In this document: piece after piece, positions 1 through 64,000 of the stretch
Layout of the letters: each line of letters begins with the position of its first letter
Position numbering within the stretch: the first letter of the stretch is position 1
NCBI GenBank assembly: GCA_947039395.1
Contig: CAMQYS010000003.1
Span: 1-64,000 of the forward strand
Length of the DNA: 64,000 nt
DNA from: an uncultured Deferribacteraceae bacterium
Lineage (GTDB): Bacteria > Chrysiogenota > Deferribacteres > Deferribacterales > Mucispirillaceae
Reading direction: 5' to 3'
The notes under the pieces: generated by a model
Told to the model about the DNA's origin: nothing
What the model saw: only the letters and a program-made list of their open reading frames with translations
Databases searched by the model: none
Program-made: the position numbers and the translations under genes

Positions 1-636
1 ATAATTACACAATCCTAATAATATAAAAATATTTTTTGAAAATTTAAAAATAATTAATCCAATTTTAATTTAAATAACAAAATATACTTAAATTATAAAT
101 GCAAATACCTTAGAAATTAAGTACTAACATATCTCCTATTTCATATATCTATAGTGATCTTAAAGTTAATCTATTTAACTAAATATAATTTTATTTAATA
201 AGATATTTATTTGATATTTAAAAATTATAAAATAAATATAACTAAATATATTCTAATTTAAATGAAATATATTTTAAGTTTTTCCTAAATTATGCTCTAT
301 AATTTGTTAAGCTTGATTGCAGTAATTAGAAATTTATTGTACTATTTCTGCTCATTCATATAGCTTCCTAACAGTTAATTCGAAATTGTTAGAGCAATTC
401 TAAGCATCTATAATTCACATCTAACTCTACTTACAACTTTTTCCCATCTCTTATATAATGATAACAGTTATAATAATCAAGGTAATCTACAAGTTATCCT
501 TTATGAAAATATTATACTCTCATAATAACACATTATTAAACTATATAGCCAACTAACATATTAATATGTTTTATATTTACAAAAATTATTTTCATATCTA
601 TACTGACTTTTTGATCTATTAATAAGGTGATTTATA
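1..636. other. AT-rich intergenic stretch, no gene seen
   Basis: I see no convincing reading frame, RNA gene or repeat here. The stretch is very AT-rich, has frequent stops in all frames, and lies at the window edge, so it may continue a longer non-coding gap or the decayed end of a gene outside the window. The only functional element is the ribosome binding site AAGGTGA at 624-630, which serves the next gene. Confidence 0.6.
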
Positions 637-1752
637 ATGATAAAGTTTCTTACTCTTAATATTATTCTTGCTATATATATCTCTTTCAATGTGTATAAAT
701 ATATACTACCAAATATCGCAAGCTATATCTCAATACCGATTACTCTTGTAATGGTAGAATCTTTCCTAATACTCCGAATCATACAATATCAATTCAATGT
801 AGAAATTCCCGCTTCTCTTCTTTCTATTTCTTACCATATAATGGGGATTACCTTTATACTATTCATGGTGTTCATAGTTGTAAATATATTGACTCTACTA
901 CATGTACCTAATAAAACTGCAATCAAGACTCCATATATAATAATAATCGCCACAGCGATCATATATATATATGGCTATATAAATAGTATAAATCCTATCA
1001 TTAAAGAGTATACTGTATACACAGATAAAAATATTCCTAAAGATCTCAAAATAGTATTAATAGCGGATATGCATGTTGATAAAACTACATCTTTAAAACG
1101 ATTGAATATGTATGTTGATAAGATAAATTCAATAGATGCTGATTTTGCTATCTTTGCTGGAGATATTATTGATACCGATGTGAAGGATATGACTAAAGAG
1201 AGAGTCGCTGTATTAAGAACAATCAATATGCCGATATACACAGCTCTTGGAAATCATGATTACTACGCTGGAATTAAAGATCTAGTTGTGCCTACTCTTG
1301 AAGGTAGCGACTTGATTATGCTTGTTGATGAAGTTGCTACACTCGATAATCTATCTGTTAATATTATTGGGAGAGAGATTGATATACCTTTTTCAATATC
1401 ACAGGTAGAATCTAAAATTAATAGAGATAATTTAACCAAACTTGTAAAAGATATTGATGAAAGTTATCTATCAATAGTTATAGATCATATACCAAGTGAT
1501 GAAAGTATTGAGTCTGCTAAAAATAATAACATAGATCTTCTGTTATCTGGACATACGCACGCTGGGCAAGTTTTTCCTATTAATCTGATTGTGAAATATA
1601 TGTATCAAAACGGTTACGGAATAAAAGAATATGATAATACTACTCAAATCGTTACAAGCGGGATATATCTATGGGGATTAAGATTGAGAATCGGATCTAA
1701 AGCAGAAATAGTAGTTATTAATGTAAAGAAAAAAGGTGATAACTCTAAATAG
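637..1752 (+). CDS. Membrane-anchored calcineurin-like metallophosphoesterase
   Basis: The protein has 371 residues. Roughly the first 125 are hydrophobic and form about four membrane segments. The rest is a metallophosphoesterase domain with the family's metal-binding motifs in order: ADMHVD near residue 143, GDIID near 175, GNHD at 205-208 and GHTHAGQ near 310. This layout matches YkuE/YaeI-type enzymes, which act at the membrane on phosphoester substrates; the substrate cannot be read from sequence. ATG start with AAGGTGA six bases upstream. It is followed by convergent genes and looks monocistronic. Confidence 0.88.
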   Translation: MIKFLTLNIILAIYISFNVYKYILPNIASYISIPITLVMVESFLILRIIQYQFNVEIPASLLSISYHIMGITFILFMVFIVVNILTLLHVPNKTAIKTPYIIIIATAIIYIYGYINSINPIIKEYTVYTDKNIPKDLKIVLIADMHVDKTTSLKRLNMYVDKINSIDADFAIFAGDIIDTDVKDMTKERVAVLRTINMPIYTALGNHDYYAGIKDLVVPTLEGSDLIMLVDEVATLDNLSVNIIGREIDIPFSISQVESKINRDNLTKLVKDIDESYLSIVIDHIPSDESIESAKNNNIDLLLSGHTHAGQVFPINLIVKYMYQNGYGIKEYDNTTQIVTSGIYLWGLRLRIGSKAEIVVINVKKKGDNSK

Positions 1753-1835
1753 TAATATCTACAACTTGCTGAAAAAGTTACGATTAATATGATAGGTATA
1801 GTATAAATATATGAATATCTTTCTAAAGTAGTAAA

Positions 1836-2456
1836 TTAACTGCCTACAAAATCTACAAACTTAACAGGCACACCTTTCTCTTCAATAATATTGCCGTTTT
1901 CCTTAATATAACACATTAAGCTATCATTCAACGGTATTAAAAATCGTCCGTTATCAGATAATTGAGCGACTAAACTATCTGGGATTTTTGTTGCACCAGC
2001 TGATGCAACTATCTTATCATAAGGTGCATGATCTTCCCAACCTAATGCACCATCACCTAATAAAAAATGTACATTTGATATACTCATTCTTCTTAATAAC
2101 TTTCTTGCAGAATTTAATAGTGGAGATATACGTTCAATAGAATATACATTCTTACATAGTTTTGATAGTAATGCCGCTAGGTAACCTGATCCTGAACCTA
2201 TTTCTAGAATATTATCTGTCTCTTTAATATCTAACTTCTTTAACATATGCGCAAGTAATGATGGTTGTGAGATAGTTTGTCCTAAACCGATCGGTAACGA
2301 TATATCATCGTAGGCTTGGTGTCTTGATGCCTCTGGCACAAAAACTGATCGTGGTATTACCTCGAACGCATTAATTATTCTAGCATCTCCGCCTGCTGCC
2401 TTACGTATTATGTCATCTATAAAATATTTAGGAGATTTTGCATCAAAATTATCCAT
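1836..2456 (-). CDS. pcm: Protein-L-isoaspartate O-methyltransferase
   Basis: A 206-residue SAM-dependent methyltransferase that repairs isoaspartyl residues in aged proteins by methylating them with S-adenosylmethionine. The family hallmark LPIGLGQTISQPS near residue 55 and the SAM-binding motif LEIGSGSGYLAALLS near residue 85 are both present, and length is typical. The ATG overlaps the last 8 bases of argB, and its SD (AGGTGG) lies inside the argB end, so the two genes are translationally coupled. Located in the cytoplasm. Confidence 0.93.
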   Translation of the reverse strand: MDNFDAKSPKYFIDDIIRKAAGGDARIINAFEVIPRSVFVPEASRHQAYDDISLPIGLGQTISQPSLLAHMLKKLDIKETDNILEIGSGSGYLAALLSKLCKNVYSIERISPLLNSARKLLRRMSISNVHFLLGDGALGWEDHAPYDKIVASAGATKIPDSLVAQLSDNGRFLIPLNDSLMCYIKENGNIIEEKGVPVKFVDFVGS

Positions 2457-3312
2457 CTACCACCTGAGTTCCTATACCTGAATCTGTAAAAATTTCTAAC
2501 AGTACCGAATGTAATACTCGTCCATCTATTATATGTGCCTTAGTTACACCTGATTTTATAGCCGATGCTGCACAATCAACTTTTGGGATCATTCCACCTG
2601 TTAATGTGCCATCTGTACGCAATCTCTCTGCATCTGATAATTTAATAGTTGATATTCTATCTCCTGATTTATCTTTCACACCATCTACATCTGTTAAAAG
2701 TATCAACTTCTCTGCCTGTAACGCTGATGCAATCGCTCCTGCTGCTACATCTGCATTAATATTAAATGGAGTAAAATCTGAACCTACACCGATCGGTGCT
2801 ATAACTGGGATAAATTTCTCAGCTATATGATTTATAACTTCTGTATTTACACTTTTTATATCCCCTACTAAGCCTATATCTACTTTCTTACCGTTCTCAT
2901 CTAAATATAGTTTATCCGCAACAATCAAATTAGCATCTCTACCTGATAGCCCTAACGCTGAACCGCCCGCTTTATTTATCAATGATACGATATGTTTATT
3001 TATTTTACCTGATAAAACCATCTCGATTATCTCTATAGAATCAGAATCTGTTACACGCATTCCACTCTTAAATTCAGACTTAATAGATAATCTCTCTAAC
3101 ATATCTCCTATCTGTGGCCCACCGCCATGAACTATTATAACTTTTATACCAACATAATGTAATAAAGTTATATCTTGTGCAAAACTATATTGATAATCAC
3201 TATCTTCCATAGCATGTCCACCATACTTTATTACAAACGTCTTACCAGAAAATCTATTGATATAAGGGAGACTCTCTACCAATATCGACGCTTTATCAAT
3301 TATATCTTTCAT
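2449..3312 (-). CDS. argB: Acetylglutamate kinase
   Basis: Phosphorylates N-acetyl-L-glutamate in the second step of arginine synthesis. The amino acid kinase signatures are visible: KYGGHAM near residue 28, HGGGPQIGDML near 65, and the C-terminal TDGTLTGGMIPKVD substrate region. I prefer the ATG at 3312 (SD AAAGGG five bases before) over a GTG two codons upstream. That gives 287 residues, normal for ArgB. It is the first gene of an argB-pcm pair; no other arg gene lies in the window. Confidence 0.95.
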   Translation of the reverse strand: MKDIIDKASILVESLPYINRFSGKTFVIKYGGHAMEDSDYQYSFAQDITLLHYVGIKVIIVHGGGPQIGDMLERLSIKSEFKSGMRVTDSDSIEIIEMVLSGKINKHIVSLINKAGGSALGLSGRDANLIVADKLYLDENGKKVDIGLVGDIKSVNTEVINHIAEKFIPVIAPIGVGSDFTPFNINADVAAGAIASALQAEKLILLTDVDGVKDKSGDRISTIKLSDAERLRTDGTLTGGMIPKVDCAASAIKSGVTKAHIIDGRVLHSVLLEIFTDSGIGTQVVDG

Positions 3313-3395
3313 AAACACCCTTTGAATAAATATATAATATTTAAAATTCTACTCGTAATCATAACAGTAATAATTATCATACTTCGGATATCTTT

Positions 3396-4781
3396 CTAAA
3401 ATAGTAACAGTATCTCTATTCCTTTATCCGTTCTACATATCTCAAGCTGTCCAAGATGACGCTCAATAACCTGTTTTGCAATAACTATTCCCCAGTAATC
3501 AAAACTTTGTATATGTATGCTATGATCCCAAGGTTCTAGAATTGTACTTAAAACATGATCTGATATTTCAACATTTGCTATTAATATAGTTAATGAAAAC
3601 CTATTATTTACAATATTTGATGTTACATGGAATGATAATGGTATATCATCTGCAAAAAACCGTATATTATCTTTTATTATATAACATAACGACAATTTTA
3701 AAAATTGTACATTACCCATTATAGTATAATTATCTAATGCTACAAAATCATATGTCATATCATACATATCTGCAAATCTATATAGCTGTGCAGAAAAATC
3801 TTTATCTACCTTTTTATCTGCAATAGTTGTTGCCAAATCTTTATAAAAACTTGAAAGATCAACTTCATTATTTAGCTTAAATGATAATGAATGCGTATAA
3901 TCACTGTAACTTAAAACAACTTCTTCTATTAATTGAAGTTTACTCTCTATTATTTTCCACATATTTGACATATACGGATCGCTATCTGTACGTGATTTAA
4001 CTTGACGAATAAATCCACCAGCTGCCGTCAAGGCGTTCATTATATTATGCGATATATGTCTTGAAAATCCTGAAACTAAAACTTGTTCTTCAAGTTTTCG
4101 AATGTTTTCCGAACTTTTAACTTTATCTATCATTGAATCAAAAACTATCTCATAATGCTCATCATCTTCTTTAAATGATACAACTTTACCTTCTATCATT
4201 AATATTGCATCACTATCTAATACTATGCTACCTACAAAATCTTTCACTCTCATAAATGAACCACCATCAATAAAAGATCGTAAAGTAATCTCTAATTTCT
4301 GATCTAACATATCAAAAAAATTCTTTATTACCCCTTCTGAACCACTTCTTATTAAATCTCTAAAATGTTTATTGCAGAAAAGAATCTCTCCATCTCTATT
4401 TATATATAGTACAGAGAAACCTATATTATTAATAATATTTTCATATCTATCCAACTTATCTGATAGTAGCAATGTACTACTCTTTAACTCTGGATTAACT
4501 ACTACCTTATATATCTTCATCGTATTCATATATGTGAGAATTATATTATCAATCAAAAGTATTATTGTATCAAGCTGTAAAGATATATCAATAAACAAGG
4601 TGTCATTAGATTTTTGTTCGTTAGATATATTTATATACAATACATCATCTGGTAGTTTAACCTCATTTTCAGAGATAACTATATTTGCATCTATAAGGTT
4701 ATTTGATAATGTATATTTCAACTCTAAACTACTACAGATATGTGGTTTGGACGGAGTATCAATAAATAAGATAAAGTCCAT
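3396..4781 (-). CDS. Soluble PAS-type sensor histidine kinase-like protein
   Basis: An N-terminal region without clear relatives is followed by a PAS-like segment (near IGFSVLYINRDGEILFCN). Next comes a HisKA-like box with FSRHISHNIMNAL, whose second His is the probable phosphoacceptor, and then a weak HATPase domain ending in WGIVIAKQVIERH. The N-box appears degenerate (YIIKDNIRF instead of the usual NxxxNA pattern), so ATP binding may be altered. No membrane segment was seen. The start is uncertain: this ATG, or a TTG at 4835 without an SD. No response regulator is adjacent. Confidence 0.72.
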   Translation of the reverse strand: MDFILFIDTPSKPHICSSLELKYTLSNNLIDANIVISENEVKLPDDVLYINISNEQKSNDTLFIDISLQLDTIILLIDNIILTYMNTMKIYKVVVNPELKSSTLLLSDKLDRYENIINNIGFSVLYINRDGEILFCNKHFRDLIRSGSEGVIKNFFDMLDQKLEITLRSFIDGGSFMRVKDFVGSIVLDSDAILMIEGKVVSFKEDDEHYEIVFDSMIDKVKSSENIRKLEEQVLVSGFSRHISHNIMNALTAAGGFIRQVKSRTDSDPYMSNMWKIIESKLQLIEEVVLSYSDYTHSLSFKLNNEVDLSSFYKDLATTIADKKVDKDFSAQLYRFADMYDMTYDFVALDNYTIMGNVQFLKLSLCYIIKDNIRFFADDIPLSFHVTSNIVNNRFSLTILIANVEISDHVLSTILEPWDHSIHIQSFDYWGIVIAKQVIERHLGQLEICRTDKGIEILLLF

Positions 4782-5082
4782 GAAGCTCTCTCTTTTTACA
4801 GGTAGCACAACTCTACCATCTTTTTTAATATACAACTATAAGAGTACTATCTCTAAAAATCAATATAAGATCTGAACACTATATTTATATAATAACACTG
4901 TTATCTAATAATTACTAAACTTACTGTTATAGTTATCATCTTAGTTTTATAGTAACCCCATAGTGATAATCTTAGAATAACATTTTAACCTAACATAAAT
5001 CAAGTAAATTCCATATTTCAATATAAAAGCATCTAAAACTAGATAGGTTATACTTCTCTAAACTATATATATATTTATTTTA

Positions 5083-5110
5083 TTGGCAAACAAAGAAATA
5101 TGAGTATACT
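5083..5110 (+). promoter_or_regulatory. Putative sigma-70 promoter of mtaB
   Basis: A TTGGCA -35 box at 5083-5088 and a TATACT -10 box at 5105-5110 are separated by 16 bases, 32 bases before the mtaB start. This lies in the 300-base divergent gap between the histidine kinase and mtaB; nothing else was recognised in that gap. Confidence 0.5.
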
Positions 5111-5142
5111 ATAAAGTGATTACTATTATCAAGGAGTAGCAG

Positions 5143-6420
5143 TTGTTATATTATATGAAATCTTTCGGCTGTAAGGTTAATATAGCTGAAGAAGAACTTA
5201 TTCTCTCTAAATTATTATCTAATGGATTTACTCAAACAAATAATCAAAGTCTTGCAGAAATTATGATAATTAACTCATGTGCTGTAACAGAAACAGCTGC
5301 AAAAAAAGTTGAGGATTATATTAAAAAAAGTAAGGAACAGTTGCCTCATCTAAAAATTGTTATGACTGGCTGTTTAGCAAACGACAAAATCCTTAAATCT
5401 AAAGATAATATAGATCTAATCATTGATAACTTCTCTAAAGAACTAATAGTGGAATATATTACCACATATTTTGGCTGTAACAGTACAGAAAATATAGATC
5501 AACTCTTAGATGATAAAGCAATATTTACTGGCGTTGTTAAAAGTGCTGATAGCAAACGTACAAGAAACTACTTTAAAATACAAGATGGATGTGATGCAAA
5601 ATGTAGCTACTGTATTATACCAACACTTAGAGGAAAATCTAAATCACTTGATATCAATACATCAATAGAAAGTTTTACGAACGCTATAAAAAGTGGATAT
5701 AAAGAGATCGTATTAGTAGGTATTCATATCGGACTATACGGTAAAGAACATGGATATAATTTTACTGAACTTGTAAAAAGATTAATAAAAGTTAAAGGTG
5801 ATTTCCGTATACGGTTCTCATCGTTAGAGGTAAATGAAATTGACGATGAATTAATTAACATAATGAGTGACAATCAAAATAAAATATCTTCTCATCTACA
5901 TATACCTTTACAATCTGGAAGTGATAATATATTAAAACTTATGAATAGATATTATCTAAAAGATGAGTATATAAATACAGCTTTAAAAGCTAAAGAGAAG
6001 ATAGCTAATCTAACTATAGGTTCTGATGTAATAGTTGGCTTTCCATCTGAAACAGATGATGATTTTAATGATACAGTTAAAACTCTCTCTACTGCTACAA
6101 CTGATTTCTTTCATATTTTTCAATACTCTGATAGAGTAGGAACAGTAGCCTCAAATATGGACAATAAAATTGATCCCACTTTAAAAAAGAGTAGAATGAA
6201 AATATTACAAGAGTTAGCATCAAAAAAATATCAAGAATTAGTTGATAAAAGTATAGGCAAAACTTTTAGAGTATTAACTGAAAAAGGTGATAAAGGACAT
6301 ACAGATAATTATTTAAATATCCACCTTAATAACACTCTTAACATTGAACCAAATAAATTTCATAATGTTGTAATTACAGAACTGGAAGATAATAAATTAT
6401 ATGGGGATATAATCCCTTAA
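5143..6420 (+). CDS. mtaB: tRNA t6A37 methylthiotransferase (MtaB type)
   Basis: A radical-SAM enzyme that converts t6A37 to ms2t6A37 in tRNAs reading ANN codons. The MTTase N-terminal domain begins KSFGCKVN (Cys ligand), with further Cys in NSCAVTE and MTGCLAND. The radical-SAM triad CDAKCSYCIIP lies near residue 150, and a TRAM-like tail ends the 425 residues. The FGCKVN form places it in the MtaB rather than the MiaB branch. The TTG start is supported by AAGGAG six bases upstream; an ATG four codons later is too far from the SD. Confidence 0.92.
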   Translation: MLYYMKSFGCKVNIAEEELILSKLLSNGFTQTNNQSLAEIMIINSCAVTETAAKKVEDYIKKSKEQLPHLKIVMTGCLANDKILKSKDNIDLIIDNFSKELIVEYITTYFGCNSTENIDQLLDDKAIFTGVVKSADSKRTRNYFKIQDGCDAKCSYCIIPTLRGKSKSLDINTSIESFTNAIKSGYKEIVLVGIHIGLYGKEHGYNFTELVKRLIKVKGDFRIRFSSLEVNEIDDELINIMSDNQNKISSHLHIPLQSGSDNILKLMNRYYLKDEYINTALKAKEKIANLTIGSDVIVGFPSETDDDFNDTVKTLSTATTDFFHIFQYSDRVGTVASNMDNKIDPTLKKSRMKILQELASKKYQELVDKSIGKTFRVLTEKGDKGHTDNYLNIHLNNTLNIEPNKFHNVVITELEDNKLYGDIIP

Positions 6421-6434
6421 CTTGAGTGAACAAA

Positions 6435-7340
6435 ATGAATGAAAATAATCTAGTAAATAGTAGAGTAGTATTAGCCGTTGATATAGGTGGTACAAATATA
6501 AAAACTGCTCTTATCGACTCAGAATATAATATTCTGAAAGAGAGTAAACAAAAAACTCCTTCAACATATAAAGAACTCATTGAATATATATCATCATTAT
6601 ATAGTAACGATATAGAAGCTTTATCTATCGCTATCCCTGGTGGATATAACTACGATAAAAATATTATTTTTGCTCCAAACCTAACTATATTAAACGGTAA
6701 AAATATATTAAATGATCTTAAAGATACCTTTAAATATATACCTATACTTATTGAAAATGATGCAAACCTTGCAGCACTCGGTGAGTATCATTACGTTGAA
6801 AAAGCATCAATTGATAATATGATTCTTTTAACACTTGGAACAGGTGTTGGTGGTGGAGTAATTATTAACGGTAAACTTCATAAATCTCGTACATCTACAT
6901 TTGAGATCGGGCATACAATATCTGTTGATAACGGTAGAAAATGTGGATGTGGTAGGTACGGTTGTCTTGATGAGTATGCAAATCTATCATCTATAACTTT
7001 AACTTATAATGAGTTATCTGGTACAGAAGCGAACCTATCTCCTACTAAAATTGCAACATTATTTGATGAAGGAGATATTATTGCTAAAGACACATTCTAT
7101 ACTTACTCAAAATATCTAGCAAAAGCTATAACCGATCTTATTAATATTTTCGTTCCTAATAAAGTTAAAATCGGTGGTGGCTTATCAGAATTATCAACAT
7201 ATTATTTAAAGGATACTATTGCAATTGTTGATAACGATACCTTTCCTCTATATAAAGGTATCACAACCGTTGAAGTTGCATCACTTAAAAATAAAGCTGG
7301 TGTAATCGGAGCTGCTATAAATTATTTTAAAAGTAGTTAG
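6435..7340 (+). CDS. ROK-family sugar kinase (probable glucokinase)
   Basis: An N-terminal phosphate-binding loop, VDIGGTNIKTALID, and the ROK signature are both present: EIGH, followed by CGCGRYGCLDEY, the zinc-binding cysteines. Catalytic Asp is in ENDANLAALGEY. ROK kinases phosphorylate glucose, N-acetyl sugars or related hexoses; substrate is not readable, though the ExGH motif supports a kinase rather than a repressor, and there is no DNA-binding domain. It follows mtaB closely, probably co-transcribed. A GTG three codons upstream (6426) is an alternative start. Confidence 0.85.
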   Translation: MNENNLVNSRVVLAVDIGGTNIKTALIDSEYNILKESKQKTPSTYKELIEYISSLYSNDIEALSIAIPGGYNYDKNIIFAPNLTILNGKNILNDLKDTFKYIPILIENDANLAALGEYHYVEKASIDNMILLTLGTGVGGGVIINGKLHKSRTSTFEIGHTISVDNGRKCGCGRYGCLDEYANLSSITLTYNELSGTEANLSPTKIATLFDEGDIIAKDTFYTYSKYLAKAITDLINIFVPNKVKIGGGLSELSTYYLKDTIAIVDNDTFPLYKGITTVEVASLKNKAGVIGAAINYFKSS

Positions 7341-7446
7341 AAAGTGGTTTCAATTTATATAGTTGTCTGTATAATAGACGATCATATTTATTAAGAGTTA
7401 ATTAAATTAGCTCACTTAAATGTAATTTAAAATAAGGATAGTGAAA

Positions 7447-8403
7447 ATGACGTATCTATATCTTTTAATCGGCTTATCTATGCTTGTAGCTGGAGGTACA
7501 CTTCTTGTTAATGGTTCAACAGCTGTTGCCTATAAACTTAATGTATCAAAAATAATTATATCAATTGTGATTGTTGGGTTTGGAACATCAACTCCTGAAC
7601 TTGTTACAACACTTAAAGCATCTTTACTTGACTCTCCAGGGATAGCAGTTGGAAATGTTGTTGGAAGTAATATTGCGAATATTCTTCTAGTACTTGGTAT
7701 TGCTGCAACTATATTACCTATTAATCAATTAAGAAAAACATATAGACGTGATTCTATAATGCTTATCATCTCATTACTACTTATCACAGTTGCTGCATGG
7801 TTGGGATATGTGAATCTACCGATAGGGTGTATCTTTGTTACATCATTAATAATATTTATCGTGTACTCATATAGAGAAGATAAAAAAACATTTAGTGTAG
7901 CAAATAATCAAAATAACAATGATACAGTTGAGACTGAAACATATAGTAAAAGTGTGTATATATATGTAGCGATCGCCATTGCAGGGATCGGTTTAACATT
8001 GTTCGGTGCTGATATGCTTGTTAAATCTGCAATTGAACTTGCAAGAAATTTTAATCTTAGTGAAACATTAATAGGCTTAACAGTTGTAGCTGTTGGAACA
8101 TCTCTACCAGAACTTGCTGCTGCAGTTATCGCAACTATTAAGAAAGAATCTGATATCGTACTTGGTAATATAATCGGAAGTAATATCTATAATGTGCTAT
8201 TTATCTTAGGTGTATCTGGATTGATAGAACCTATTATATTTCCACAATCTATAATAGCATTTGACCTGCCTGTTATGGGTGCTGTATCGCTTGTGTTGAT
8301 ATTCTTTATATGGTTCGGAAAAATTATGAATAGATTTGTTGGTATAACATTTTTAGTTCTGTATGTTGTATATGTATATATGTCGTACTTAGCAGTGAGT
8401 TAA
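7447..8403 (+). CDS. YrbG-type calcium/sodium antiporter
   Basis: An integral membrane exchanger of the CaCA family with about ten hydrophobic segments. Its two inverted halves carry the alpha-repeat motifs GFGTSTPELVTT with GNVVGSNIANI, and AVGTSLPELAAA with GNIIGSNIYNV. These Glu and Asn residues coordinate Ca2+ and Na+ in the family. I place the start at the ATG (MTYLYLL) because AAGGA ends eight bases before it; the GTG at 7441 is only two bases from the SD. About 318 residues, normal for YrbG. Confidence 0.92.
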   Translation: MTYLYLLIGLSMLVAGGTLLVNGSTAVAYKLNVSKIIISIVIVGFGTSTPELVTTLKASLLDSPGIAVGNVVGSNIANILLVLGIAATILPINQLRKTYRRDSIMLIISLLLITVAAWLGYVNLPIGCIFVTSLIIFIVYSYREDKKTFSVANNQNNNDTVETETYSKSVYIYVAIAIAGIGLTLFGADMLVKSAIELARNFNLSETLIGLTVVAVGTSLPELAAAVIATIKKESDIVLGNIIGSNIYNVLFILGVSGLIEPIIFPQSIIAFDLPVMGAVSLVLIFFIWFGKIMNRFVGITFLVLYVVYVYMSYLAVS

Positions 8404-8428
8404 ATTTTAAAAACTTGAGAGATAAAAT

Positions 8429-9478
8429 ATGTATATTCATTACGATATTCTCGACTATGCAAAAAAAGGAAACCTTGAAGGCGTACAGAGATGTATAGAT
8501 GATGGCATAAGTGTTGATGTGTACGACAACGCAGCTAAAACTGCATTATCATACGCCTCTGAGAACGGACATTTAGAGATTGTTAAACAACTTATAAAAC
8601 ATGGAGCGGATATTAACCATACAGCTCACGGTGTTTCAAGTCCATTAACTTTAGCCTCAGATCATGGACATCTTGGCGTTGTTAAATTTCTTATAGAGTA
8701 TAGCAAAACCCTTAATCGTAGTGATAAATTTTATGAGAATCTATTTCAAGGTGGATTAAATTCTGCCTCATATAATAATCATATTGAGATAGTAAAAATT
8801 TTTATAGAGCATGGCGTTACCGATCAACGTGCTTTTGTATTTGCATCAAGTGGTGGCAATATAGAAATTATAAAATTTCTGCTAGAAAACGGATCAGATA
8901 TTAATATGAAAGATTTTAATGGCGATACTGCCTTAATATCTGCAGCAGAGAAGGGATATATCGAAGTCGTTAAATTTCTTATAGAAAATGGTGCTACTAT
9001 CAATAGTGAAAATAGTAACGGTGATACTGCATTAAAATTAGCTTTAATAGAAGGACATCGTGAAATAACAGAATATTTAATAGGGAATGGAGCAGATATT
9101 AGTCCTACTACAACTATTATTGAATGGGCAAGTTCAGGATATTTAGAAAGAGTAAAAGAGTGTGTTGAAATAGGTATTGATATTAATGCTAGAGATGATC
9201 GTAATAGCACAGCATTAAAATCTGCTTCAGATCATGGACATCTTGAAGTTGTTAAATTTCTTATAGAGAACGGTGCTGATATTAATTTAACGGACGATTA
9301 CGGTAACACTCCTTTGATGAGAGCTTGCTATTATGGACATCTTGAAGTGGCGAAATTTCTCATAGCGAACGGTGGTGGTGGTTCAATTCATTTGAGTAAT
9401 AATTACGGATATACAGCGTTAAAAATGGCTGCTGGAAATGGACATAAAGACGTCGCAAAATATTTGCAAAGCCTGTAA
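8429..9478 (+). CDS. Ankyrin repeat protein
   Basis: The 349 residues are almost entirely tandem ankyrin repeats of about 33 residues, with recurring cores such as GHLEVVKFLIENGADI and TALKSASDHGHLEVVK; I count about ten, one or two degenerate. There is no signal peptide or enzymatic domain, so the protein is a cytoplasmic or non-classically exported binding scaffold; the partner is unknown. Neighbouring repeats are very alike at DNA level, suggesting recent internal duplication. It points toward a second ankyrin gene on the opposite strand, with a tandem repeat array between them. Confidence 0.9.
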   Translation: MYIHYDILDYAKKGNLEGVQRCIDDGISVDVYDNAAKTALSYASENGHLEIVKQLIKHGADINHTAHGVSSPLTLASDHGHLGVVKFLIEYSKTLNRSDKFYENLFQGGLNSASYNNHIEIVKIFIEHGVTDQRAFVFASSGGNIEIIKFLLENGSDINMKDFNGDTALISAAEKGYIEVVKFLIENGATINSENSNGDTALKLALIEGHREITEYLIGNGADISPTTTIIEWASSGYLERVKECVEIGIDINARDDRNSTALKSASDHGHLEVVKFLIENGADINLTDDYGNTPLMRACYYGHLEVAKFLIANGGGGSIHLSNNYGYTALKMAAGNGHKDVAKYLQSL

Positions 9479-9480
9479 TT

Positions 9481-9600
9481 AATAAATATATCATAGTCGT
9501 AACAAATATATCATAGTCGTAATAAGTATATCATAGCCGTAACAAATATATCATAGCTGTAATAAGTATATCATAGCTGTAATAAGTATATCATAGTTTG
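9481..9600. repeat. Tandem array of six 20-bp units
   Basis: Six head-to-tail copies of a 20-base unit start two bases after the ankyrin gene stop. The unit is roughly AAYAARTATATCATAGYYGT, and the last copy has decayed at its end. Copies differ at a few positions, in a pattern suggesting duplication of pairs of units. The array lies between the ends of two convergent ankyrin genes. No coding content, CRISPR-like spacer or hairpin was seen. Confidence 0.9.
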
Positions 9601-9633
9601 AAATAAATATATAATAATCGTGTAGTACAACTG

Positions 9634-9999
9634 CTACTTAAGAGAGTTTAAATATTTAACAACTTCATCAAATTTATCTTGGTTAAACAGTATCGCTCTC
9701 TCAAGTACATTGTAAACATCTTTTCTGTCTGCTCCTTGCTCAACTAAATATTTAACTGTATCCACATGACTAGAATAGATAGCATTATGTAATGGTGTTG
9801 ATCCTTCAACATCTACAGCTTCAATATCTGCACCTTGTTCAACTAGATATTTAACTACTTCTAACTGTCCGCTTGCAGAGGATAAATTTAAAGCTGTTTC
9901 CTCTCTATCATCGCTTTTAGCTTCAATATCTGCACCCTCTTTTAAAAGATATTTAACAACCTTTAGATGTCCGTTACCTGATGCAATAATGAGTGGTGT
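9634..9999 (-). pseudogene. Out-of-frame 3' part of an ankyrin lipoprotein gene
   Basis: Reading the minus strand from 9999 gives about 121 codons of clean ankyrin repeats: TPLIIASGNGHLKVVKYLL, ETALNLSSASGQLEVVKYL, STPLHNAIYSSHVDTVKYL, ending VVKYLNSLK and TAG at 9636-9634. The frame has no start of its own and joins the upstream lipoprotein gene after a one-base slip near 10000-10001. It is therefore the broken C-terminal half of one gene of about 320 codons. Confidence 0.85.
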
Positions 10000-10595
10000 A
10001 ATCCTGAAAATCCACTTTTTGTTTCAATACTCTCTTTATTCCTTAAAGACTCTACAACTTTTTCTAAAAAGCCAAACCCTGCCCACGAAACAATATTCAG
10101 ACGTTTCATATCTGATCCATTAGCTATTAGATACTCTGCTATATCTTGACGATCTGTAAAATCTATAGCCGACATATTCCAGTTACTTATAGTATTAACG
10201 TTAGCACCTGCCTCAACTAAAACCTTAATCATAGCCATATCGCCATCACTTGCAGCAACATGTAATGGAATCTCATCTTCATCGAAATCACCAAAAATAC
10301 TATTTACATTTACGCCTGCTTTAATTAACAGTTTAACATTTTCAATATCACCCTTTATAACATACTCAGTTAACTCTCGATATTTAACAATATCACGTTT
10401 AGGCGGTTCTGCTATCTCTTCTTCTGCAATTAAACTTTCTATCTCTTTTTGTGCAGTAATTTCTTCTTTCTCTATTGCTGATGTTGTTTCTGTGTTTACA
10501 CTTACTTCAACTACTTCTTTTCTATCTTTTTTACAACTAACAGTAGTTAGACTTAAAACCAATATTAATATAGTTACTAAATTTTTCATCTTCAT
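9963..10595 (-). pseudogene. Ankyrin repeat lipoprotein, 5' part, frameshifted
   Basis: A lipoprotein signal peptide (MKMKNLVTILILVLSLTTVSC, with Cys in the lipobox) is followed by a charged linker and ankyrin repeats from about residue 70. The frame ends at GLHHSLLHQVTDI, a nonsense tail: a missing base near 10000 moves translation off the ankyrin frame, which continues to 9634. The SD AGGAG lies seven bases before the ATG. The intact product would be a membrane-anchored periplasmic ankyrin scaffold. The cause may be true decay, slippage or a sequencing error. Confidence 0.85.
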
Positions 10596-10607
10596 AAACT
10601 CTCCTAT

Positions 10608-11243
10608 TTATACAGTTTTATCGCTATGTTTTGAGCCGTGTTCAATCAATTTTATTAATTTAAAAACTCGTGCAACTTCTGCTCTAATATCTTTATCATC
10701 TGATGAATTATTATCAATTACCATATCAGCGTATTTCAACTTTTCTTCATACGGCATTTGAACATTTATAATTTTTTTGATTACATCAACTGGGAGATTA
10801 TCCCTTGATGATACCCGTTTAATCTGTGTTTCAATATCTGTATAGATAAGAATTGTTAGATCGTACCCTTTATAAAATCCACTCTCTATAAGTACAGCTG
10901 CATGAGTTATTATAATAGCTTTACTATCTGTAGATTTAATTTTGTTAGCTAACCGTCTATCTTCTGCCATAATATATTTATGTGTAATACTTTCAAGTAG
11001 TAACCTTTTGTCATCAGATTTAAAAACAATATCTTTTAACACTTTACGATTGATCTCATTATTTTCATCTAAGATATTATAACCGTTAAACACCTCAACT
11101 ATGTCTTTATACACTTCGCTATCTTTTGTATAGATCGTTTTTGATATCACATCTAGATCTATACTGTAACAACCTAGCTCTTCAAATAAATCAGCTATAT
11201 AGTTTTTACCTGATCCTATTCCACCTGTTAATGCTATCCTCAT
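10608..11243 (-). CDS. coaE: Dephospho-CoA kinase
   Basis: Adds the 3'-phosphate to dephospho-CoA, the last step of coenzyme A synthesis. The P-loop GGIGSGKN is at residues 7-14, and CoaE-typical residues follow in DLDVISK, the HKYI stretch and the SRDNLP lid. Length 211 is normal. It lies just upstream of the ankyrin lipoprotein gene on the same strand (12-base gap) and downstream of the CxxC protein gene, probably in one transcript. Confidence 0.93.
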   Translation of the reverse strand: MRIALTGGIGSGKNYIADLFEELGCYSIDLDVISKTIYTKDSEVYKDIVEVFNGYNILDENNEINRKVLKDIVFKSDDKRLLLESITHKYIMAEDRRLANKIKSTDSKAIIITHAAVLIESGFYKGYDLTILIYTDIETQIKRVSSRDNLPVDVIKKIINVQMPYEEKLKYADMVIDNNSSDDKDIRAEVARVFKLIKLIEHGSKHSDKTV

Positions 11244-11257
11244 AATATAGTAATCTC

Positions 11258-11500
11258 CTATATATTTCCGTACACAGATTTAAATATTTCTACCTGCTCA
11301 TCGTGATCTAGCGATGATATGAAGTAACATAATAGATCTGCTTTATACTCTCTACAAACTTGAGGACGATTTTTATAATCACTACATTTATTATCATACA
11401 TCAAAAATTCACACCGAACATCAGTATCTTTTTCAAGTGATGATATAGACAAAAACTCACAACATATACCACATATATGGCAATCAATATCTTTTAGCAT
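11258..11500 (-). CDS. YkgJ-like cysteine cluster protein
   Basis: A small 80-residue protein with CHICGICCEF, a Cys in VRCEFL, one in NKCSDYKNRPQVC and another later in the chain. This matches the CxxC..C pattern of the YkgJ/UPF0153 family, proposed to bind a zinc or iron centre. Biochemical role is not established. It is followed by coaE 14 bases downstream, probably in the same operon. Confidence 0.8.
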   Translation of the reverse strand: MLKDIDCHICGICCEFLSISSLEKDTDVRCEFLMYDNKCSDYKNRPQVCREYKADLLCYFISSLDHDEQVEIFKSVYGNI

Positions 11501-11547
11501 TTTTTAGCCTCATCGTATCTACTATCTTTTATTAAGCGTACTACCTT

Positions 11548-12288
11548 TTAGAGTTTCACGACTTTATTAACTTGTCCACCAAGCCCTGTTACATTTAGTT
11601 CAACTATATCTCCAACTTTAACTTCAGGAGGAGTAGCTGGTGTGCCTGTTAGAATAATATCTCCTGCTTGCAACGTCATAACAGTTGATGCGTGTGCTAT
11701 AAGTTCGTACGGTGAAAAATGTATATCTGCAAATTTACCACTCTGTACAGTTTCATTATTGATCTTTGTAATCATCTCTATATCATCATCAATATTGAAA
11801 GTTGTATCAATATATAACCCTAACGGAGTTGTTGTATCGTAGCATTTACCTTGTGTATAACTTTCAGGAAGTTTAGAGTTGCGAGCCGTTATATCGTTCG
11901 CTACTGTGTAGCCTAAAATATAATCTTTAGCGTGTTCCACTTTAACACAGTGTGCTTTTCTTGATATCACTAACGCTACCTCTATCTCTAAATGTAGAGA
12001 GTCTATATTATCTGGATAGACGATATTATCATATGCAGATATAATAGTTGTTGGTGGTTTTAGAAACATTAACGGTATATCAGATATAGACTCACTCTTA
12101 TAATTCTTTCTAAAGCCTATTACTTTTGACGGTAAAATAGGTGGCAAGATTTTCACATCATTAATATTATATTTATCGTTACTAATCTCATAGCTGTGAA
12201 AAAACGATCCATGTATCCTAGATACCGTATCGTTATCTAACACACCTCTATACTCTGTACTACCTATTAAATATCTTACAAGTTTCAT
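11548..12288 (-). CDS. Fumarylacetoacetate hydrolase family protein
   Basis: A 246-residue FAH-fold enzyme. The C-terminal catalytic core shows the metal-binding acidic residues in LEIEVALVISRKAH and GYTVANDITAR, and the conserved GDIILTGTPA segment near residue 215. Single-domain bacterial members act on acylpyruvates, oxaloacetate (decarboxylation or tautomerisation) or catechol meta-cleavage products; no pathway genes are adjacent, so the substrate is open. SD AGGTGA lies upstream of the ATG. It is transcribed with the CCA enzyme upstream and the YkgJ-like gene downstream. Confidence 0.87.
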   Translation of the reverse strand: MKLVRYLIGSTEYRGVLDNDTVSRIHGSFFHSYEISNDKYNINDVKILPPILPSKVIGFRKNYKSESISDIPLMFLKPPTTIISAYDNIVYPDNIDSLHLEIEVALVISRKAHCVKVEHAKDYILGYTVANDITARNSKLPESYTQGKCYDTTTPLGLYIDTTFNIDDDIEMITKINNETVQSGKFADIHFSPYELIAHASTVMTLQAGDIILTGTPATPPEVKVGDIVELNVTGLGGQVNKVVKL

Positions 12289-12335
12289 AATTTATAATCA
12301 CCTCTTATTATTTATAATAAAACAAATTTCGTAAA

Positions 12336-13532
12336 CTACTTAGAGATATTTTTTAGATACTCATTAATATCTTCAATATTAATCTCATTAAAAGATAGTA
12401 ATATTTTTAGATCTTCCAATATCACTTTAAACTCTACTGATGGTTTTACACCCTTTTGCAACAGCGTATCACCCGATATTAATCCTGCTCTGTTTATATC
12501 CACTCTATTATACAACTCATTAATTATATTTAACTTACTGCTATCAAATTTTAGAAGTTTAAAAATATACATTACTGTATCGTACCTATCGTAAATTCTA
12601 TAACAGAATTTTTTGTAATCTTTATCTGTTTCTATAGATTTAAATTCATCAATTACTTTAAACATATCATTTATAAATTTTCTACAGTTATTAGAAAGTT
12701 TAAGATACTCAACAACAATATTTGCAACTTTATAGTTGAGCATTAGAACAATAAGAATATTTAATTTATTACTGTTAATATAATCATTATGGTTCTCTCT
12801 TATTTCGATTATATATCTCTCAACTTTGCTCCAAAAAATATTATAATCATCTACAAAATATAAGCTAGTTAATGATGCAAATAGATTACTATCAATGATT
12901 GTTTTTAAACTGTTACTAATATATTCGCCATCAATAATTTTACAAATCTCACTAGTAATTCTCTCACTTGCACTCTCTTTTAATTTAGGTATATTCTCTA
13001 CTAGGTTTTTCATAGTAGCGTCCTCAATCATAAAACCGTATCGTGATTGAAACCTAAACGCTCTAAGAATTCTTAACGGATCATCTATAAAAGTTTTATC
13101 TGACACTTTTCTTATAATTTTATTTTCGATATCTGCGTAATCACCTATTAGATTATACTCACTATCAATAGCTAAATTATTTATTGTAAAATCACGCAAC
13201 TTTATATCAGCGTATACATCTATCCCACGAGGAGCTGATATATCGGCTAAATGTATTTTACTCTTTTTATCTATGATAGATACATTCTCTTTAAATTCAA
13301 TAGCATATGCATTAATTTTCTTAGCTAATTTTTTAGCGAACTGAGTATAGTCTACATTGAACGGTACGATATCTATATCTACTGTATCGTAACCTAAAAT
13401 TATATCCCTTACTGTTCCACCTATTATATAAAATTCAGCATTCAACTCATCAGCTGTATCCTTTAAACTATTTAGAAAAGGTATTTTACGATCAACGCTC
13501 TTTCTTATGAAACTACTATCTATTATTGACAT
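12336..13532 (-). CDS. CCA tRNA nucleotidyltransferase / poly(A) polymerase family
   Basis: A class II nucleotidyltransferase that probably adds or repairs the 3' CCA of tRNAs. The head domain carries GGTVRDIILG and the two catalytic Asp in DTVDIDIVPF; then RDFTINNLA and DPLRILRAFRFQSRYGF, all family hallmarks. The C-terminal half is divergent and AT-rich, without a clear HD motif. The start is unsure between this ATG (MSIIDSS) and a TTG at 13547. About 398 residues. Confidence 0.85.
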   Translation of the reverse strand: MSIIDSSFIRKSVDRKIPFLNSLKDTADELNAEFYIIGGTVRDIILGYDTVDIDIVPFNVDYTQFAKKLAKKINAYAIEFKENVSIIDKKSKIHLADISAPRGIDVYADIKLRDFTINNLAIDSEYNLIGDYADIENKIIRKVSDKTFIDDPLRILRAFRFQSRYGFMIEDATMKNLVENIPKLKESASERITSEICKIIDGEYISNSLKTIIDSNLFASLTSLYFVDDYNIFWSKVERYIIEIRENHNDYINSNKLNILIVLMLNYKVANIVVEYLKLSNNCRKFINDMFKVIDEFKSIETDKDYKKFCYRIYDRYDTVMYIFKLLKFDSSKLNIINELYNRVDINRAGLISGDTLLQKGVKPSVEFKVILEDLKILLSFNEINIEDINEYLKNISK

Positions 13533-13619
13533 CTTTAATATTACCAACTAAAATATTTTATTTATTATACTGTTTGTTTGATATAAATCAAATATTAATA
13601 CAGTTGGAGTTGTTGTTAA

Positions 13620-14534
13620 ATGCGTTTTAATATTTTAACCTTAATTGTAACTACATTAGTTATATCTATTTCTTGTGCACCTTATGAGTCTTTATACAGA
13701 TCATCATACGATGATTTTCGTGAACCGCTAGGAGCATTTACTCCACCACCAAAACCTAAAGATGATATTGTAGAACAAGCAAGCAATGAAGATCCTTATG
13801 AATATCACGGTAAAGATATGAATGTTGTCCAGCAACCTGAAACTATGCTTAACTACGATGAGTTAGAAGATATATGTGTAACTATCCCTGAAGGTACTCG
13901 AAAAAAGATAGGCAATCCTTATGTTATAAACGGTACAACTTACTACCCTATAGATTCAGCTGAAAACTTTACAGAAGAGGGTGTTGCCTCTTGGTACGGT
14001 CCTGGATTTAACGGTAAAAAAACTGCGAACGGCGAAATATACGATCAAACAGCGATGACTGCAGCTCATAGAACGTTACCTATTCCTACACTTCTTAAAG
14101 TAGAAAATCTTGAGAACGGTAGACAGATAGTTGTTAGAGTTAATGATAGAGGTCCATTTTCTAAAGGTAGAGTAATAGATCTATCTGAAGCTGGAGCTGC
14201 ACGAATAGGTATGTTAAAGAAAGGTACTGCAAAAGTTAGATTAACTGTACTTTCTGAAGATCCTAACTGTTACGCTATTAAAGGCGAAGAGATAGATCTT
14301 GATAAAGGCGATTTCGCTGTGCAGATCGGAGCATTTATTGATATTAATAACAAAAATAGATTTGTTGAAAAAGTAACAGAAGATAACTATACAGTAGAAA
14401 CAACTATTGGAGATGTTGATAATGTAACTTTTAATAGAGTACGCATCACTGGATATAAATCTAAAATAGATGCAAAAGCAGAAGCTGATTTAATAGGTGA
14501 AAAATTTCCCGGTGCTTTTGTAATAGCTAGATAA
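13620..14534 (+). CDS. rlpA: RlpA-family septal ring lytic transglycosylase with SPOR domain
   Basis: A lipoprotein signal with Cys at residue 19 (VISISCAP) anchors the protein to the outer membrane. A double-psi beta-barrel follows: GVASWYGPGFNGKKTANGE near residue 120, AAHRTLP, and VRVNDRGPF, the family's active-site region. The last about 75 residues form a SPOR domain (FAVQIGAF) that binds denuded septal peptidoglycan. It likely cleaves glycan strands during division. SD TTGGAG upstream. Divergent from the CCA gene. Confidence 0.92.
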   Translation: MRFNILTLIVTTLVISISCAPYESLYRSSYDDFREPLGAFTPPPKPKDDIVEQASNEDPYEYHGKDMNVVQQPETMLNYDELEDICVTIPEGTRKKIGNPYVINGTTYYPIDSAENFTEEGVASWYGPGFNGKKTANGEIYDQTAMTAAHRTLPIPTLLKVENLENGRQIVVRVNDRGPFSKGRVIDLSEAGAARIGMLKKGTAKVRLTVLSEDPNCYAIKGEEIDLDKGDFAVQIGAFIDINNKNRFVEKVTEDNYTVETTIGDVDNVTFNRVRITGYKSKIDAKAEADLIGEKFPGAFVIAR

Positions 14535-14573
14535 GATTAAGATTATTAAGCAAATAAAATTGAATATAATTAA

Positions 14574-15236
14574 ATGACTAAAACTGAAAGATTAAAAATC
14601 ATATTAGATTATCTTGATAAAATTTACGATGATCCTAGATGTGAACTATTTTATGAAACTCCGTTCCAACTTCTAGTTGCAACTATTTTATCAGCACAAT
14701 GTACAGATAAACAGGTGAACAAAGTTACTCCTAGTCTATTTGCAAAATATCCTACAGCTTACGATATGGCTTTAGCAGATATAAGCGATATAGAGAAACT
14801 TATTTATACAACTGGTTTCTATAAAAATAAAAGTAAAAATATTCTGTTAGCATCAAAAATGATCGTCGATGATTTTGATGGTATCCTTCCTAACACTCTT
14901 GAAGATCTAGTTAAACTTCCTGGTGCTGGTAGAAAAACTGCAAATGTTGTACTAGGTAACGCTTTTAATACAGCTGGAATCGTTGTTGATACCCACATGT
15001 TAAGAGTATCTAATAGACTTGGTTTAACAAAATTAACCGATCCTGTAAAAGTAGAGTTTGATCTTATGAAAAAAATACCTAAAACCAGCTGGACAAAATT
15101 TTCTCATCAGATGGTACTATTTGGAAGATATACCTGTAAAGCTAAAAAAACCGATTGTCATCTATGTGATTTAGCTGACGGAATATGTGGTTTCTATAAA
15201 GAGAATGTTAAAATAGAGTTGAAAAGAAAGAAATAA
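14574..15236 (+). CDS. nth: Endonuclease III (DNA glycosylase/AP lyase)
   Basis: Removes oxidised pyrimidines and nicks at abasic sites in base excision repair. The helix-hairpin-helix LPGAGRKTANVVLG contains the catalytic Lys; the catalytic Asp is in VVDTHMLRV. The C-terminal [4Fe-4S] loop is C-x6-C-x2-C-x6-C (CKAKKTDCHLCDLADGIC), one residue longer in the last spacing than the E. coli enzyme. Length 220 is slightly longer than the E. coli enzyme. Confidence 0.94.
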   Translation: MTKTERLKIILDYLDKIYDDPRCELFYETPFQLLVATILSAQCTDKQVNKVTPSLFAKYPTAYDMALADISDIEKLIYTTGFYKNKSKNILLASKMIVDDFDGILPNTLEDLVKLPGAGRKTANVVLGNAFNTAGIVVDTHMLRVSNRLGLTKLTDPVKVEFDLMKKIPKTSWTKFSHQMVLFGRYTCKAKKTDCHLCDLADGICGFYKENVKIELKRKK

Positions 15237-15298
15237 CTGTGCAACTTCTACAAAAATAATTTAACACAACATTAAAATAATCTGGAAGTAAAAAACAT

Positions 15299-16474
15299 AT
15301 GAAAACATTATACTTCGATATATTCTCTGGTATATCTGGAGATATGGCTTTATCGGCACTCATATCCTTAGGTGTTGATGAAAAAGAGATTTCAGAGATC
15401 TTATCAAAATTAACCGATATAAAAATAGATCTATCAGTTGAAAAAATAGATAGACACTCAATCTCTGCCAATCTACTTAAAATCAAAACAACAGACGATA
15501 GTAAAAGATATCGCAACCTTAACGATATAAAAAATATTCTAGAAGATAGCGATCTTAAAAATGAGGTTATTAATAACTCTATTAAAACATTTGATATCTT
15601 AGCTGTTGCTGAAGCATCTATTCATAATATGTCTGTTGATAAAGTACACTTTCATGAGATCGGTGCAATTGATAGCATTATAGATATCGTTGGAGTTTCA
15701 TACGCACTTGATACTCTTAATATCAATAAAGTATTATCGAGTAAACCTGTTCTAGGGCATGGAACTGTTAAAACTGAACACGGTATTCTACCTCTTCCTG
15801 CTCCTGCAACGCTTAGAATATTAAACAAGATAGATGTGAAACGTATAGATGTTGAAGGCGAACTAACAACTCCAACTGGTGCTGCAATTTTGAAAGCTAA
15901 CGTTCAAGAGTTTAAAAATTCGTTTGATGGAACTATTATAAAAGAGGTATATTCAACTGGAAATCTATCATTTAAAGAGATACCTAACCTACTTAGAACA
16001 ATACTATTAGAAAGTGGTAGTCACAACAATAAACTATATACCGATAAAATATATCAGATATCTACAAACATAGATGATATGACTGGAGAAGCGTTAGGGT
16101 TTTTACTTGATAGATTACTATCAGTTGGAGCATACGATGTTACATACTCTCAATCTACAGGTAAAAAAAATCGTCCAACTCATATCATAAATATAATTCT
16201 TCCTTTTAATTTAAAAGATATTATAATTAAAACAATCTTTAAATATTCTACAACTGCTGGTATCCGTATATCAGAGGTTGATAGAGTTGTGATGAATAGA
16301 GAGTTTAAAATTATAGACCTATTTGGTAACAATATTAATGTTAAAATTCTAAAATATGGTGATATTGAAAAGGTATCGCCTGAATGGGATGATTGTGTGT
16401 CTGTATCAAAGATAATAGACATGACTCCGATTGAAGTGTATTATAAAGCTATAGGTATTATAAACAATCAATAA
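15299..16474 (+). CDS. larC: Nickel-pincer cofactor biosynthesis protein LarC
   Basis: LarC inserts nickel into the pyridinium dithiocarboxylate pincer cofactor of lactate racemase. The N-terminus LYFDIFSGISGDMAL and the metal-binding VHFHEIGAIDSI are family hallmarks; the C-terminal half ends with PEWDDCVSVSK. All 391 codons lie in a single frame, unlike some Lactobacillus larC genes that need a programmed frameshift. larA, larB and larE are not in the window, so use in lactate racemisation is inferred from the family only. Confidence 0.9.
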   Translation: MKTLYFDIFSGISGDMALSALISLGVDEKEISEILSKLTDIKIDLSVEKIDRHSISANLLKIKTTDDSKRYRNLNDIKNILEDSDLKNEVINNSIKTFDILAVAEASIHNMSVDKVHFHEIGAIDSIIDIVGVSYALDTLNINKVLSSKPVLGHGTVKTEHGILPLPAPATLRILNKIDVKRIDVEGELTTPTGAAILKANVQEFKNSFDGTIIKEVYSTGNLSFKEIPNLLRTILLESGSHNNKLYTDKIYQISTNIDDMTGEALGFLLDRLLSVGAYDVTYSQSTGKKNRPTHIINIILPFNLKDIIIKTIFKYSTTAGIRISEVDRVVMNREFKIIDLFGNNINVKILKYGDIEKVSPEWDDCVSVSKIIDMTPIEVYYKAIGIINNQ

Positions 16475-16500
16475 AGATAATCGTTAAAGGAGGCAGTACA

Positions 16501-17028
16501 ATGAAGAAACAAAGTAAAGGATATGTACAAGTGTACACTGGTAACGGTAAAGGTAAATCAACTGCATCATTCGGTTTAGCGCTTCGTGCTGTTGGTGCTG
16601 GATATAAAGTTTTTATAGGACAGTTTTTAAAAGGACAAGATTACTCTGAACTTAAAAGTTTTGAACTGCTAGCTCCTAATGTTGAAGTTGTTAAATTAGG
16701 TGGCGAGTGTTTTATATTCGGTGAACCATCAGAAGAAGATTATGTAATGGCAAAAGAAGGTTTAGCTTTATGCGAACAAAAATTAACTTCTGGTGAATTC
16801 GATATAGTTATTTTAGATGAAATAAATGTTGCACTATATTTTAAAGTTCTAACTGAAGAAGATCTTTTATCGTTAATAGATAAAAAACCAGAAAATGTTG
16901 AACTGATATTAACAGGTAGATACGCATCAGAGAAAGTTATTGAACGTGCTGATCTTGTAACAGAGATGAGAGAGATTAAACATTACTATAATATAGGCGT
17001 TGATGCAAGAGTGGGCATAGAGAGTTAA
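16501..17028 (+). CDS. cobO: Corrinoid adenosyltransferase, CobO/BtuR family
   Basis: Transfers adenosyl from ATP to cob(I)alamin or its precursor to give coenzyme B12. It has the P-loop YTGNGKGKSTASFG near the N-terminus, LDEINVAL (Walker B region) and the ending LVTEMREIKHYYNIGVDARVGIE, all typical. Length 175 is normal. A very strong SD (AAAGGAGG) precedes the ATG. The product would supply adenosylcobalamin to the methylmalonyl-CoA mutase implied by the B12 domain and MeaB genes at 46.4-47.9 kb. Confidence 0.93.
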   Translation: MKKQSKGYVQVYTGNGKGKSTASFGLALRAVGAGYKVFIGQFLKGQDYSELKSFELLAPNVEVVKLGGECFIFGEPSEEDYVMAKEGLALCEQKLTSGEFDIVILDEINVALYFKVLTEEDLLSLIDKKPENVELILTGRYASEKVIERADLVTEMREIKHYYNIGVDARVGIES

Positions 17029-17135
17029 TCTAGCTACTATTATATAGATTGTTCTCAGCTTTCTGTATACATCATGTGCCTTTATCAAAAATTTATTTAA
17101 TTATCAATATATAGCTTGAAATTAAATTATTATGA

Positions 17136-17166
17136 GCAAGTAAGTTACTCTAATTTACTTGCTTTT
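17136..17166 (+). terminator. Rho-independent terminator after cobO
   Basis: Stem GCAAGTAA (17136-17143) pairs with TTACTTGC (17155-17162) and is followed by TTTT. It lies about 110 bases after cobO and separates it from the next promoter. The rest of the 275-base gap holds only that promoter. Confidence 0.75.
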
Positions 17167-17210
17167 CTACTATCTAAATACAGATGAAAAATATATCTCA
17201 TACTCTTCTA

Positions 17211-17239
17211 TTGATTTAAGTTACAATAGTTATTATAAT
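17211..17239 (+). promoter_or_regulatory. Sigma-70 promoter of the orphan gene at 17305
   Basis: TTGATT (17211-17216) and a perfect TATAAT (17234-17239) have a 17-base spacer, 66 bases before the ATG. With terminators on both sides this defines a single-gene transcript. Confidence 0.7.
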
Positions 17240-17304
17240 ATATACTTAGGGCGTTGAAAGATTTTTGTAGTTAAAATGATTACTTTGTAGTAAAGGAGAA
17301 TAAT

Positions 17305-17721
17305 ATGAGTGCCGGAAAAATCGGGCTTAATTATATCAATATGGTCAATATTAAACCTAAAGACTATATAAATAAAATGATTGGGCCAAATAATAGTGTG
17401 ACTGTTAATACTTCATATACCAATACTGGGTTTAGAAACGTAGCACAAAACAACTCTTATAAAATAGATAGACAAGTGTTTCATCGTCAAGATGCAGCAA
17501 GAAGAGAGAGTTATCAAGCTTATGCAAAATGGGATAAAGCATCAACAACGAATAAAATTCAAGCAGAGTCTGAACGAGTTTTAGATGTTAATAAAGTAAA
17601 CCAACAAGGAATGCGTAAAGCGATCGGTATTCCATACGTTAAAAGTAGTTACGATGATATTATGCCTGCATATACACCATCGCATCTTAAAAAAGGTGTA
17701 AATCTAAACATAGTTGGATAG
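17305..17721 (+). CDS. Orphan Asn/Lys-rich small protein
   Basis: I do not recognise this 138-residue protein. It has no signal peptide, membrane segment or Cys. The middle is hydrophilic and probably helical (HRQDAARRESYQAYAKWDKA), and the C-terminal part has YVKSSYDDIMPAYTPSHLKK. It has a good SD (AAGGAG) and its own consensus promoter and flanking terminators, which argue for a real, perhaps well expressed gene. Cytoplasmic by appearance; function unknown. Confidence 0.75.
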   Translation: MSAGKIGLNYINMVNIKPKDYINKMIGPNNSVTVNTSYTNTGFRNVAQNNSYKIDRQVFHRQDAARRESYQAYAKWDKASTTNKIQAESERVLDVNKVNQQGMRKAIGIPYVKSSYDDIMPAYTPSHLKKGVNLNIVG

Positions 17722-17770
17722 TAATTTTAAATATTTAATTAAGAATAAATTTTGAGATAATCTTAAAGTA

Positions 17771-17813
17771 GGGAGATAATAACTATCATATTAATGATAC
17801 ATTATTATCTCCC
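17771..17813. terminator. Strong hairpin between convergent genes
   Basis: A perfect 12-base stem, GGGAGATAATAA (17771-17782) with TTATTATCTCCC (17802-17813), extends inward (TATCAT/ATGATA) to a small loop. It sits between the convergent orphan gene and ccdA and could stop transcription from both sides. T-tracts are short on either side. Confidence 0.75.
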
Positions 17814-17831
17814 TCTATTTATCTTAGTAAT

Positions 17832-18563
17832 TTAGTATATCGGCATAAACTGCATTAAGAATGCAACAATCATCGTCATATTGTTACTTACAAGAAGAAC
17901 CCCTATAACGATAAGTAACATCGCTGATACCCTCTCAATCCATACAATATATTTGCTTATTTTTTTAGTAAACTTAATTATTCTTCCAAGTGCGATAGCT
18001 GTTATAAGAAATGGTATCCATAAACCTAATGAATATACAGCAAGAAGTTTTGCACCATAATAAATCGTATCGCCTTTAGCAGCTAATATAAGTATCGCTG
18101 ATAATATAGGACCTATACAAGGAGTCCAACCTAAAACAAAAGCTAAGCCTAATATAAATGCTTGAATATAATATGGCACAGCAGAGTTTTTCTTATAATT
18201 TATTTTAGCCTGTTTAAATAGAAAACCTATCTTAAATACACCTAGCATATTTAATCCGAAAATTATAATAATAACTCCCGCAACCCTTGAAAGTATTATT
18301 TTATATTCGTTAAGTACCGATCCAACATATGTTGCAGACATACCAAGCATTATAAAAACAGATGAAAAAGCTAATCCAAAAAATATCGCACCTATTATAG
18401 CTTCTTTACTAACATTTTTTTGATCGGTTAACTCTTTAACACTTTTACCAGATATAAATGATATATAACCTGGGATAAGTGGTAGAACACACGGTGAAAG
18501 AAATGATAATATACCTGCTATAAATGCAGAGAAAAACGTTGGTATATCAATTAAATCTATTAT
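17832..18563 (-). CDS. ccdA: Cytochrome c biogenesis protein CcdA, apparent AUA start
   Basis: A membrane thiol-disulfide transporter of the DsbD/CcdA family that carries electrons across the inner membrane to reduce apocytochrome c thiols. The two conserved Cys lie in LSFLSPCVLPLIPGY (Cys about residue 25) and GWTPCIGPIL (about 149), within about six hydrophobic segments. The first ATG in frame (18350) is 71 codons too late and would remove the first Cys. Upstream, no ATG, GTG or TTG exists before an in-frame TGA, but ATA at 18563 sits seven bases after AAGGAG. About 243 residues, normal for CcdA. Confidence 0.88.
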   Translation of the reverse strand: MIDLIDIPTFFSAFIAGILSFLSPCVLPLIPGYISFISGKSVKELTDQKNVSKEAIIGAIFFGLAFSSVFIMLGMSATYVGSVLNEYKIILSRVAGVIIIIFGLNMLGVFKIGFLFKQAKINYKKNSAVPYYIQAFILGLAFVLGWTPCIGPILSAILILAAKGDTIYYGAKLLAVYSLGLWIPFLITAIALGRIIKFTKKISKYIVWIERVSAMLLIVIGVLLVSNNMTMIVAFLMQFMPIY

Positions 18564-18662
18564 GACTATACTCCTTAAAATATCTCATTGATCTACTATG
18601 CTACTTAAATATTGATACAATATTTAAAGTAAAGTTCACTCACTCTATAACTATATAAAACT

Positions 18663-19052
18663 ATAAACAATATGATCCATTAGGTAAAGAAAATAATATA
18701 ACATATCTAGATTGAAACTTATTACAATTTATATAAGTATAATGAATTTATCATTTTTTGAAAAATTATTATCAAAAAATCATTGCAAATAATAGTATAT
18801 ATTAATAGAATAAATGAGTTTAGATATTATGTAATTATCACCTTTTCATTTTTAGATGATTATAAAGCCGTCTTAAAAAGTGTTGAAAAGATATTATATA
18901 TATATTTGCAAAAATTATTAAACTTCTATAGAATAGCACTATCCTATGTTTATGACATTGTTTTATTAAGTAGAAGCGTTCGTGAGAATTTAGATGAGAA
19001 AATTGTGAAATTAGTTTTAGCAGAAGTTGTTACTGTGTCTGTGATCGGTTAC
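18663..19052 (+). repeat. Upstream copy of a 390-bp partial duplication
   Basis: This stretch closely matches 19124-19513, offset about 460 bases. Shared landmarks are ATAAACAATATGATC, GAGTTTAGATATTATGTA, GTTGAAAAGATATTATATAT, and the start of ccmE. It covers the ccmE leader and first codons only. The 103-codon open frame through here (18783-19094) is a by-product: the sister copy has a stop in that frame. Confidence 0.85.
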
Positions 19053-19094
19053 ATTATTATAGTATTCTTCTTTGGATACTCTTTAATAATGTAA
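18994..19094 (+). pseudogene. ccmE 5'-end fragment (duplicated, frameshifted)
   Basis: The ATG at 18994 corresponds to the ccmE start at 19455, but one base is lost in the third to fourth codons (GAGAAAATT instead of GAGTAAAATT), giving an immediate stop. Later codons in the shifted frame still spell KIVKLVLAEVVTVSVIGYI, close to the CcmE membrane anchor KIVKLVLAGVVVVSAIGYL. After that the similarity ends. Non-functional remnant. Confidence 0.85.
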
Positions 19095-19123
19095 AGTTTA
19101 CCTAATTATAAATATCTCAAATT

Positions 19124-19513
19124 ATAAACAATATGATCTGCTAGGTAAAGATAATAATCTCATACGCTTACTTTTAAAACTGTTGCGATCTATCTAAATA
19201 GAGTAAAATTGTCTTAATTATAAATAAATTATTAATTTATATTGCAAATAATACAATAAATCAATAGAATAAATGAGTTTAGATATTATGTAGTTATCAC
19301 CTTTTCATTTTTTAGATGATTATGAAGCCGTCTTAAAAGGTGTTGAAAAGATATTATATATATATTTGCAAAAATTATTAAACTTCTATAGAATAGCGCT
19401 GTCATTAATAATTAAGACATTTGTTTATTAGGTAGATGTTTTAAGGGAGTTTAGATGAGTAAAATTGTGAAATTAGTTTTAGCAGGAGTTGTTGTTGTGT
19501 CTGCGATCGGTTA
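19124..19513 (+). repeat. Downstream copy of the 390-bp duplication (native ccmE leader)
   Basis: This copy runs into the intact ccmE and is presumably the original. The roughly 330-base leader before the ATG contains no gene. Its conservation with the upstream copy outside coding sequence shows the duplication was recent or is kept by recombination. Confidence 0.85.
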
Positions 19514-19892
19514 CCTTCTTTTTACTGGACTGACTGGTCACACGATGTATTATGCAGAAGTTACAGAGTTGCTATCTGATCCGTCAAAATATAACTCTAA
19601 AGGAATGAGAGTGTCAGGTGATGTTGTATCTGATTCAGTTATAGAAAGTGAACTTAGTAAAAAAATGATTAAGTTTCAAGTAGTTGATGCACAAGGATCA
19701 TCTATGCATGTTGAATACGGTGGTGTTGTTCCAGATGCCTTTGAAGAGGGTGTTACTGTTATATTAGAAGGTAATTACGATTCTAAGAAAGAGGTTTTTC
19801 TTGCAAAAACTCTTCTAGCAAAATGTCCTTCTAAATATGAAACAGATGATCCGAACGCATACCCAGAAGAAGTTGTATCTAACACTAAGTAA
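19455..19892 (+). CDS. ccmE: Cytochrome c-type biogenesis haem chaperone CcmE, Cys (CxxxY) variant
   Basis: Residues 4-26 form a membrane anchor, followed by a periplasmic OB-fold domain (GMRVSGDVV, KFQVVDAQGSSMHVEYGGVVPD, LEGNYD). In most CcmE proteins haem binds a His in an HDExY motif. Here the equivalent position reads CPSKY, with Cys124 and Tyr128. A CxxxY type of CcmE is known from archaea and some sulfate reducers in atypical Ccm systems. Length 145 is typical. It leads a ccm gene run: ccmA follows after 226 bases. Confidence 0.92.
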   Translation: MSKIVKLVLAGVVVVSAIGYLLFTGLTGHTMYYAEVTELLSDPSKYNSKGMRVSGDVVSDSVIESELSKKMIKFQVVDAQGSSMHVEYGGVVPDAFEEGVTVILEGNYDSKKEVFLAKTLLAKCPSKYETDDPNAYPEEVVSNTK

Positions 19893-20118
19893 TATAATTG
19901 GTAGGTTTCTTTATACACTAAAACGGTTGTGATGAGTTAAGGTTTTATAAATGGATAGAGATTTTTGTATCTAATTCTATATAGATCTAGTTAACTAAAA
20001 CTTATATAGTGTATAAACTCTACTATATAATCTAACATATGCTTCTCTATTCATGCAGTTTTAGATTATGTTTTTTACGAATATAAGCTTCTATTAGTGG
20101 ATATATTAAGGAGTTATT

Positions 20119-20835
20119 TTGTCTAATAGTTTGATAGATATTGTAAATATCACAAAACAATATGGCCATATTAAAGCCTTAAGCGATATCTCTTTATCTA
20201 TAAATAAATCTGACTTCGTAACTATATTTGGAGCAAATGGAGCAGGAAAATCTACCCTTCTTAAACTTATCTCATTACAAAGCAGACAAACTTCAGGAGA
20301 GATAAATCTCGCAGGAGTACCGTATAAAAAGCTAGGTAACGCTTTTAAAAAAAGATTAGGAGTTATCTCTCATCAACCTTTTCTATATGAAAATCTAACA
20401 GCTTATGAAAATCTTCTTTTTTACGCATCTCTTTATAATATTAAATCACCTACAAAAATAGTTGATGAGCTTCTAAAGAGAGTTGATCTATATAAACGTA
20501 AAGATGATCTTATAAGAACTTATTCAAGAGGTATGTTGCAAAGAACATCAATAATAAGAGCGTTAATACATAATCCAGATATTATCCTTCTTGATGAACC
20601 GTATACTGGGCTTGACACTGTTGCATCAAAAGTATTAACATCTCTTTTAAAAGATCAGCTAAGCGATAGTAAAACAATTATTATGGTTACTCACGATATA
20701 CAAGTTGGATTAGAGTTATCATCTAAAATAGTTATAATAAAGAAGGGTAAAGTTGCATTTAATGAAAACATATCCGATATAGATAAATCAAACTTCGAAA
20801 ACATATATATAGAACAAGTTACAGACAAGGGATAA
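20119..20835 (+). CDS. ccmA: Haem exporter ATP-binding protein CcmA
   Basis: ABC ATPase of the CcmABCD complex, which releases holo-CcmE for haem delivery to apocytochrome c. It shows Walker A FGANGAGKST, signature YSRGMLQRTSI, Walker B IILLDEPYTGLD and the switch His in MVTHD. The 238 residues start at a TTG placed five bases after AAGGAG; no earlier start fits. The immediate neighbour CcmB makes CcmA the best reading among small ABC ATPases. Confidence 0.92.
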   Translation: MSNSLIDIVNITKQYGHIKALSDISLSINKSDFVTIFGANGAGKSTLLKLISLQSRQTSGEINLAGVPYKKLGNAFKKRLGVISHQPFLYENLTAYENLLFYASLYNIKSPTKIVDELLKRVDLYKRKDDLIRTYSRGMLQRTSIIRALIHNPDIILLDEPYTGLDTVASKVLTSLLKDQLSDSKTIIMVTHDIQVGLELSSKIVIIKKGKVAFNENISDIDKSNFENIYIEQVTDKG

Positions 20836-20845
20836 TATTTACTTT

Positions 20846-21523
20846 ATGACAAGTTATTTTAAAGCAATATATGCTATCTTAAAAAAAGATCTCATGGTAG
20901 AGTTTAGAACTAAAGAATCTATTAATTCTATGGCTGTATTTGGATTACTTACTGTAACTGTTTTCAGTTTTATACTTGATCCATCAAGCGATAGCAAGAT
21001 TGAGGTTGCAGGTGGAATATTTTGGATAGCAATTATATTTTCAGGTCTACTAGGGCTAGGCAAATCTATGTTGAATGAAGTTAATGGAGGAAATTTTGAA
21101 GCAATCCTCTTAGCACCAGTTGATTCAACATCAATATTTTTTGGTAAATTTATAGCAAACATGACATCAATGTTTTTATTAGAGATAATTATACTTCCGA
21201 TATTTTCTGTTTTTTACTCTATAAACATATTGTCTCATCCACTTATGTTGCTTATTTTATTTCTTACAACTTACGCTTTTTCACTGCTAGGAACACTATT
21301 TTCTGTGATCTCAGTCAAAAGCAGAAGTAGAGAAGCTATGTTACCATTACTTTTATTACCGATTCTTATACCAGTTATATTAGCTGCGATACTTTCAACA
21401 AATATTTTCGTAGCAGGTGACGATATAGTTGGAAGTTACAATTGGATAAAGATTTTATCGGTATTTAATATAATTTTTACAACTGTAATATTTGTAATAT
21501 TTCCATCTATAGTTGAAGAGTAG
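20846..21523 (+). CDS. ccmB: Haem exporter membrane protein CcmB
   Basis: A 225-residue protein with six hydrophobic segments. The N-terminus LKKDLMVEFRTKESI and the loop GNFEAILLAPVDSTSIFFGK are characteristic of CcmB. It is the membrane partner of CcmA in ATP-driven release of holo-CcmE. It starts 10 bases after ccmA ends, so the two are co-transcribed. Confidence 0.93.
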   Translation: MTSYFKAIYAILKKDLMVEFRTKESINSMAVFGLLTVTVFSFILDPSSDSKIEVAGGIFWIAIIFSGLLGLGKSMLNEVNGGNFEAILLAPVDSTSIFFGKFIANMTSMFLLEIIILPIFSVFYSINILSHPLMLLILFLTTYAFSLLGTLFSVISVKSRSREAMLPLLLLPILIPVILAAILSTNIFVAGDDIVGSYNWIKILSVFNIIFTTVIFVIFPSIVEE

Positions 21524-21579
21524 TTTTAAGAACTACTAATATTATTCATTAACTATTATTTTTATGAGGTTAGAATTAA

Positions 21580-22248
21580 ATGTTATCAAAAGTTTCTAGA
21601 GTATTTGATATACTCCTTATAATAGCCGTACCGATCGGTTTATATTTTGCATTTATTTATGCTCCTATTGAATATAAAATGGGTATAGTTCAGAAGATTT
21701 TTTACTTTCATGTTGCATCAGCGTGGGTAGGTTTTTTCGCTTTTTTTATAACTTTCTTGATGAGTATCATTTTTTTGATAAATAGAAAGTTTATATTTGA
21801 TGATATAGCAGAAGCCTCAGCAGAGGTTGGCTTACTGTTTACAACAATAGTTTTAGTCACAGGACCTATCTGGGCAAAACCAACATGGGGAGCATATTGG
21901 ACATGGGATCCAAGATTAACAACAACATTGATCTTATGGTTTATATATGTAGGCTATATTTTATTAAGACAGTTTATAGTAGATGTGAATCAACGTGCAA
22001 AATTTTCAGCAGCATTAGGTATTATAGGGTTTATTGATGTACCTATAGTTTTTCTATCTATAAGGTTATGGAGAACAATTCATCCAAATGTAGTACAAAA
22101 AGGTGGTGGTGGACTTCATCCTGATATGTTAACATCACTATTTGTTTGTCTAGGTATTTTCACTATTATTTATATAGCTCTTCTTCTTAAAAGATTATCA
22201 GTTAGTAGTTTAGAAAGACGCATATTAATAATTGAAGAAAAAAAATAA
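21580..22248 (+). CDS. ccmC: Haem-handling protein CcmC
   Basis: A six-segment membrane protein of the HemeHandling superfamily that loads haem onto CcmE. The tryptophan-rich periplasmic motif WGAYWTWDPR is at residues 103-112, and the flanking axial His residues are seen in FYFHVASAW (His44) and RTIHPNV. Length 222 is typical of CcmC; the much larger CcmF is not in the window. It follows ccmB by 56 bases with SD GAGG. Confidence 0.94.
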   Translation: MLSKVSRVFDILLIIAVPIGLYFAFIYAPIEYKMGIVQKIFYFHVASAWVGFFAFFITFLMSIIFLINRKFIFDDIAEASAEVGLLFTTIVLVTGPIWAKPTWGAYWTWDPRLTTTLILWFIYVGYILLRQFIVDVNQRAKFSAALGIIGFIDVPIVFLSIRLWRTIHPNVVQKGGGGLHPDMLTSLFVCLGIFTIIYIALLLKRLSVSSLERRILIIEEKK

Positions 22249-22278
22249 TTTGTTAAGAATATAAATTGAGGTATACTT

Positions 22279-22425
22279 ATGAAGAATATATGGTTTTTAA
22301 TTTCAGCATACTCTGTGATTTGGTTTTTGTTGGCATACTATTTCATAAAAATAGGCGGAAAGGTTAGATCACTTGAAAAGCGTTTAGCGTCTTTAGAAGA
22401 TAATGACGAATCAGAAAATAAATAA
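22279..22425 (+). CDS. ccmD: Small CcmD-like membrane protein
   Basis: A 48-residue reading frame directly after ccmC: one N-terminal membrane segment (WFLISAYSVIWFLLAYYFI) followed by a charged helix (KVRSLEKRLASLE). This is the shape and position of CcmD, the small subunit that stabilises CcmC-CcmE within CcmABCD. It has an SD (GAGGT) before the ATG and fills the gap between ccmC and the next gene. Sequence is too short for firm family assignment; context carries the call. Confidence 0.8.
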   Translation: MKNIWFLISAYSVIWFLLAYYFIKIGGKVRSLEKRLASLEDNDESENK

Positions 22426-22449
22426 GGCTATAAACTAGAGGCTCGTAAT

Positions 22450-23538
22450 ATGAAATTACCAAGTTATATAAAACTACCAAATCTAAGTCGCAATAAAATT
22501 ATAATTATAGTAATAGTTATTATATTCTTAATTATTGTGTTAATACCTAAATCTACTGATAAAGATATTGATAGTCTTAGTTTACAAGATGATAGTAGAT
22601 CTACAGATATTAAGGTGGAGATTGTTGATCGTGGAGTAGTCAAGGAAATCAATATCGTTCCAGGTGTTGCAGAAGCATGGGAAACAGTACCTGTTGCTAT
22701 TGAAACAAATGGGCTTGTTAATAAGGTTTATATTGATGAGGGAGATACTGTTAAAGTTGGTGATATCCTTCTGAAATTAGATACAGAAGAGTTAAAAGCT
22801 AATCTTGAAAGTAGCACAGTACAATTAAAATCTTCTAAAACAGATTTTGAAAGAGCGAAGAATTTATATGAAGGTAAAGCGGTATCTCAAAAATCATATG
22901 ATGATGCATACAACGCATTTCAAATAGCAGAAGCATCATATCGCGTTGCTAAAGAACAAGAGAGTAAAAGTGTTTTAAAAAGTCCTGTTAGTGGTGTAGT
23001 AGATATTATAAATCCTAAAGCTGGAGAATATATTAACGCTGGATATATTGTAGCAAATATTGTTGTTCTAGATAAACTAAAAATATATTTAGATGTTTCT
23101 GAACAAGATATACAGTTTCTCAAAATAGAAGATAATGTTTCTGTCTATCCAGCTGATGGTACAGGGAAAGACAATATTGTAACAGGTAAAATCAACTATA
23201 TCTCTGTTTCAGCAGATCCACAAACATTGACATATAAAGTGAGAGTTGATCTTGCAAATGCTCAAACAATCAGACCTGGAAGAATTGTTAGAGCTGAAAT
23301 AACTCAACGGGTTTTAAATGATACAATTGCAGTTAATTTATACTCTATTGTAAGTAGACGTGGTAAGAATTATGTATTTTTAAATGATAACGGTACAGCA
23401 GTAGAGAGAGAGGTTGTCCTAGGACCGATGATTAACGACAGAGCAATTATTTTATCTGGACTAGATGATGGCGATCAGCTAATAGTTAGTGGACAGCAAT
23501 TTTTATCTAACAACTCTAATGTAAAAGTAGTAGAATAG
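22450..23538 (+). CDS. RND efflux periplasmic adaptor (HlyD/AcrA family)
   Basis: An N-terminal membrane anchor (residues 14-30) is followed by a lipoyl half (GLVNKVYIDEGDTVKVGDILLKLD), a helical hairpin, the second lipoyl half (VLKSPVSGVVDIINPKAGEYI), then beta-barrel and membrane-proximal domains ending LDDGDQLIVSGQQFL. It links the inner-membrane pump of the next gene to an outer-membrane channel not in the window. It starts 24 bases after ccmD, so it may be read from the ccm transcript. Confidence 0.9.
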   Translation: MKLPSYIKLPNLSRNKIIIIVIVIIFLIIVLIPKSTDKDIDSLSLQDDSRSTDIKVEIVDRGVVKEINIVPGVAEAWETVPVAIETNGLVNKVYIDEGDTVKVGDILLKLDTEELKANLESSTVQLKSSKTDFERAKNLYEGKAVSQKSYDDAYNAFQIAEASYRVAKEQESKSVLKSPVSGVVDIINPKAGEYINAGYIVANIVVLDKLKIYLDVSEQDIQFLKIEDNVSVYPADGTGKDNIVTGKINYISVSADPQTLTYKVRVDLANAQTIRPGRIVRAEITQRVLNDTIAVNLYSIVSRRGKNYVFLNDNGTAVEREVVLGPMINDRAIILSGLDDGDQLIVSGQQFLSNNSNVKVVE

Positions 23539-23597
23539 AAAAAATAATAAGTAAATAAATCATCTAATGATTTTATATCTTTAAAATGGATTAGCTT

Positions 23598-26500
23598 ATG
23601 TTAATGACAGATATTGCGTTGAAATATCGTTCGACTATGTTTCTCTTAATGTTAATGATAATAATCTTCGGATCATTATCATATTCATCACTACCAAGGG
23701 AGTCTGAACCAGATGTTGAACTTCCATTCATAATCGTAAATACTATATACGCTGGTGCTTCTCCTGAAGATATAGAGACTCTTATAACTATTCCTATGGA
23801 GAAACAGTTAAAAGGTCTTAAAGGTGTCGAAGAGGTTATTGCATCAAGCTCTGAAAGTATATCAACTATAAGTATCGAATTCCAATCAGGAATGGATATT
23901 AATACCGCATTACAACTTGTGAAAGATAAAGTAGATCTAGCTGAGAGAGATCTACCATCTGATCTTGAAGAAGATCCATTTGTTGTTGAAGCATCAATGT
24001 CTGATTTTCCTATTATGACGATAGCGATATCAGGAAAAAATATTCCACAAGCTGATCTTAAAAAAATAGCTGATAGAATTGAAGATGAAATTGAAGGCGT
24101 TAGAGGGGTTTTAGAAGTAAACCAATCTGGAGGCCCTGCAAGAGAGATTTTAGTTGAATTTAATTATATAAGACTTCAAGCTTATAAAATTTCTATAGAT
24201 CAGATCGGACAAGCGATTAGAACAGAAAATATAGATATCCCTGGTGGATCAATAGATATTGGAAAAGGTAAATATCTATTAACGATACCCGGAACATATG
24301 AAAATATTAATGAAATGAAAAATATCATTATCGCTGTTAGAGAAAATAAACCTGTATATCTAAAAGATATAGCAACTGTTACAGATTCATTTGAAGATCA
24401 AGATACTTATGCAAGAATAGATGGCATAAGTGCGATAGCTTTATCTGTTAAAAAACGTCCTGGTGATAATGTTATTGAAATAGCAGCAGATATTAAAGAG
24501 ATATTACAGACATCTAAAGATAGACTCCCTCCCGTTGTTAGTTTCGATATTATAGTGGATAGATCAGATGAAATTCTTCTAATGGTATATGAACTAGAGA
24601 ATACCCTTCTAACAGGACTAATATTAGTTATCTTAGTTTTATTTCTCTTCCTTGGTGTAAGAAACTCTATTTTCACAGCGTTTGCAATCCCATTCTCTAT
24701 GATGATAACATTCATTATATTATATCTAATGAATATAACTTTAAGTATGGTTGTTCTTTTCGCATTAATTATTGCACTAGGAATGTTAGTTGATAACGCT
24801 ATTGTTATCGTTGAAAACGCCTATAGACATATGCAAAATGGTATGAATAGTGTAGATGCTGCAAAAGCTGCTGCAAATGAGGTTGGTTGGCCGTTGATAG
24901 GAGCTACTGCAACAAATATAGTGGCTTATGTACCTATGTTATTTTGGCCTGGAATTGTAGGCGACTTTATGAGTTTTATACCTATAACGATGATCGTAAC
25001 ATTAACTGCATCGTTCTTTGTAGCGCTACTATTTAACCCAGTTATCTGTGCAACATTTATGAAAGTTGGTAAAGGTAAAATTAGATCTGATGAAGATGAA
25101 GATTTCGGTAGATTTATGAGATTTTATATAAAAACTGTTCATTTTGCTTTAAACCATAGATTAAAATTTATTTTATTTACTATAGGAACGGTTGTTCTTC
25201 CTATAACTATATTTATTGCATCACCATTAACATTAGAGTTTTTTCCTCAATCAGATCCTCAAACGGTTTATTTTAATGTTGAAGCACCTCAAGGAACAAA
25301 TGCTAAGACAACATCAGATTTTGTAGAGATAATTGAAAATATGGTAGATAATGAAACAGAAGTTAGAAGTGTGCTAGGAGAGATTGGTGGAGCAGTTGGT
25401 AGTACATCAGGATCATTTTCAGGGGCTGGAAGTTCCTCAACACATCTTGGGCGAGTATCCTTAAAATTTCATGATTTTGCAGATAGAGAAGAATCATCAA
25501 CATCTGTAAGAAATAGAATTCGTGATAAATTAAAGGTCTTTCCAGGGGTGCTTATAACATCAGAAACACCAGAGATGGGGCCTCCAACAGGTAAACCTAT
25601 ATCTATAGAAGTATCTGGAGAAGATATAGATATACTTAAAGATCTATCTATGAAGATACAAGATGAAATAGCAGATATAAATGGACTACTTGATCTAACA
25701 GATGATCTTGTTTTAACTAAACCAGAGATTAGAATTGATGTTGATAGAGAAAAAGCAGCGTTACTAGGCTTATCAACACAAGCTATCGCTGCATCTGTTA
25801 GAAACTCTATGTATGGGCTGCTAGCTGGTACTTATAGAGAAGGCAGTGATGATTACGATATAAAGGTGAAACTACCAAAATCAGAGAGGCAGTCGATAGA
25901 AGATGTTAGAAACATGCGTATATCAACTAGTAACGGAAGTTACGTTCCACTTTCATCAGTAGCAAACGTTTATCTTTCAGCTGGTTACGGAACGATAACA
26001 CGAAATAATTTTAAAAGAGCTGTTAGTATAACAGGAGAGAATAGAGAAGATGTTTCATCAATTGATATCTTAAATGAGATAAAATTGAGATTGGCAGATT
26101 ATGATCTTCCGTTAGGTTACGATATCAATTTTACTGGAGAAACACAAGATCAAGAAGAAGCCGTTAAGTTTTTATCATTAGCGTTTATATTAGTTGTGTT
26201 CCTTATATTAATTGTTTTACTTCTTGAGTTTAACTCTGTTCCTCAAGTTATGATTATATTAGTTACCGTTCTACTATCCTTAGGTGGAGTGTTCTGGGGA
26301 TTACTTATAACACAAACAAATTTTGGAATAATAATGAGTGGAATAGCTATCATATCTCTTGCAGGAGTTGTTGTAAATAACGGTATTATTATGATAGATT
26401 TTACAAATAAACTTTTAGATCGTGGATATACTATAAGAAACGCAGTTGTACATGCTGGAGCTGTAAGATTTAGACCTGTTATGTTAACAGCGATCACTGC

Positions 26501-26741
26501 GATATTAAGCTTACTACCTATGTCTATCGGATACGGATTAGATATAAGAATTTTATCTATCGTGAACGGTGCAGAGATGAGTCAGTGGTGGGGATCTATG
26601 GCAAATGCTGTTATATTCGGTTTAGGTTTTTCTACTATGTTGACATTAGTTGCCGTTCCTATTCTATACTCTTTTACAAGAGGCGGATTAAAAGGCGATA
26701 TAAGAGAAGATATCACATTTAAAGAATGGTTAAAGTTTTAA
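23598..26741 (+). CDS. RND efflux transporter (AcrB/HAE-type family)
   Basis: A 1047-residue inner-membrane proton-driven exporter with 12 membrane segments and two large periplasmic loops. The N-terminus SLPRESEPDVELPFI and the segments ALGMLVDNAIVIVENAYR and SLAGVVVNNGIIMIDFTN (TM4- and TM10-type regions) are RND signatures. The TM4-type segment carries one Asp where AcrB has Asp-Asp. Substrate (drug, solvent or lipid) is not predictable. Pairs with the adaptor 60 bases upstream; no TolC-like gene nearby. Confidence 0.92.
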   Translation: MLMTDIALKYRSTMFLLMLMIIIFGSLSYSSLPRESEPDVELPFIIVNTIYAGASPEDIETLITIPMEKQLKGLKGVEEVIASSSESISTISIEFQSGMDINTALQLVKDKVDLAERDLPSDLEEDPFVVEASMSDFPIMTIAISGKNIPQADLKKIADRIEDEIEGVRGVLEVNQSGGPAREILVEFNYIRLQAYKISIDQIGQAIRTENIDIPGGSIDIGKGKYLLTIPGTYENINEMKNIIIAVRENKPVYLKDIATVTDSFEDQDTYARIDGISAIALSVKKRPGDNVIEIAADIKEILQTSKDRLPPVVSFDIIVDRSDEILLMVYELENTLLTGLILVILVLFLFLGVRNSIFTAFAIPFSMMITFIILYLMNITLSMVVLFALIIALGMLVDNAIVIVENAYRHMQNGMNSVDAAKAAANEVGWPLIGATATNIVAYVPMLFWPGIVGDFMSFIPITMIVTLTASFFVALLFNPVICATFMKVGKGKIRSDEDEDFGRFMRFYIKTVHFALNHRLKFILFTIGTVVLPITIFIASPLTLEFFPQSDPQTVYFNVEAPQGTNAKTTSDFVEIIENMVDNETEVRSVLGEIGGAVGSTSGSFSGAGSSSTHLGRVSLKFHDFADREESSTSVRNRIRDKLKVFPGVLITSETPEMGPPTGKPISIEVSGEDIDILKDLSMKIQDEIADINGLLDLTDDLVLTKPEIRIDVDREKAALLGLSTQAIAASVRNSMYGLLAGTYREGSDDYDIKVKLPKSERQSIEDVRNMRISTSNGSYVPLSSVANVYLSAGYGTITRNNFKRAVSITGENREDVSSIDILNEIKLRLADYDLPLGYDINFTGETQDQEEAVKFLSLAFILVVFLILIVLLLEFNSVPQVMIILVTVLLSLGGVFWGLLITQTNFGIIMSGIAIISLAGVVVNNGIIMIDFTNKLLDRGYTIRNAVVHAGAVRFRPVMLTAITAILSLLPMSIGYGLDIRILSIVNGAEMSQWWGSMANAVIFGLGFSTMLTLVAVPILYSFTRGGLKGDIREDITFKEWLKF

Positions 26742-26792
26742 CAATAATATATACTATATAACTATTACTACATTTATTATTCGGAGGCTTTT

Positions 26793-27119
26793 ATGAACAA
26801 GATATTACTAACATTAGTAATGTTATTTATTTTAACAGTATCATATTTTAATGTATATGCTTACGATCTATCAGAAAAAATGAATAAAAAAATAGAAACT
26901 TGGGTAGCTACAAAATATGCTGATCCTAAGTTTGATACTGATTATAAAATAAAAGTATACACAGATGAAGTTACTGCTTATGCATGGATAGAAGAAAATG
27001 CAAATAATAAAGCTGTATTAAAAGAAGTTATGCTTATGTACCCTCCAAAACTTTATGGATACAATATGTTAAAATTAATGTATCAACAGCAGTTACAGTT
27101 TAAAAATGACAAATTTTAA
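26793..27119 (+). CDS. Small secreted protein of unknown function
   Basis: 108 residues with a clear Sec signal peptide, probably cleaved after NVYA (residue 23), leaving about 85 residues rich in Lys, Tyr and Met (WVATKYADPKFD, LMYPPKLYGYNMLKLMY). It has no Cys and no domain I recognise. The SD is GGAGG and it lies 51 bases after the RND gene, so it may belong to that operon as a periplasmic accessory. Confidence 0.75.
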   Translation: MNKILLTLVMLFILTVSYFNVYAYDLSEKMNKKIETWVATKYADPKFDTDYKIKVYTDEVTAYAWIEENANNKAVLKEVMLMYPPKLYGYNMLKLMYQQQLQFKNDKF

Positions 27120-27313
27120 AAATTAATCTTGATACTTTTGTAATTATTGTATAAATTTAACATTCAAACTATATTTTATACGTTAAATGTATTTGTATGG
27201 TTTATCTCTATATAAGCTCTATATATATTGATAAATAATATATTTTATATTTTTATATGTTCAATATATTTGCAAATCGTATATACTGATAGATATTAAA
27301 TATATATTTGTAT

Positions 27314-27351
27314 GTTGGGGAAAAAATTTCCCTATGGGGGAAAAAATTTCT
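27314..27351 (+). repeat. Duplicated ribosome binding region before the aminotransferase
   Basis: Two near-identical units of about 18-20 bases, each GGGG(G)AAAAAATTTC followed by an ATG a few bases later, lie head to tail. The second ATG (27352) starts the aminotransferase; the first (27334) is in the same frame six codons earlier. The 200 bases further upstream are AT-rich without a recognised feature. Confidence 0.7.
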
Positions 27352-28506
27352 ATGTTAAAAAAATATCTACTAACTCCAGGTCCTACACAAGTTCCAGAAA
27401 CAGTATTGCTTGAAATGGCTATACCTATGATGCATCACAGAACATCAGAGTTTGAGTCTATCTTTTCTGAAGTTAGACAAGGGTTAAAAACTGTTTTTAA
27501 AACTGATAATGACGTATTGATACTCTTAGGTTCTGGCACTTTAGCTATGGAAGCAGCTGTTATAAACACTTTAAACGATGGCGATACAGCGTTAGTTATA
27601 AACGGTGGAAAGTTTGCTGAAAGATGGACACAACTGTGTAAAATGGCAGGTATTAATGTTATTGAATTAAAAATTGAATGGGGAGAGGCGGTAGATCCTC
27701 AAGATGTAAAAAAAATCCTAGATGAAACCCCTAATATTAAAGCTGTCTTAATGCAAGGAAGTGAAACTTCAACAACTGTTTATCATCCCATTAAAGAAGT
27801 TGCTGAAATTATTAATGATAGAGATAATACAATATTAGTAGTAGATGGTATAACATCTGTTGGAGTTCATGATACTGAAACTGATAGATGGGGTGTAGAT
27901 ATATTAATATCTGGCTCACAGAAAGCGTTTATGTTGCCTCCTGGTTTATCATTTATATCATTAAGTAAAAAAGCTTGGAGTATGGTTGATAAAAACTCGC
28001 AGAAAAAATTCTATATAGATCTTAAAAAAGAGAGAAAAAATCAAGAAAAAAATACTACAGCTTGGACTGCAGGTGTATCACTTATAATAGGGCTTAATAA
28101 AGTTCTTAAAATGCTTTTAGAAGAAGGGCTTGATAACGTTTTTAATAGACATAAAGTAAACGCTTTAGCAACTAGATCTGCTTGTACTGCTATCGGATTA
28201 AAATTGTTAGCTGAAAAATCTCCATCTGATGCTGTAACTGGTTGTTACCTACCAGCTGAAGTTGATGGAAAAGCGTTTGTTAAATATTTAAGAACTAAAT
28301 GTGGTGTTGCAGTAGCTGGTGGACAAGATCAGTTAGATGGTAAAGTGTTACGAATATCACATCTAGGATATCACGATCTTTTCGATACAATTACAGCTAT
28401 ATCATCTATTGAGATGGGGCTTATAAAGTTTGGTGCAGATATCTCTCTATCAGCTGGAGTTAAAGCTGCTCAAGAAATTTTTATAAAATATATACCAGAG
28501 AAATAA
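27352..28506 (+). CDS. Class V aminotransferase (alanine-glyoxylate/serine-pyruvate type)
   Basis: A PLP-dependent enzyme of the serine-pyruvate/alanine-glyoxylate branch. It begins KYLLTPGPTQVPETVL, the family N-terminus, has MHHRTSEFESIF, the PLP-binding Lys in ISGSQKAFMLPPGLSF, and a C-terminal RISHLGYHD. Relatives transaminate alanine, serine, phosphoserine or aspartate with glyoxylate or pyruvate; the exact pair is not readable. The ATG at 27352 gives the canonical N-terminus; 27334 would add six residues. hisZ follows after 7 bases. Confidence 0.88.
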   Translation: MLKKYLLTPGPTQVPETVLLEMAIPMMHHRTSEFESIFSEVRQGLKTVFKTDNDVLILLGSGTLAMEAAVINTLNDGDTALVINGGKFAERWTQLCKMAGINVIELKIEWGEAVDPQDVKKILDETPNIKAVLMQGSETSTTVYHPIKEVAEIINDRDNTILVVDGITSVGVHDTETDRWGVDILISGSQKAFMLPPGLSFISLSKKAWSMVDKNSQKKFYIDLKKERKNQEKNTTAWTAGVSLIIGLNKVLKMLLEEGLDNVFNRHKVNALATRSACTAIGLKLLAEKSPSDAVTGCYLPAEVDGKAFVKYLRTKCGVAVAGGQDQLDGKVLRISHLGYHDLFDTITAISSIEMGLIKFGADISLSAGVKAAQEIFIKYIPEK

Positions 28507-28513
28507 TATAACT

Positions 28514-29635
28514 ATGCAAATAAAAAATGAAATAGAACCTGCTGTATTAAGGGTTGCTAGAAAAGAGAGTATAATAAAAAAAATAAAAGAATTATTTGAT
28601 TCTTTTGGATACATCAAGTTAGATTTTCCTCTATACGAACGCTACGATATATTAAAAGAGACTTGTTTTGATATATCTGATGAAACAACTATCCGTTATA
28701 CAGATAGAGCATCTGGTAAATCTTTTGTGTTACGTCCTGATTTTACTCCTCAAGTTTGTAGAAGTGTGGTAGGATATATGTCTGACTACCCTTTACCTCT
28801 AAGGATACAGTATAACGGATCTATCTTTAGAACAACACTTAATAAAGGTGTTAGAAGTGATAGCGTACAGATCGGAGTAGAGATTTTCGGTAACGATTCT
28901 TTTCATGCCGATACAGAGATACTTTTACTTGCAGATAAAGCACTTAAAGCTATTAAGTTGAAAGATTACAAGATTATTATCGGTGATAAAGAATTTTTAT
29001 CTCACATTATCAACTCCATCCCTGTAAAACATGATAAAATTAAAAATCTTATATCAACAAAATCAACTTATCTATTAGAAGAAGAGTTAAAAGATATTGA
29101 AATAGATAGCAAAATGAAAAATCTTATACTATCTGTAACATCTCTTTTTGGTGGTATAAATGTTTTAGATAAATTAAAAGAACTTTCAATATTTAATGAT
29201 TTTTTATCTAAACGAGTTGACTATCTAAAAAAAGTTGCCGATAATCTAATATCATTAGGGGTATCAGCAGATACTCTTGTTTTTGATATTTCAGAGATAC
29301 GAGGATTAGATTACTATACAGGTATAAGTTTTGAATTAACTCACCCATTATCAGGTCACCTTTTAGGTAGTGGTGGAAGATATAATAACTTAATGAGTAA
29401 ATTCGGTAAAACAATTAATGCTGCAGGGTTTGCATTACACTTAGATAAATTAATGAAATTTAATACAATAGTTGACTATAGTGATAGTTACGACTATCTT
29501 ATTGTTGGCGAGAAAAATTTTAATAAATATATAGAGCTACAAAGTAAAGGGTTTAGAGTTATATTTATAAACGATAAAACCTCTCTACCGAAGTTTATAT
29601 CTACATATAAATTTAAAGAAACTATTGAAAATTAA
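28514..29635 (+). CDS. hisZ: ATP phosphoribosyltransferase regulatory subunit
   Basis: A class II histidyl-tRNA synthetase-like protein that lacks aminoacylation and activates the short form of HisG at the first step of histidine synthesis. FVLRPDFTPQVCR near residue 76 and LDYYTGISFELTH near residue 265 are the HisS-like motifs, with SGGRYNNL following. At 373 residues it lacks the HisS anticodon-binding domain. It is sandwiched between the aminotransferase and purA, an arrangement often seen for hisZ. Confidence 0.92.
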   Translation: MQIKNEIEPAVLRVARKESIIKKIKELFDSFGYIKLDFPLYERYDILKETCFDISDETTIRYTDRASGKSFVLRPDFTPQVCRSVVGYMSDYPLPLRIQYNGSIFRTTLNKGVRSDSVQIGVEIFGNDSFHADTEILLLADKALKAIKLKDYKIIIGDKEFLSHIINSIPVKHDKIKNLISTKSTYLLEEELKDIEIDSKMKNLILSVTSLFGGINVLDKLKELSIFNDFLSKRVDYLKKVADNLISLGVSADTLVFDISEIRGLDYYTGISFELTHPLSGHLLGSGGRYNNLMSKFGKTINAAGFALHLDKLMKFNTIVDYSDSYDYLIVGEKNFNKYIELQSKGFRVIFINDKTSLPKFISTYKFKETIEN

Positions 29636-29647
29636 GGTCTATATTAG

Positions 29648-30946
<1,299 letters not shown>

Positions 30947-31010
30947 ATCTTTTAATATTTAACGATTAATTATTAATTAGTAGTTATTAAGTTTAATATA
31001 ATATATAAGA

Positions 31011-31047
31011 TGGATAGCAATAGTTTAACTATGCTATCCATTTTTTT
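31011..31047 (+). terminator. Rho-independent terminator after purA
   Basis: Stem TGGATAGCA (31011-31019) pairs with TGCTATCCA (31032-31040), extended by TAGTT/AACTA inside, followed by seven T. It ends the aminotransferase-hisZ-purA transcript. Confidence 0.9.
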
Positions 31048-31085
31048 ATATTACGAAATAACAACTATTAATAATGGAGAAAGTT

Positions 31086-31505
31086 ATGAATTACGCTTAT
31101 ATAGGTGCAGAGTATTTTTTATCATCGCTAGAAAGTTTTATGTTTACAGATATACGAAAATGTACTTTCATCAGAGAGATTGATTTCAGTTATGATGGCT
31201 CAGCTGTTTTAGTTGAGATAACGCCACCTGTTATTATTGATGATACGAGCGATATAACAAATAGTAAAGAGTACTCTGAACTCATTTTACTAACTAGATT
31301 TGATAGAGATAATTTTGCCAATATGTCTACGTTTCCATGTTTTGTACATATTGCAATATTGAATAATGGTATTAAACTTTCTGATGTTATAGCTGATAAA
31401 CAAGTATTAACTAAAACCGATATCACGACTCTAGCATGGGGAGAGGTTTATAATAGTTTAGATGACAAATTGTTAGAGGGTAAAAAGCTACTGTCTAAAA
31501 GATAG
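31086..31505 (+). CDS. Hypothetical protein with duplicated 3' end nearby
   Basis: About 139 residues with no signal peptide or recognised domain. The interior alternates beta-like stretches (FSYDGSAVLVEITPPVII, FPCFVHIAILNNGIKLSDV), suggesting a small alpha/beta fold. I place the start at the ATG five bases after GGAGA rather than the ATG at 31074 that overlaps the SD. The last 25 codons recur about 1.05 kb downstream as a non-coding copy. Function unknown. Confidence 0.7.
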   Translation: MNYAYIGAEYFLSSLESFMFTDIRKCTFIREIDFSYDGSAVLVEITPPVIIDDTSDITNSKEYSELILLTRFDRDNFANMSTFPCFVHIAILNNGIKLSDVIADKQVLTKTDITTLAWGEVYNSLDDKLLEGKKLLSKR

Positions 31506-31509
31506 TATA
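31434..31509 (+). repeat. 76-bp direct repeat, copy 1 (end of the 31086 gene)
   Basis: From GCATGGGGAGAGGTTT to AAAGATAGTATA this is identical to 32488-32563 except for one base (GCTACT versus GTTACT). It covers the last 24-25 codons and the stop of the hypothetical gene. Confidence 0.95.
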
Positions 31510-31714
31510 AATGATGATTATTAAACACAGCTACTATATAAAATAGCGTTAGTAATATTTGAAAATATCTAACACATATGAGTAAAATAGTTTGTATTCA
31601 ACTATGGTACAGTAAGATCAGTATGTATATTGATTTAATTCTCATCAGCTTTAATATGATCATTAATATTTGAATATCTATAGAGACTATTGTCTCAATA
31701 ACTGGAGATGAAAA

Positions 31715-32425
31715 ATGAAAATTATGAATATAAAAATAGATAGTATCCCAACTATTTTATGGGGAGAGAAAAGTTCAAAAGTAATGATTGCGATACATGG
31801 CAATATGTCCTCAAAATCTGATGTTACTACTATGATTTTAGCAGAGGAAATCACAAAACTAGGATATCAAGTATTGAGTTTTGATCTACCTAAACATGGA
31901 GATAGAAAAAATAGTATAACTCCTTATAAGATTAAAGAATGTGTCGCAGATCTTAAAAAAATATTAATCTATACAAAAATACATTGGAAATCTATTAGCT
32001 TAATAGCAAATAGTATAGGAGCATACTTTAGCTTAGTTGCCTATAAAGAAGAAATTTTAAAACAGTGTTTATTCATTTCACCAGTTGTGAATATGGAACG
32101 TATAATTAAAAATATTATGAAGTATTCTAATATTTCAGATCAACAGCTTCATAAAGAGAAAGAAATAACAACCACTAATGAGCAAAAATTATACTGGGAC
32201 TGTTATCAATATGTAAAAAATAATCCAATTCAAAAATGGAATGTACCTACTTCAATTCTCTATGGTAAAAAAGATATGGTTTGCGAATATGAATATATTT
32301 CTTATTTTTCTGAAAAATTTCATTGTAAAGTAGATGTATCCGATACTTCTAAACATTATTTTCATACAGAAGAAGATCTGAGGATTTATAGAAACTGGTT
32401 AAAAACAAATATTATAAATCAATAA
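31715..32425 (+). CDS. Alpha/beta hydrolase
   Basis: A 236-residue single-domain hydrolase. The oxyanion region is AIHGNMSSKSD near residue 27; the nucleophile elbow is LIANSIGAYFS (Ser in an A-N-S-I-G context, first Gly replaced by Ala), and the acid and base are likely in YGKKDMVCEYE and SKHYFHTEED. Probably an esterase or peptidase-like enzyme in the cytoplasm; substrate unknown. It lies wholly between two copies of a 76-bp direct repeat, which suggests it was added by duplication or insertion. Confidence 0.82.
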   Translation: MKIMNIKIDSIPTILWGEKSSKVMIAIHGNMSSKSDVTTMILAEEITKLGYQVLSFDLPKHGDRKNSITPYKIKECVADLKKILIYTKIHWKSISLIANSIGAYFSLVAYKEEILKQCLFISPVVNMERIIKNIMKYSNISDQQLHKEKEITTTNEQKLYWDCYQYVKNNPIQKWNVPTSILYGKKDMVCEYEYISYFSEKFHCKVDVSDTSKHYFHTEEDLRIYRNWLKTNIINQ

Positions 32426-32487
32426 TCTGATTGTATAGAAAAAGTTTGATATCTTGATCTATCTAATAATTTATAACTTATGAAATT

Positions 32488-32563
32488 GCATGGGGAGAGG
32501 TTTATAATAGTTTAGATGACAAATTGTTAGAGGGTAAAAAGTTACTGTCTAAAAGATAGTATA
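32488..32563 (+). repeat. 76-bp direct repeat, copy 2 (orphan gene tail)
   Basis: A stranded copy of the end of the gene at 31086, with no gene body in front of it. It ends the segment carrying the alpha/beta hydrolase. See copy 1 at 31434. Confidence 0.95.
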
Positions 32564-32633
32564 GCTAAGTATTATTTAAATATTTTACGGAGTTCTCATA
32601 TAAAATAAATGCAAACAAAGAGGATATTTTATA

Positions 32634-32867
32634 GTGTCAAAATACCAAAAAGCAGAAAGAAAAAAACAGATAGCACTTATTACAGGGTCTAACATATTTA
32701 ATGGAGATAAAGCTAACAACAATAAAGGTATGCAGCCAAGTTGGAGAGAGGCGATCAACAATCAAGATAAATATAAGATTGTTGACAACTCTTTAGTCGT
32801 TAATTATCTTTCAACTCTTCCAGCATACTCAAAATTAGCAGCTTATTTATCTAAAAGATATCTGTAA
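32634..32867 (+). CDS. Small hypothetical protein
   Basis: 77 residues, highly basic N-terminus (KYQKAERKKQIALITGSNIF) and a helical C-terminus (LPAYSKLAAYLSKRYL). GTG start nine bases after AGGA. No recognised family, no Cys, no membrane segment. A hairpin terminator follows. It could be a genuine small cytoplasmic protein or a remnant; confidence is limited by length. Confidence 0.55.
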   Translation: MSKYQKAERKKQIALITGSNIFNGDKANNNKGMQPSWREAINNQDKYKIVDNSLVVNYLSTLPAYSKLAAYLSKRYL

Positions 32868-32898
32868 GATAAAATATTTTCACAATATAAACAGTAAA

Positions 32899-32933
32899 AG
32901 AGGTAGGCACATATTTATTATTTACCTACCTCT
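32899..32933. terminator. Hairpin between convergent genes
   Basis: AGAGGTAGG (32899-32907) pairs perfectly with CCTACCTCT (32925-32933) across a 17-base AT loop. It sits between the small hypothetical gene and the end of the STT3 gene on the other strand and may terminate both. There is no T-run on the plus strand. Confidence 0.65.
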
Positions 32934-32935
32934 CA

Positions 32936-32991
32936 AAAATTAAATGTACCTGTACTAAACTTCTACTAAAATTAAATGTACCTGTACTAAA
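32936..32991. repeat. Two-copy 32-bp tandem repeat
   Basis: AAAATTAAATGTACCTGTAC plus TAAA occurs at 32936-32959 and again at 32968-32991 with 8 bases between, immediately after the hairpin. No coding role seen. Confidence 0.8.
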
Positions 32992-33013
32992 TCACGTTAT
33001 TATAGTTGCTTAT

Positions 33014-35089
33014 TTAATTTGTATCATTATCCGTTACACCTATCGGCATACTCCCACCCTTCTCTTTTAATCTGTATAATCTTGCAAATGGATACTTATC
33101 TAGTACTAACTCATAAAGCTCTGGGTTAGGTTGGTTTAGGAAAAATAGATCTATAAACGAACTATCAATATCTTTTTCAGCGATTAGATATACAGCATTA
33201 ATTCCTCTACCGCTTGTATTGATAATCAATGTGTATCCACTACTAAACTGATAATCTATCTTCTCAATAATATTTCCAGCTTGAGTAAAATAAGTATTCA
33301 TCAATGTTACACGGTTATTAATTATACCTGTATTTAAGTTAATAGTAAAACCGTTACAAGTTAATATATTATCTTGTATCAAACTACAATTTAACTGATC
33401 GAAACCTCTAGGATCACTTACACCTTTTTTAGGATCCCAAAATGATAGATAAGATATAGCTCCATATTTACCTATCATATCATTTGTATACAGTACATAA
33501 GTCTTATTATCAACTGGCCCTTCATCGAAATTAGATATATTATCTAAGACCATTTCTAAGGTATAGTTATCCTCTATAAAATCATTCAGTTCAGTAATAC
33601 CATATCTATCAAGGTATGATGTAAAATTATATAGATCTTTCTGACTAGATGTTAACCCTTTTGCGATAAGATATGTTTTAGGGCTTGCTTGAGTCATTCC
33701 TGTATGGAACGCATTAAAATCTCCTGCATCTATCAACGCTAAACCGTAATCCCACCATGTAAGTATGTTAGAGTTTTTTGGAAGAGTTTCATCCATTTCA
33801 ACAAAAACATCGTATATAGGAGTAACAATTGATGGGCCTGTTTTATAACTAAATTTACTGTATCCTGCAAGCAGAAATATACCGAACACCATAAACGCTA
33901 ACACTGTTGATAAACCTATTTTCAAATATTCTTCATATTTAAATTTAAAATTTATATTTGATATAATTACATGGAATATATATCCTATTCCAACACCTAC
34001 CGCTGGCCCTAGAAACATTGAGAACCTGTTTGATGAAACAAATGTCATTAATCCTAATGCGAAAAGAGGAGCTAAAGGTATACATTTTTTAAAATTTCTT
34101 ACAGCAAATATGCCAACAGATATTAATCCTAAACCAGCTATATATATATTAGGAACAACATACGCTAACGACTCCCCTATAGTTGCAGATCTTTTTGCTT
34201 CCCCTATAGTTGAATATACATTAGGGAAAAAATAATCAAAGTTAGATGATTTAATCGGAAACAGGTATACCTGTATAGATTGTATCATCTGAAAGACAGA
34301 GTCTTTTAAATAGTATGGGTTAGTAAATATTATAAATAATATTGAAGCGATCACGATCTCTTTAATTTTAAATCTTGATATTGCTAACATAAATATAAGT
34401 AACGCTAGATATACGATATTAAATACACCATGATGATACCAGTAGAAAAATACTCCTATAGTTAATCCTGCAAACGATGAGTAAAGATATAATTTCCACT
34501 TTTTATCATCTCTCACAGTTGACGCAAGATATACAAATAATGATGCTAGAGCCATAAAGAAAACTATCATACTATCCGCATCTATTCTTCCAAGCGATGT
34601 TCTACCTGCATACATCGGTGCGAACATACCTATTAATCCTCCAAAAATACCAAGAGAAGGATATCCAAGTAAATAGAAATATATACCAAGTGGTATAACA
34701 AATAAACCGAACATAAAGGGAATAGTATATATAGCTGCCTTATGAAGATTTATATCAAATAAAGTAGAAACTTTCTCAATTACAACACTTATAAGTGGCA
34801 CAGGATCAGGGAAGTGAGCACCCTCTGGATAGAATATTTTTTTATCCATTATAGATGTATCATATATTCCTTCACGATACTCTTCAGCGTGACGTGTAAA
34901 CTTATACGCATCTAAAGTTGTCATCATCGGTATATCATCAACATAGAAATCTTGTTTATTTTCATTCCAAAAATCAAGTTGATATAGCTTACTAGATATA
35001 GATATCGCTACAACAATAAGTATAGCTATCAAAACTATGATAAGTACTTTTCTATCTTTCTTAAACGGTTTATTCAGAAAATTAAGCAT
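33014..35089 (-). CDS. STT3/PglB-type oligosaccharyltransferase
   Basis: About 691 residues: some 12 membrane segments, then a periplasmic C-terminal domain. The catalytic features of single-subunit oligosaccharyltransferases are visible: an acidic residue in TTLDAYKF (about 60), the second acidic pair GRIDADS (about 170-172), a TIGE motif (about 294), an Arg in SSNRFSMF, and the sequon-binding WWDYG (about 445-449). It would transfer lipid-linked glycan to Asn in the periplasm. The ATG overlaps the pepA stop (TAATG) with SD GGGGAG, so translation is coupled. Confidence 0.9.
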   Translation of the reverse strand: MLNFLNKPFKKDRKVLIIVLIAILIVVAISISSKLYQLDFWNENKQDFYVDDIPMMTTLDAYKFTRHAEEYREGIYDTSIMDKKIFYPEGAHFPDPVPLISVVIEKVSTLFDINLHKAAIYTIPFMFGLFVIPLGIYFYLLGYPSLGIFGGLIGMFAPMYAGRTSLGRIDADSMIVFFMALASLFVYLASTVRDDKKWKLYLYSSFAGLTIGVFFYWYHHGVFNIVYLALLIFMLAISRFKIKEIVIASILFIIFTNPYYLKDSVFQMIQSIQVYLFPIKSSNFDYFFPNVYSTIGEAKRSATIGESLAYVVPNIYIAGLGLISVGIFAVRNFKKCIPLAPLFALGLMTFVSSNRFSMFLGPAVGVGIGYIFHVIISNINFKFKYEEYLKIGLSTVLAFMVFGIFLLAGYSKFSYKTGPSIVTPIYDVFVEMDETLPKNSNILTWWDYGLALIDAGDFNAFHTGMTQASPKTYLIAKGLTSSQKDLYNFTSYLDRYGITELNDFIEDNYTLEMVLDNISNFDEGPVDNKTYVLYTNDMIGKYGAISYLSFWDPKKGVSDPRGFDQLNCSLIQDNILTCNGFTINLNTGIINNRVTLMNTYFTQAGNIIEKIDYQFSSGYTLIINTSGRGINAVYLIAEKDIDSSFIDLFFLNQPNPELYELVLDKYPFARLYRLKEKGGSMPIGVTDNDTN

Positions 35090-36588
35090 TACTCTCCCCT
35101 TTTGCAATAATGTGTTTTTATAAAGTTATATATTAGTCGCACTCCAAATCCAGTTGCTTCTTTTCCAAAAATAGGGTGTTCTCTATCTAAAAAAGCTGGC
35201 CCTGCGATATCTAAATGTATCCAAGGATAGTTATCTACAAACTGTTTAAGAAAAATAGCAGCATGTATCGCACCTCCCTCTCTTTTAAATGAACTCATAT
35301 TTTGCATATCAGCAACAGAACTTTCAATACCTGACTCATACCCTTCATATATAGGTAACTCCCATATATCTTCAGCTATTTCACTAGAAATATCTGCTAA
35401 CTGTTTACTTAAAAACTTTCTATTAGAGAAGAATCCTGCACAGTACGGACCAAGAGCTACAACACACGCCCCTGTTAATGTTGCAACATCAACGATAACT
35501 TCTGGATCAGTTTTCGTTGCAAGATAGCAAGCATCGGCTAAGATTAATCTTCCTTCTGCGTCTGTATTCATTATTTCAACAGTTTTTCCTGATGCAGATT
35601 TTATAACATCACTAGGTTTAATAGCTGTGCTACTAATACAGTTTTCAACAAGAGGTAGATAAGCGTATATATTAACTTTAAGTTTTAACTCTGCAATAAG
35701 GTTTATAACAGAGAACACTGTTGCAGCACCCGCCATATCACATTTCATAGATTCAATACTACCTGTCGGTTTGAGGTTTGTTCCGCCTGTATCAAAGGTT
35801 ACTCCTTTACCAACTAATGCGATATTAAACTCTGTATCCTTATCACCATTATAAAACAATTTAACAAATCTAGGTTTATTAGCAGATCCTCTACCTACTG
35901 CATCAATCAATGAGAATCCATTTTCAACGATACTTTTCTCGTCAAATATCTCTATATCAATATTTTCAGCTAACTGATCTTGAATATATTTAGCAAAAGC
36001 TATAGGAGTTAAATCGTTCGCTGGAATATTAACTAGATCTCTTGTCATATTAACATTCTTAAAGATAGTATTAACATCATCTGAACACTCATCTATATAA
36101 TTTTTCAATCGTTGTTGCGATGTAATAACTTCAAGTTCAACAGTTGAATAACTCTCTTTTTTAGTTTTATACATATCAAAAGAGTATAGTCCAAACATTA
36201 TACCTTCAATAAATCCATAAGTTGCTGAAAAATCTTTTTTTTCATTATATATATCTTCAAAAGATATCATTGATAAGCTTTCTATTTTATCTGCTTTAAG
36301 TATTTTTGCAAATTTTGCTCCAAGTTCAAGATATTTCTTTTTATCTTCAAGTTCTTTTGGAGCGTTAATAAGATATATTTTTTTCAATTTTTTATTTATT
36401 TCAATATAAAAACTTTTAACCTCTTTTTCTTGAAAATTAAAATAATCTGACTGAATAATATTTTCTATTTCATCATCAATTTTTCTTCCAGTTATAGGTT
36501 TTAACGACCTAATGTTCTTATAAACAGGAACAAGTATCGCATCTTTTTTAGAATCAAATGCTATTTTTTTTCTACAAGAAATCTTCAT
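35089..36588 (-). CDS. pepA: Leucyl aminopeptidase (M17 family)
   Basis: A cytosolic dinuclear-metal aminopeptidase, hexameric in relatives, that trims N-terminal residues from peptides. The catalytic domain shows GKGVTFDTGG, SMKCDMAGAA and the signature NTDAEGRLILADA, with metal ligands intact; the N-terminal 180 residues are the divergent macro-like domain. Length 499 is normal. It is the first gene of a two-gene operon with the STT3 gene, whose start overlaps its stop codon. Confidence 0.94.
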   Translation of the reverse strand: MKISCRKKIAFDSKKDAILVPVYKNIRSLKPITGRKIDDEIENIIQSDYFNFQEKEVKSFYIEINKKLKKIYLINAPKELEDKKKYLELGAKFAKILKADKIESLSMISFEDIYNEKKDFSATYGFIEGIMFGLYSFDMYKTKKESYSTVELEVITSQQRLKNYIDECSDDVNTIFKNVNMTRDLVNIPANDLTPIAFAKYIQDQLAENIDIEIFDEKSIVENGFSLIDAVGRGSANKPRFVKLFYNGDKDTEFNIALVGKGVTFDTGGTNLKPTGSIESMKCDMAGAATVFSVINLIAELKLKVNIYAYLPLVENCISSTAIKPSDVIKSASGKTVEIMNTDAEGRLILADACYLATKTDPEVIVDVATLTGACVVALGPYCAGFFSNRKFLSKQLADISSEIAEDIWELPIYEGYESGIESSVADMQNMSSFKREGGAIHAAIFLKQFVDNYPWIHLDIAGPAFLDREHPIFGKEATGFGVRLIYNFIKTHYCKRGE

Positions 36589-36670
36589 TATCGTACTCCG
36601 ATTGACATCACTAATTTATACTTGATTAAATACATCAAATAATATATTTTTCATTATAGTTAAGATTTTA

Positions 36671-36699
36671 TTGATTGCAATAAAATAAAATGATATAAT
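36671..36699 (+). promoter_or_regulatory. Sigma-70 promoter of the parA operon
   Basis: TTGATT (36671-36676) and TATAAT (36694-36699) with a 17-base spacer, 45 bases before the parA ATG. It would drive parA-parB-bactofilin and perhaps tpiA-secG. No parS-like palindrome (TGTTTCACGTGAAACA) was noticed nearby. Confidence 0.65.
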
Positions 36700-36743
36700 C
36701 ATAACTTACATTAATTTTATATAAACAGGTAAACCTATAAATC

Positions 36744-37514
36744 ATGAGCGGAAAAATAATTGCAATAGTTAATCAGAAGGGTGGAGTAGGCAAAACTACT
36801 ACATCAATAAACCTATCTTCATCGCTAGCTATAGCTGATGCAAAGGTATTGCTTATTGATTTTGATCCACAAGCTAATGCCACAAGTGGATTAGGAATAT
36901 TTGCAGAATCATTTGATAAGACTATATATGAAGTTTTAATTGATGATATTGATCCTAAAAGCGCTGTTATAAAAACAGATATTGATGGGTTAGACCTTAT
37001 CCCAGCAACAATAGATCTATCGGCATCTGAGATAGAGTTAATAAATACTATGTCAAGAGAACAAAAATTAAAAAAAGCTCTTACAAACATTAAAGACGAA
37101 TATGACATTATATTAATAGATTGTCCTCCTTCACTCGGATTATTAACTATAAACGCATTGACAGCAGCAAACTCTGTTATAATACCTTTACAATGTGAAT
37201 ATTATGCAATGGAAGGTTTAGGTAAATTGTTAAACACTATAAATCTTATAAAAGATAATTTAAATAAAAATTTAGAGATAGAAGGAATTCTTCTTACAAT
37301 GTATGATAAAAGAAATAATTTATCTAAAGATGTATACGATCAAGTAAAAACATATATGCCTGATCAACTGTTTAATACTATTATTCCAAGAGCTGTCGCA
37401 TTGAGTGAAGCACCTAGTCACGGTATGCCTATTATAACATATCAGACAAAATCTAAAGGTGCGGAGGTTTATATTGATCTTGCAAAAGAGATATTAGGAA
37501 GGCAAAAAATATGA
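36744..37514 (+). CDS. parA: Chromosome partitioning ATPase ParA (Soj)
   Basis: A deviant-Walker ATPase that moves ParB-parS complexes over the nucleoid. It has VNQKGGVGKTTTSINLS at the N-terminus, LLIDFDPQANATSGLG and IILIDCPPSLGLLT. The 256 residues without an N-terminal DNA-binding extension fit the chromosomal Soj type. Overlaps parB by 4 bases. Confidence 0.95.
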   Translation: MSGKIIAIVNQKGGVGKTTTSINLSSSLAIADAKVLLIDFDPQANATSGLGIFAESFDKTIYEVLIDDIDPKSAVIKTDIDGLDLIPATIDLSASEIELINTMSREQKLKKALTNIKDEYDIILIDCPPSLGLLTINALTAANSVIIPLQCEYYAMEGLGKLLNTINLIKDNLNKNLEIEGILLTMYDKRNNLSKDVYDQVKTYMPDQLFNTIIPRAVALSEAPSHGMPIITYQTKSKGAEVYIDLAKEILGRQKI

Positions 37515-38455
37515 AAAAACAACGCTTAGGAAGAGGGTTAAATCTTCTTATACCTCAAGGAAATCAAACAACCGATAATAATGATGGTAATAGTAATATT
37601 GATAACAATAATAATGATGATGGTAATCAAAATAATAATATCGTCAAAACTAATACTGTATTAGAGTTACCATTAACAGATATTATTCCTAATGATCAAC
37701 AACCTAGAACGGTTTTTGATGATGAACTTATATCAGAACTTGCAAAATCTATTCTCGAAAAAGGTGTTATACAGCCTATCGTTGTAACAAAAACAGATAA
37801 CTCAGATAAATATATGATAATCGAAGGTGAAAGACGTTGGAGAGCATCAGGGCTTGCTGGAAAAACAACTGTTCCTGCAATCTTTAGAAAAGTTGATACC
37901 GAAGTTGAAAGATTAGAATTAGCATTAATAACAAATGCACAACGAGAAGATCTAAACCCTATTGAACTTGCAAAAGCATATAAAAAATTAATTGATGAAT
38001 TTAATTATCGTCAAGAAGATCTTGGCAAAATGATGGGTAAAAGCAGATCAGCTATAACAAATAGATTAAGACTTTTAAACCTACCAAACGATGTTTTGCA
38101 AGCGATAGAAGATAAAGTTATCACAGAAGGGCACGGTAGAGCTTTATTAACTATATCTGATCCTGAACGCACACTAGAGTTATATAGAGAAATAATAGAT
38201 AAAGATTTAACTGTAAGAGATATTGAAAAACTGGTTAATAAAATTAATAAAAGTATAGATGATGGAACTAATACAGAAGTTACATCATCTGAATCTATAG
38301 ATCCTCATGTTGTTGCACTTGAAGAAGAGTTTGAAAATTTTTTCTCATCTAAAGTTATAATAAAAGATAAGAAAGGTACTGGAACAATTGAAATTAAGTA
38401 TAGATCACATGATGATTTAGATAGAATTATTAAAAAGGTTAGAGGAGAAATATGA
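37511..38455 (+). CDS. parB: Chromosome partitioning protein ParB (Spo0J)
   Basis: A CTP-dependent parS-binding clamp. After MKKQRLGRGLNLLIP comes an unusual Asn/Asp-rich linker (residues about 18-50), then the ParB/sulfiredoxin fold with RTVFDDELISELAKSI and the CTP-binding IEGERRWRAS, the NAQREDLNPIE stretch, an HTH (MMGKSRSAITNRLRLL) and a C-terminal dimer domain. Length 314. Start overlaps parA; the stop overlaps the bactofilin start. Confidence 0.95.
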   Translation: MKKQRLGRGLNLLIPQGNQTTDNNDGNSNIDNNNNDDGNQNNNIVKTNTVLELPLTDIIPNDQQPRTVFDDELISELAKSILEKGVIQPIVVTKTDNSDKYMIIEGERRWRASGLAGKTTVPAIFRKVDTEVERLELALITNAQREDLNPIELAKAYKKLIDEFNYRQEDLGKMMGKSRSAITNRLRLLNLPNDVLQAIEDKVITEGHGRALLTISDPERTLELYREIIDKDLTVRDIEKLVNKINKSIDDGTNTEVTSSESIDPHVVALEEEFENFFSSKVIIKDKKGTGTIEIKYRSHDDLDRIIKKVRGEI

Positions 38456-38823
38456 TTAAAACAAATGATGCAAACGGTGGGATAGATGCTTTTCTAGGTC
38501 AGAACACTTCATTTAATGGGACATTAGTTTTTGATGGTGTTGTTCGTATTGATGGCAACTTTGAAGGTAATATTAAAACTAATGATACATTAGTTATTGC
38601 AGAGTCTGGAAGTGTTAAGGCAGAGATAGAAGCAGGGATTATAAAAATCTACGGTAAATTTGATGGTGTTATATCTGCTAAACATAAAGTTGAACTTTAT
38701 AAGCCAGCAATTGTATCTGGCATTATAAGAAGTGCGACTATAAGAATGGAAGAAGGTGCTATATTCAATGGTAAGTCTGAAATGACTCCAATGAAAGTTA
38801 ATGATGATCATAAAACTAAGTAA
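38452..38823 (+). CDS. Bactofilin
   Basis: A 123-residue polymer-forming cytoskeletal protein (DUF583). Its core is the repetitive right-handed beta helix with FNGTLVFDGVVRIDGNFEGNI, near-periodic Gly-Asp turns and GVISAKHKVELYKPA. Bactofilins assemble without nucleotides and often sit beside parAB, where they can scaffold ParA/ParB or cell-wall enzymes. Overlaps parB by 4 bases, indicating coupled translation. Confidence 0.93.
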   Translation: MIKTNDANGGIDAFLGQNTSFNGTLVFDGVVRIDGNFEGNIKTNDTLVIAESGSVKAEIEAGIIKIYGKFDGVISAKHKVELYKPAIVSGIIRSATIRMEEGAIFNGKSEMTPMKVNDDHKTK

Positions 38824-38890
38824 TACTTGATATATATGTGGTAAATAGTTTTAATGTTGTAAGTATAGTATATAATTTGGAGATAAAACA

Positions 38891-39655
38891 ATGTCAACGC
38901 GTAAACCATTAATAGCAGGAAACTGGAAGATGAATTTAGATAAACAAGCTAGCAAAAAGTTAGTTGAAGAGTTAGCTAACTCAAATATCGACTATAAAAA
39001 AGTAGATATACTTGTTGCTCCATCATCAATACTTATCCAACCTGTAATATGTAGCTTATCGAAGATTAAAAATTCAATAATTGTAGCAGCACAAAACATT
39101 TCACATGAAGAGAAAGGTGCATTTACTGGCGAAACCTCTGCCGCTATGGTTGCAGCAAGTGGTGCTAAATACACACTTATTGGTCACTCTGAACGTAGAC
39201 AGTTATATACTGATACAGATCAATTAATTAATCTTAAAGTGAAAAAAGCTTTAGAACATAATTTAAATGTGATATTATGCATCGGCGAAACCTTATGGGA
39301 TAGAGAGGCTTCAGCTGCGGTTGAAACTGTTCTAGCTCAAGTTGGTAAAGCTTTAAAAGATATTAAATCGTTATCTAAAATAGTATTAGCTTACGAGCCT
39401 GTTTGGGCTATAGGTACTGGTGTTACAGCTTCACCTAAAGATGCTCAAAATATGCATAAAGCTATAAGAGAGTATATCTCTAAAATTAAAGGTAAAGCTG
39501 CTGCAGATAAGTTACGTATACTATACGGTGGCTCAGTTACTCCTAGTAATGCAAAAGAACTTTTATCACAGAAAGACATTGATGGTGCATTAGTAGGTGG
39601 AGCTTCATTAAAAAGTGAAGATTTTCTCAAGATAATAAATTTTGATAAAAAATAA
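38891..39655 (+). CDS. tpiA: Triosephosphate isomerase
   Basis: Interconverts dihydroxyacetone phosphate and glyceraldehyde 3-phosphate. AGNWKMN (catalytic Lys), IGHSERR (catalytic His), AYEPVWAIGTG (catalytic Glu) and the phosphate-binding YGGSVTPSNAKELL are all intact; 254 residues is standard. SD GGAG lies before the ATG. It is followed by secG after 24 bases, a pairing that recurs in many bacteria. Confidence 0.97.
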   Translation: MSTRKPLIAGNWKMNLDKQASKKLVEELANSNIDYKKVDILVAPSSILIQPVICSLSKIKNSIIVAAQNISHEEKGAFTGETSAAMVAASGAKYTLIGHSERRQLYTDTDQLINLKVKKALEHNLNVILCIGETLWDREASAAVETVLAQVGKALKDIKSLSKIVLAYEPVWAIGTGVTASPKDAQNMHKAIREYISKIKGKAAADKLRILYGGSVTPSNAKELLSQKDIDGALVGGASLKSEDFLKIINFDKK

Positions 39656-39679
39656 TATGAATTCGAGGGTTTAAATAAA

Positions 39680-40051
39680 ATGTATAATGTTATTTTAGGG
39701 TTGCATATATTCGTTTCTGTTCTATTGATTATAGTTGTATTACTGCAAAATAGTAAAGGATCTGATATTGGATCAGCACTTGGTGGTGGTTCAGGAGAGA
39801 TGTTTGGACCTAGAGCACCAGCAAATATAATGAACAGAATAACCACGATTATTGCTGCAACTTTTCTTGTTCTATCGTTAACTTTAGCTGTTATATCAAG
39901 CAATAGTAATAAATCACTTTTAAGAGATGCAAGAACATTACCTGCTACAACTACTGAAGAGGTGATGCCGACTCTACCAGATGCTGGAGCAAAAACAGGT
40001 GGTGCTTCTCTTGGACATGATGAGTCTATACATTTAGAAGAGAATAAGTAA
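39680..40051 (+). CDS. secG: Preprotein translocase subunit SecG
   Basis: A small SecYEG subunit with two membrane segments (residues about 1-22 and 55-75) separated by the conserved loop LLQNSKGSDIGSALGGGSGEMFG. A hydrophilic tail ends the 123 residues. Supports protein export across the inner membrane. Confidence 0.93.
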   Translation: MYNVILGLHIFVSVLLIIVVLLQNSKGSDIGSALGGGSGEMFGPRAPANIMNRITTIIAATFLVLSLTLAVISSNSNKSLLRDARTLPATTTEEVMPTLPDAGAKTGGASLGHDESIHLEENK

Positions 40052-40169
40052 GATAATTGTTAATACACAGTAGCGATATAACTGCTAATCTATTTACAAT
40101 TTAAGTATAAATTTAAGTATTAATCTATATATTGAAATGGGATATATATTAAAAGGGGATAAATTCAAA

Positions 40170-41273
40170 ATGTTTAAAAATCTAAAAGTATTACCGTTCA
40201 TAATTTATTCATTTGTGTTTCTGCTAGGAAACTCTATAGATGCGATTGCTCAAGATGAAATTATTGATATAACCGACTATAAAGAGGTTTCTACAGCTGA
40301 AGAGAAAACAGATAAAATTGTTAAACAACAAAATTTAGTTATAGATCAAGAAAATCAAAAAATATTAAATTCTTTATTAGAAAAATCACCTTTAACATTT
40401 ACTAATCCATCTGAGTCTGATGAATATCGTAAAATGGCTAACGAGTTATCTGTTCTTATTTATAAAGATAGATACGATCTACTTATATGGTATATCAACA
40501 CATATCTATCAGATAATAAAACCGTTTTAAAAGATAAGTATAGTTCATTTGATGAGTTTAAAACTGTAATAAGTGATATTTTTCCTAAGAACAGATTTTC
40601 TACTCAAACAGATATGAATGAGATGAGTCGTATGAAACAACGTTTCTATGAGCTAATGTTTCAATCTTATGAACATCAATATCTTTCATCATTAACGGAT
40701 AAACAGAAAAAAATTATACTTAAAGAGAAGGAAGCTTGGATCAAATATAAAGAGCTTGCTATTGGCACCTTTTATAAACTTCATATTGAAGAGGGTGGAT
40801 CAATCGGACATACATATTATAGCGATTACGAAACTAACCTCACCAATCAATATTACGGCACAATTTTAAGTTGTTCATTTGATAATGAGTATCTTGGTTC
40901 AACGGTTAAAGTTGATAATAAATTAATTAACTCTGCCCCGAAATATTTTAGAAAATATCTTACCTATCTTGGAGACTACTCTAAAGAAACTATTGATAAA
41001 GTTATCACTGCACTAAATATAGAACTTAAAGCGTGGAATGAGTGGATAAAAATTAGAGAGTCGTATAGTAAAAACGGATTAGAGAGTACAGATTGTGCGT
41101 ATGATTACTATACAGAGAAATTAAAGAAACAGAAATTAATTGATCTAAGAAATGTATATGAGAACTATGCAACTTCATCAAGCTCTTACGGTAAAATTTT
41201 ACTAAAGGATAACAGTTCTATGAAAGATGTTATCAACTATAATCTTAAAGATGTTAGAGAAGAAGCATTCTAA
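40170..41273 (+). CDS. Secreted LprI/DUF1311-like protein, paralogue 1
   Basis: A signal peptide (MFKNLKVLPFIIYSFVFLL, cleavage near AIAQ) leads a 367-residue mature-type protein. I chose the ATG at 40170, 11 bases after AAGGGG, because the ATG at 40137 would put 11 extra residues before the signal. The mid region resembles the lysozyme-inhibitor LprI N-terminal (DUF1311) pattern: Leu-rich helix, KEKEAWIKYKELA, an acidic EEGGS element, and one conserved Cys (TILSCSF). A second Cys-containing WIKIRESY block repeats this. Secreted, possibly periplasmic; function tentative. Confidence 0.7.
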   Translation: MFKNLKVLPFIIYSFVFLLGNSIDAIAQDEIIDITDYKEVSTAEEKTDKIVKQQNLVIDQENQKILNSLLEKSPLTFTNPSESDEYRKMANELSVLIYKDRYDLLIWYINTYLSDNKTVLKDKYSSFDEFKTVISDIFPKNRFSTQTDMNEMSRMKQRFYELMFQSYEHQYLSSLTDKQKKIILKEKEAWIKYKELAIGTFYKLHIEEGGSIGHTYYSDYETNLTNQYYGTILSCSFDNEYLGSTVKVDNKLINSAPKYFRKYLTYLGDYSKETIDKVITALNIELKAWNEWIKIRESYSKNGLESTDCAYDYYTEKLKKQKLIDLRNVYENYATSSSSYGKILLKDNSSMKDVINYNLKDVREEAF

Positions 41274-41364
41274 TATAATTCAGATAAACGGTTGACCTTA
41301 TTGTTCTAATAATTTTAGATTATATAATACGCAATATTCTTAGCTGTGCATAAGGAGATAAATT

Positions 41365-42528
41365 TTGTTTAAAAAATTATCACTATCACTTTTAATAATT
41401 TGTTTATCGTTTCTTATATATGGATACACAACTGCTACTAAATCTAAAGATCATAGTAACGATGTAAGCCAAGACAAAAAAATCACTACTAAAAACAGTG
41501 AAATAGTAACAGATAAAAAGTATCAAAACATCTTAACTATTTTAGAGAAAGAAACAGCAGAAAGTAATAACGGTGTATTTTTTACAGATCCTGATATGCC
41601 AAAAAATGAACTTCTAATCTCTAATCAATTACATATGATTGTAAATAGTGAATTAGAGAAACATATACCTTCAAGGAATTATGATTTTGTTTTATGGTAT
41701 ATCAATAAATATTTAACAACTAAAGATACCGCATTAAAAGATAGATATAACTCCTATAGCGAATTGATTGAGGGTGTAAAGAAAGCTTTTCCAAAGCTAT
41801 ATAACTTTAATAATCAAGCAGATATGACAAATATAAGTTATGTTGAAAGTGGTTTTAACCGATTACTATTAGAGTATTATGAGTATAAATATTTTCTCTC
41901 TTTAACTAAACAACAACAAGCTATCGTTGAAAAAGAACGTATCGCATGGCAAGAGTATAAGTCTGCTGCAATGAAGTTCTTTACTGCGTTTCATGTTGAA
42001 GATGGTGGTTCTATCGCTGGGATTTTTAGAGCAGACTATTTAGGCTCATTAAATGAACAGTATCTAAGCACAGTTTTAGGATGTTCTTTTACAGAGAGTA
42101 CTACTGATACCGATATAGGCAGTAATGACGATAATAATAAAAAATTGAAATTAAATTATACGTTTATCAATACCTTCCCTAAATATTTAGAGAAAGTTTA
42201 CAGTAATAAGTCTACTAAATCAGTTATCACTGACTCCTATAGCAGTAAAAAAAGTTTTGAGAAACTTCTAAAATTATCTAAAGCAGAAGTCGTGACATGG
42301 AATAAGTGGATAAATATTAGAAACTCTTATAATACAAATGGGTTTGATAGTAAAAATTGTAACTACGAATATTATACAGATATGTTGAAACGAACAAAAT
42401 TAATTGATATGAAAAACCTTTACTTCAATCATTCGTATGCAGATAGTTCAGTTGAAGAGATTTTGCTTAGACCTTATAGCACAGTAGAAGAAATTTTAGA
42501 TTATGATTTTATAACAAGATATAAATAG
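41365..42528 (+). CDS. Secreted LprI/DUF1311-like protein, paralogue 2
   Basis: Paralogous to the preceding gene over its whole length (WYINKYL, KERIAWQEYKSAAMKFF, HVEDGGSIAG, TVLGCSF, WNKWINIRNSYNTNGFDSKNC). TTG start six bases after AAGGAG, with an N-terminal hydrophobic signal (LSLLIICLSFLIYGY). The pair arose by tandem duplication; the mature N-terminal 60 residues and the segment after the first Cys differ most. Proposed family role is lysozyme inhibition, but this rests on pattern similarity only. The 270 bases that follow are AT-rich with short GTAA/AAAT runs. Confidence 0.7.
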   Translation: MFKKLSLSLLIICLSFLIYGYTTATKSKDHSNDVSQDKKITTKNSEIVTDKKYQNILTILEKETAESNNGVFFTDPDMPKNELLISNQLHMIVNSELEKHIPSRNYDFVLWYINKYLTTKDTALKDRYNSYSELIEGVKKAFPKLYNFNNQADMTNISYVESGFNRLLLEYYEYKYFLSLTKQQQAIVEKERIAWQEYKSAAMKFFTAFHVEDGGSIAGIFRADYLGSLNEQYLSTVLGCSFTESTTDTDIGSNDDNNKKLKLNYTFINTFPKYLEKVYSNKSTKSVITDSYSSKKSFEKLLKLSKAEVVTWNKWINIRNSYNTNGFDSKNCNYEYYTDMLKRTKLIDMKNLYFNHSYADSSVEEILLRPYSTVEEILDYDFITRYK

Positions 42529-42801
42529 TTATCTAGATATTTAACAAATAAAATCATTCACAAATATGTAGACAAAATAATTGAGAACTATATAAAAAGT
42601 AAATAGTTTATAAATTAAATAGTGATCTATATACCTAGTTAGTTAGTAAGTAAGTAAATAAATAGACAACTTCTACACTTAAAAAATAAAATAAAGTTTA
42701 TAAACTTCATAGATAAAAATGATTTACAAACATAATAAATAAAAGTAGTTTATAATGTTAGTAAACGATATTCGTTAATAAAAAGTAATAGAGTGTTAAA
42801 T

Positions 42802-44484
42802 ATGTCAAAAATCGTATACCTAATTATAGCAGTAATCGTAGTTATATCAATTATAGTAGCAATTATTTTTTTCAATAGTGATAAAGAGAAAACAAATTAT
42901 CATTATGAAGCATCAAATACAAAATTTGATGAACTACATTCATTTATATCAAGAGATCCTATCTCTGGGGACGCCCTCGCAACAGTTACAATAAGTGAAC
43001 CGATTAATCTTATCCCTGCGATCTCATCTGATTCTGCATCACACGATGTTACAAGTTATATATATAACGGACTTGTGAAATATAATAAAGATCTTGAGTT
43101 AGTTGGTGATTTAGCCTCATCATGGGAGATATCTGAAGATAAAAAAGAGATTACTTTTCATCTTCGTAAAGATGTTAAGTGGCACGACGGAGAACCTTTT
43201 ACAGCAAAAGATGTAGAGTTTACTTACAAGTTTATGATAGATGATAAAACTCCAACATCATACGATGCTGATTTTAGATTGATAGACTCATTGGAAGTTA
43301 TTGATAATCATACTGTAAAAGTAAAATATAAAACTCTATTCTCACCTGCATTAAATAGCTGGGGGATATGGATGATGCCTCAACATCTGCTTGATGGTAA
43401 ACTTGTAACTCAATCTTCACTACAAAGAAATCCTATCGGTACTGGTCCTTATAAATTATTTAGTTGGTCAGAAGGTGATTCAATTCAATTAATTGCAAAT
43501 AAAGATTATTATGAGTCTAAACCTTATCTTGAACGAATTATATTTAGAGTTATACCAGATACTGCAACCTCATTTTTAGAACTGCTTAACGGATCAATAG
43601 ATACGATGGCACTCTCTGCAATGCAAGCGACAAAACAAACTAATATGAATAGATATAAAGAAAACTATAATACATATTCGTATCTCGACACATCATATAC
43701 TTATGTTGGCTTTAATCTAAGACGTGCACCGTTTGATAATAATACTTTAAGAAAAGCATTAAGCTATGCAACACCTAAACAAGATATCATCGCTGGTATT
43801 CTATTTAATAGAGCAGAAGAAGCTACTGGTCCATATAAAACTGATACTATTTGGTATAATGGAAATGTTGAACGATACGATTATAACCCAGAAAAAGCTA
43901 TAGCACTATTAAAAGAGATCGGTTATGAGGATACAGATAATGATGGATTTCTTGATAAAAATGGGGAAAAGTTTGAGTTTGAAATATTAACTAATCAAGG
44001 AAATAAAGTTAGAAGTCAAATAGCTGAAATTTTACAGAAAGCGTATAAAGATATAGGAATAGATGTAACAATAAGAATTGTTGAATGGTCAACATTCTTA
44101 TCAGAGAATATCAATAAAGGTAGATTCTCTGTTATAGTAATGGGTTGGAATATAGTTCAAGATCCTGATCTTTTTGATGTATGGCACTCATCAAGATGTG
44201 ATGGTAATGGTTTAAATTTTATCTGTTATAAGAATGATAAAGTTGATGAACTACTTATAAAAGGTAGAGAAACGTATAATGTTGTAGAACGTCAAGCGAT
44301 ATATAATAGAATACAAGAGTTGATAGCAGATGATGCTCCATATATATTTCTATATACACCATATGCAAATATCGCTCTTAGTAAAAGATTTAAAAATATA
44401 GAACCTGCTCCTGCTGGATTAAAACATAATCTTATAGATTGGTATGTAAGAAAACTTGAACAAAAATATTATTTTAAACAGTAG
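42802..44484 (+). CDS. Peptide ABC transporter substrate-binding protein (SBP_bac_5)
   Basis: About 560 residues: an N-terminal membrane anchor (YLIIAVIVVISIIVAIIFF) and a DppA/OppA-fold domain with the family signature SSWEISEDKKEITFHLRKD near residue 110 and KWHDGEPFTAKDVEFTYK following. It captures oligopeptides, dipeptides or nickel-type ligands for the two permeases downstream. I start at ATG 42802; a GTG at 42793 is a weaker alternative. No ATPase gene follows, so the ATP-binding subunits are elsewhere. Confidence 0.9.
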   Translation: MSKIVYLIIAVIVVISIIVAIIFFNSDKEKTNYHYEASNTKFDELHSFISRDPISGDALATVTISEPINLIPAISSDSASHDVTSYIYNGLVKYNKDLELVGDLASSWEISEDKKEITFHLRKDVKWHDGEPFTAKDVEFTYKFMIDDKTPTSYDADFRLIDSLEVIDNHTVKVKYKTLFSPALNSWGIWMMPQHLLDGKLVTQSSLQRNPIGTGPYKLFSWSEGDSIQLIANKDYYESKPYLERIIFRVIPDTATSFLELLNGSIDTMALSAMQATKQTNMNRYKENYNTYSYLDTSYTYVGFNLRRAPFDNNTLRKALSYATPKQDIIAGILFNRAEEATGPYKTDTIWYNGNVERYDYNPEKAIALLKEIGYEDTDNDGFLDKNGEKFEFEILTNQGNKVRSQIAEILQKAYKDIGIDVTIRIVEWSTFLSENINKGRFSVIVMGWNIVQDPDLFDVWHSSRCDGNGLNFICYKNDKVDELLIKGRETYNVVERQAIYNRIQELIADDAPYIFLYTPYANIALSKRFKNIEPAPAGLKHNLIDWYVRKLEQKYYFKQ

Positions 44485-44498
44485 AGAAGATATAAATT

Positions 44499-45473
44499 AT
44501 GTTAAAGTATATTATTAAAAGATTAATTTCAATGTTTCCGATATTAATAGGCATAACAATCATATCATTTTTTGTTATGCATCTAGCACCAGGAGACACT
44601 GTAACTATTCAACAATCTTTAAACCCTAAATACTCTGAAACTGCAAGGGAGAAGTTTGTTAAAATGTATAACTTAGATCAGCCTATATATAAACAATATC
44701 TAATATGGCTCAAAAAATTTGCTACATTAGATTTTGGTAACTCATTCTCATCTGATGGTCGTAAAGTTATAGATAAAATAGGCGACAGATTACCTATAAC
44801 CTTAGGTTTAAATATTATAAGTATGATCTTAATATTCATAATCGCACTCCCTCTCGGTGTTCTTTCAGCATATTATAGAAACTCAATATTTGATAAGACA
44901 GTAACAATTATTGTATTTGTTGGTTTTGCTATCCCTATGTTTTGGTTAGCACTTATGTGTATGTATTTTTTTGGGATAGTTTTAGGTTGGCTACCTATAT
45001 CAGGACTTACATCATATAACTTTGACTCACTTTCAATAACTGGTCAAATAGCAGATGTGATAAAACATATAACCTTACCGATAGCGATTACCGTATTCGG
45101 TGGAATAGCCTCAATATCAAGATTTGGAAGAACATCAACCTTAGAAGTTTTAGGACAAGATTATATAATGTCAGCAAGAGCTAGAGGGATAGGTGAAAAA
45201 ACTATTCTTTTTAGATATGCATTAAAAAATGCGATGTTGCCTATTGTTACATTATTAGGTTTATCTATACCAGGACTTATAGGATCATCAGTTATATTTG
45301 AATCTGTATTCTCTATACCTGGTATGGGGCAATTATTTTATCAATCTGTAATGATGAGAGATTATCCTACAGTAATGGGGATATTAGTTATAGGTTCTTT
45401 ATTAACGTTGATAGGCAACTTGATTGCAGATATAGCGTATGCATATATCGATCCAAGAATTAGATACTCATAA
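44499..45473 (+). CDS. Peptide ABC transporter permease (DppB/OppB type)
   Basis: A 324-residue inner-membrane permease with six segments. It has the N-terminal IKRLISMFPILIGITIISF, the GDTVTIQQSLNP loop, and the ATPase-coupling motif EVLGQDYIMSARARGIGEKTI near residue 220. It begins 14 bases after the binding-protein gene and pairs with the DppC-type gene. Confidence 0.93.
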   Translation: MLKYIIKRLISMFPILIGITIISFFVMHLAPGDTVTIQQSLNPKYSETAREKFVKMYNLDQPIYKQYLIWLKKFATLDFGNSFSSDGRKVIDKIGDRLPITLGLNIISMILIFIIALPLGVLSAYYRNSIFDKTVTIIVFVGFAIPMFWLALMCMYFFGIVLGWLPISGLTSYNFDSLSITGQIADVIKHITLPIAITVFGGIASISRFGRTSTLEVLGQDYIMSARARGIGEKTILFRYALKNAMLPIVTLLGLSIPGLIGSSVIFESVFSIPGMGQLFYQSVMMRDYPTVMGILVIGSLLTLIGNLIADIAYAYIDPRIRYS

Positions 45474-45520
45474 ACGTATTATAAATTTTATAGCAGAGTA
45501 AAAGGAGCATAAATCACTTT

Positions 45521-46339
45521 ATGAGAAGATTAACATTAAAGAAAGATTTAATACTTATTATAGGATTATCAATTGTTTTATTCTTTATTATAATAGCTAT
45601 TTTTGCACCATTTATAACAAAATATGATCCAGAAGAGATAAATATATTATCAACATTTGAACCACCAAGTAGGGAACATCTTTTTGGTACAGATGAGTTA
45701 GGTAGAGATTTATTTTCAAGAGTTTTATATGGTTCAAGAGTTTCATTATTTGTAGGTTTTGTAGCTGTTGGTATATCTGTATTAATCGGTGCTATACTCG
45801 GCTTAATATCTGGTTACTACGGTAAAGCTGTTGATACAATTATAATGCGTTTCACAGATATCATGTTAGCCTTTCCATCGTTCTTTCTTATATTAGCAGT
45901 TATCGCATTCCTTAAACCTTCAATTATTAATGTAATGATCATTATCGGTTTAACAGGCTGGATGGGAGTAGCGCGTCTTGTAAGAGCAGAAACATTATCT
46001 GTTGTTGGAAGAGAGTATGTAGTAGCTGCAAAGATATCAGGGATTTCATCGATAAAAATTCTATTTAAACATATATTGCCAAATGTTGCATCTCCGATAT
46101 TTGTTATAGCAACACTATCTATGTCAGGTGTTATATTAACTGAATCAAGTTTATCATTCTTAGGATTAGGTGTTCAACCACCAACACCATCGTGGGGAAA
46201 TATATTAACAAGCGGTAAAGACAATATTATTTTTGCATGGTGGCTATCTTTATTTCCAGGAGTTGCAATTTTAATAACCGCATTAGGATATAATCTTTTT
46301 GGAGAAGGGCTTAGAGACTATCTAGATAAAAAACTGTAA
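45521..46339 (+). CDS. Peptide ABC transporter permease (DppC/OppC type)
   Basis: 272 residues; the N-terminal cytoplasmic stretch and first membrane segment are followed by PPSREHLFGTDELGRDLFSR, a DppC/OppC hallmark, and the coupling motif VVGREYVVAAKISGISSIKI. The other half of the permease heterodimer. Good SD (AAAGGAG). Last gene of the transporter run; the dppD and dppF ATPases are absent here. Confidence 0.93.
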   Translation: MRRLTLKKDLILIIGLSIVLFFIIIAIFAPFITKYDPEEINILSTFEPPSREHLFGTDELGRDLFSRVLYGSRVSLFVGFVAVGISVLIGAILGLISGYYGKAVDTIIMRFTDIMLAFPSFFLILAVIAFLKPSIINVMIIIGLTGWMGVARLVRAETLSVVGREYVVAAKISGISSIKILFKHILPNVASPIFVIATLSMSGVILTESSLSFLGLGVQPPTPSWGNILTSGKDNIIFAWWLSLFPGVAILITALGYNLFGEGLRDYLDKKL

Positions 46340-46434
46340 TTTCATATATAATGCTTGTGTATTTTGTTTTAATAAATTATACTTACGATACGTAAATATA
46401 AAAGCATTATATAAACTAATGGAGGATTAAGACT

Positions 46435-46836
46435 ATGTCAAAGATTAGAATTTTGATGGCTAAGCCAGGATTAGATGGCCATGACAGGGGTGTTAAAGTT
46501 ATGTCTCGTGCGTTAAGAGATGCTGGTTTTGAAGTGATCTATACGGGTTTAAGGCAAACTCCTGAAGCGATTGTTGCAACAGCTATCCAAGAAGATGTAG
46601 ATGCTATCGGCTTATCTATACTATCTGGAGCACATGCAACAGTTTTTCCAAGAGTTCTTGAGTTGTTAAAAGAGAAAGGTGCATCAGATATATCGGTGTT
46701 TGGCGGAGGGGTTATTCCTGAAGATGATATTCCTGCGTTATATAAAGCTGGTGTAACAAGAATATTTACTCCAGGCACTCCAACAGATGATGCAGTACAA
46801 TTTATTAATGATAATATAAAACCTAAGTCTGCTTAA
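46435..46836 (+). CDS. Stand-alone methylmalonyl-CoA mutase B12-binding domain
   Basis: 133 residues correspond to the C-terminal cobalamin domain of methylmalonyl-CoA mutase. It has [13 protein letters not shown] with the B12-ligand His, [14 protein letters not shown], and [12 protein letters not shown]. The catalytic TIM-barrel subunit must be encoded separately, as in two-piece mutases. A strong SD (GGAGG) precedes the ATG, and meaB, the mutase chaperone, follows after 128 bases and a terminator. The system interconverts methylmalonyl-CoA and succinyl-CoA. Confidence 0.92.
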
Positions 46837-46869
46837 TTGTTTTAAAAAATTTATCACTATAAATAAAAG

Positions 46870-46898
46870 ACCGCCTACATTTTTTTTGGGCGGTTTTA
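46870..46898 (+). terminator. Rho-independent terminator between mutase domain gene and meaB
   Basis: ACCGCC (46870-46875) pairs with GGCGGT (46889-46894), followed by TTTATTT. The loop itself contains eight T. It would stop or attenuate transcription before meaB. Confidence 0.85.
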
Positions 46899-46964
46899 TT
46901 TCTATTATATTCTGTTTTAGTAAGCTTGTTTAGCTATGATTAAAAATATTTTAAAGGTGAAAAA

Positions 46965-47879
46965 ATGAGTAATCTTGTTGAAAGAGCATTAAACGGAGAA
47001 GTAATTGCAGGCGCTAGATTAATGCGCTTATCAGATGATAGACGTGAAGGCTATCAAGTATTTATGAAAGAGATATGGAAAAAAACTGGTAACGCTCATA
47101 TTATCGGAATAACAGGAGCACCAGGATCAGGTAAATCAACTTTAACTGATCAACTTATAACAAAGTTTCGTTCAGCAGGTAAAACAGTTGGAGTTGTTGC
47201 AATAGATCCTACAAGCCCATTTACAGGTGGAGCTATTTTAGGTGATAGAATACGTATGGCTACCCATTCACTTGATGAAGATGTTTTTATTAGAAGTGTT
47301 GGTACAAGAGGAAATCTTGGTGGTTTATCAGTTTCAACAATGGACATTGTAGCGATTATGGATGCTATGGGAAAAGATGTAGTTATCATAGAAACAGTAG
47401 GTGTTGGACAAGATGAGGTTGAAATAGCTATGGTAGCAGACACTTGTATAGTTGTAACCGTTCCAGGACTAGGAGATGATATACAAGCGATTAAAGCAGG
47501 TATATTTGAAATAGCAGATATATTTGTTGTTAATAAATCTGATAGAGATGGAGCTGAAAGAACAAGTAACGATCTTAAAATGATGCTAGAGATCACTCCT
47601 AAACGTGATGAATGGACAGTTGAAGTATTAAAAACTATGGCAGAAAAAGGCGAAGGAGTTGATGAACTAGTTGAAAGAATTCATATTCATGAAAATTTCT
47701 TTAAAGAGAATAAATTAAAACGAAGAAAACTTAATGAAAGATTAGTACATGTTGCATACGGTGCTGTAAAAGAGAAAATAGTTAAAGATATATTTCCTCC
47801 AGAGAAAATACATGCACTAATAGAAGAAGGTAACGACCCATATACTACTGTAGAAATATTATGGAAAAATATAAAGTGA
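46965..47879 (+). CDS. meaB: Methylmalonyl-CoA mutase-associated GTPase MeaB
   Basis: A G3E-family GTPase that gates and repairs adenosylcobalamin loading into methylmalonyl-CoA mutase. It has GAPGSGKSTLTDQL near residue 51, IDPTSPFTGGAILGDRIRM, the ETVGVGQDEVEIA segment and NKSDRDGAE. Length 304 is close to family size. It overlaps the first glycosyltransferase gene by 19 bases. Confidence 0.95.
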   Translation: MSNLVERALNGEVIAGARLMRLSDDRREGYQVFMKEIWKKTGNAHIIGITGAPGSGKSTLTDQLITKFRSAGKTVGVVAIDPTSPFTGGAILGDRIRMATHSLDEDVFIRSVGTRGNLGGLSVSTMDIVAIMDAMGKDVVIIETVGVGQDEVEIAMVADTCIVVTVPGLGDDIQAIKAGIFEIADIFVVNKSDRDGAERTSNDLKMMLEITPKRDEWTVEVLKTMAEKGEGVDELVERIHIHENFFKENKLKRRKLNERLVHVAYGAVKEKIVKDIFPPEKIHALIEEGNDPYTTVEILWKNIK

Positions 47880-48952
47880 TTAGAAACAATCTAGTATCTG
47901 TTATTCTACCTACTTATAACGGTGAGTTGTTTATAGCAGATACTTTACAATCTGTACTAGATCAAACATATAAAAATCTTGAAGTAATTATAATTGATGA
48001 TGCTTCAACAGATAAAACTGTTGAAGTAATTAGATCATTTAATGATGATAGAATTAAATTATATGTAAATGAAACAAATCTTGGTATCGGAGAAAATAGT
48101 AATAAAGCGTTATCCCTTGCAACTGGTGAATTTATTATGATGCAAGATCACGATGATATATCTTCTCCATCAAGGATAGAGTTACAACATAGATGTTTAA
48201 TTGATAATCCAAATATTACAGGAGTTGCTTTACATGTAAAAAGTTTTAAGGATACGCCACCTGATGATATCTATAAAACATTAGATAATTATAATATAGA
48301 TAAAAACTCTAGAGAGTTAAAAGCGCTGGGGCTATACCATTTCCTTACGCATCCAACACTTTTTTACAGAAAATCTATTTTAGATAAATTAGATAGTTAT
48401 TATAGCAGTAAATTCACTATAGCTGGAGACTTATATTTTATTGAAAGATTGAATTCAGTAGGAGCAAGTTGGATATTATTAAAAGATGATCTACTTGCTT
48501 ATAGGATTCATCCTAATATGACAACAACGAAATATAAAAAACCTCAAATATATAGAGAAGTATTAGAGATATCACTGCTTCTAGTTAAGCGACATTTTGC
48601 AGGGATATCAGATAGTGAAGCACTTATGCATGCAAAATTATTGGCACGAAGAGAGCTTCTTGAAATTGATAACATTACTTTAATTAGTCACTTTAAAAAA
48701 ATATTAGCATTGAATATCAGTAACGATTTCTGTGATGATACGACTTTAAAAAAAGAAACTGTTATCCAATTTCAAACTGCATCAATATTAGCTAATATAT
48801 ATTCTCCGATTAAAGCGTTTAAGGTATATACATCTATAGATGAATTAAAACCGTATACCGTATCTTTTTGGAAGTTTCTTGGTGAATATCAGAAAAGGTT
48901 TTTTACAAACTTAACATGGCTAACATATAAAAAGAAAAGAAATACAGAGTAA
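47861..48952 (+). CDS. GT2 family glycosyltransferase, paralogue 1
   Basis: The N-terminal GT-A domain shows SVILPTYNGELFIADTL, IIDDASTDKTVEVI, and MMQDHDDISSPSR, where the DHD acts as the metal and nucleotide-sugar site. The C-terminal 150 residues are helical and include the shared SIDELKPYT. GT2 enzymes transfer a sugar from an activated donor to glycans or lipid carriers. The ATG lies inside meaB; it gives an N-terminus matching its paralogues, but no clear SD was found. First of four tandem copies. Confidence 0.88.
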   Translation: MEKYKVIRNNLVSVILPTYNGELFIADTLQSVLDQTYKNLEVIIIDDASTDKTVEVIRSFNDDRIKLYVNETNLGIGENSNKALSLATGEFIMMQDHDDISSPSRIELQHRCLIDNPNITGVALHVKSFKDTPPDDIYKTLDNYNIDKNSRELKALGLYHFLTHPTLFYRKSILDKLDSYYSSKFTIAGDLYFIERLNSVGASWILLKDDLLAYRIHPNMTTTKYKKPQIYREVLEISLLLVKRHFAGISDSEALMHAKLLARRELLEIDNITLISHFKKILALNISNDFCDDTTLKKETVIQFQTASILANIYSPIKAFKVYTSIDELKPYTVSFWKFLGEYQKRFFTNLTWLTYKKKRNTE

Positions 48953-49056
48953 TTAATATCAATTTATCGTACAATATCGTATAATTGAATAAGACTATAA
49001 CACATTGTATATAAAAATAATAGTATATTGTAAGCAGTAGATAAAAGGAGTTACCA

Positions 49057-49126
49057 CTCTAAGATTATAAATAGATAACTTTCTTTTAATTAATCGGTAT
49101 AAAACATAAAGGAATAAAATAATAGT
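49057..49126 (+). repeat. Duplicated leader before GT2 paralogue 2
   Basis: The sequence GATAACTTTCTTTTAATTAA and, further on, GTATAAAACATAAAGGAATA with AAATAATAGT before the ATG, recurs almost unchanged at 50264-50349 before paralogue 3. The repeat shows the copy unit included the gene's leader and ribosome binding site. Confidence 0.85.
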
Positions 49127-50209
49127 ATGAGTAAAGAAAGTACCAACTCCCCTTTAATATCAGTTATTCTCCCTACTTACAATGGAGAGAAATATATAAC
49201 AGAAACATTGGAGTCTGTATTAAATCAAACTTATAAAAACCTTGAAATAATTATCACTGATGATGCATCAACAGATGGAACTGTTGAGATAGTCAAATCA
49301 TATAATGATAAAAGAATAAAATTATATATTAACGAAACAAACCTCGGTATCGGAGATAATACAAATAGAGCGTTATCATTAGCCACAGGAGAGTTTATTA
49401 TGATGCAAGATCACGATGATATATCTTCTCCATCACGGGCAGAGCTACAGCTTAAATGTTTAATTGATAATCCAGATGCAGCAGGAGTATCATTACGTGT
49501 AGCTCGTTTCAAAGATACTCCCCCAGCAGAGATATACAATAAACTAGATTCATATCATATTGATAAAACTGTTAATGAGTTTAAAGCACTTGGAATATAT
49601 ACATATCCTGGACATCAAACACTTTTCTACAAAAGATCTCTTCTAGAGAAGCTAGATAGCTATTACAGTAATAAGTTTATAGTAGATGGTGATATCTATT
49701 TTATGAATAAGTTGACTCAAGCAGGAGCAAGATGGATATTACTAGGTGATACTCTACTTGCATACAGAATTCACTCCACTATGACAACAAAAAAATATTT
49801 AAGCCCTCAAATATATAAGGATAGATTAGAGATATCAATGGCAACTATTAAGGGGTATCTACCAGATATATCAGATAGCGATGCACTTATGCACGCAAAA
49901 CTAATGCAGAAACAAGAGTTGCTTAAAATTAATAATGAAAGTTTGATTAACCATTTTAAGAGAATCTTAGCATTAAATATTAATAACGATTTTTGTGATG
50001 ATATAACTTTAAAAAAAGAAACAGTTAAAAAAATTAAAACTGCATCAATATTAGCTAATATATATTCTCCAATTAAAGCGTTTAAGGTATATACATCTAT
50101 AGATGAATTAAAACCGTATACAATATCTTTTTCAAAATTTTTAAATGAATATCAGAAAATGTTTTTTACAAACTTATACTGGATAATATTTAAAAATAAA
50201 AAGATATAG
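49127..50209 (+). CDS. GT2 family glycosyltransferase, paralogue 2
   Basis: 360 residues: SVILPTYNGEKYITETLES, ITDDASTDGTVEIV, and QDHDDISSPSRAEL, then a C-terminal part very like paralogue 1 (LALNINNDFCDDITLKKETV, SPIKAFKVYTSIDELKPYT). SD AAAGGAAT precedes the ATG by about ten bases. Likely acts on the same pathway with a different donor or acceptor; specificity unknown. Confidence 0.9.
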   Translation: MSKESTNSPLISVILPTYNGEKYITETLESVLNQTYKNLEIIITDDASTDGTVEIVKSYNDKRIKLYINETNLGIGDNTNRALSLATGEFIMMQDHDDISSPSRAELQLKCLIDNPDAAGVSLRVARFKDTPPAEIYNKLDSYHIDKTVNEFKALGIYTYPGHQTLFYKRSLLEKLDSYYSNKFIVDGDIYFMNKLTQAGARWILLGDTLLAYRIHSTMTTKKYLSPQIYKDRLEISMATIKGYLPDISDSDALMHAKLMQKQELLKINNESLINHFKRILALNINNDFCDDITLKKETVKKIKTASILANIYSPIKAFKVYTSIDELKPYTISFSKFLNEYQKMFFTNLYWIIFKNKKI

Positions 50210-50263
50210 ACCATCAATATATAAATCATCACTTGATAAGTATTAATAATAGTATATTATAAA

Positions 50264-50349
50264 AGGGGTTATCTCTCTAAAAGTATAAAGAATACGATAA
50301 CTTTCTTTTAATTAATTAGGTATAAAACATAAAGGAATAAAATAATAGT
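50264..50349 (+). repeat. Duplicated leader before GT2 paralogue 3
   Basis: Near-copy of 49057-49126, with a few substitutions and small insertions; it continues as near-identity into the first 110 codons of the next gene. Confidence 0.85.
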
Positions 50350-51465
50350 ATGAGTAAAGAAAGTATCAATTCTCCTTTAATATCAGTTATTCTCCCTACT
50401 TACAATGGAGAGAAATATATAGCAGAAACATTGGAGTCTGTATTAAATCAAACTTATAAAAACCTTGAAATAATTATCACTGATGATGCATCAAAAGATA
50501 AAACTGTTGAAATAATTAAATCTTATAATGATAAGAGAATAAAGTTATATGAAAATGAGAACAATCTAGGTATTGCAAATAATACAAATAAAGCATTATC
50601 CTTAGCCACTGGTGAATTTATTATGATGCAAGATCATGATGATATATCTTCTCCGTATAGAGCTGAAGGAATGTTAAAAGTGCTTCTTGAAAATAAAGAG
50701 CTTATAGGTCTAAACTCTAAAATGTTTTATTTTGATACAGGCATTAGTAGAGAGGAAATTGATAGAAATCTTAGTATATCAGAGCCTACTATATATCTAA
50801 ATGAGAAACAATTAGCTGTTGAAAATCTTTTTAATATACAATTTTTTCATCCAACAATAATGTATAGAACATCTATATTAAAGTTGTTAGACACTCCTTA
50901 TATGCCTACATTTAAAGTTACTGCAGATAGCATACTATTTGCACGATTTATGGAGTTAAATGCAAAATGGTATGTATTAGAAAATAATTATGTAGCTTAT
51001 AGGATTCATCCAACCAATACATCTAAAATTGATAAAAAAGTAAATAATAGAGAAGATATTATTAGAATTAAGCATTGGGTAAAAGCTACACTACCATTTG
51101 CAACAGAAGAAGATCTAGATAACCATGTGATCGGAAGAAGACGTGATGAAGTCTTATCATATACAGGTAAAACTAATAAATGGATTGTTGACTACTATAA
51201 AAGAATTATAAAATATAATATTGAAAACGATATATTCGATCACGAACTGCTTTTAAAAACATTAGCATATCATTTGAAATTTTTTACTAATCTATCTAAT
51301 GTTTTCAGACCTTTTAAATCGTTACAAGTTTATCACTCTATTGATGAATTAAAGCCTTATTTAGAGAGTAATGGAAAGGTTCTGTATGATTGGCAAAGAA
51401 GGTTTTTCAGTGCATTACACTGGTTTATTTTCGGTTCAAGAAGATCATTAATGACGAAAGAATAA
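50350..51465 (+). CDS. GT2 family glycosyltransferase, paralogue 3 (mosaic)
   Basis: The first about 110 residues are almost identical to paralogue 2 (MSKES, SVILPTYNGEKYIAETLES, DHDDISSPYRAE). The rest is a different acceptor-side sequence (LNSKMFYFDTGISREE, FHPTIMYRTSILKLL, HWVKATLPFATEEDL), and only the final SIDELKPY region returns to likeness with the others. This is the pattern of domain swapping after duplication. 371 residues; ends two bases before paralogue 4. Confidence 0.9.
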   Translation: MSKESINSPLISVILPTYNGEKYIAETLESVLNQTYKNLEIIITDDASKDKTVEIIKSYNDKRIKLYENENNLGIANNTNKALSLATGEFIMMQDHDDISSPYRAEGMLKVLLENKELIGLNSKMFYFDTGISREEIDRNLSISEPTIYLNEKQLAVENLFNIQFFHPTIMYRTSILKLLDTPYMPTFKVTADSILFARFMELNAKWYVLENNYVAYRIHPTNTSKIDKKVNNREDIIRIKHWVKATLPFATEEDLDNHVIGRRRDEVLSYTGKTNKWIVDYYKRIIKYNIENDIFDHELLLKTLAYHLKFFTNLSNVFRPFKSLQVYHSIDELKPYLESNGKVLYDWQRRFFSALHWFIFGSRRSLMTKE

Positions 51466-51466
51466 T

Positions 51467-52558
51467 ATGAATAAAAAAATAGATAATCAATATTTAATAT
51501 CAGTTATTATGCCTACGTATAACGGTGAGAAATATATAGCTGAAACATTGGAATCAATATTAAATCAAACATATACAAATCTTGAGATCATCATTGTTGA
51601 TGATTGCTCAACTGATAAAACAGTAGAAGTAATTAAATCTTATAACGATACCAGAATAAAATTATATATAAATAAAACAAATCTTGGTATCGGAGATAAT
51701 AGCAATAAAGCGTTATCTCTTGCAACTGGTGAATTTATTATGATGCAAGATCACGATGATATATCTTCACATTATAGAGCAGAGCTACAACTTAAATGTT
51801 TACTTGATCACCCAGATATTACAGGTGTCGGTTTACATGCAGAATCATTTTTCAATGATATCCCTCCAAGTGGGATATATAATAAATTTGATACTTACCA
51901 TATAGATAAAACGGCTTTAGAGTTTAAACCGTATGAACTATATAGCTATCCTGCACACCAAACGCTTTTCTATAGAAAATCTATTTTAGAGAAGTTAGAC
52001 GGCTATTATAGTAATAAATTCACAGTAGCAGGAGACCTTTACTTTATTAATAAGTTAAAGATTGCAGGAGCAAGTTGGATATTGCTAAAAGATCGTCTAC
52101 TCGGATATAGAGTTCATAATAATATGACATCGAAGAGATATAAAAGACGTCAGATATATAAAGAGCTTTTAGAGATATCACTTATTTTTATCAAAAAACT
52201 TTTTCCTAATATATCAGATAGCGATGCACTTATGCATGCACAGTTGATGCAAAGACAAGAGCTCTTATATATAGATAATGTAAGTTTAGTTAACCATTTT
52301 AATAGAATTTTATCGCTTAACGCAAATAATGATTATTGTGATGACACAGCTTTAAAGAAGGAAACAGTATCACAATTTAGAACAGCCTCTATATTGGCTA
52401 ATATATATTCCCCTATCAAAGCATATAAAGTATATCAATCTATAGATGAATTAAAACCGTATACAACATCTTTTTGGAAGTTTTTAGGTGAATATCAGAA
52501 AAGATTTTTCAGGAATTTAGGTTGGATAATATTCGGAAATGAAAGAAAATTAGATTAG
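51467..52558 (+). CDS. GT2 family glycosyltransferase, paralogue 4
   Basis: 363 residues, closest in its C-terminal half to paralogues 1 and 2 (TVAGDLYFINKLKIAGASW, ISDSDALMHAQLMQRQELL, SPIKAYKVYQSIDELKPYT). It has VIMPTYNGEKYIAETLES, VDDCSTDKTVEVI and QDHDDISSHYRAE. Starts two bases after paralogue 3 stops, so co-translated. The array ends here, just before the ribosomal protein promoter. Confidence 0.9.
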   Translation: MNKKIDNQYLISVIMPTYNGEKYIAETLESILNQTYTNLEIIIVDDCSTDKTVEVIKSYNDTRIKLYINKTNLGIGDNSNKALSLATGEFIMMQDHDDISSHYRAELQLKCLLDHPDITGVGLHAESFFNDIPPSGIYNKFDTYHIDKTALEFKPYELYSYPAHQTLFYRKSILEKLDGYYSNKFTVAGDLYFINKLKIAGASWILLKDRLLGYRVHNNMTSKRYKRRQIYKELLEISLIFIKKLFPNISDSDALMHAQLMQRQELLYIDNVSLVNHFNRILSLNANNDYCDDTALKKETVSQFRTASILANIYSPIKAYKVYQSIDELKPYTTSFWKFLGEYQKRFFRNLGWIIFGNERKLD

Positions 52559-52584
52559 TACACTATATATATATCTATTATCTA

Positions 52585-52613
52585 TTGACACAATGTTATA
52601 AGCTATATATACT
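52585..52613 (+). promoter_or_regulatory. Consensus sigma-70 promoter of rplU
   Basis: A perfect TTGACA (52585-52590) and TATACT (52608-52613) with a 17-base spacer, 43 bases before the rplU ATG. It is the best promoter match I found in the window, as expected for ribosomal protein genes. Confidence 0.8.
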
Positions 52614-52655
52614 ACTAGTCCATGTTATTAAATATGAAGATGGAGCATGATAATT

Positions 52656-52970
52656 ATGTTTGCAGTTATGAAAAGTGGTGGGAAACAATTTACTATTAAA
52701 GTTGGTGATATTGTCGACCTTGAAAAATTGGAAGTAGAAGCAGGATCTAAGCACGACATTAAAGAGGTTTTATTAATCTCTAATGGATCAGTACCAGTAA
52801 TCGGTTCACCGTTTATTAAAGATGCGTCAATAAGTGTTGAAGTTATGACACATGGCAAAGCTGAAAAAGTTTTTATCTTTAAGAAAAAACGTAGAAAAGA
52901 TTATCGTAAACGTCAAGGTCACAGACAGTGTTACACAAGAGTTAAGGTATTATCAATTAACTCAGCATAA
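52656..52970 (+). CDS. rplU: Large-subunit ribosomal protein L21 (bL21)
   Basis: 104 residues beginning MFAVMKSGGKQFTIKVGD, with the C-terminal 23S rRNA-binding KKKRRKDYRKRQGHRQCYTRVKV. I start at this ATG, ten bases after GGAG, because the ATG at 52647 abuts the SD and the family begins with M(Y/F)AV. Pairs with rpmA. Confidence 0.96.
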   Translation: MFAVMKSGGKQFTIKVGDIVDLEKLEVEAGSKHDIKEVLLISNGSVPVIGSPFIKDASISVEVMTHGKAEKVFIFKKKRRKDYRKRQGHRQCYTRVKVLSINSA

Positions 52971-53041
52971 ACATAGTGACAATTATATGTTTATATTTTG
53001 ATTTATGATTTTCACAATATTTATTCAGAAGGTGATGTAAA

Positions 53042-53308
53042 ATGGCACATAAGAAAGCGGGCGGTAGCTCAAGAAATGGTCGCGATAGTAACGCTCAGTA
53101 TCTAGGCGTAAAGAAATTTGGTGGCGAAGCAGTTTTAGCTGGCAATATATTAGTACGTCAACGTGGTACGAAGTTCAAACCTGGTAAAGGTGTTGGTATC
53201 GGTAAAGATGACACTTTATTTGCTCTTATTCATGGAAATGTAAAATTTCTTGATAAAGGTAGATTAGGAAAATTTGTTACAATAGTAGAAAAAAGTGTAG
53301 TAGTTTAG
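53042..53308 (+). CDS. rpmA: Large-subunit ribosomal protein L27 (bL27)
   Basis: 88 residues with [28 protein letters not shown], the flexible N-terminus that reaches the peptidyl-transferase centre, and [18 protein letters not shown]. No N-terminal cleavage extension like that of Firmicutes. SD AAGGTGATG upstream. The rplU-rpmA-obg order is widely conserved and holds here with yccF inserted. Confidence 0.97.
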
Positions 53309-53348
53309 TTTTCTATTTTTCAGTATTTGTTAACATTTGGAGAAAAGT

Positions 53349-53801
53349 TTGAGAGTTTTAGCTAATATTATATGGCTCATACCATGTTTTGGTATTGTTA
53401 CAGCTTTTTTTACATTTATATTTGGTGTTTTTTTAACGGTTATTGTTATCCCTGCACCGATTGGTCTTGGACTGATACAATTAGCTAAGTTTGAATTAGC
53501 ACCTTTTAGTTATGAAATGATAAATAAGAAACATATTAAAAGTACGGCTGATACTACATGGGAGACATATTCTAAAGTAATTATGCTTTTCTATATACCT
53601 CTTGGATGCCTTATTGTGATGTGTGCAGTTATACAGATGATTGTATTATGTATAACTATTATAGGTATTCCTATAGCGCTTATACTTGCTAAATCTCTTT
53701 CAACATATTTTAACCCTGTTAATAAAATTTGTGTACCACGTGGAGTTAGTAATATATTAGCCGATAAGAAAGCTCAAGATTTTTTACAATCGAATGGTTG
53801 A
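53349..53801 (+). CDS. YccF-family inner membrane protein
   Basis: About 150 residues with two pairs of hydrophobic segments and the repeated DUF307 pattern RVLANIIWLIPCFGIVTAFF and IQMIVLCITIIGIPIALILAK, the latter including the characteristic IGIP motif. Function of YccF is not known. I prefer the TTG at 53349, six bases after GGAG, over the TTG at 53337 that overlaps the SD. A terminator follows. Confidence 0.85.
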   Translation: MRVLANIIWLIPCFGIVTAFFTFIFGVFLTVIVIPAPIGLGLIQLAKFELAPFSYEMINKKHIKSTADTTWETYSKVIMLFYIPLGCLIVMCAVIQMIVLCITIIGIPIALILAKSLSTYFNPVNKICVPRGVSNILADKKAQDFLQSNG

Positions 53802-53834
53802 AGTTTTTACAGTGATAATTATACAAATATAATT

Positions 53835-53858
53835 GCTAGCATGATGCTAGCTTTTTTT
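53835..53858 (+). terminator. Rho-independent terminator after yccF
   Basis: GCTAGCA (53835-53841), loop TGA, TGCTAGC (53845-53851), then seven T. It closes the rplU-rpmA-yccF transcript. Confidence 0.9.
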
Positions 53859-53874
53859 ATATCATAATCATTAG

Positions 53875-53931
53875 ATTATAATTTATTAATGAAATTATAG
53901 TTTATTAATCAACTATAATTTATTAATGAAA
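53875..53931 (+). repeat. Three tandem 19-bp AT-rich units before obg
   Basis: Three head-to-tail units close to ATTATAATTTATTAATGAA occupy 53875-53893, 53894-53912 and 53913-53931, ending 13 bases before the obg ATG. Their TATAATTT/TATAGTTT cores resemble repeated -10 elements. Confidence 0.8.
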
Positions 53932-53944
53932 CAAAAGGTTATTT

Positions 53945-54961
53945 ATGAAATTTATTGATACAGCAAAATTTAAGTTAATAGCAGGTAATGGTGGTAATGG
54001 TGCTATTGCTTTTCGTAGAGAGAAGTTTGTCCCACACGGTGGACCAAATGGTGGTAACGGTGGTAACGGTGCATCTATATATTTTGTAGGAGATAAAAGC
54101 AAACACACGCTTTTAGACTTTAGATATAAGAGAGAATATAAGGGTAAAAACGGTGCTAGTGGTGGTGGTACTGATAAGTATGGTGCTGCGGGTGTTGACC
54201 TTATTTTACCTGTTCCACTTGGAACAATTTTATATAATACCGATACTGGCGAACTACTAGCAGATATAACTGAAGATAAAAAACTGGTATTAATAGCTAA
54301 AGGTGGTGATGGTGGTAGAGGCAATATGCACTTTGCAACTCCAACACAACGTGCACCAAGACATGCAGAAGATGGCTGGCCTGGAGAAGAAATTGAAATC
54401 ACTTTAGAGTTAAAGCTTATAGCAGATATAGCAATAATCGGATTGCCGAATGCAGGTAAATCTACATTTATATCACGAGTTTCTGCTGCAAAACCTAAAA
54501 TAGCTGATTATCCATTTACAACACTTACGCCAAACTTAGGTGTTGTTAAAACTCAATACGGAGATTCTTACGTTATAGCTGATATGCCCGGATTAATAGA
54601 AAATGCACATAAAGGTGCAGGTTTAGGATTAGAGTTTCTAAGACATATTGAAAGAACCGTGCTATTACTACACCTTGTAGATTCATCTGCTGATGAATCA
54701 ATAGTTGATAGCTATAAACTTATAAGAAATGAACTAACTAAATATAAAAATAATCTATCTGATAAGAAAGAGGTTATTGCACTTACAAAAATTGAAGCTG
54801 CGAATGAAGATAACGTTAAAGATTTTTTAAACTTTATAGCTCAAGAGAAAGATTCTGAATGTATATTAATCTCCTCTGTAACTGGAGAAAATATAGATAA
54901 TACTTTAGCAAGACTTTATGAACTAGTTCAAGAGAAGAGAAAAGAAGAGAAAAAGAAGTAA
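53945..54961 (+). CDS. obg: Obg GTPase (CgtA)
   Basis: 338 residues. The Gly-rich Obg domain fills residues 1-158 (GNGGNGAIAFRREKFVPHGGPNGG); the G domain has GLPNAGKSTFISRVS, the switch TTLTPNLGV, DMPGLIENAH and LTKIE. Involved in late assembly of the 50S subunit and stress response. It lacks the C-terminal OCT domain of Firmicutes. SD AAAAGG before the ATG. Confidence 0.96.
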   Translation: MKFIDTAKFKLIAGNGGNGAIAFRREKFVPHGGPNGGNGGNGASIYFVGDKSKHTLLDFRYKREYKGKNGASGGGTDKYGAAGVDLILPVPLGTILYNTDTGELLADITEDKKLVLIAKGGDGGRGNMHFATPTQRAPRHAEDGWPGEEIEITLELKLIADIAIIGLPNAGKSTFISRVSAAKPKIADYPFTTLTPNLGVVKTQYGDSYVIADMPGLIENAHKGAGLGLEFLRHIERTVLLLHLVDSSADESIVDSYKLIRNELTKYKNNLSDKKEVIALTKIEAANEDNVKDFLNFIAQEKDSECILISSVTGENIDNTLARLYELVQEKRKEEKKK

Positions 54962-55174
54962 GTAATTTAACTGTAAAAATTTAATAAAATATTTGATGTT
55001 TAATACAAGCATATAGTGACCGATCGACAATCAAAAATGCGTAAGTAACTGCTTAATAACTAGAACTCTTAAATAGTTTATAATCAATAAAGCGGTATAT
55101 ATAATTTATAACTATTAAAAACATGTAAATTGTTTATAAATAATAAAAGTACAGAAATAATCAATGAGTAATAA

Positions 55175-55633
55175 ATGAATAAAATTACTGATATTTTAAA
55201 TAAGAATATTGCAAAAGGGTTTATCTCAGATTATCTACTGTTATCAAAAAAATGGCGGTTATCTGTTACAAAAAATATCGCTGATAATACAACACCGATT
55301 AAAATTAACGATAAACAAGTTTTAACTGTTCTAGTTCATGATAATATCTGGTTGCAGGAATTAGGATATTTGAAAGAAGAAATAATTGAAATGTTACGCA
55401 AATGTGATATATTTATTATAGATATAAAGTTTAAATACTCTCCTCCAAAAGAGATACTTAAAGATCCGCCTAAACTTGATGAAAATCCTATAACTCAAGA
55501 GATAGAAAATGAGATATATTATTCAACATTAAAGTTTAAATCAGAACCATTTTATAATGAGTTAAACTCTGCTTTAAGAAAGTATTTTACTAGATACACA
55601 TTAACAGATTATAGAAATAGGAGTAAATTATGA
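55175..55633 (+). CDS. DciA-like (DUF721) protein
   Basis: 152 residues whose first 90 match the DciA pattern: WRLSVTKNIADNTTPIKI, a beta-strand KQVLTVLVHDNIWLQELGYLKEEI, and IDIKFKYSPP. DciA helps load the replicative helicase in bacteria without DnaC or DnaI. The call rests on pattern resemblance, and the C-terminal 55 residues are unlike the family. It overlaps def by 4 bases. The 210-base gap before it holds no visible gene. Confidence 0.7.
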   Translation: MNKITDILNKNIAKGFISDYLLLSKKWRLSVTKNIADNTTPIKINDKQVLTVLVHDNIWLQELGYLKEEIIEMLRKCDIFIIDIKFKYSPPKEILKDPPKLDENPITQEIENEIYYSTLKFKSEPFYNELNSALRKYFTRYTLTDYRNRSKL

Positions 55634-56157
55634 TATTAGAAATTAAAAAATACCCTGATGAAGTTTTAAGACAAAAATCTCTCCCTATAGAAGAGATAAC
55701 TACTGATATAAAAGAATTAGCATCTAATATGGCAGAAACTATGTATAATGCTCCTGGATACGGTATCGCTGCACCACAAGTTGGTGTAAGTAAGAGATTA
55801 CTTGTTATTGATGACTCTTTAGGATCTGATCCTACAAAACTTATGAAAATTGTTAATCCAGAGATCATTGAATCATCTGGAGAGCTATTTGAAGAGGAAG
55901 GATGTCTATCTATTCCTGGAGAGTATGAGTTCGTAAAACGATATAACTGTGTTAAAGTTAGATATCTTGATCTTGATGGTAAGGAGTGCTTAATCGAAGT
56001 AGAGGGGCTTTTATCAAGAATATTTCAACATGAAATAGATCATCTTGATGGACATCTTTTTATTGATGATATATCTATACTTCAAAGAGATAGAATAAAG
56101 AAAAGTATTAAAAGTAGAATAAAAGCAGGCGAGTATAGAGTTACTAAAACTCTATAG
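55630..56157 (+). CDS. def: Peptide deformylase
   Basis: Removes the formyl group from nascent N-terminal formyl-Met. All three family motifs are present: GYGIAAPQVG (residues about 43-52), EEGCLSIPG with the metal-binding Cys, and HEIDHLDG with the two His ligands and catalytic Glu. Length 175 is normal. Translationally coupled to the DciA-like gene. Confidence 0.96.
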   Translation: MILEIKKYPDEVLRQKSLPIEEITTDIKELASNMAETMYNAPGYGIAAPQVGVSKRLLVIDDSLGSDPTKLMKIVNPEIIESSGELFEEEGCLSIPGEYEFVKRYNCVKVRYLDLDGKECLIEVEGLLSRIFQHEIDHLDGHLFIDDISILQRDRIKKSIKSRIKAGEYRVTKTL

Positions 56158-56609
56158 TTTTATAGTAAAATGTAATATCAAGCTCTATTGTATTACTATC
56201 TATTTATATATCGACTGAACCAAACTAGTATCGCTTATACGACAGTTATTGTATTATAGAAACAAAATCGTTTTATTAATAAAGTTTGTTATCTATCTAC
56301 ATATTTTATATAATTTAAACTTAAATAAATCAAAATCGGTATTAATAAAACTTAATAATGTTTAAAATTATAATATTATAAAAAACTATATCTTATATAG
56401 CAAAATGATGTTTAAAATTATAATTTATTAAATTTTTGATATTTAAAAGACTAACTTTTTAAAATATATCTCATGCTGATATAAACAACTAAAGTAAATT
56501 ATATTTGATAATATAATTATTTCAAAATTGTAAAAACACCACAAAAATATTATATTATTAACATCTCATACTCTTCATAAAAATCTATAACAGATTTAAA
56601 TATAAGTAT
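56158..56609. other. AT-rich intergenic stretch
   Basis: 450 bases between convergent genes (def and the hypothetical gene on the minus strand). I see no gene or terminator with a strong stem. The sequence ATGTTTAAAATTATAAT occurs twice, near 56356 and 56408, as a short direct repeat. Confidence 0.6.
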
Positions 56610-57110
56610 TTAAATCTTCTCGAAAACAAATATACCTCTTGCAATATTGATTGAAAAATTAGATCCATCTACTTTTAACTTAGCTTTATCCTTAATTTCA
56701 TCTCTTATATCAAGTACCGCTTTTTCAAGTATACTATTATTTTCAAACGTTGAACTCATTACATCTGCTTTTAGATTTCTATAACTGATTAATCTATAAA
56801 ACTTACTACTTATATCTATAATCTCATTTAATGTATAGACTCTTAAATGTTCATTATTCAATATAAACATTAATGAATTGATATATGCATCATCTATATC
56901 TACAATATTACTCACTACTATCAGAAATAATTTACTCTCTTTATCATTTGCTACAGAGTTAAATATATTTAAAGTTTTCTCTGCTAAATTTATTACATCA
57001 ATATTATCTTTATTGCCACTATTACAAATTGTTTCTACTAATTTATCAGTCGTAACTGTTTCATTACTATTGATAATAACCTCTAAATTATTTAAAATAT
57101 TATCATTCAT
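56610..57110 (-). CDS. Hypothetical protein
   Basis: 166 residues, acidic and Asn/Ile-rich, predicted mainly helical with a central hydrophobic strand (ESKLFLIVVSNIVDIDDA). No signal peptide, Cys or recognised motif. Lies downstream of metX on the same strand with a 28-base gap, so probably co-transcribed, but nothing links it to methionine synthesis. Orphan. Confidence 0.65.
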   Translation of the reverse strand: MNDNILNNLEVIINSNETVTTDKLVETICNSGNKDNIDVINLAEKTLNIFNSVANDKESKLFLIVVSNIVDIDDAYINSLMFILNNEHLRVYTLNEIIDISSKFYRLISYRNLKADVMSSTFENNSILEKAVLDIRDEIKDKAKLKVDGSNFSINIARGIFVFEKI

Positions 57111-57138
57111 AAATATTATCCTTTAACCTACATTTTAT

Positions 57139-58248
57139 TCATTTATTTAGAAAGTCTTTTATTATTCTGCTCTGCTCATCAACTTCTATAAGAAAAGAAT
57201 CATGTCCGTAATGAGCATCAATAGTTTCCCTTACAACATCAACTCCTTTACTAATCATTACATTATTTAACTCATCGCCTTGATATAGAGGGAAAAGAAA
57301 GTCTGATGTGAAATCAATTAATAGAACTTTAGCCTTAATACTTTCAACAGCCTCATCAAGTGATTCGAAATTATATGAAAGATCGAAAATATCCATAGCT
57401 TTTAATAGATATAAATAACTGTTTGCATCAAATCTTTCTGTGAATTTATAACCATTATATACAAGGTAGTTTTCTACTTCGTACCTTGAATAGAAATCAT
57501 ATATAGAATCTTGCCCCGATAATCTTCTTCCAAACTTATTATGAAAAGCTGTATCAGATAAATATGTAATATGTCCAGCCATTCTAGCTATCGCCAATCC
57601 ATCTTTAGGAAGTTCTTTTCCGTAATAGTTTCCATCATTAAAGTTAGGATCTGATTTTATAGCCTCTCTAGCAACAGTATTAAAAGCGATTGCCATAGGA
57701 GTAATTTTACTTGTTGCAGAAATAACTATCAATTTCTCTGCAATATAAGGAAAGTTTACACCCCACTCTAATACCTGCATGCCACCGAGCGATCCACCTG
57801 CAACGGCATAAAGCTTATCAATTTGAAGATGATCTAATAATATCTTCTGTAATTTTATCATATCTTTAATTGTTACAACTGGAAAATCTAAACCGTACGG
57901 ACTTTTCTTACTACTATCAATAGAGGCCGGCCCTGTTGTACCGTAACAACTACCTAATATATTTGGACATATAATATGATATTTATCGGTATCGAATGCT
58001 TTACCTAAACCTACCATGCTATCCCACCAACCAATAACTTTTTTATTATCATCACTATCTAGCTGAAACGCTGCATGAGCTGATCCAGTTAATGCGTGAC
58101 ATAACAAAATAATATTACTTCTATCGCTATTAATTTTACCGTATCGCTGATATGCGACTGTAATAGGAGATAACACTCTACCACTTTCTAAGCGAAAATC
58201 TTGATCAAATGTTACATACTCTGTTTTTACCTTCAACTTAATCCTCAT
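57139..58248 (-). CDS. metX: Homoserine O-acetyltransferase
   Basis: Activates homoserine with an acyl group for methionine synthesis. It has ILLCHALTGSAHAAF near residue 48, the nucleophile elbow GGSLGGMQVLEW (catalytic Ser), the catalytic Asp in LLIDFTSDFLFP, and the catalytic His in HYGHDSFL. Length 369 is typical; specificity for acetyl- versus succinyl-CoA cannot be told with certainty. The N-terminus TFDQDFRLESGRVLSPITVA is diagnostic. Confidence 0.93.
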   Translation of the reverse strand: MRIKLKVKTEYVTFDQDFRLESGRVLSPITVAYQRYGKINSDRSNIILLCHALTGSAHAAFQLDSDDNKKVIGWWDSMVGLGKAFDTDKYHIICPNILGSCYGTTGPASIDSSKKSPYGLDFPVVTIKDMIKLQKILLDHLQIDKLYAVAGGSLGGMQVLEWGVNFPYIAEKLIVISATSKITPMAIAFNTVAREAIKSDPNFNDGNYYGKELPKDGLAIARMAGHITYLSDTAFHNKFGRRLSGQDSIYDFYSRYEVENYLVYNGYKFTERFDANSYLYLLKAMDIFDLSYNFESLDEAVESIKAKVLLIDFTSDFLFPLYQGDELNNVMISKGVDVVRETIDAHYGHDSFLIEVDEQSRIIKDFLNK

Positions 58249-58331
58249 TAAATAACTTCTTAGATAGTATATAACATTATATATTTTTTTCTACTAAATA
58301 ATTTATTAAATCATAGATGCTTATAAAGTTA

Positions 58332-58360
58332 TTGCATTACTTTGCCTGTTAAGATATACT
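58332..58360 (+). promoter_or_regulatory. Sigma-70 promoter of the large secreted protein
   Basis: TTGCAT (58332-58337) and TATACT (58355-58360) with a 17-base spacer, 25 bases before the ATG, in the divergent gap with metX. Confidence 0.6.
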
Positions 58361-58384
58361 CAATATCATATAATTAGGTGTGGT

Positions 58385-60124
58385 ATGAGTAAATTTCTAT
58401 TTTTTGTATTGTTATTTGTAGCATATACTAACTCACTTTTTGCATCAATATTAACTTTTACTGATACTTCCTCTGTATCTGCAAAATCGTCACAATCAAA
58501 TAAAATTATTACTGACTATCTTAAAGTAAATACTTTTTTAAATATTATAGATCAATCAGTGCCGTATCTTCTTCAATCTCCAGAGCTTGCAAATAGAACA
58601 GTTAATCAAGATGAAATAAAATATCTAGCATCAATCGTTGCAAGAATATCTATTGATACTTTAAATCTATCTAAAAAACCTAAAAAAGATAGCAAAACAG
58701 TAACAACTGGTGAGATGACACTTATTGTCACAATAGATACAGATACTATTAGTAGATTTTTAGATAAATCATTAGAAAATAATCAGTTTAAAGCGTATGC
58801 AAAACTACTCTATAATGATATGACCGCTATGCTTACTAGTTTAACTGAAGCTACTAAAAACAATACAGCTATTTTAGATGAAGATGTAATACGGTTATTC
58901 TCTCTTCAAAGATCTAGATCATACGAAATGAACCAGCTTGCATATAATAATTTTATAAAAACAGCTACTGAAAAAGAGATCAGCAGTAAAGCATATAAAG
59001 TAAAAGCTAAAAAGAAAGAAACACAAATCAATTATATTTTAAGTGATATTAATGAAAATGAAAAAATACTTAATGAATTTATCGATCAAGAGATAGAAAA
59101 AATATATGAAATATCTGAAAGTATTGTTAATCATATTCAAGTTGAGGGTGAAAAATATATTAAAAATATCCCAGAATTCTCTCTTGATAGCGTAACTAAT
59201 ATTGTTGAAGCTAAAAACTATGCTATAGGGCTTAGAAAAGAAATTATTAATACAACCGAACAATATCTTAATTATACTCAACCACTGTTTAATAAAATAC
59301 AGCTATCATTTACTGATTTACAAACTGTGTTAGAGTCTTATCAATTATACGATGTTGAACCGATAAAAAGTAGATGGGAAGCTAGTTATCAATATCAATT
59401 TAGATTAGATAACTATAAGAAACGTTTAGAAAAAACTCAACCACTACTACAGAATAATTCAGCACGTTTTAATCAATTAAAAACAGAAATTACTGCTCAA
59501 GTAAAAATAGCAGCATATATTGAACTTATAAAAATATTGACTCCTTATGAAAATGCTTTACAAAATGCACAACTTCACCAGTGGATAGGTCATGTGAACG
59601 AATATGCATATGTGATGGATCTAGGCGACTTAGATAGAGTGCTTGGAACAATTCCATTCAATGTTAGGTACGATGGCATAGAGTATATATTTAACTTTAA
59701 TGTTAATGACTTTAGTACAGATAAAATAATATATTTTCTTACCAATCCATCACGATTTGGAGCGTATCCTCTTTTTAGAATGATCCCCAATGGTGAAACT
59801 ATATATGATATCGGACAGGTTCTTTCTGGTTTTATGATAAAAATTAGACCTGATGATATATCTCAAACATTTTTAGTTAACGATAATCAGACACTCTTTT
59901 CAGAAATAAAATATAGTGATAAATTTAGAGAACTGTTAAATGAAGAAGCAACTATCTTAAATCTACTTTTAGAAAATAATACAGTAATCAATACAGATAA
60001 TAAAAGTAGCAATAAAGATATTCTCAATGCTCCTCCAACATCATCTGAAATTGAAGAACGTATATTGATTATCTCTGATAATAGTAAAAATTACAAAAAA
60101 AAAAATCGCCTACTATTAAGTTAA
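58385..60124 (+). CDS. Large secreted helical protein, N-terminal part ending in an A-run frameshift
   Basis: 579 codons in this frame. Signal peptide MSKFLFFVLLFVAYTNSLFA, then a long helical region rich in Lys, Glu, Asn and Tyr (coiled-coil-like near residues 190-290), and a mixed region with DLGDLDRVLGTIPFNVRYDG and GAYPLFRMIPNGETIYD. No family recognised. The frame ends YKKKNRLLLS just after an 11-A run (60095-60105). With one extra A the frame would continue without a stop to 61017, giving about 877 residues. Likely periplasmic or surface-located. Confidence 0.8.
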   Translation: MSKFLFFVLLFVAYTNSLFASILTFTDTSSVSAKSSQSNKIITDYLKVNTFLNIIDQSVPYLLQSPELANRTVNQDEIKYLASIVARISIDTLNLSKKPKKDSKTVTTGEMTLIVTIDTDTISRFLDKSLENNQFKAYAKLLYNDMTAMLTSLTEATKNNTAILDEDVIRLFSLQRSRSYEMNQLAYNNFIKTATEKEISSKAYKVKAKKKETQINYILSDINENEKILNEFIDQEIEKIYEISESIVNHIQVEGEKYIKNIPEFSLDSVTNIVEAKNYAIGLRKEIINTTEQYLNYTQPLFNKIQLSFTDLQTVLESYQLYDVEPIKSRWEASYQYQFRLDNYKKRLEKTQPLLQNNSARFNQLKTEITAQVKIAAYIELIKILTPYENALQNAQLHQWIGHVNEYAYVMDLGDLDRVLGTIPFNVRYDGIEYIFNFNVNDFSTDKIIYFLTNPSRFGAYPLFRMIPNGETIYDIGQVLSGFMIKIRPDDISQTFLVNDNQTLFSEIKYSDKFRELLNEEATILNLLLENNTVINTDNKSSNKDILNAPPTSSEIEERILIISDNSKNYKKKNRLLLS

Positions 60125-61017
60125 ATTATACCTCTACTTATCCATCTTTTAGTAGAGTTTCTCCTCTATTTGTTCAGCCAATAATAATTAAAGTTGCAAA
60201 TATTGAAAAAATGGAAGTATCAGTTCAAGAAGATCTTGATAATATAAATATTACGAATAATAGCAATTCTATCAAAAATGGTAAAAAATCTCTTACTGTT
60301 GAGAGTAACTCTAATATTAAAATTTTACCAACTAAAGATCTCTCATCTGCTACTACTTTATCTCCTTACTCCCATCTCAATACTCTTAATATTAATCGCT
60401 ATGAACTCAATGTGGACTTAGATGATATTATTCATGCGATAAACATCAATGATAAACTTGAAAATACCACTAAATTAGTTTATTCAGGAAGTATACTTTT
60501 AAATGTATCTAAACCAGTATTTGCTTTTAGTGGCAATGATTTCTCTAATCCGTTAGTATCTGGAGGAATTGGTGTTGTTGGACAGTATCAACTACCTTTC
60601 TATATGGCTCTTGAATCACAAATATCTTACTCTAATGAACTACCATCTCTAGGTGATACAACGCTATCAAGCTATACAGTTAATAAGTTAGATTATATGA
60701 TAAATATATTATATCAACAAACAATGTATAGTGATAATACAGTACTGATAATGCCTTTTGCAGGCATTGGTTTTGGTGGATCAACTTTCTTTCTTGACAG
60801 ATACAATCCTATTATAGATAATATTGAACCGATAAACGCTGACGCTATTACTTCATTTCTTATGTCATCGAAAATAGGATTAAGAGTTACAACATCAATA
60901 TTTATATTTTCTATCGGTGGACAGTATATGTATTCAAGACCAGATATTAATGGTTCGTTGAGAAATTTTGACTCATTTGTGTTCTTTTTTGAAGCAGGAA
61001 CATGGTTTTCTAAATAA
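60106..61017 (+). CDS. C-terminal beta-barrel-like part of the same protein (shifted frame)
   Basis: Open from the A-run onward in the other frame (SPTIKLNYTSTYPSFSRVSP), about 303 codons; the first ATG is at 60211 without an SD, so independent translation is unlikely. The second half shows alternating amphipathic strands (GGIGVVGQYQLPFYMALESQ, TVLIMPFAGIGFGGSTFF, FIFSIGGQYMYSRPDI) ending FEAGTWFSK, the look of an eight-stranded outer-membrane barrel. The intact protein would thus be a helical passenger or periplasmic domain tethered to the outer membrane. Confidence 0.7.
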   Translation, partial: SPTIKLNYTSTYPSFSRVSPLFVQPIIIKVANIEKMEVSVQEDLDNINITNNSNSIKNGKKSLTVESNSNIKILPTKDLSSATTLSPYSHLNTLNINRYELNVDLDDIIHAININDKLENTTKLVYSGSILLNVSKPVFAFSGNDFSNPLVSGGIGVVGQYQLPFYMALESQISYSNELPSLGDTTLSSYTVNKLDYMINILYQQTMYSDNTVLIMPFAGIGFGGSTFFLDRYNPIIDNIEPINADAITSFLMSSKIGLRVTTSIFIFSIGGQYMYSRPDINGSLRNFDSFVFFFEAGTWFSK

Positions 61018-61038
61018 AATCTCGGAGGAGATAACATA

Positions 61039-61311
61039 ATGCCGTATTATTATTATGATATATTTTGTAGGTTCTGTGAAAAAATATTTGAAATAAGAAG
61101 TAAAAATAATGTTGTACCATTATCATTTCAATGTCCACAATGTTCTAAAGTTGCTATAGGTGTGGTATCTAAAACTCAACATTATCCATCTTACTTTAGA
61201 TCTACTATTGATGAAGTTACAGACTTTAATGAAGATGAAGAGTTTAAATCATCAAATAAATATGAAGAAGTATTAAAATCTCAGATTAAAACCAAACCTA
61301 ATAAAAGATAG
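61039..61311 (+). CDS. FmdB-like zinc-ribbon protein
   Basis: A 90-residue protein beginning MPYYYYDIFCRFCEKIFEI and continuing FQCPQCSK: two CxxC knuckles spaced as in the FmdB/CxxC_CXXC_SSSS putative regulatory family. The C-terminal tail is charged. It starts 21 bases after the barrel frame ends with SD GGAGG. Role unknown; zinc binding inferred. The 140 bases after it contain nothing I can name. Confidence 0.82.
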   Translation: MPYYYYDIFCRFCEKIFEIRSKNNVVPLSFQCPQCSKVAIGVVSKTQHYPSYFRSTIDEVTDFNEDEEFKSSNKYEEVLKSQIKTKPNKR

Positions 61312-61454
61312 CAATAACTACTAATTAGAGTAGCTGATAATAAAATCTCTACTGATATAATATCTGTAAATAGTGACAACTGTGAGTAGCAGAACTATAA
61401 ATAGTACAACTACAACTATTGTAACTAGAGAGAGCATAACTGTTAATAGTATGT

Positions 61455-63086
61455 TTATCCTTTTCCCCATGATTTTGAAAAGTAGTAATATAGTTTATCT
61501 ATTATCTCTGTATATGTTTTTCTATCAAGTGCAGATATGAATATAGCATCACCTCTATACTTATTTTTAAGCTCAAGCAATGTTTCTTCATCAATCATAT
61601 CTACCTTGTTGAAAACAATAACTCTATTCTTATTAGCTAAATCAATATCTTCTAAAACCTTTTCAACTGACTCAATATGTTTATCGTAATCTTGATCTGA
61701 ACTATCTACAAGATGTATAAAGTAGTCAGCAGATTTTATCTCCTCTAATGTTGACTTAAATGCAGGTAGAAGATTTTCAGGGAGATTTCTAATAAACCCA
61801 ACTGTATCAATTAAGATAATCTCTTTATCCTCTGGAAACCTTATTCTTCTTGATGATGTCTCTAATGTGGCAAACATCAGATCATCAGCGTATATATTTG
61901 AGTTACTAAGGTTATTCAATAAAGTTGTCTTACCTGCGTTTGTATAGCCTATAACAGCTACTATCGGTATATCTTTCTTTGTACGTTTATGTCTTTTAAC
62001 TACTCTTGACTTCTCAATACCTTTTAGCTTCTTTTTTAAGAATGCTATTCTATCTGTTACCTTTCTTTTATCTATCTCAAGTTTAGTCTCACCAGGCCCT
62101 TTACCACCAATTCCACCTGTTAAACGTGATAGAGAATCATCTTTAATACCAAGTCTTGGTAATATATATTTTAACTGTGCTAGTTCAACAATTAACCTAC
62201 CATCGTTATCTTTTGCTCTATTAGCAAATATATCTAAAATAAGTTGAGTTCTATCAATGACTTTAATCTCTGTAAATTCTGCTATCATTCTACTTTGGCT
62301 AGGTGTTAAAGTATTATCATATATTAAATACTCAGCTCCTGATGATACAGTTTTTATTACAATCTCTTTTAGTTTACCAGTTCCTACAACATATTTTGCA
62401 TCAATTTTATTTCTTATCTGATATATATTGTCTATTACTTCAAGATTAGCTGTTCTTGCTAACTCTTTTAACTCAAGCAGGTTTCTTGCAGCTTCAGCAC
62501 TATTCTTAAATGCACCTGTCAAGACTGCCATCGATCTGCCTTTAGTAATATTTAATTTAGTAGACTTAGATTCTATCTCATCTTCTAGCCCTTCAATGAA
62601 TTTATTATAATCTATACGTTGGTTATAAATATCTTTATCATCTAATGTATTATACTCTCCGTTACCACCAACAGGTAGTAGATATATTGTTGACATAGAT
62701 AACGGAAGTCCAACAGTATCAACCGATACAACTGTTAAACTATCAAGTCTTAATAACGCAAGATCAGCGATATCATCTTCATCTGGAGTACTATTTTTGA
62801 AGTCCGTTCTAATTAATCTAATTCCTCTAAGTTTACCTGATATTAATCCGAACCGATTTAATTTTGGAATAACTAACTCTTCACTGCTTCCTATAATAAC
62901 GTATTCTATATTCCCTCTTCTATCTATAATTATACCTATCTGTCTTTTGGTAATAAATGATATATCAGTTATCACTTTAGCTAAATCAACAGAGATGAGG
63001 TTATCACTCTTATTTTTACGACTATATAATTTCTCTAATCTCTTAACAATATTTGCGGTAAGCCCTTCTGTTTTCCCGTGTAATAT
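61455..63086 (-). CDS. hflX: GTPase HflX, apparent AUA start
   Basis: A ribosome-splitting, heat-shock-associated GTPase. The N-terminal HflX domain holds GRSMAVLTG, YDNTLTPSQSRMIAE, IDRTQLILDIFANRA and the glycine-rich linker SRLTGGIGGKGPGETKLE. The G domain has GYTNAGKTTLLN, DTVGFIRNLP and FNKVD. The nearest standard start is a GTG at 62975, but conserved sequence continues upstream in frame (HGKTEGLTANIVKRLEKLYS). It can begin only at ATA 63086, six bases after GGAGG. About 543 residues, longer than most. Confidence 0.9.
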   Translation of the reverse strand: MLHGKTEGLTANIVKRLEKLYSRKNKSDNLISVDLAKVITDISFITKRQIGIIIDRRGNIEYVIIGSSEELVIPKLNRFGLISGKLRGIRLIRTDFKNSTPDEDDIADLALLRLDSLTVVSVDTVGLPLSMSTIYLLPVGGNGEYNTLDDKDIYNQRIDYNKFIEGLEDEIESKSTKLNITKGRSMAVLTGAFKNSAEAARNLLELKELARTANLEVIDNIYQIRNKIDAKYVVGTGKLKEIVIKTVSSGAEYLIYDNTLTPSQSRMIAEFTEIKVIDRTQLILDIFANRAKDNDGRLIVELAQLKYILPRLGIKDDSLSRLTGGIGGKGPGETKLEIDKRKVTDRIAFLKKKLKGIEKSRVVKRHKRTKKDIPIVAVIGYTNAGKTTLLNNLSNSNIYADDLMFATLETSSRRIRFPEDKEIILIDTVGFIRNLPENLLPAFKSTLEEIKSADYFIHLVDSSDQDYDKHIESVEKVLEDIDLANKNRVIVFNKVDMIDEETLLELKNKYRGDAIFISALDRKTYTEIIDKLYYYFSKSWGKG

Positions 63087-63197
63087 ATTACACCTCCTTC
63101 ATATCAATATTTTAATCTAATTATCATAATAGTTAAAGATATTTATTCTATACAATAGCACTAGAAATAAATTTAAAAATATGTTAGCATTCTGTAA

Positions 63198-64000
63198 TGA
63201 AAACTGTTAGCACTTTTAATAACATTCTTATATTTAATCCAGCTTTTTTAGGTGATGCCGTATTAACCACACCTCTTATAAAAGCTATTAAAAAGTTATA
63301 CCCTTCTGCATCTATTACATTTACAACAAGACCAGAATATGCAGAATTGTTTACCGATATTGATATAATAGATACTATTCTTCCTTTTGATAAATATGGA
63401 AAGTTTAAAGGGGGGTTTGGTACGCTTAAATTTGCAAAAATTTTAAGAAAAAAGAAGTTTGACCTTATTATCAATCTTCATCGTTACATAAGATCAACTC
63501 TCTTACTAAAACTTGCTAAACCAAAATGTTTGATCGGCTTTAAATCCGCATCTTTATCATTTTTATTTGATAAATCTGTGTATCGTGATAAAGAAATACA
63601 TGAAGTGCATAGAAACTTATCTATACTTGAAGGATTAACTGAAGAGTATTCTTTAGCTTCTGCAATTGATCTAGGTGGAAAAGTTATTACTAGATTTGAT
63701 AGAACTCTTTTTAGTAAAATAAAACTCTATCAATCAACAATCTCTCCAAATAAAAAAATAATCGGATTAGCTATAGGATCAGTATGGAAAACAAAACGTT
63801 ATCCTCCAGAGATGTTTGCAAAACTTGCATCATCACTTTATCTATCTAACTATACAATAGTCTTATTCGGCTCATCTGTAGATAAAGAATCTTATAATGA
63901 GTTTTTTAAATATTATAAATATCCTTATGTCGATTATTTATATAAAATTGATATAAAAGATCTCTCAACATTTATTGCATCTGTTGATATTCTTGTATCT
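63198..64000 (+). CDS. ADP-heptose--LPS heptosyltransferase (GT9), cut by window end
   Basis: The reading frame runs to the last base with at least 267 codons. It has NPAFLGDAVLTTPLIKAIKK at the N-terminus, FDLIINLHRYIRSTLL, and the ADP-heptose-binding region IGLAIGSVWKTKRYPPE, matching WaaF/RfaF-type heptosyltransferases that add heptose to the LPS inner core. It implies an LPS-bearing outer membrane. No strong SD before the ATG. Divergent from hflX. Confidence 0.9.

Follow-up and report, generated by a model that had tools for sequence, protein, structure and literature searches.

In Citrobacter rodentium, the gene tssM1 carries an A11 tract with the 0-frame stop 28 nt downstream, and RNA polymerase slippage of 20–25% occurs there; the longer form of the protein requires slippage, and both forms are functional (PMC4256274). 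In Shigella, two overlapping frames of mxiE and spa13 are joined by slippage to give a product with a C-terminal extension (PMC1088944, PMC5009743). A two-ORF type of dnaX with 10 As has been attributed to transcriptional realignment (Antonov et al., 2013, PMC3711429), and Thermus dnaX has an A9 tract. Finally, in the AT-rich genomes of Blochmannia and Buchnera, genes that are out of frame at A-tracts are thought to be restored by slippage, and coding tracts of A≥9, of which there are more than 100 per genome, have been put down to AT bias (PMC3017870).

The gene that we describe lies in a window of 64,000 nt, which is part of contig 3 of the 2.11 Mb assembly of an uncultured Deferribacteraceae bacterium. 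Its 0-frame product, ORF1 (58385–60124, plus strand), has 579 amino acids, with a signal-peptide-like N-terminus (MSKFLFFVLLFVAYTNSLFA), a long helical region, and a short mixed domain, and it ends six codons past the KKK of an A11 tract (60095–60105, plus strand). A second frame has no stops from 60088 to 61017. Read from the tract (60103–61017, plus strand), it runs for 304 codons and encodes a variable linker and then a conserved C-terminal domain of about 195 residues. The intervening segment (60106–60124, plus strand) is dual-coded: it holds the last residues and the TAA stop of the 0 frame, and the second frame reads through it. Joining the frames takes one more nucleotide in the message (or two fewer), which is equivalent to a −1 step by the ribosome. 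The site was pointed out by a sequence-only reading, and our rereading of the sequence bore out its description: the A11 tract, the ORF1 stop 19 nt past the end of the tract, the absence of stops in the other frame between the tract and 61017, and a fusion of about 877 residues if there were 12 As.

Like tssM1, this gene has an A11 just before the 0-frame stop. Unlike tssM1, its site is conserved across a genus; also, TssM1 is an unrelated inner-membrane component of the T6SS, and slippage has been proven experimentally for tssM1, whereas here we infer it. As with mxiE and spa13, there are two overlapping frames and we propose that slippage yields a C-terminal extension, but those are type III secretion genes without homology to this one. 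The two-ORF dnaX and Thermus dnaX share with it an A-run, an immediate 0-frame stop, and, as we propose here, slippage for the longer product. In contrast to the dnaX type, this is a different gene, and its tract varies from 9 to 11 A with the frame kept.

The gene is present in all four available members of the genus, each a different species (the three congeners are MAGs of uncultured Deferribacteraceae). At the junction, the tract is A11, A10, A9, and A9, always at the same position; the 0-frame stop (TAA, TAG, TAA, and TAA) is exactly 30 nt from the start of the tract in every species; and each species keeps the second frame open, in identical relation to the 0 frame. The first nine As of the tract are invariant, as compared to 32.5% of 120 flanking columns, and the longest invariant run in the flanks is four columns. 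These species have diverged to a dS of about 0.5–0.7, and ORF1 is 76–77% identical to its counterparts in the three congeners. That four species have all retained the tract, the stop, and the relation between the frames is far beyond chance.

The dN/dS of ORF1 is 0.13–0.21 in comparisons with the congeners, and it is lower still (0.06–0.11) over the final 194 codons of the second frame. The linker directly after the tract is variable, with dN/dS of about 0.3–0.7 where it could be estimated. Purifying selection is thus clear for the downstream domain rather than for the linker. A start-codon scan of the four species found no ATG, GTG, or TTG that is conserved in the second frame before residue ~170. 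Because the domain is under strong purifying selection and no conserved start precedes that residue, the domain is most likely made through the junction.

We propose that the A-tract is a conserved, programmed site of transcriptional slippage and that every cell makes two forms in a fixed proportion, which we consider likely. RNA polymerase would add one A (or an equivalent number modulo 3) at the tract in some of the transcripts. Without slippage, the mRNA would give the secreted protein of 579 residues, which terminates a few residues past the tract, and slipped mRNA would give a fusion of about 877 residues with the C-terminal domain, which is probably an outer-membrane barrel. Each cell would then contain an anchored form together with one that is released or periplasmic, at a constant ratio. 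Very probably this is a real, conserved, programmed two-product gene; that the polymerase slips rather than the ribosome, the ratio of the products, and the location of each form are what we infer. The sequence-only reading had named transcriptional slippage as one possibility, and this is the best reading, backed by the conservation in all four species, the selection on the downstream domain, and the parallels in dnaX and a CheW-CheZ gene (see below). It had also proposed a surface-anchored form and a truncated soluble form. This is plausible, but it may be wrong because the identity of the barrel is weak (a distant match to an outer-membrane protein and models with low pLDDT).

The main rival to polymerase slippage is programmed −1 ribosomal frameshifting on the A-run, which would join the frames during translation. 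The needed step is −1, and a heptamer of the form A_AAA_AAA or A_AAA_AAC is in frame at this gene (A_AAA_AAA, within the A11 tract), at dnaX, and at CheW-CheZ, so a −1 shift fits; we count this, along with the poor conservation of the linker past the tract, against the slippage reading. Also, the RNA downstream of the dnaX tract folds better than shuffled sequences do in two of the four species (z = −2.8 and −2.3). However, sites of −1 ribosomal frameshifting usually have a downstream RNA structure or an upstream SD-like stimulator. In the four species, we found no SD-like motif upstream of the window gene's tract, and the RNA downstream of it does not consistently form a stable structure (z = −1.3 to +0.6, for pseudoknot-free folds). 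Furthermore, the tracts stay at 9–11 A, which is longer than the 7 A that a ribosomal heptamer needs. Polymerase slippage explains the length of the tracts, the avoidance of such runs elsewhere (see below), and why no obvious stimulators of ribosomal shifting are present. Overall, we regard ribosomal frameshifting as unlikely.

The other explanations have less to recommend them. A long A-tract in a surface-type gene is the classical setting for phase variation, in which replication slippage would alter the length of the tract in the DNA and turn the long form on or off between cells. Phase variation predicts differing frame states, but all four species have the same one, and the distance from tract to stop is 30 nt despite tracts of 9, 9, 10, and 11 A, so there has been no net insertion or deletion between species. 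Also, dnaX and CheW-CheZ are split in the same way, yet they are not contingency genes. Given the identical frame relation and the fixed distance, phase variation, which the sequence-only reading had offered along with slippage, is disfavoured and in our view improbable, and instead of the proposed switch between forms, a constant ratio in every cell is more likely. We give even less weight to an error in the assembly, to decay of the gene, or to a pair of ordinary genes that are simply separate, which together seem very improbable. It is true that homopolymers are error-prone and that an ATG is available at 60211. However, this ATG is present only in the species of the window and has no evident ribosome-binding site, and a product that started there would have no signal peptide. 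Decay is incompatible with the dN/dS of the downstream domain, and an assembly error is practically excluded, as the same split is found in four independently assembled genomes.

Scanning the whole genome, we found 49 tracts of A≥9 (40 A9, 8 A10, and 1 A11). No A/T run in the assembly is longer than the A11 of the window gene, and all other homopolymers in the window are of 8 or fewer. Nevertheless, the length of this tract by itself is within chance at 30% GC: about 1.1 runs of A≥11 would be expected in the window, given its P(A|AAA). On the coding strands of the window, there is one run of A≥9, versus 5.9 in synonymous shuffles, and there are seven of A≥8, versus 16. In addition, seven of the eight KKK runs in the window's coding sequences are interrupted by AAG (the exception is the A11 site), which is consistent with selection against slippery A-runs. 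Following the reasoning of an earlier study (PMC1088944), depletion of coding A-runs and lysine triplets broken by AAG are the signature that would be expected of a slippage-prone polymerase. This differs from the situation in Blochmannia and Buchnera: here, long coding A-runs are depleted and three genes are conservedly split.

The other two split genes emerged from a survey of the surroundings of this genome's other A≥9 tracts; in the congeners, we looked at A10 tracts. Both dnaX and CheW-CheZ are split like the window gene, with the same direction of shift. In dnaX, the A10 tract (contig C17, 32714–32723, minus strand) reads AAA AAA AAA AGA TAG, so that a gamma-like product of about 400 amino acids ends in KKKR and is followed by a 153-amino-acid tau tail in the −1 frame. 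Each of the genus's four species has this layout at A10, and the tau tail has a dN/dS of 0.07–0.15. By its sequence, the gene belongs to the published two-ORF type. Elsewhere in the family or order, most dnaX genes are single ORFs that contain in-frame A9 or A10 tracts. One sister-genus genome (G005) has a dnaX split of its own at an A9 (position 3007 of the locus), which is nearer to the end of the gene and past which the −1 frame continues for another 61 codons; this split arose independently of the A10 split of the genus.

The chemotaxis gene is split out of frame at an A10 tract (contig C1, 162639–162648, minus strand). Its N-terminal part is a CheW domain (PF01584), and its tail is homologous to a CheZ domain: it matches sister-genus proteins at E of about 1e−34, one of which carries CheZ (PF04344) above the cut-off. 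The split at A10 is present in this genome and in two congeners; in the third (G003), the tract is where the contig ends, and the 0 frame stops there. In the sister genera, CheW-CheZ is one ORF of 577–589 amino acids, and the copies that we read hold two in-frame A10 or A11 tracts. Thus, dnaX and CheW-CheZ keep slippery tracts across the family, and the short product is what the default frame gives in this genus. The remaining A10 tracts that we examined in the congeners are outside of long ORFs or at the end of a gene. At one A9 in this genome, near the end of contig C53, a transposase-like frame of 104 codons stops; it lacks a long second frame and is possibly a fragment.

We read the window gene as a new programmed slippage gene within a small genus-wide set. 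A broader proposal is that the whole genus uses polymerase slippage at conserved A-tracts as a constitutive device for making two products from a few dedicated genes that are unrelated to one another (the clamp loader, CheW-CheZ, and an envelope protein that is either released or anchored), with the chemotaxis default inverted relative to the in-frame A10 of the sister genera; we consider the arguments for and against this to be evenly balanced. CheW-CheZ suggests how two products could persist while the default frame flips; slippage would give products of the same two kinds in this genus and in the sister genera, with opposite default frames. Envelope and chemotaxis genes under conserved slippage are rare in the searchable literature. 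Our literature search found no paper linking CheW or CheZ to slippage and none on Mucispirillum and slippage in this sense. Automatic annotation would list such split genes as truncated or broken. With three of them across the genus, it becomes testable whether this lineage has co-tuned its RNA polymerase and its A-tracts.

Single-ORF proteins of 703–717 amino acids from the sister genera are 20–23% identical to ORF1 over about 500 residues (E of 1e−9 to 1e−12). Their reading frame continues unbroken through some 150 further C-terminal residues, the last of which is F, and they have no A≥8 run at the matching junction. These proteins support the view that a helical region plus a C-terminal domain is the full form of the architecture. 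When profiles were compared, the downstream domain could not be shown to be homologous to the C-terminal domain of these single-ORF proteins. We therefore speak of an ancestral intact fusion in terms of architecture only. Searches of NCBIfam and of PDB sequences gave no match for the relatives of ORF1.

As for the C-terminal domain, the sequence-only reading had called it barrel-like. An outer-membrane barrel is plausible and weakly supported: in Pfam, the downstream part has no direct match to PF13505, and its match to HP_OMP (E = 0.021) is below the cut-off. A match to Pox_RNA_Pol_22 is also below the cut-off, and we judged both to be chance or weak. AlphaFold models, built from only four sequences, have a pLDDT of 27 for the downstream part and 37 for ORF1. 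The barrel reading draws on the HP_OMP match and on a similarity: the downstream domain resembles a separate 210-amino-acid protein from a sister genus (35% identity over 91 amino acids), which itself has a weak match, below the cut-off, to OMP_b-brl (PF13505).
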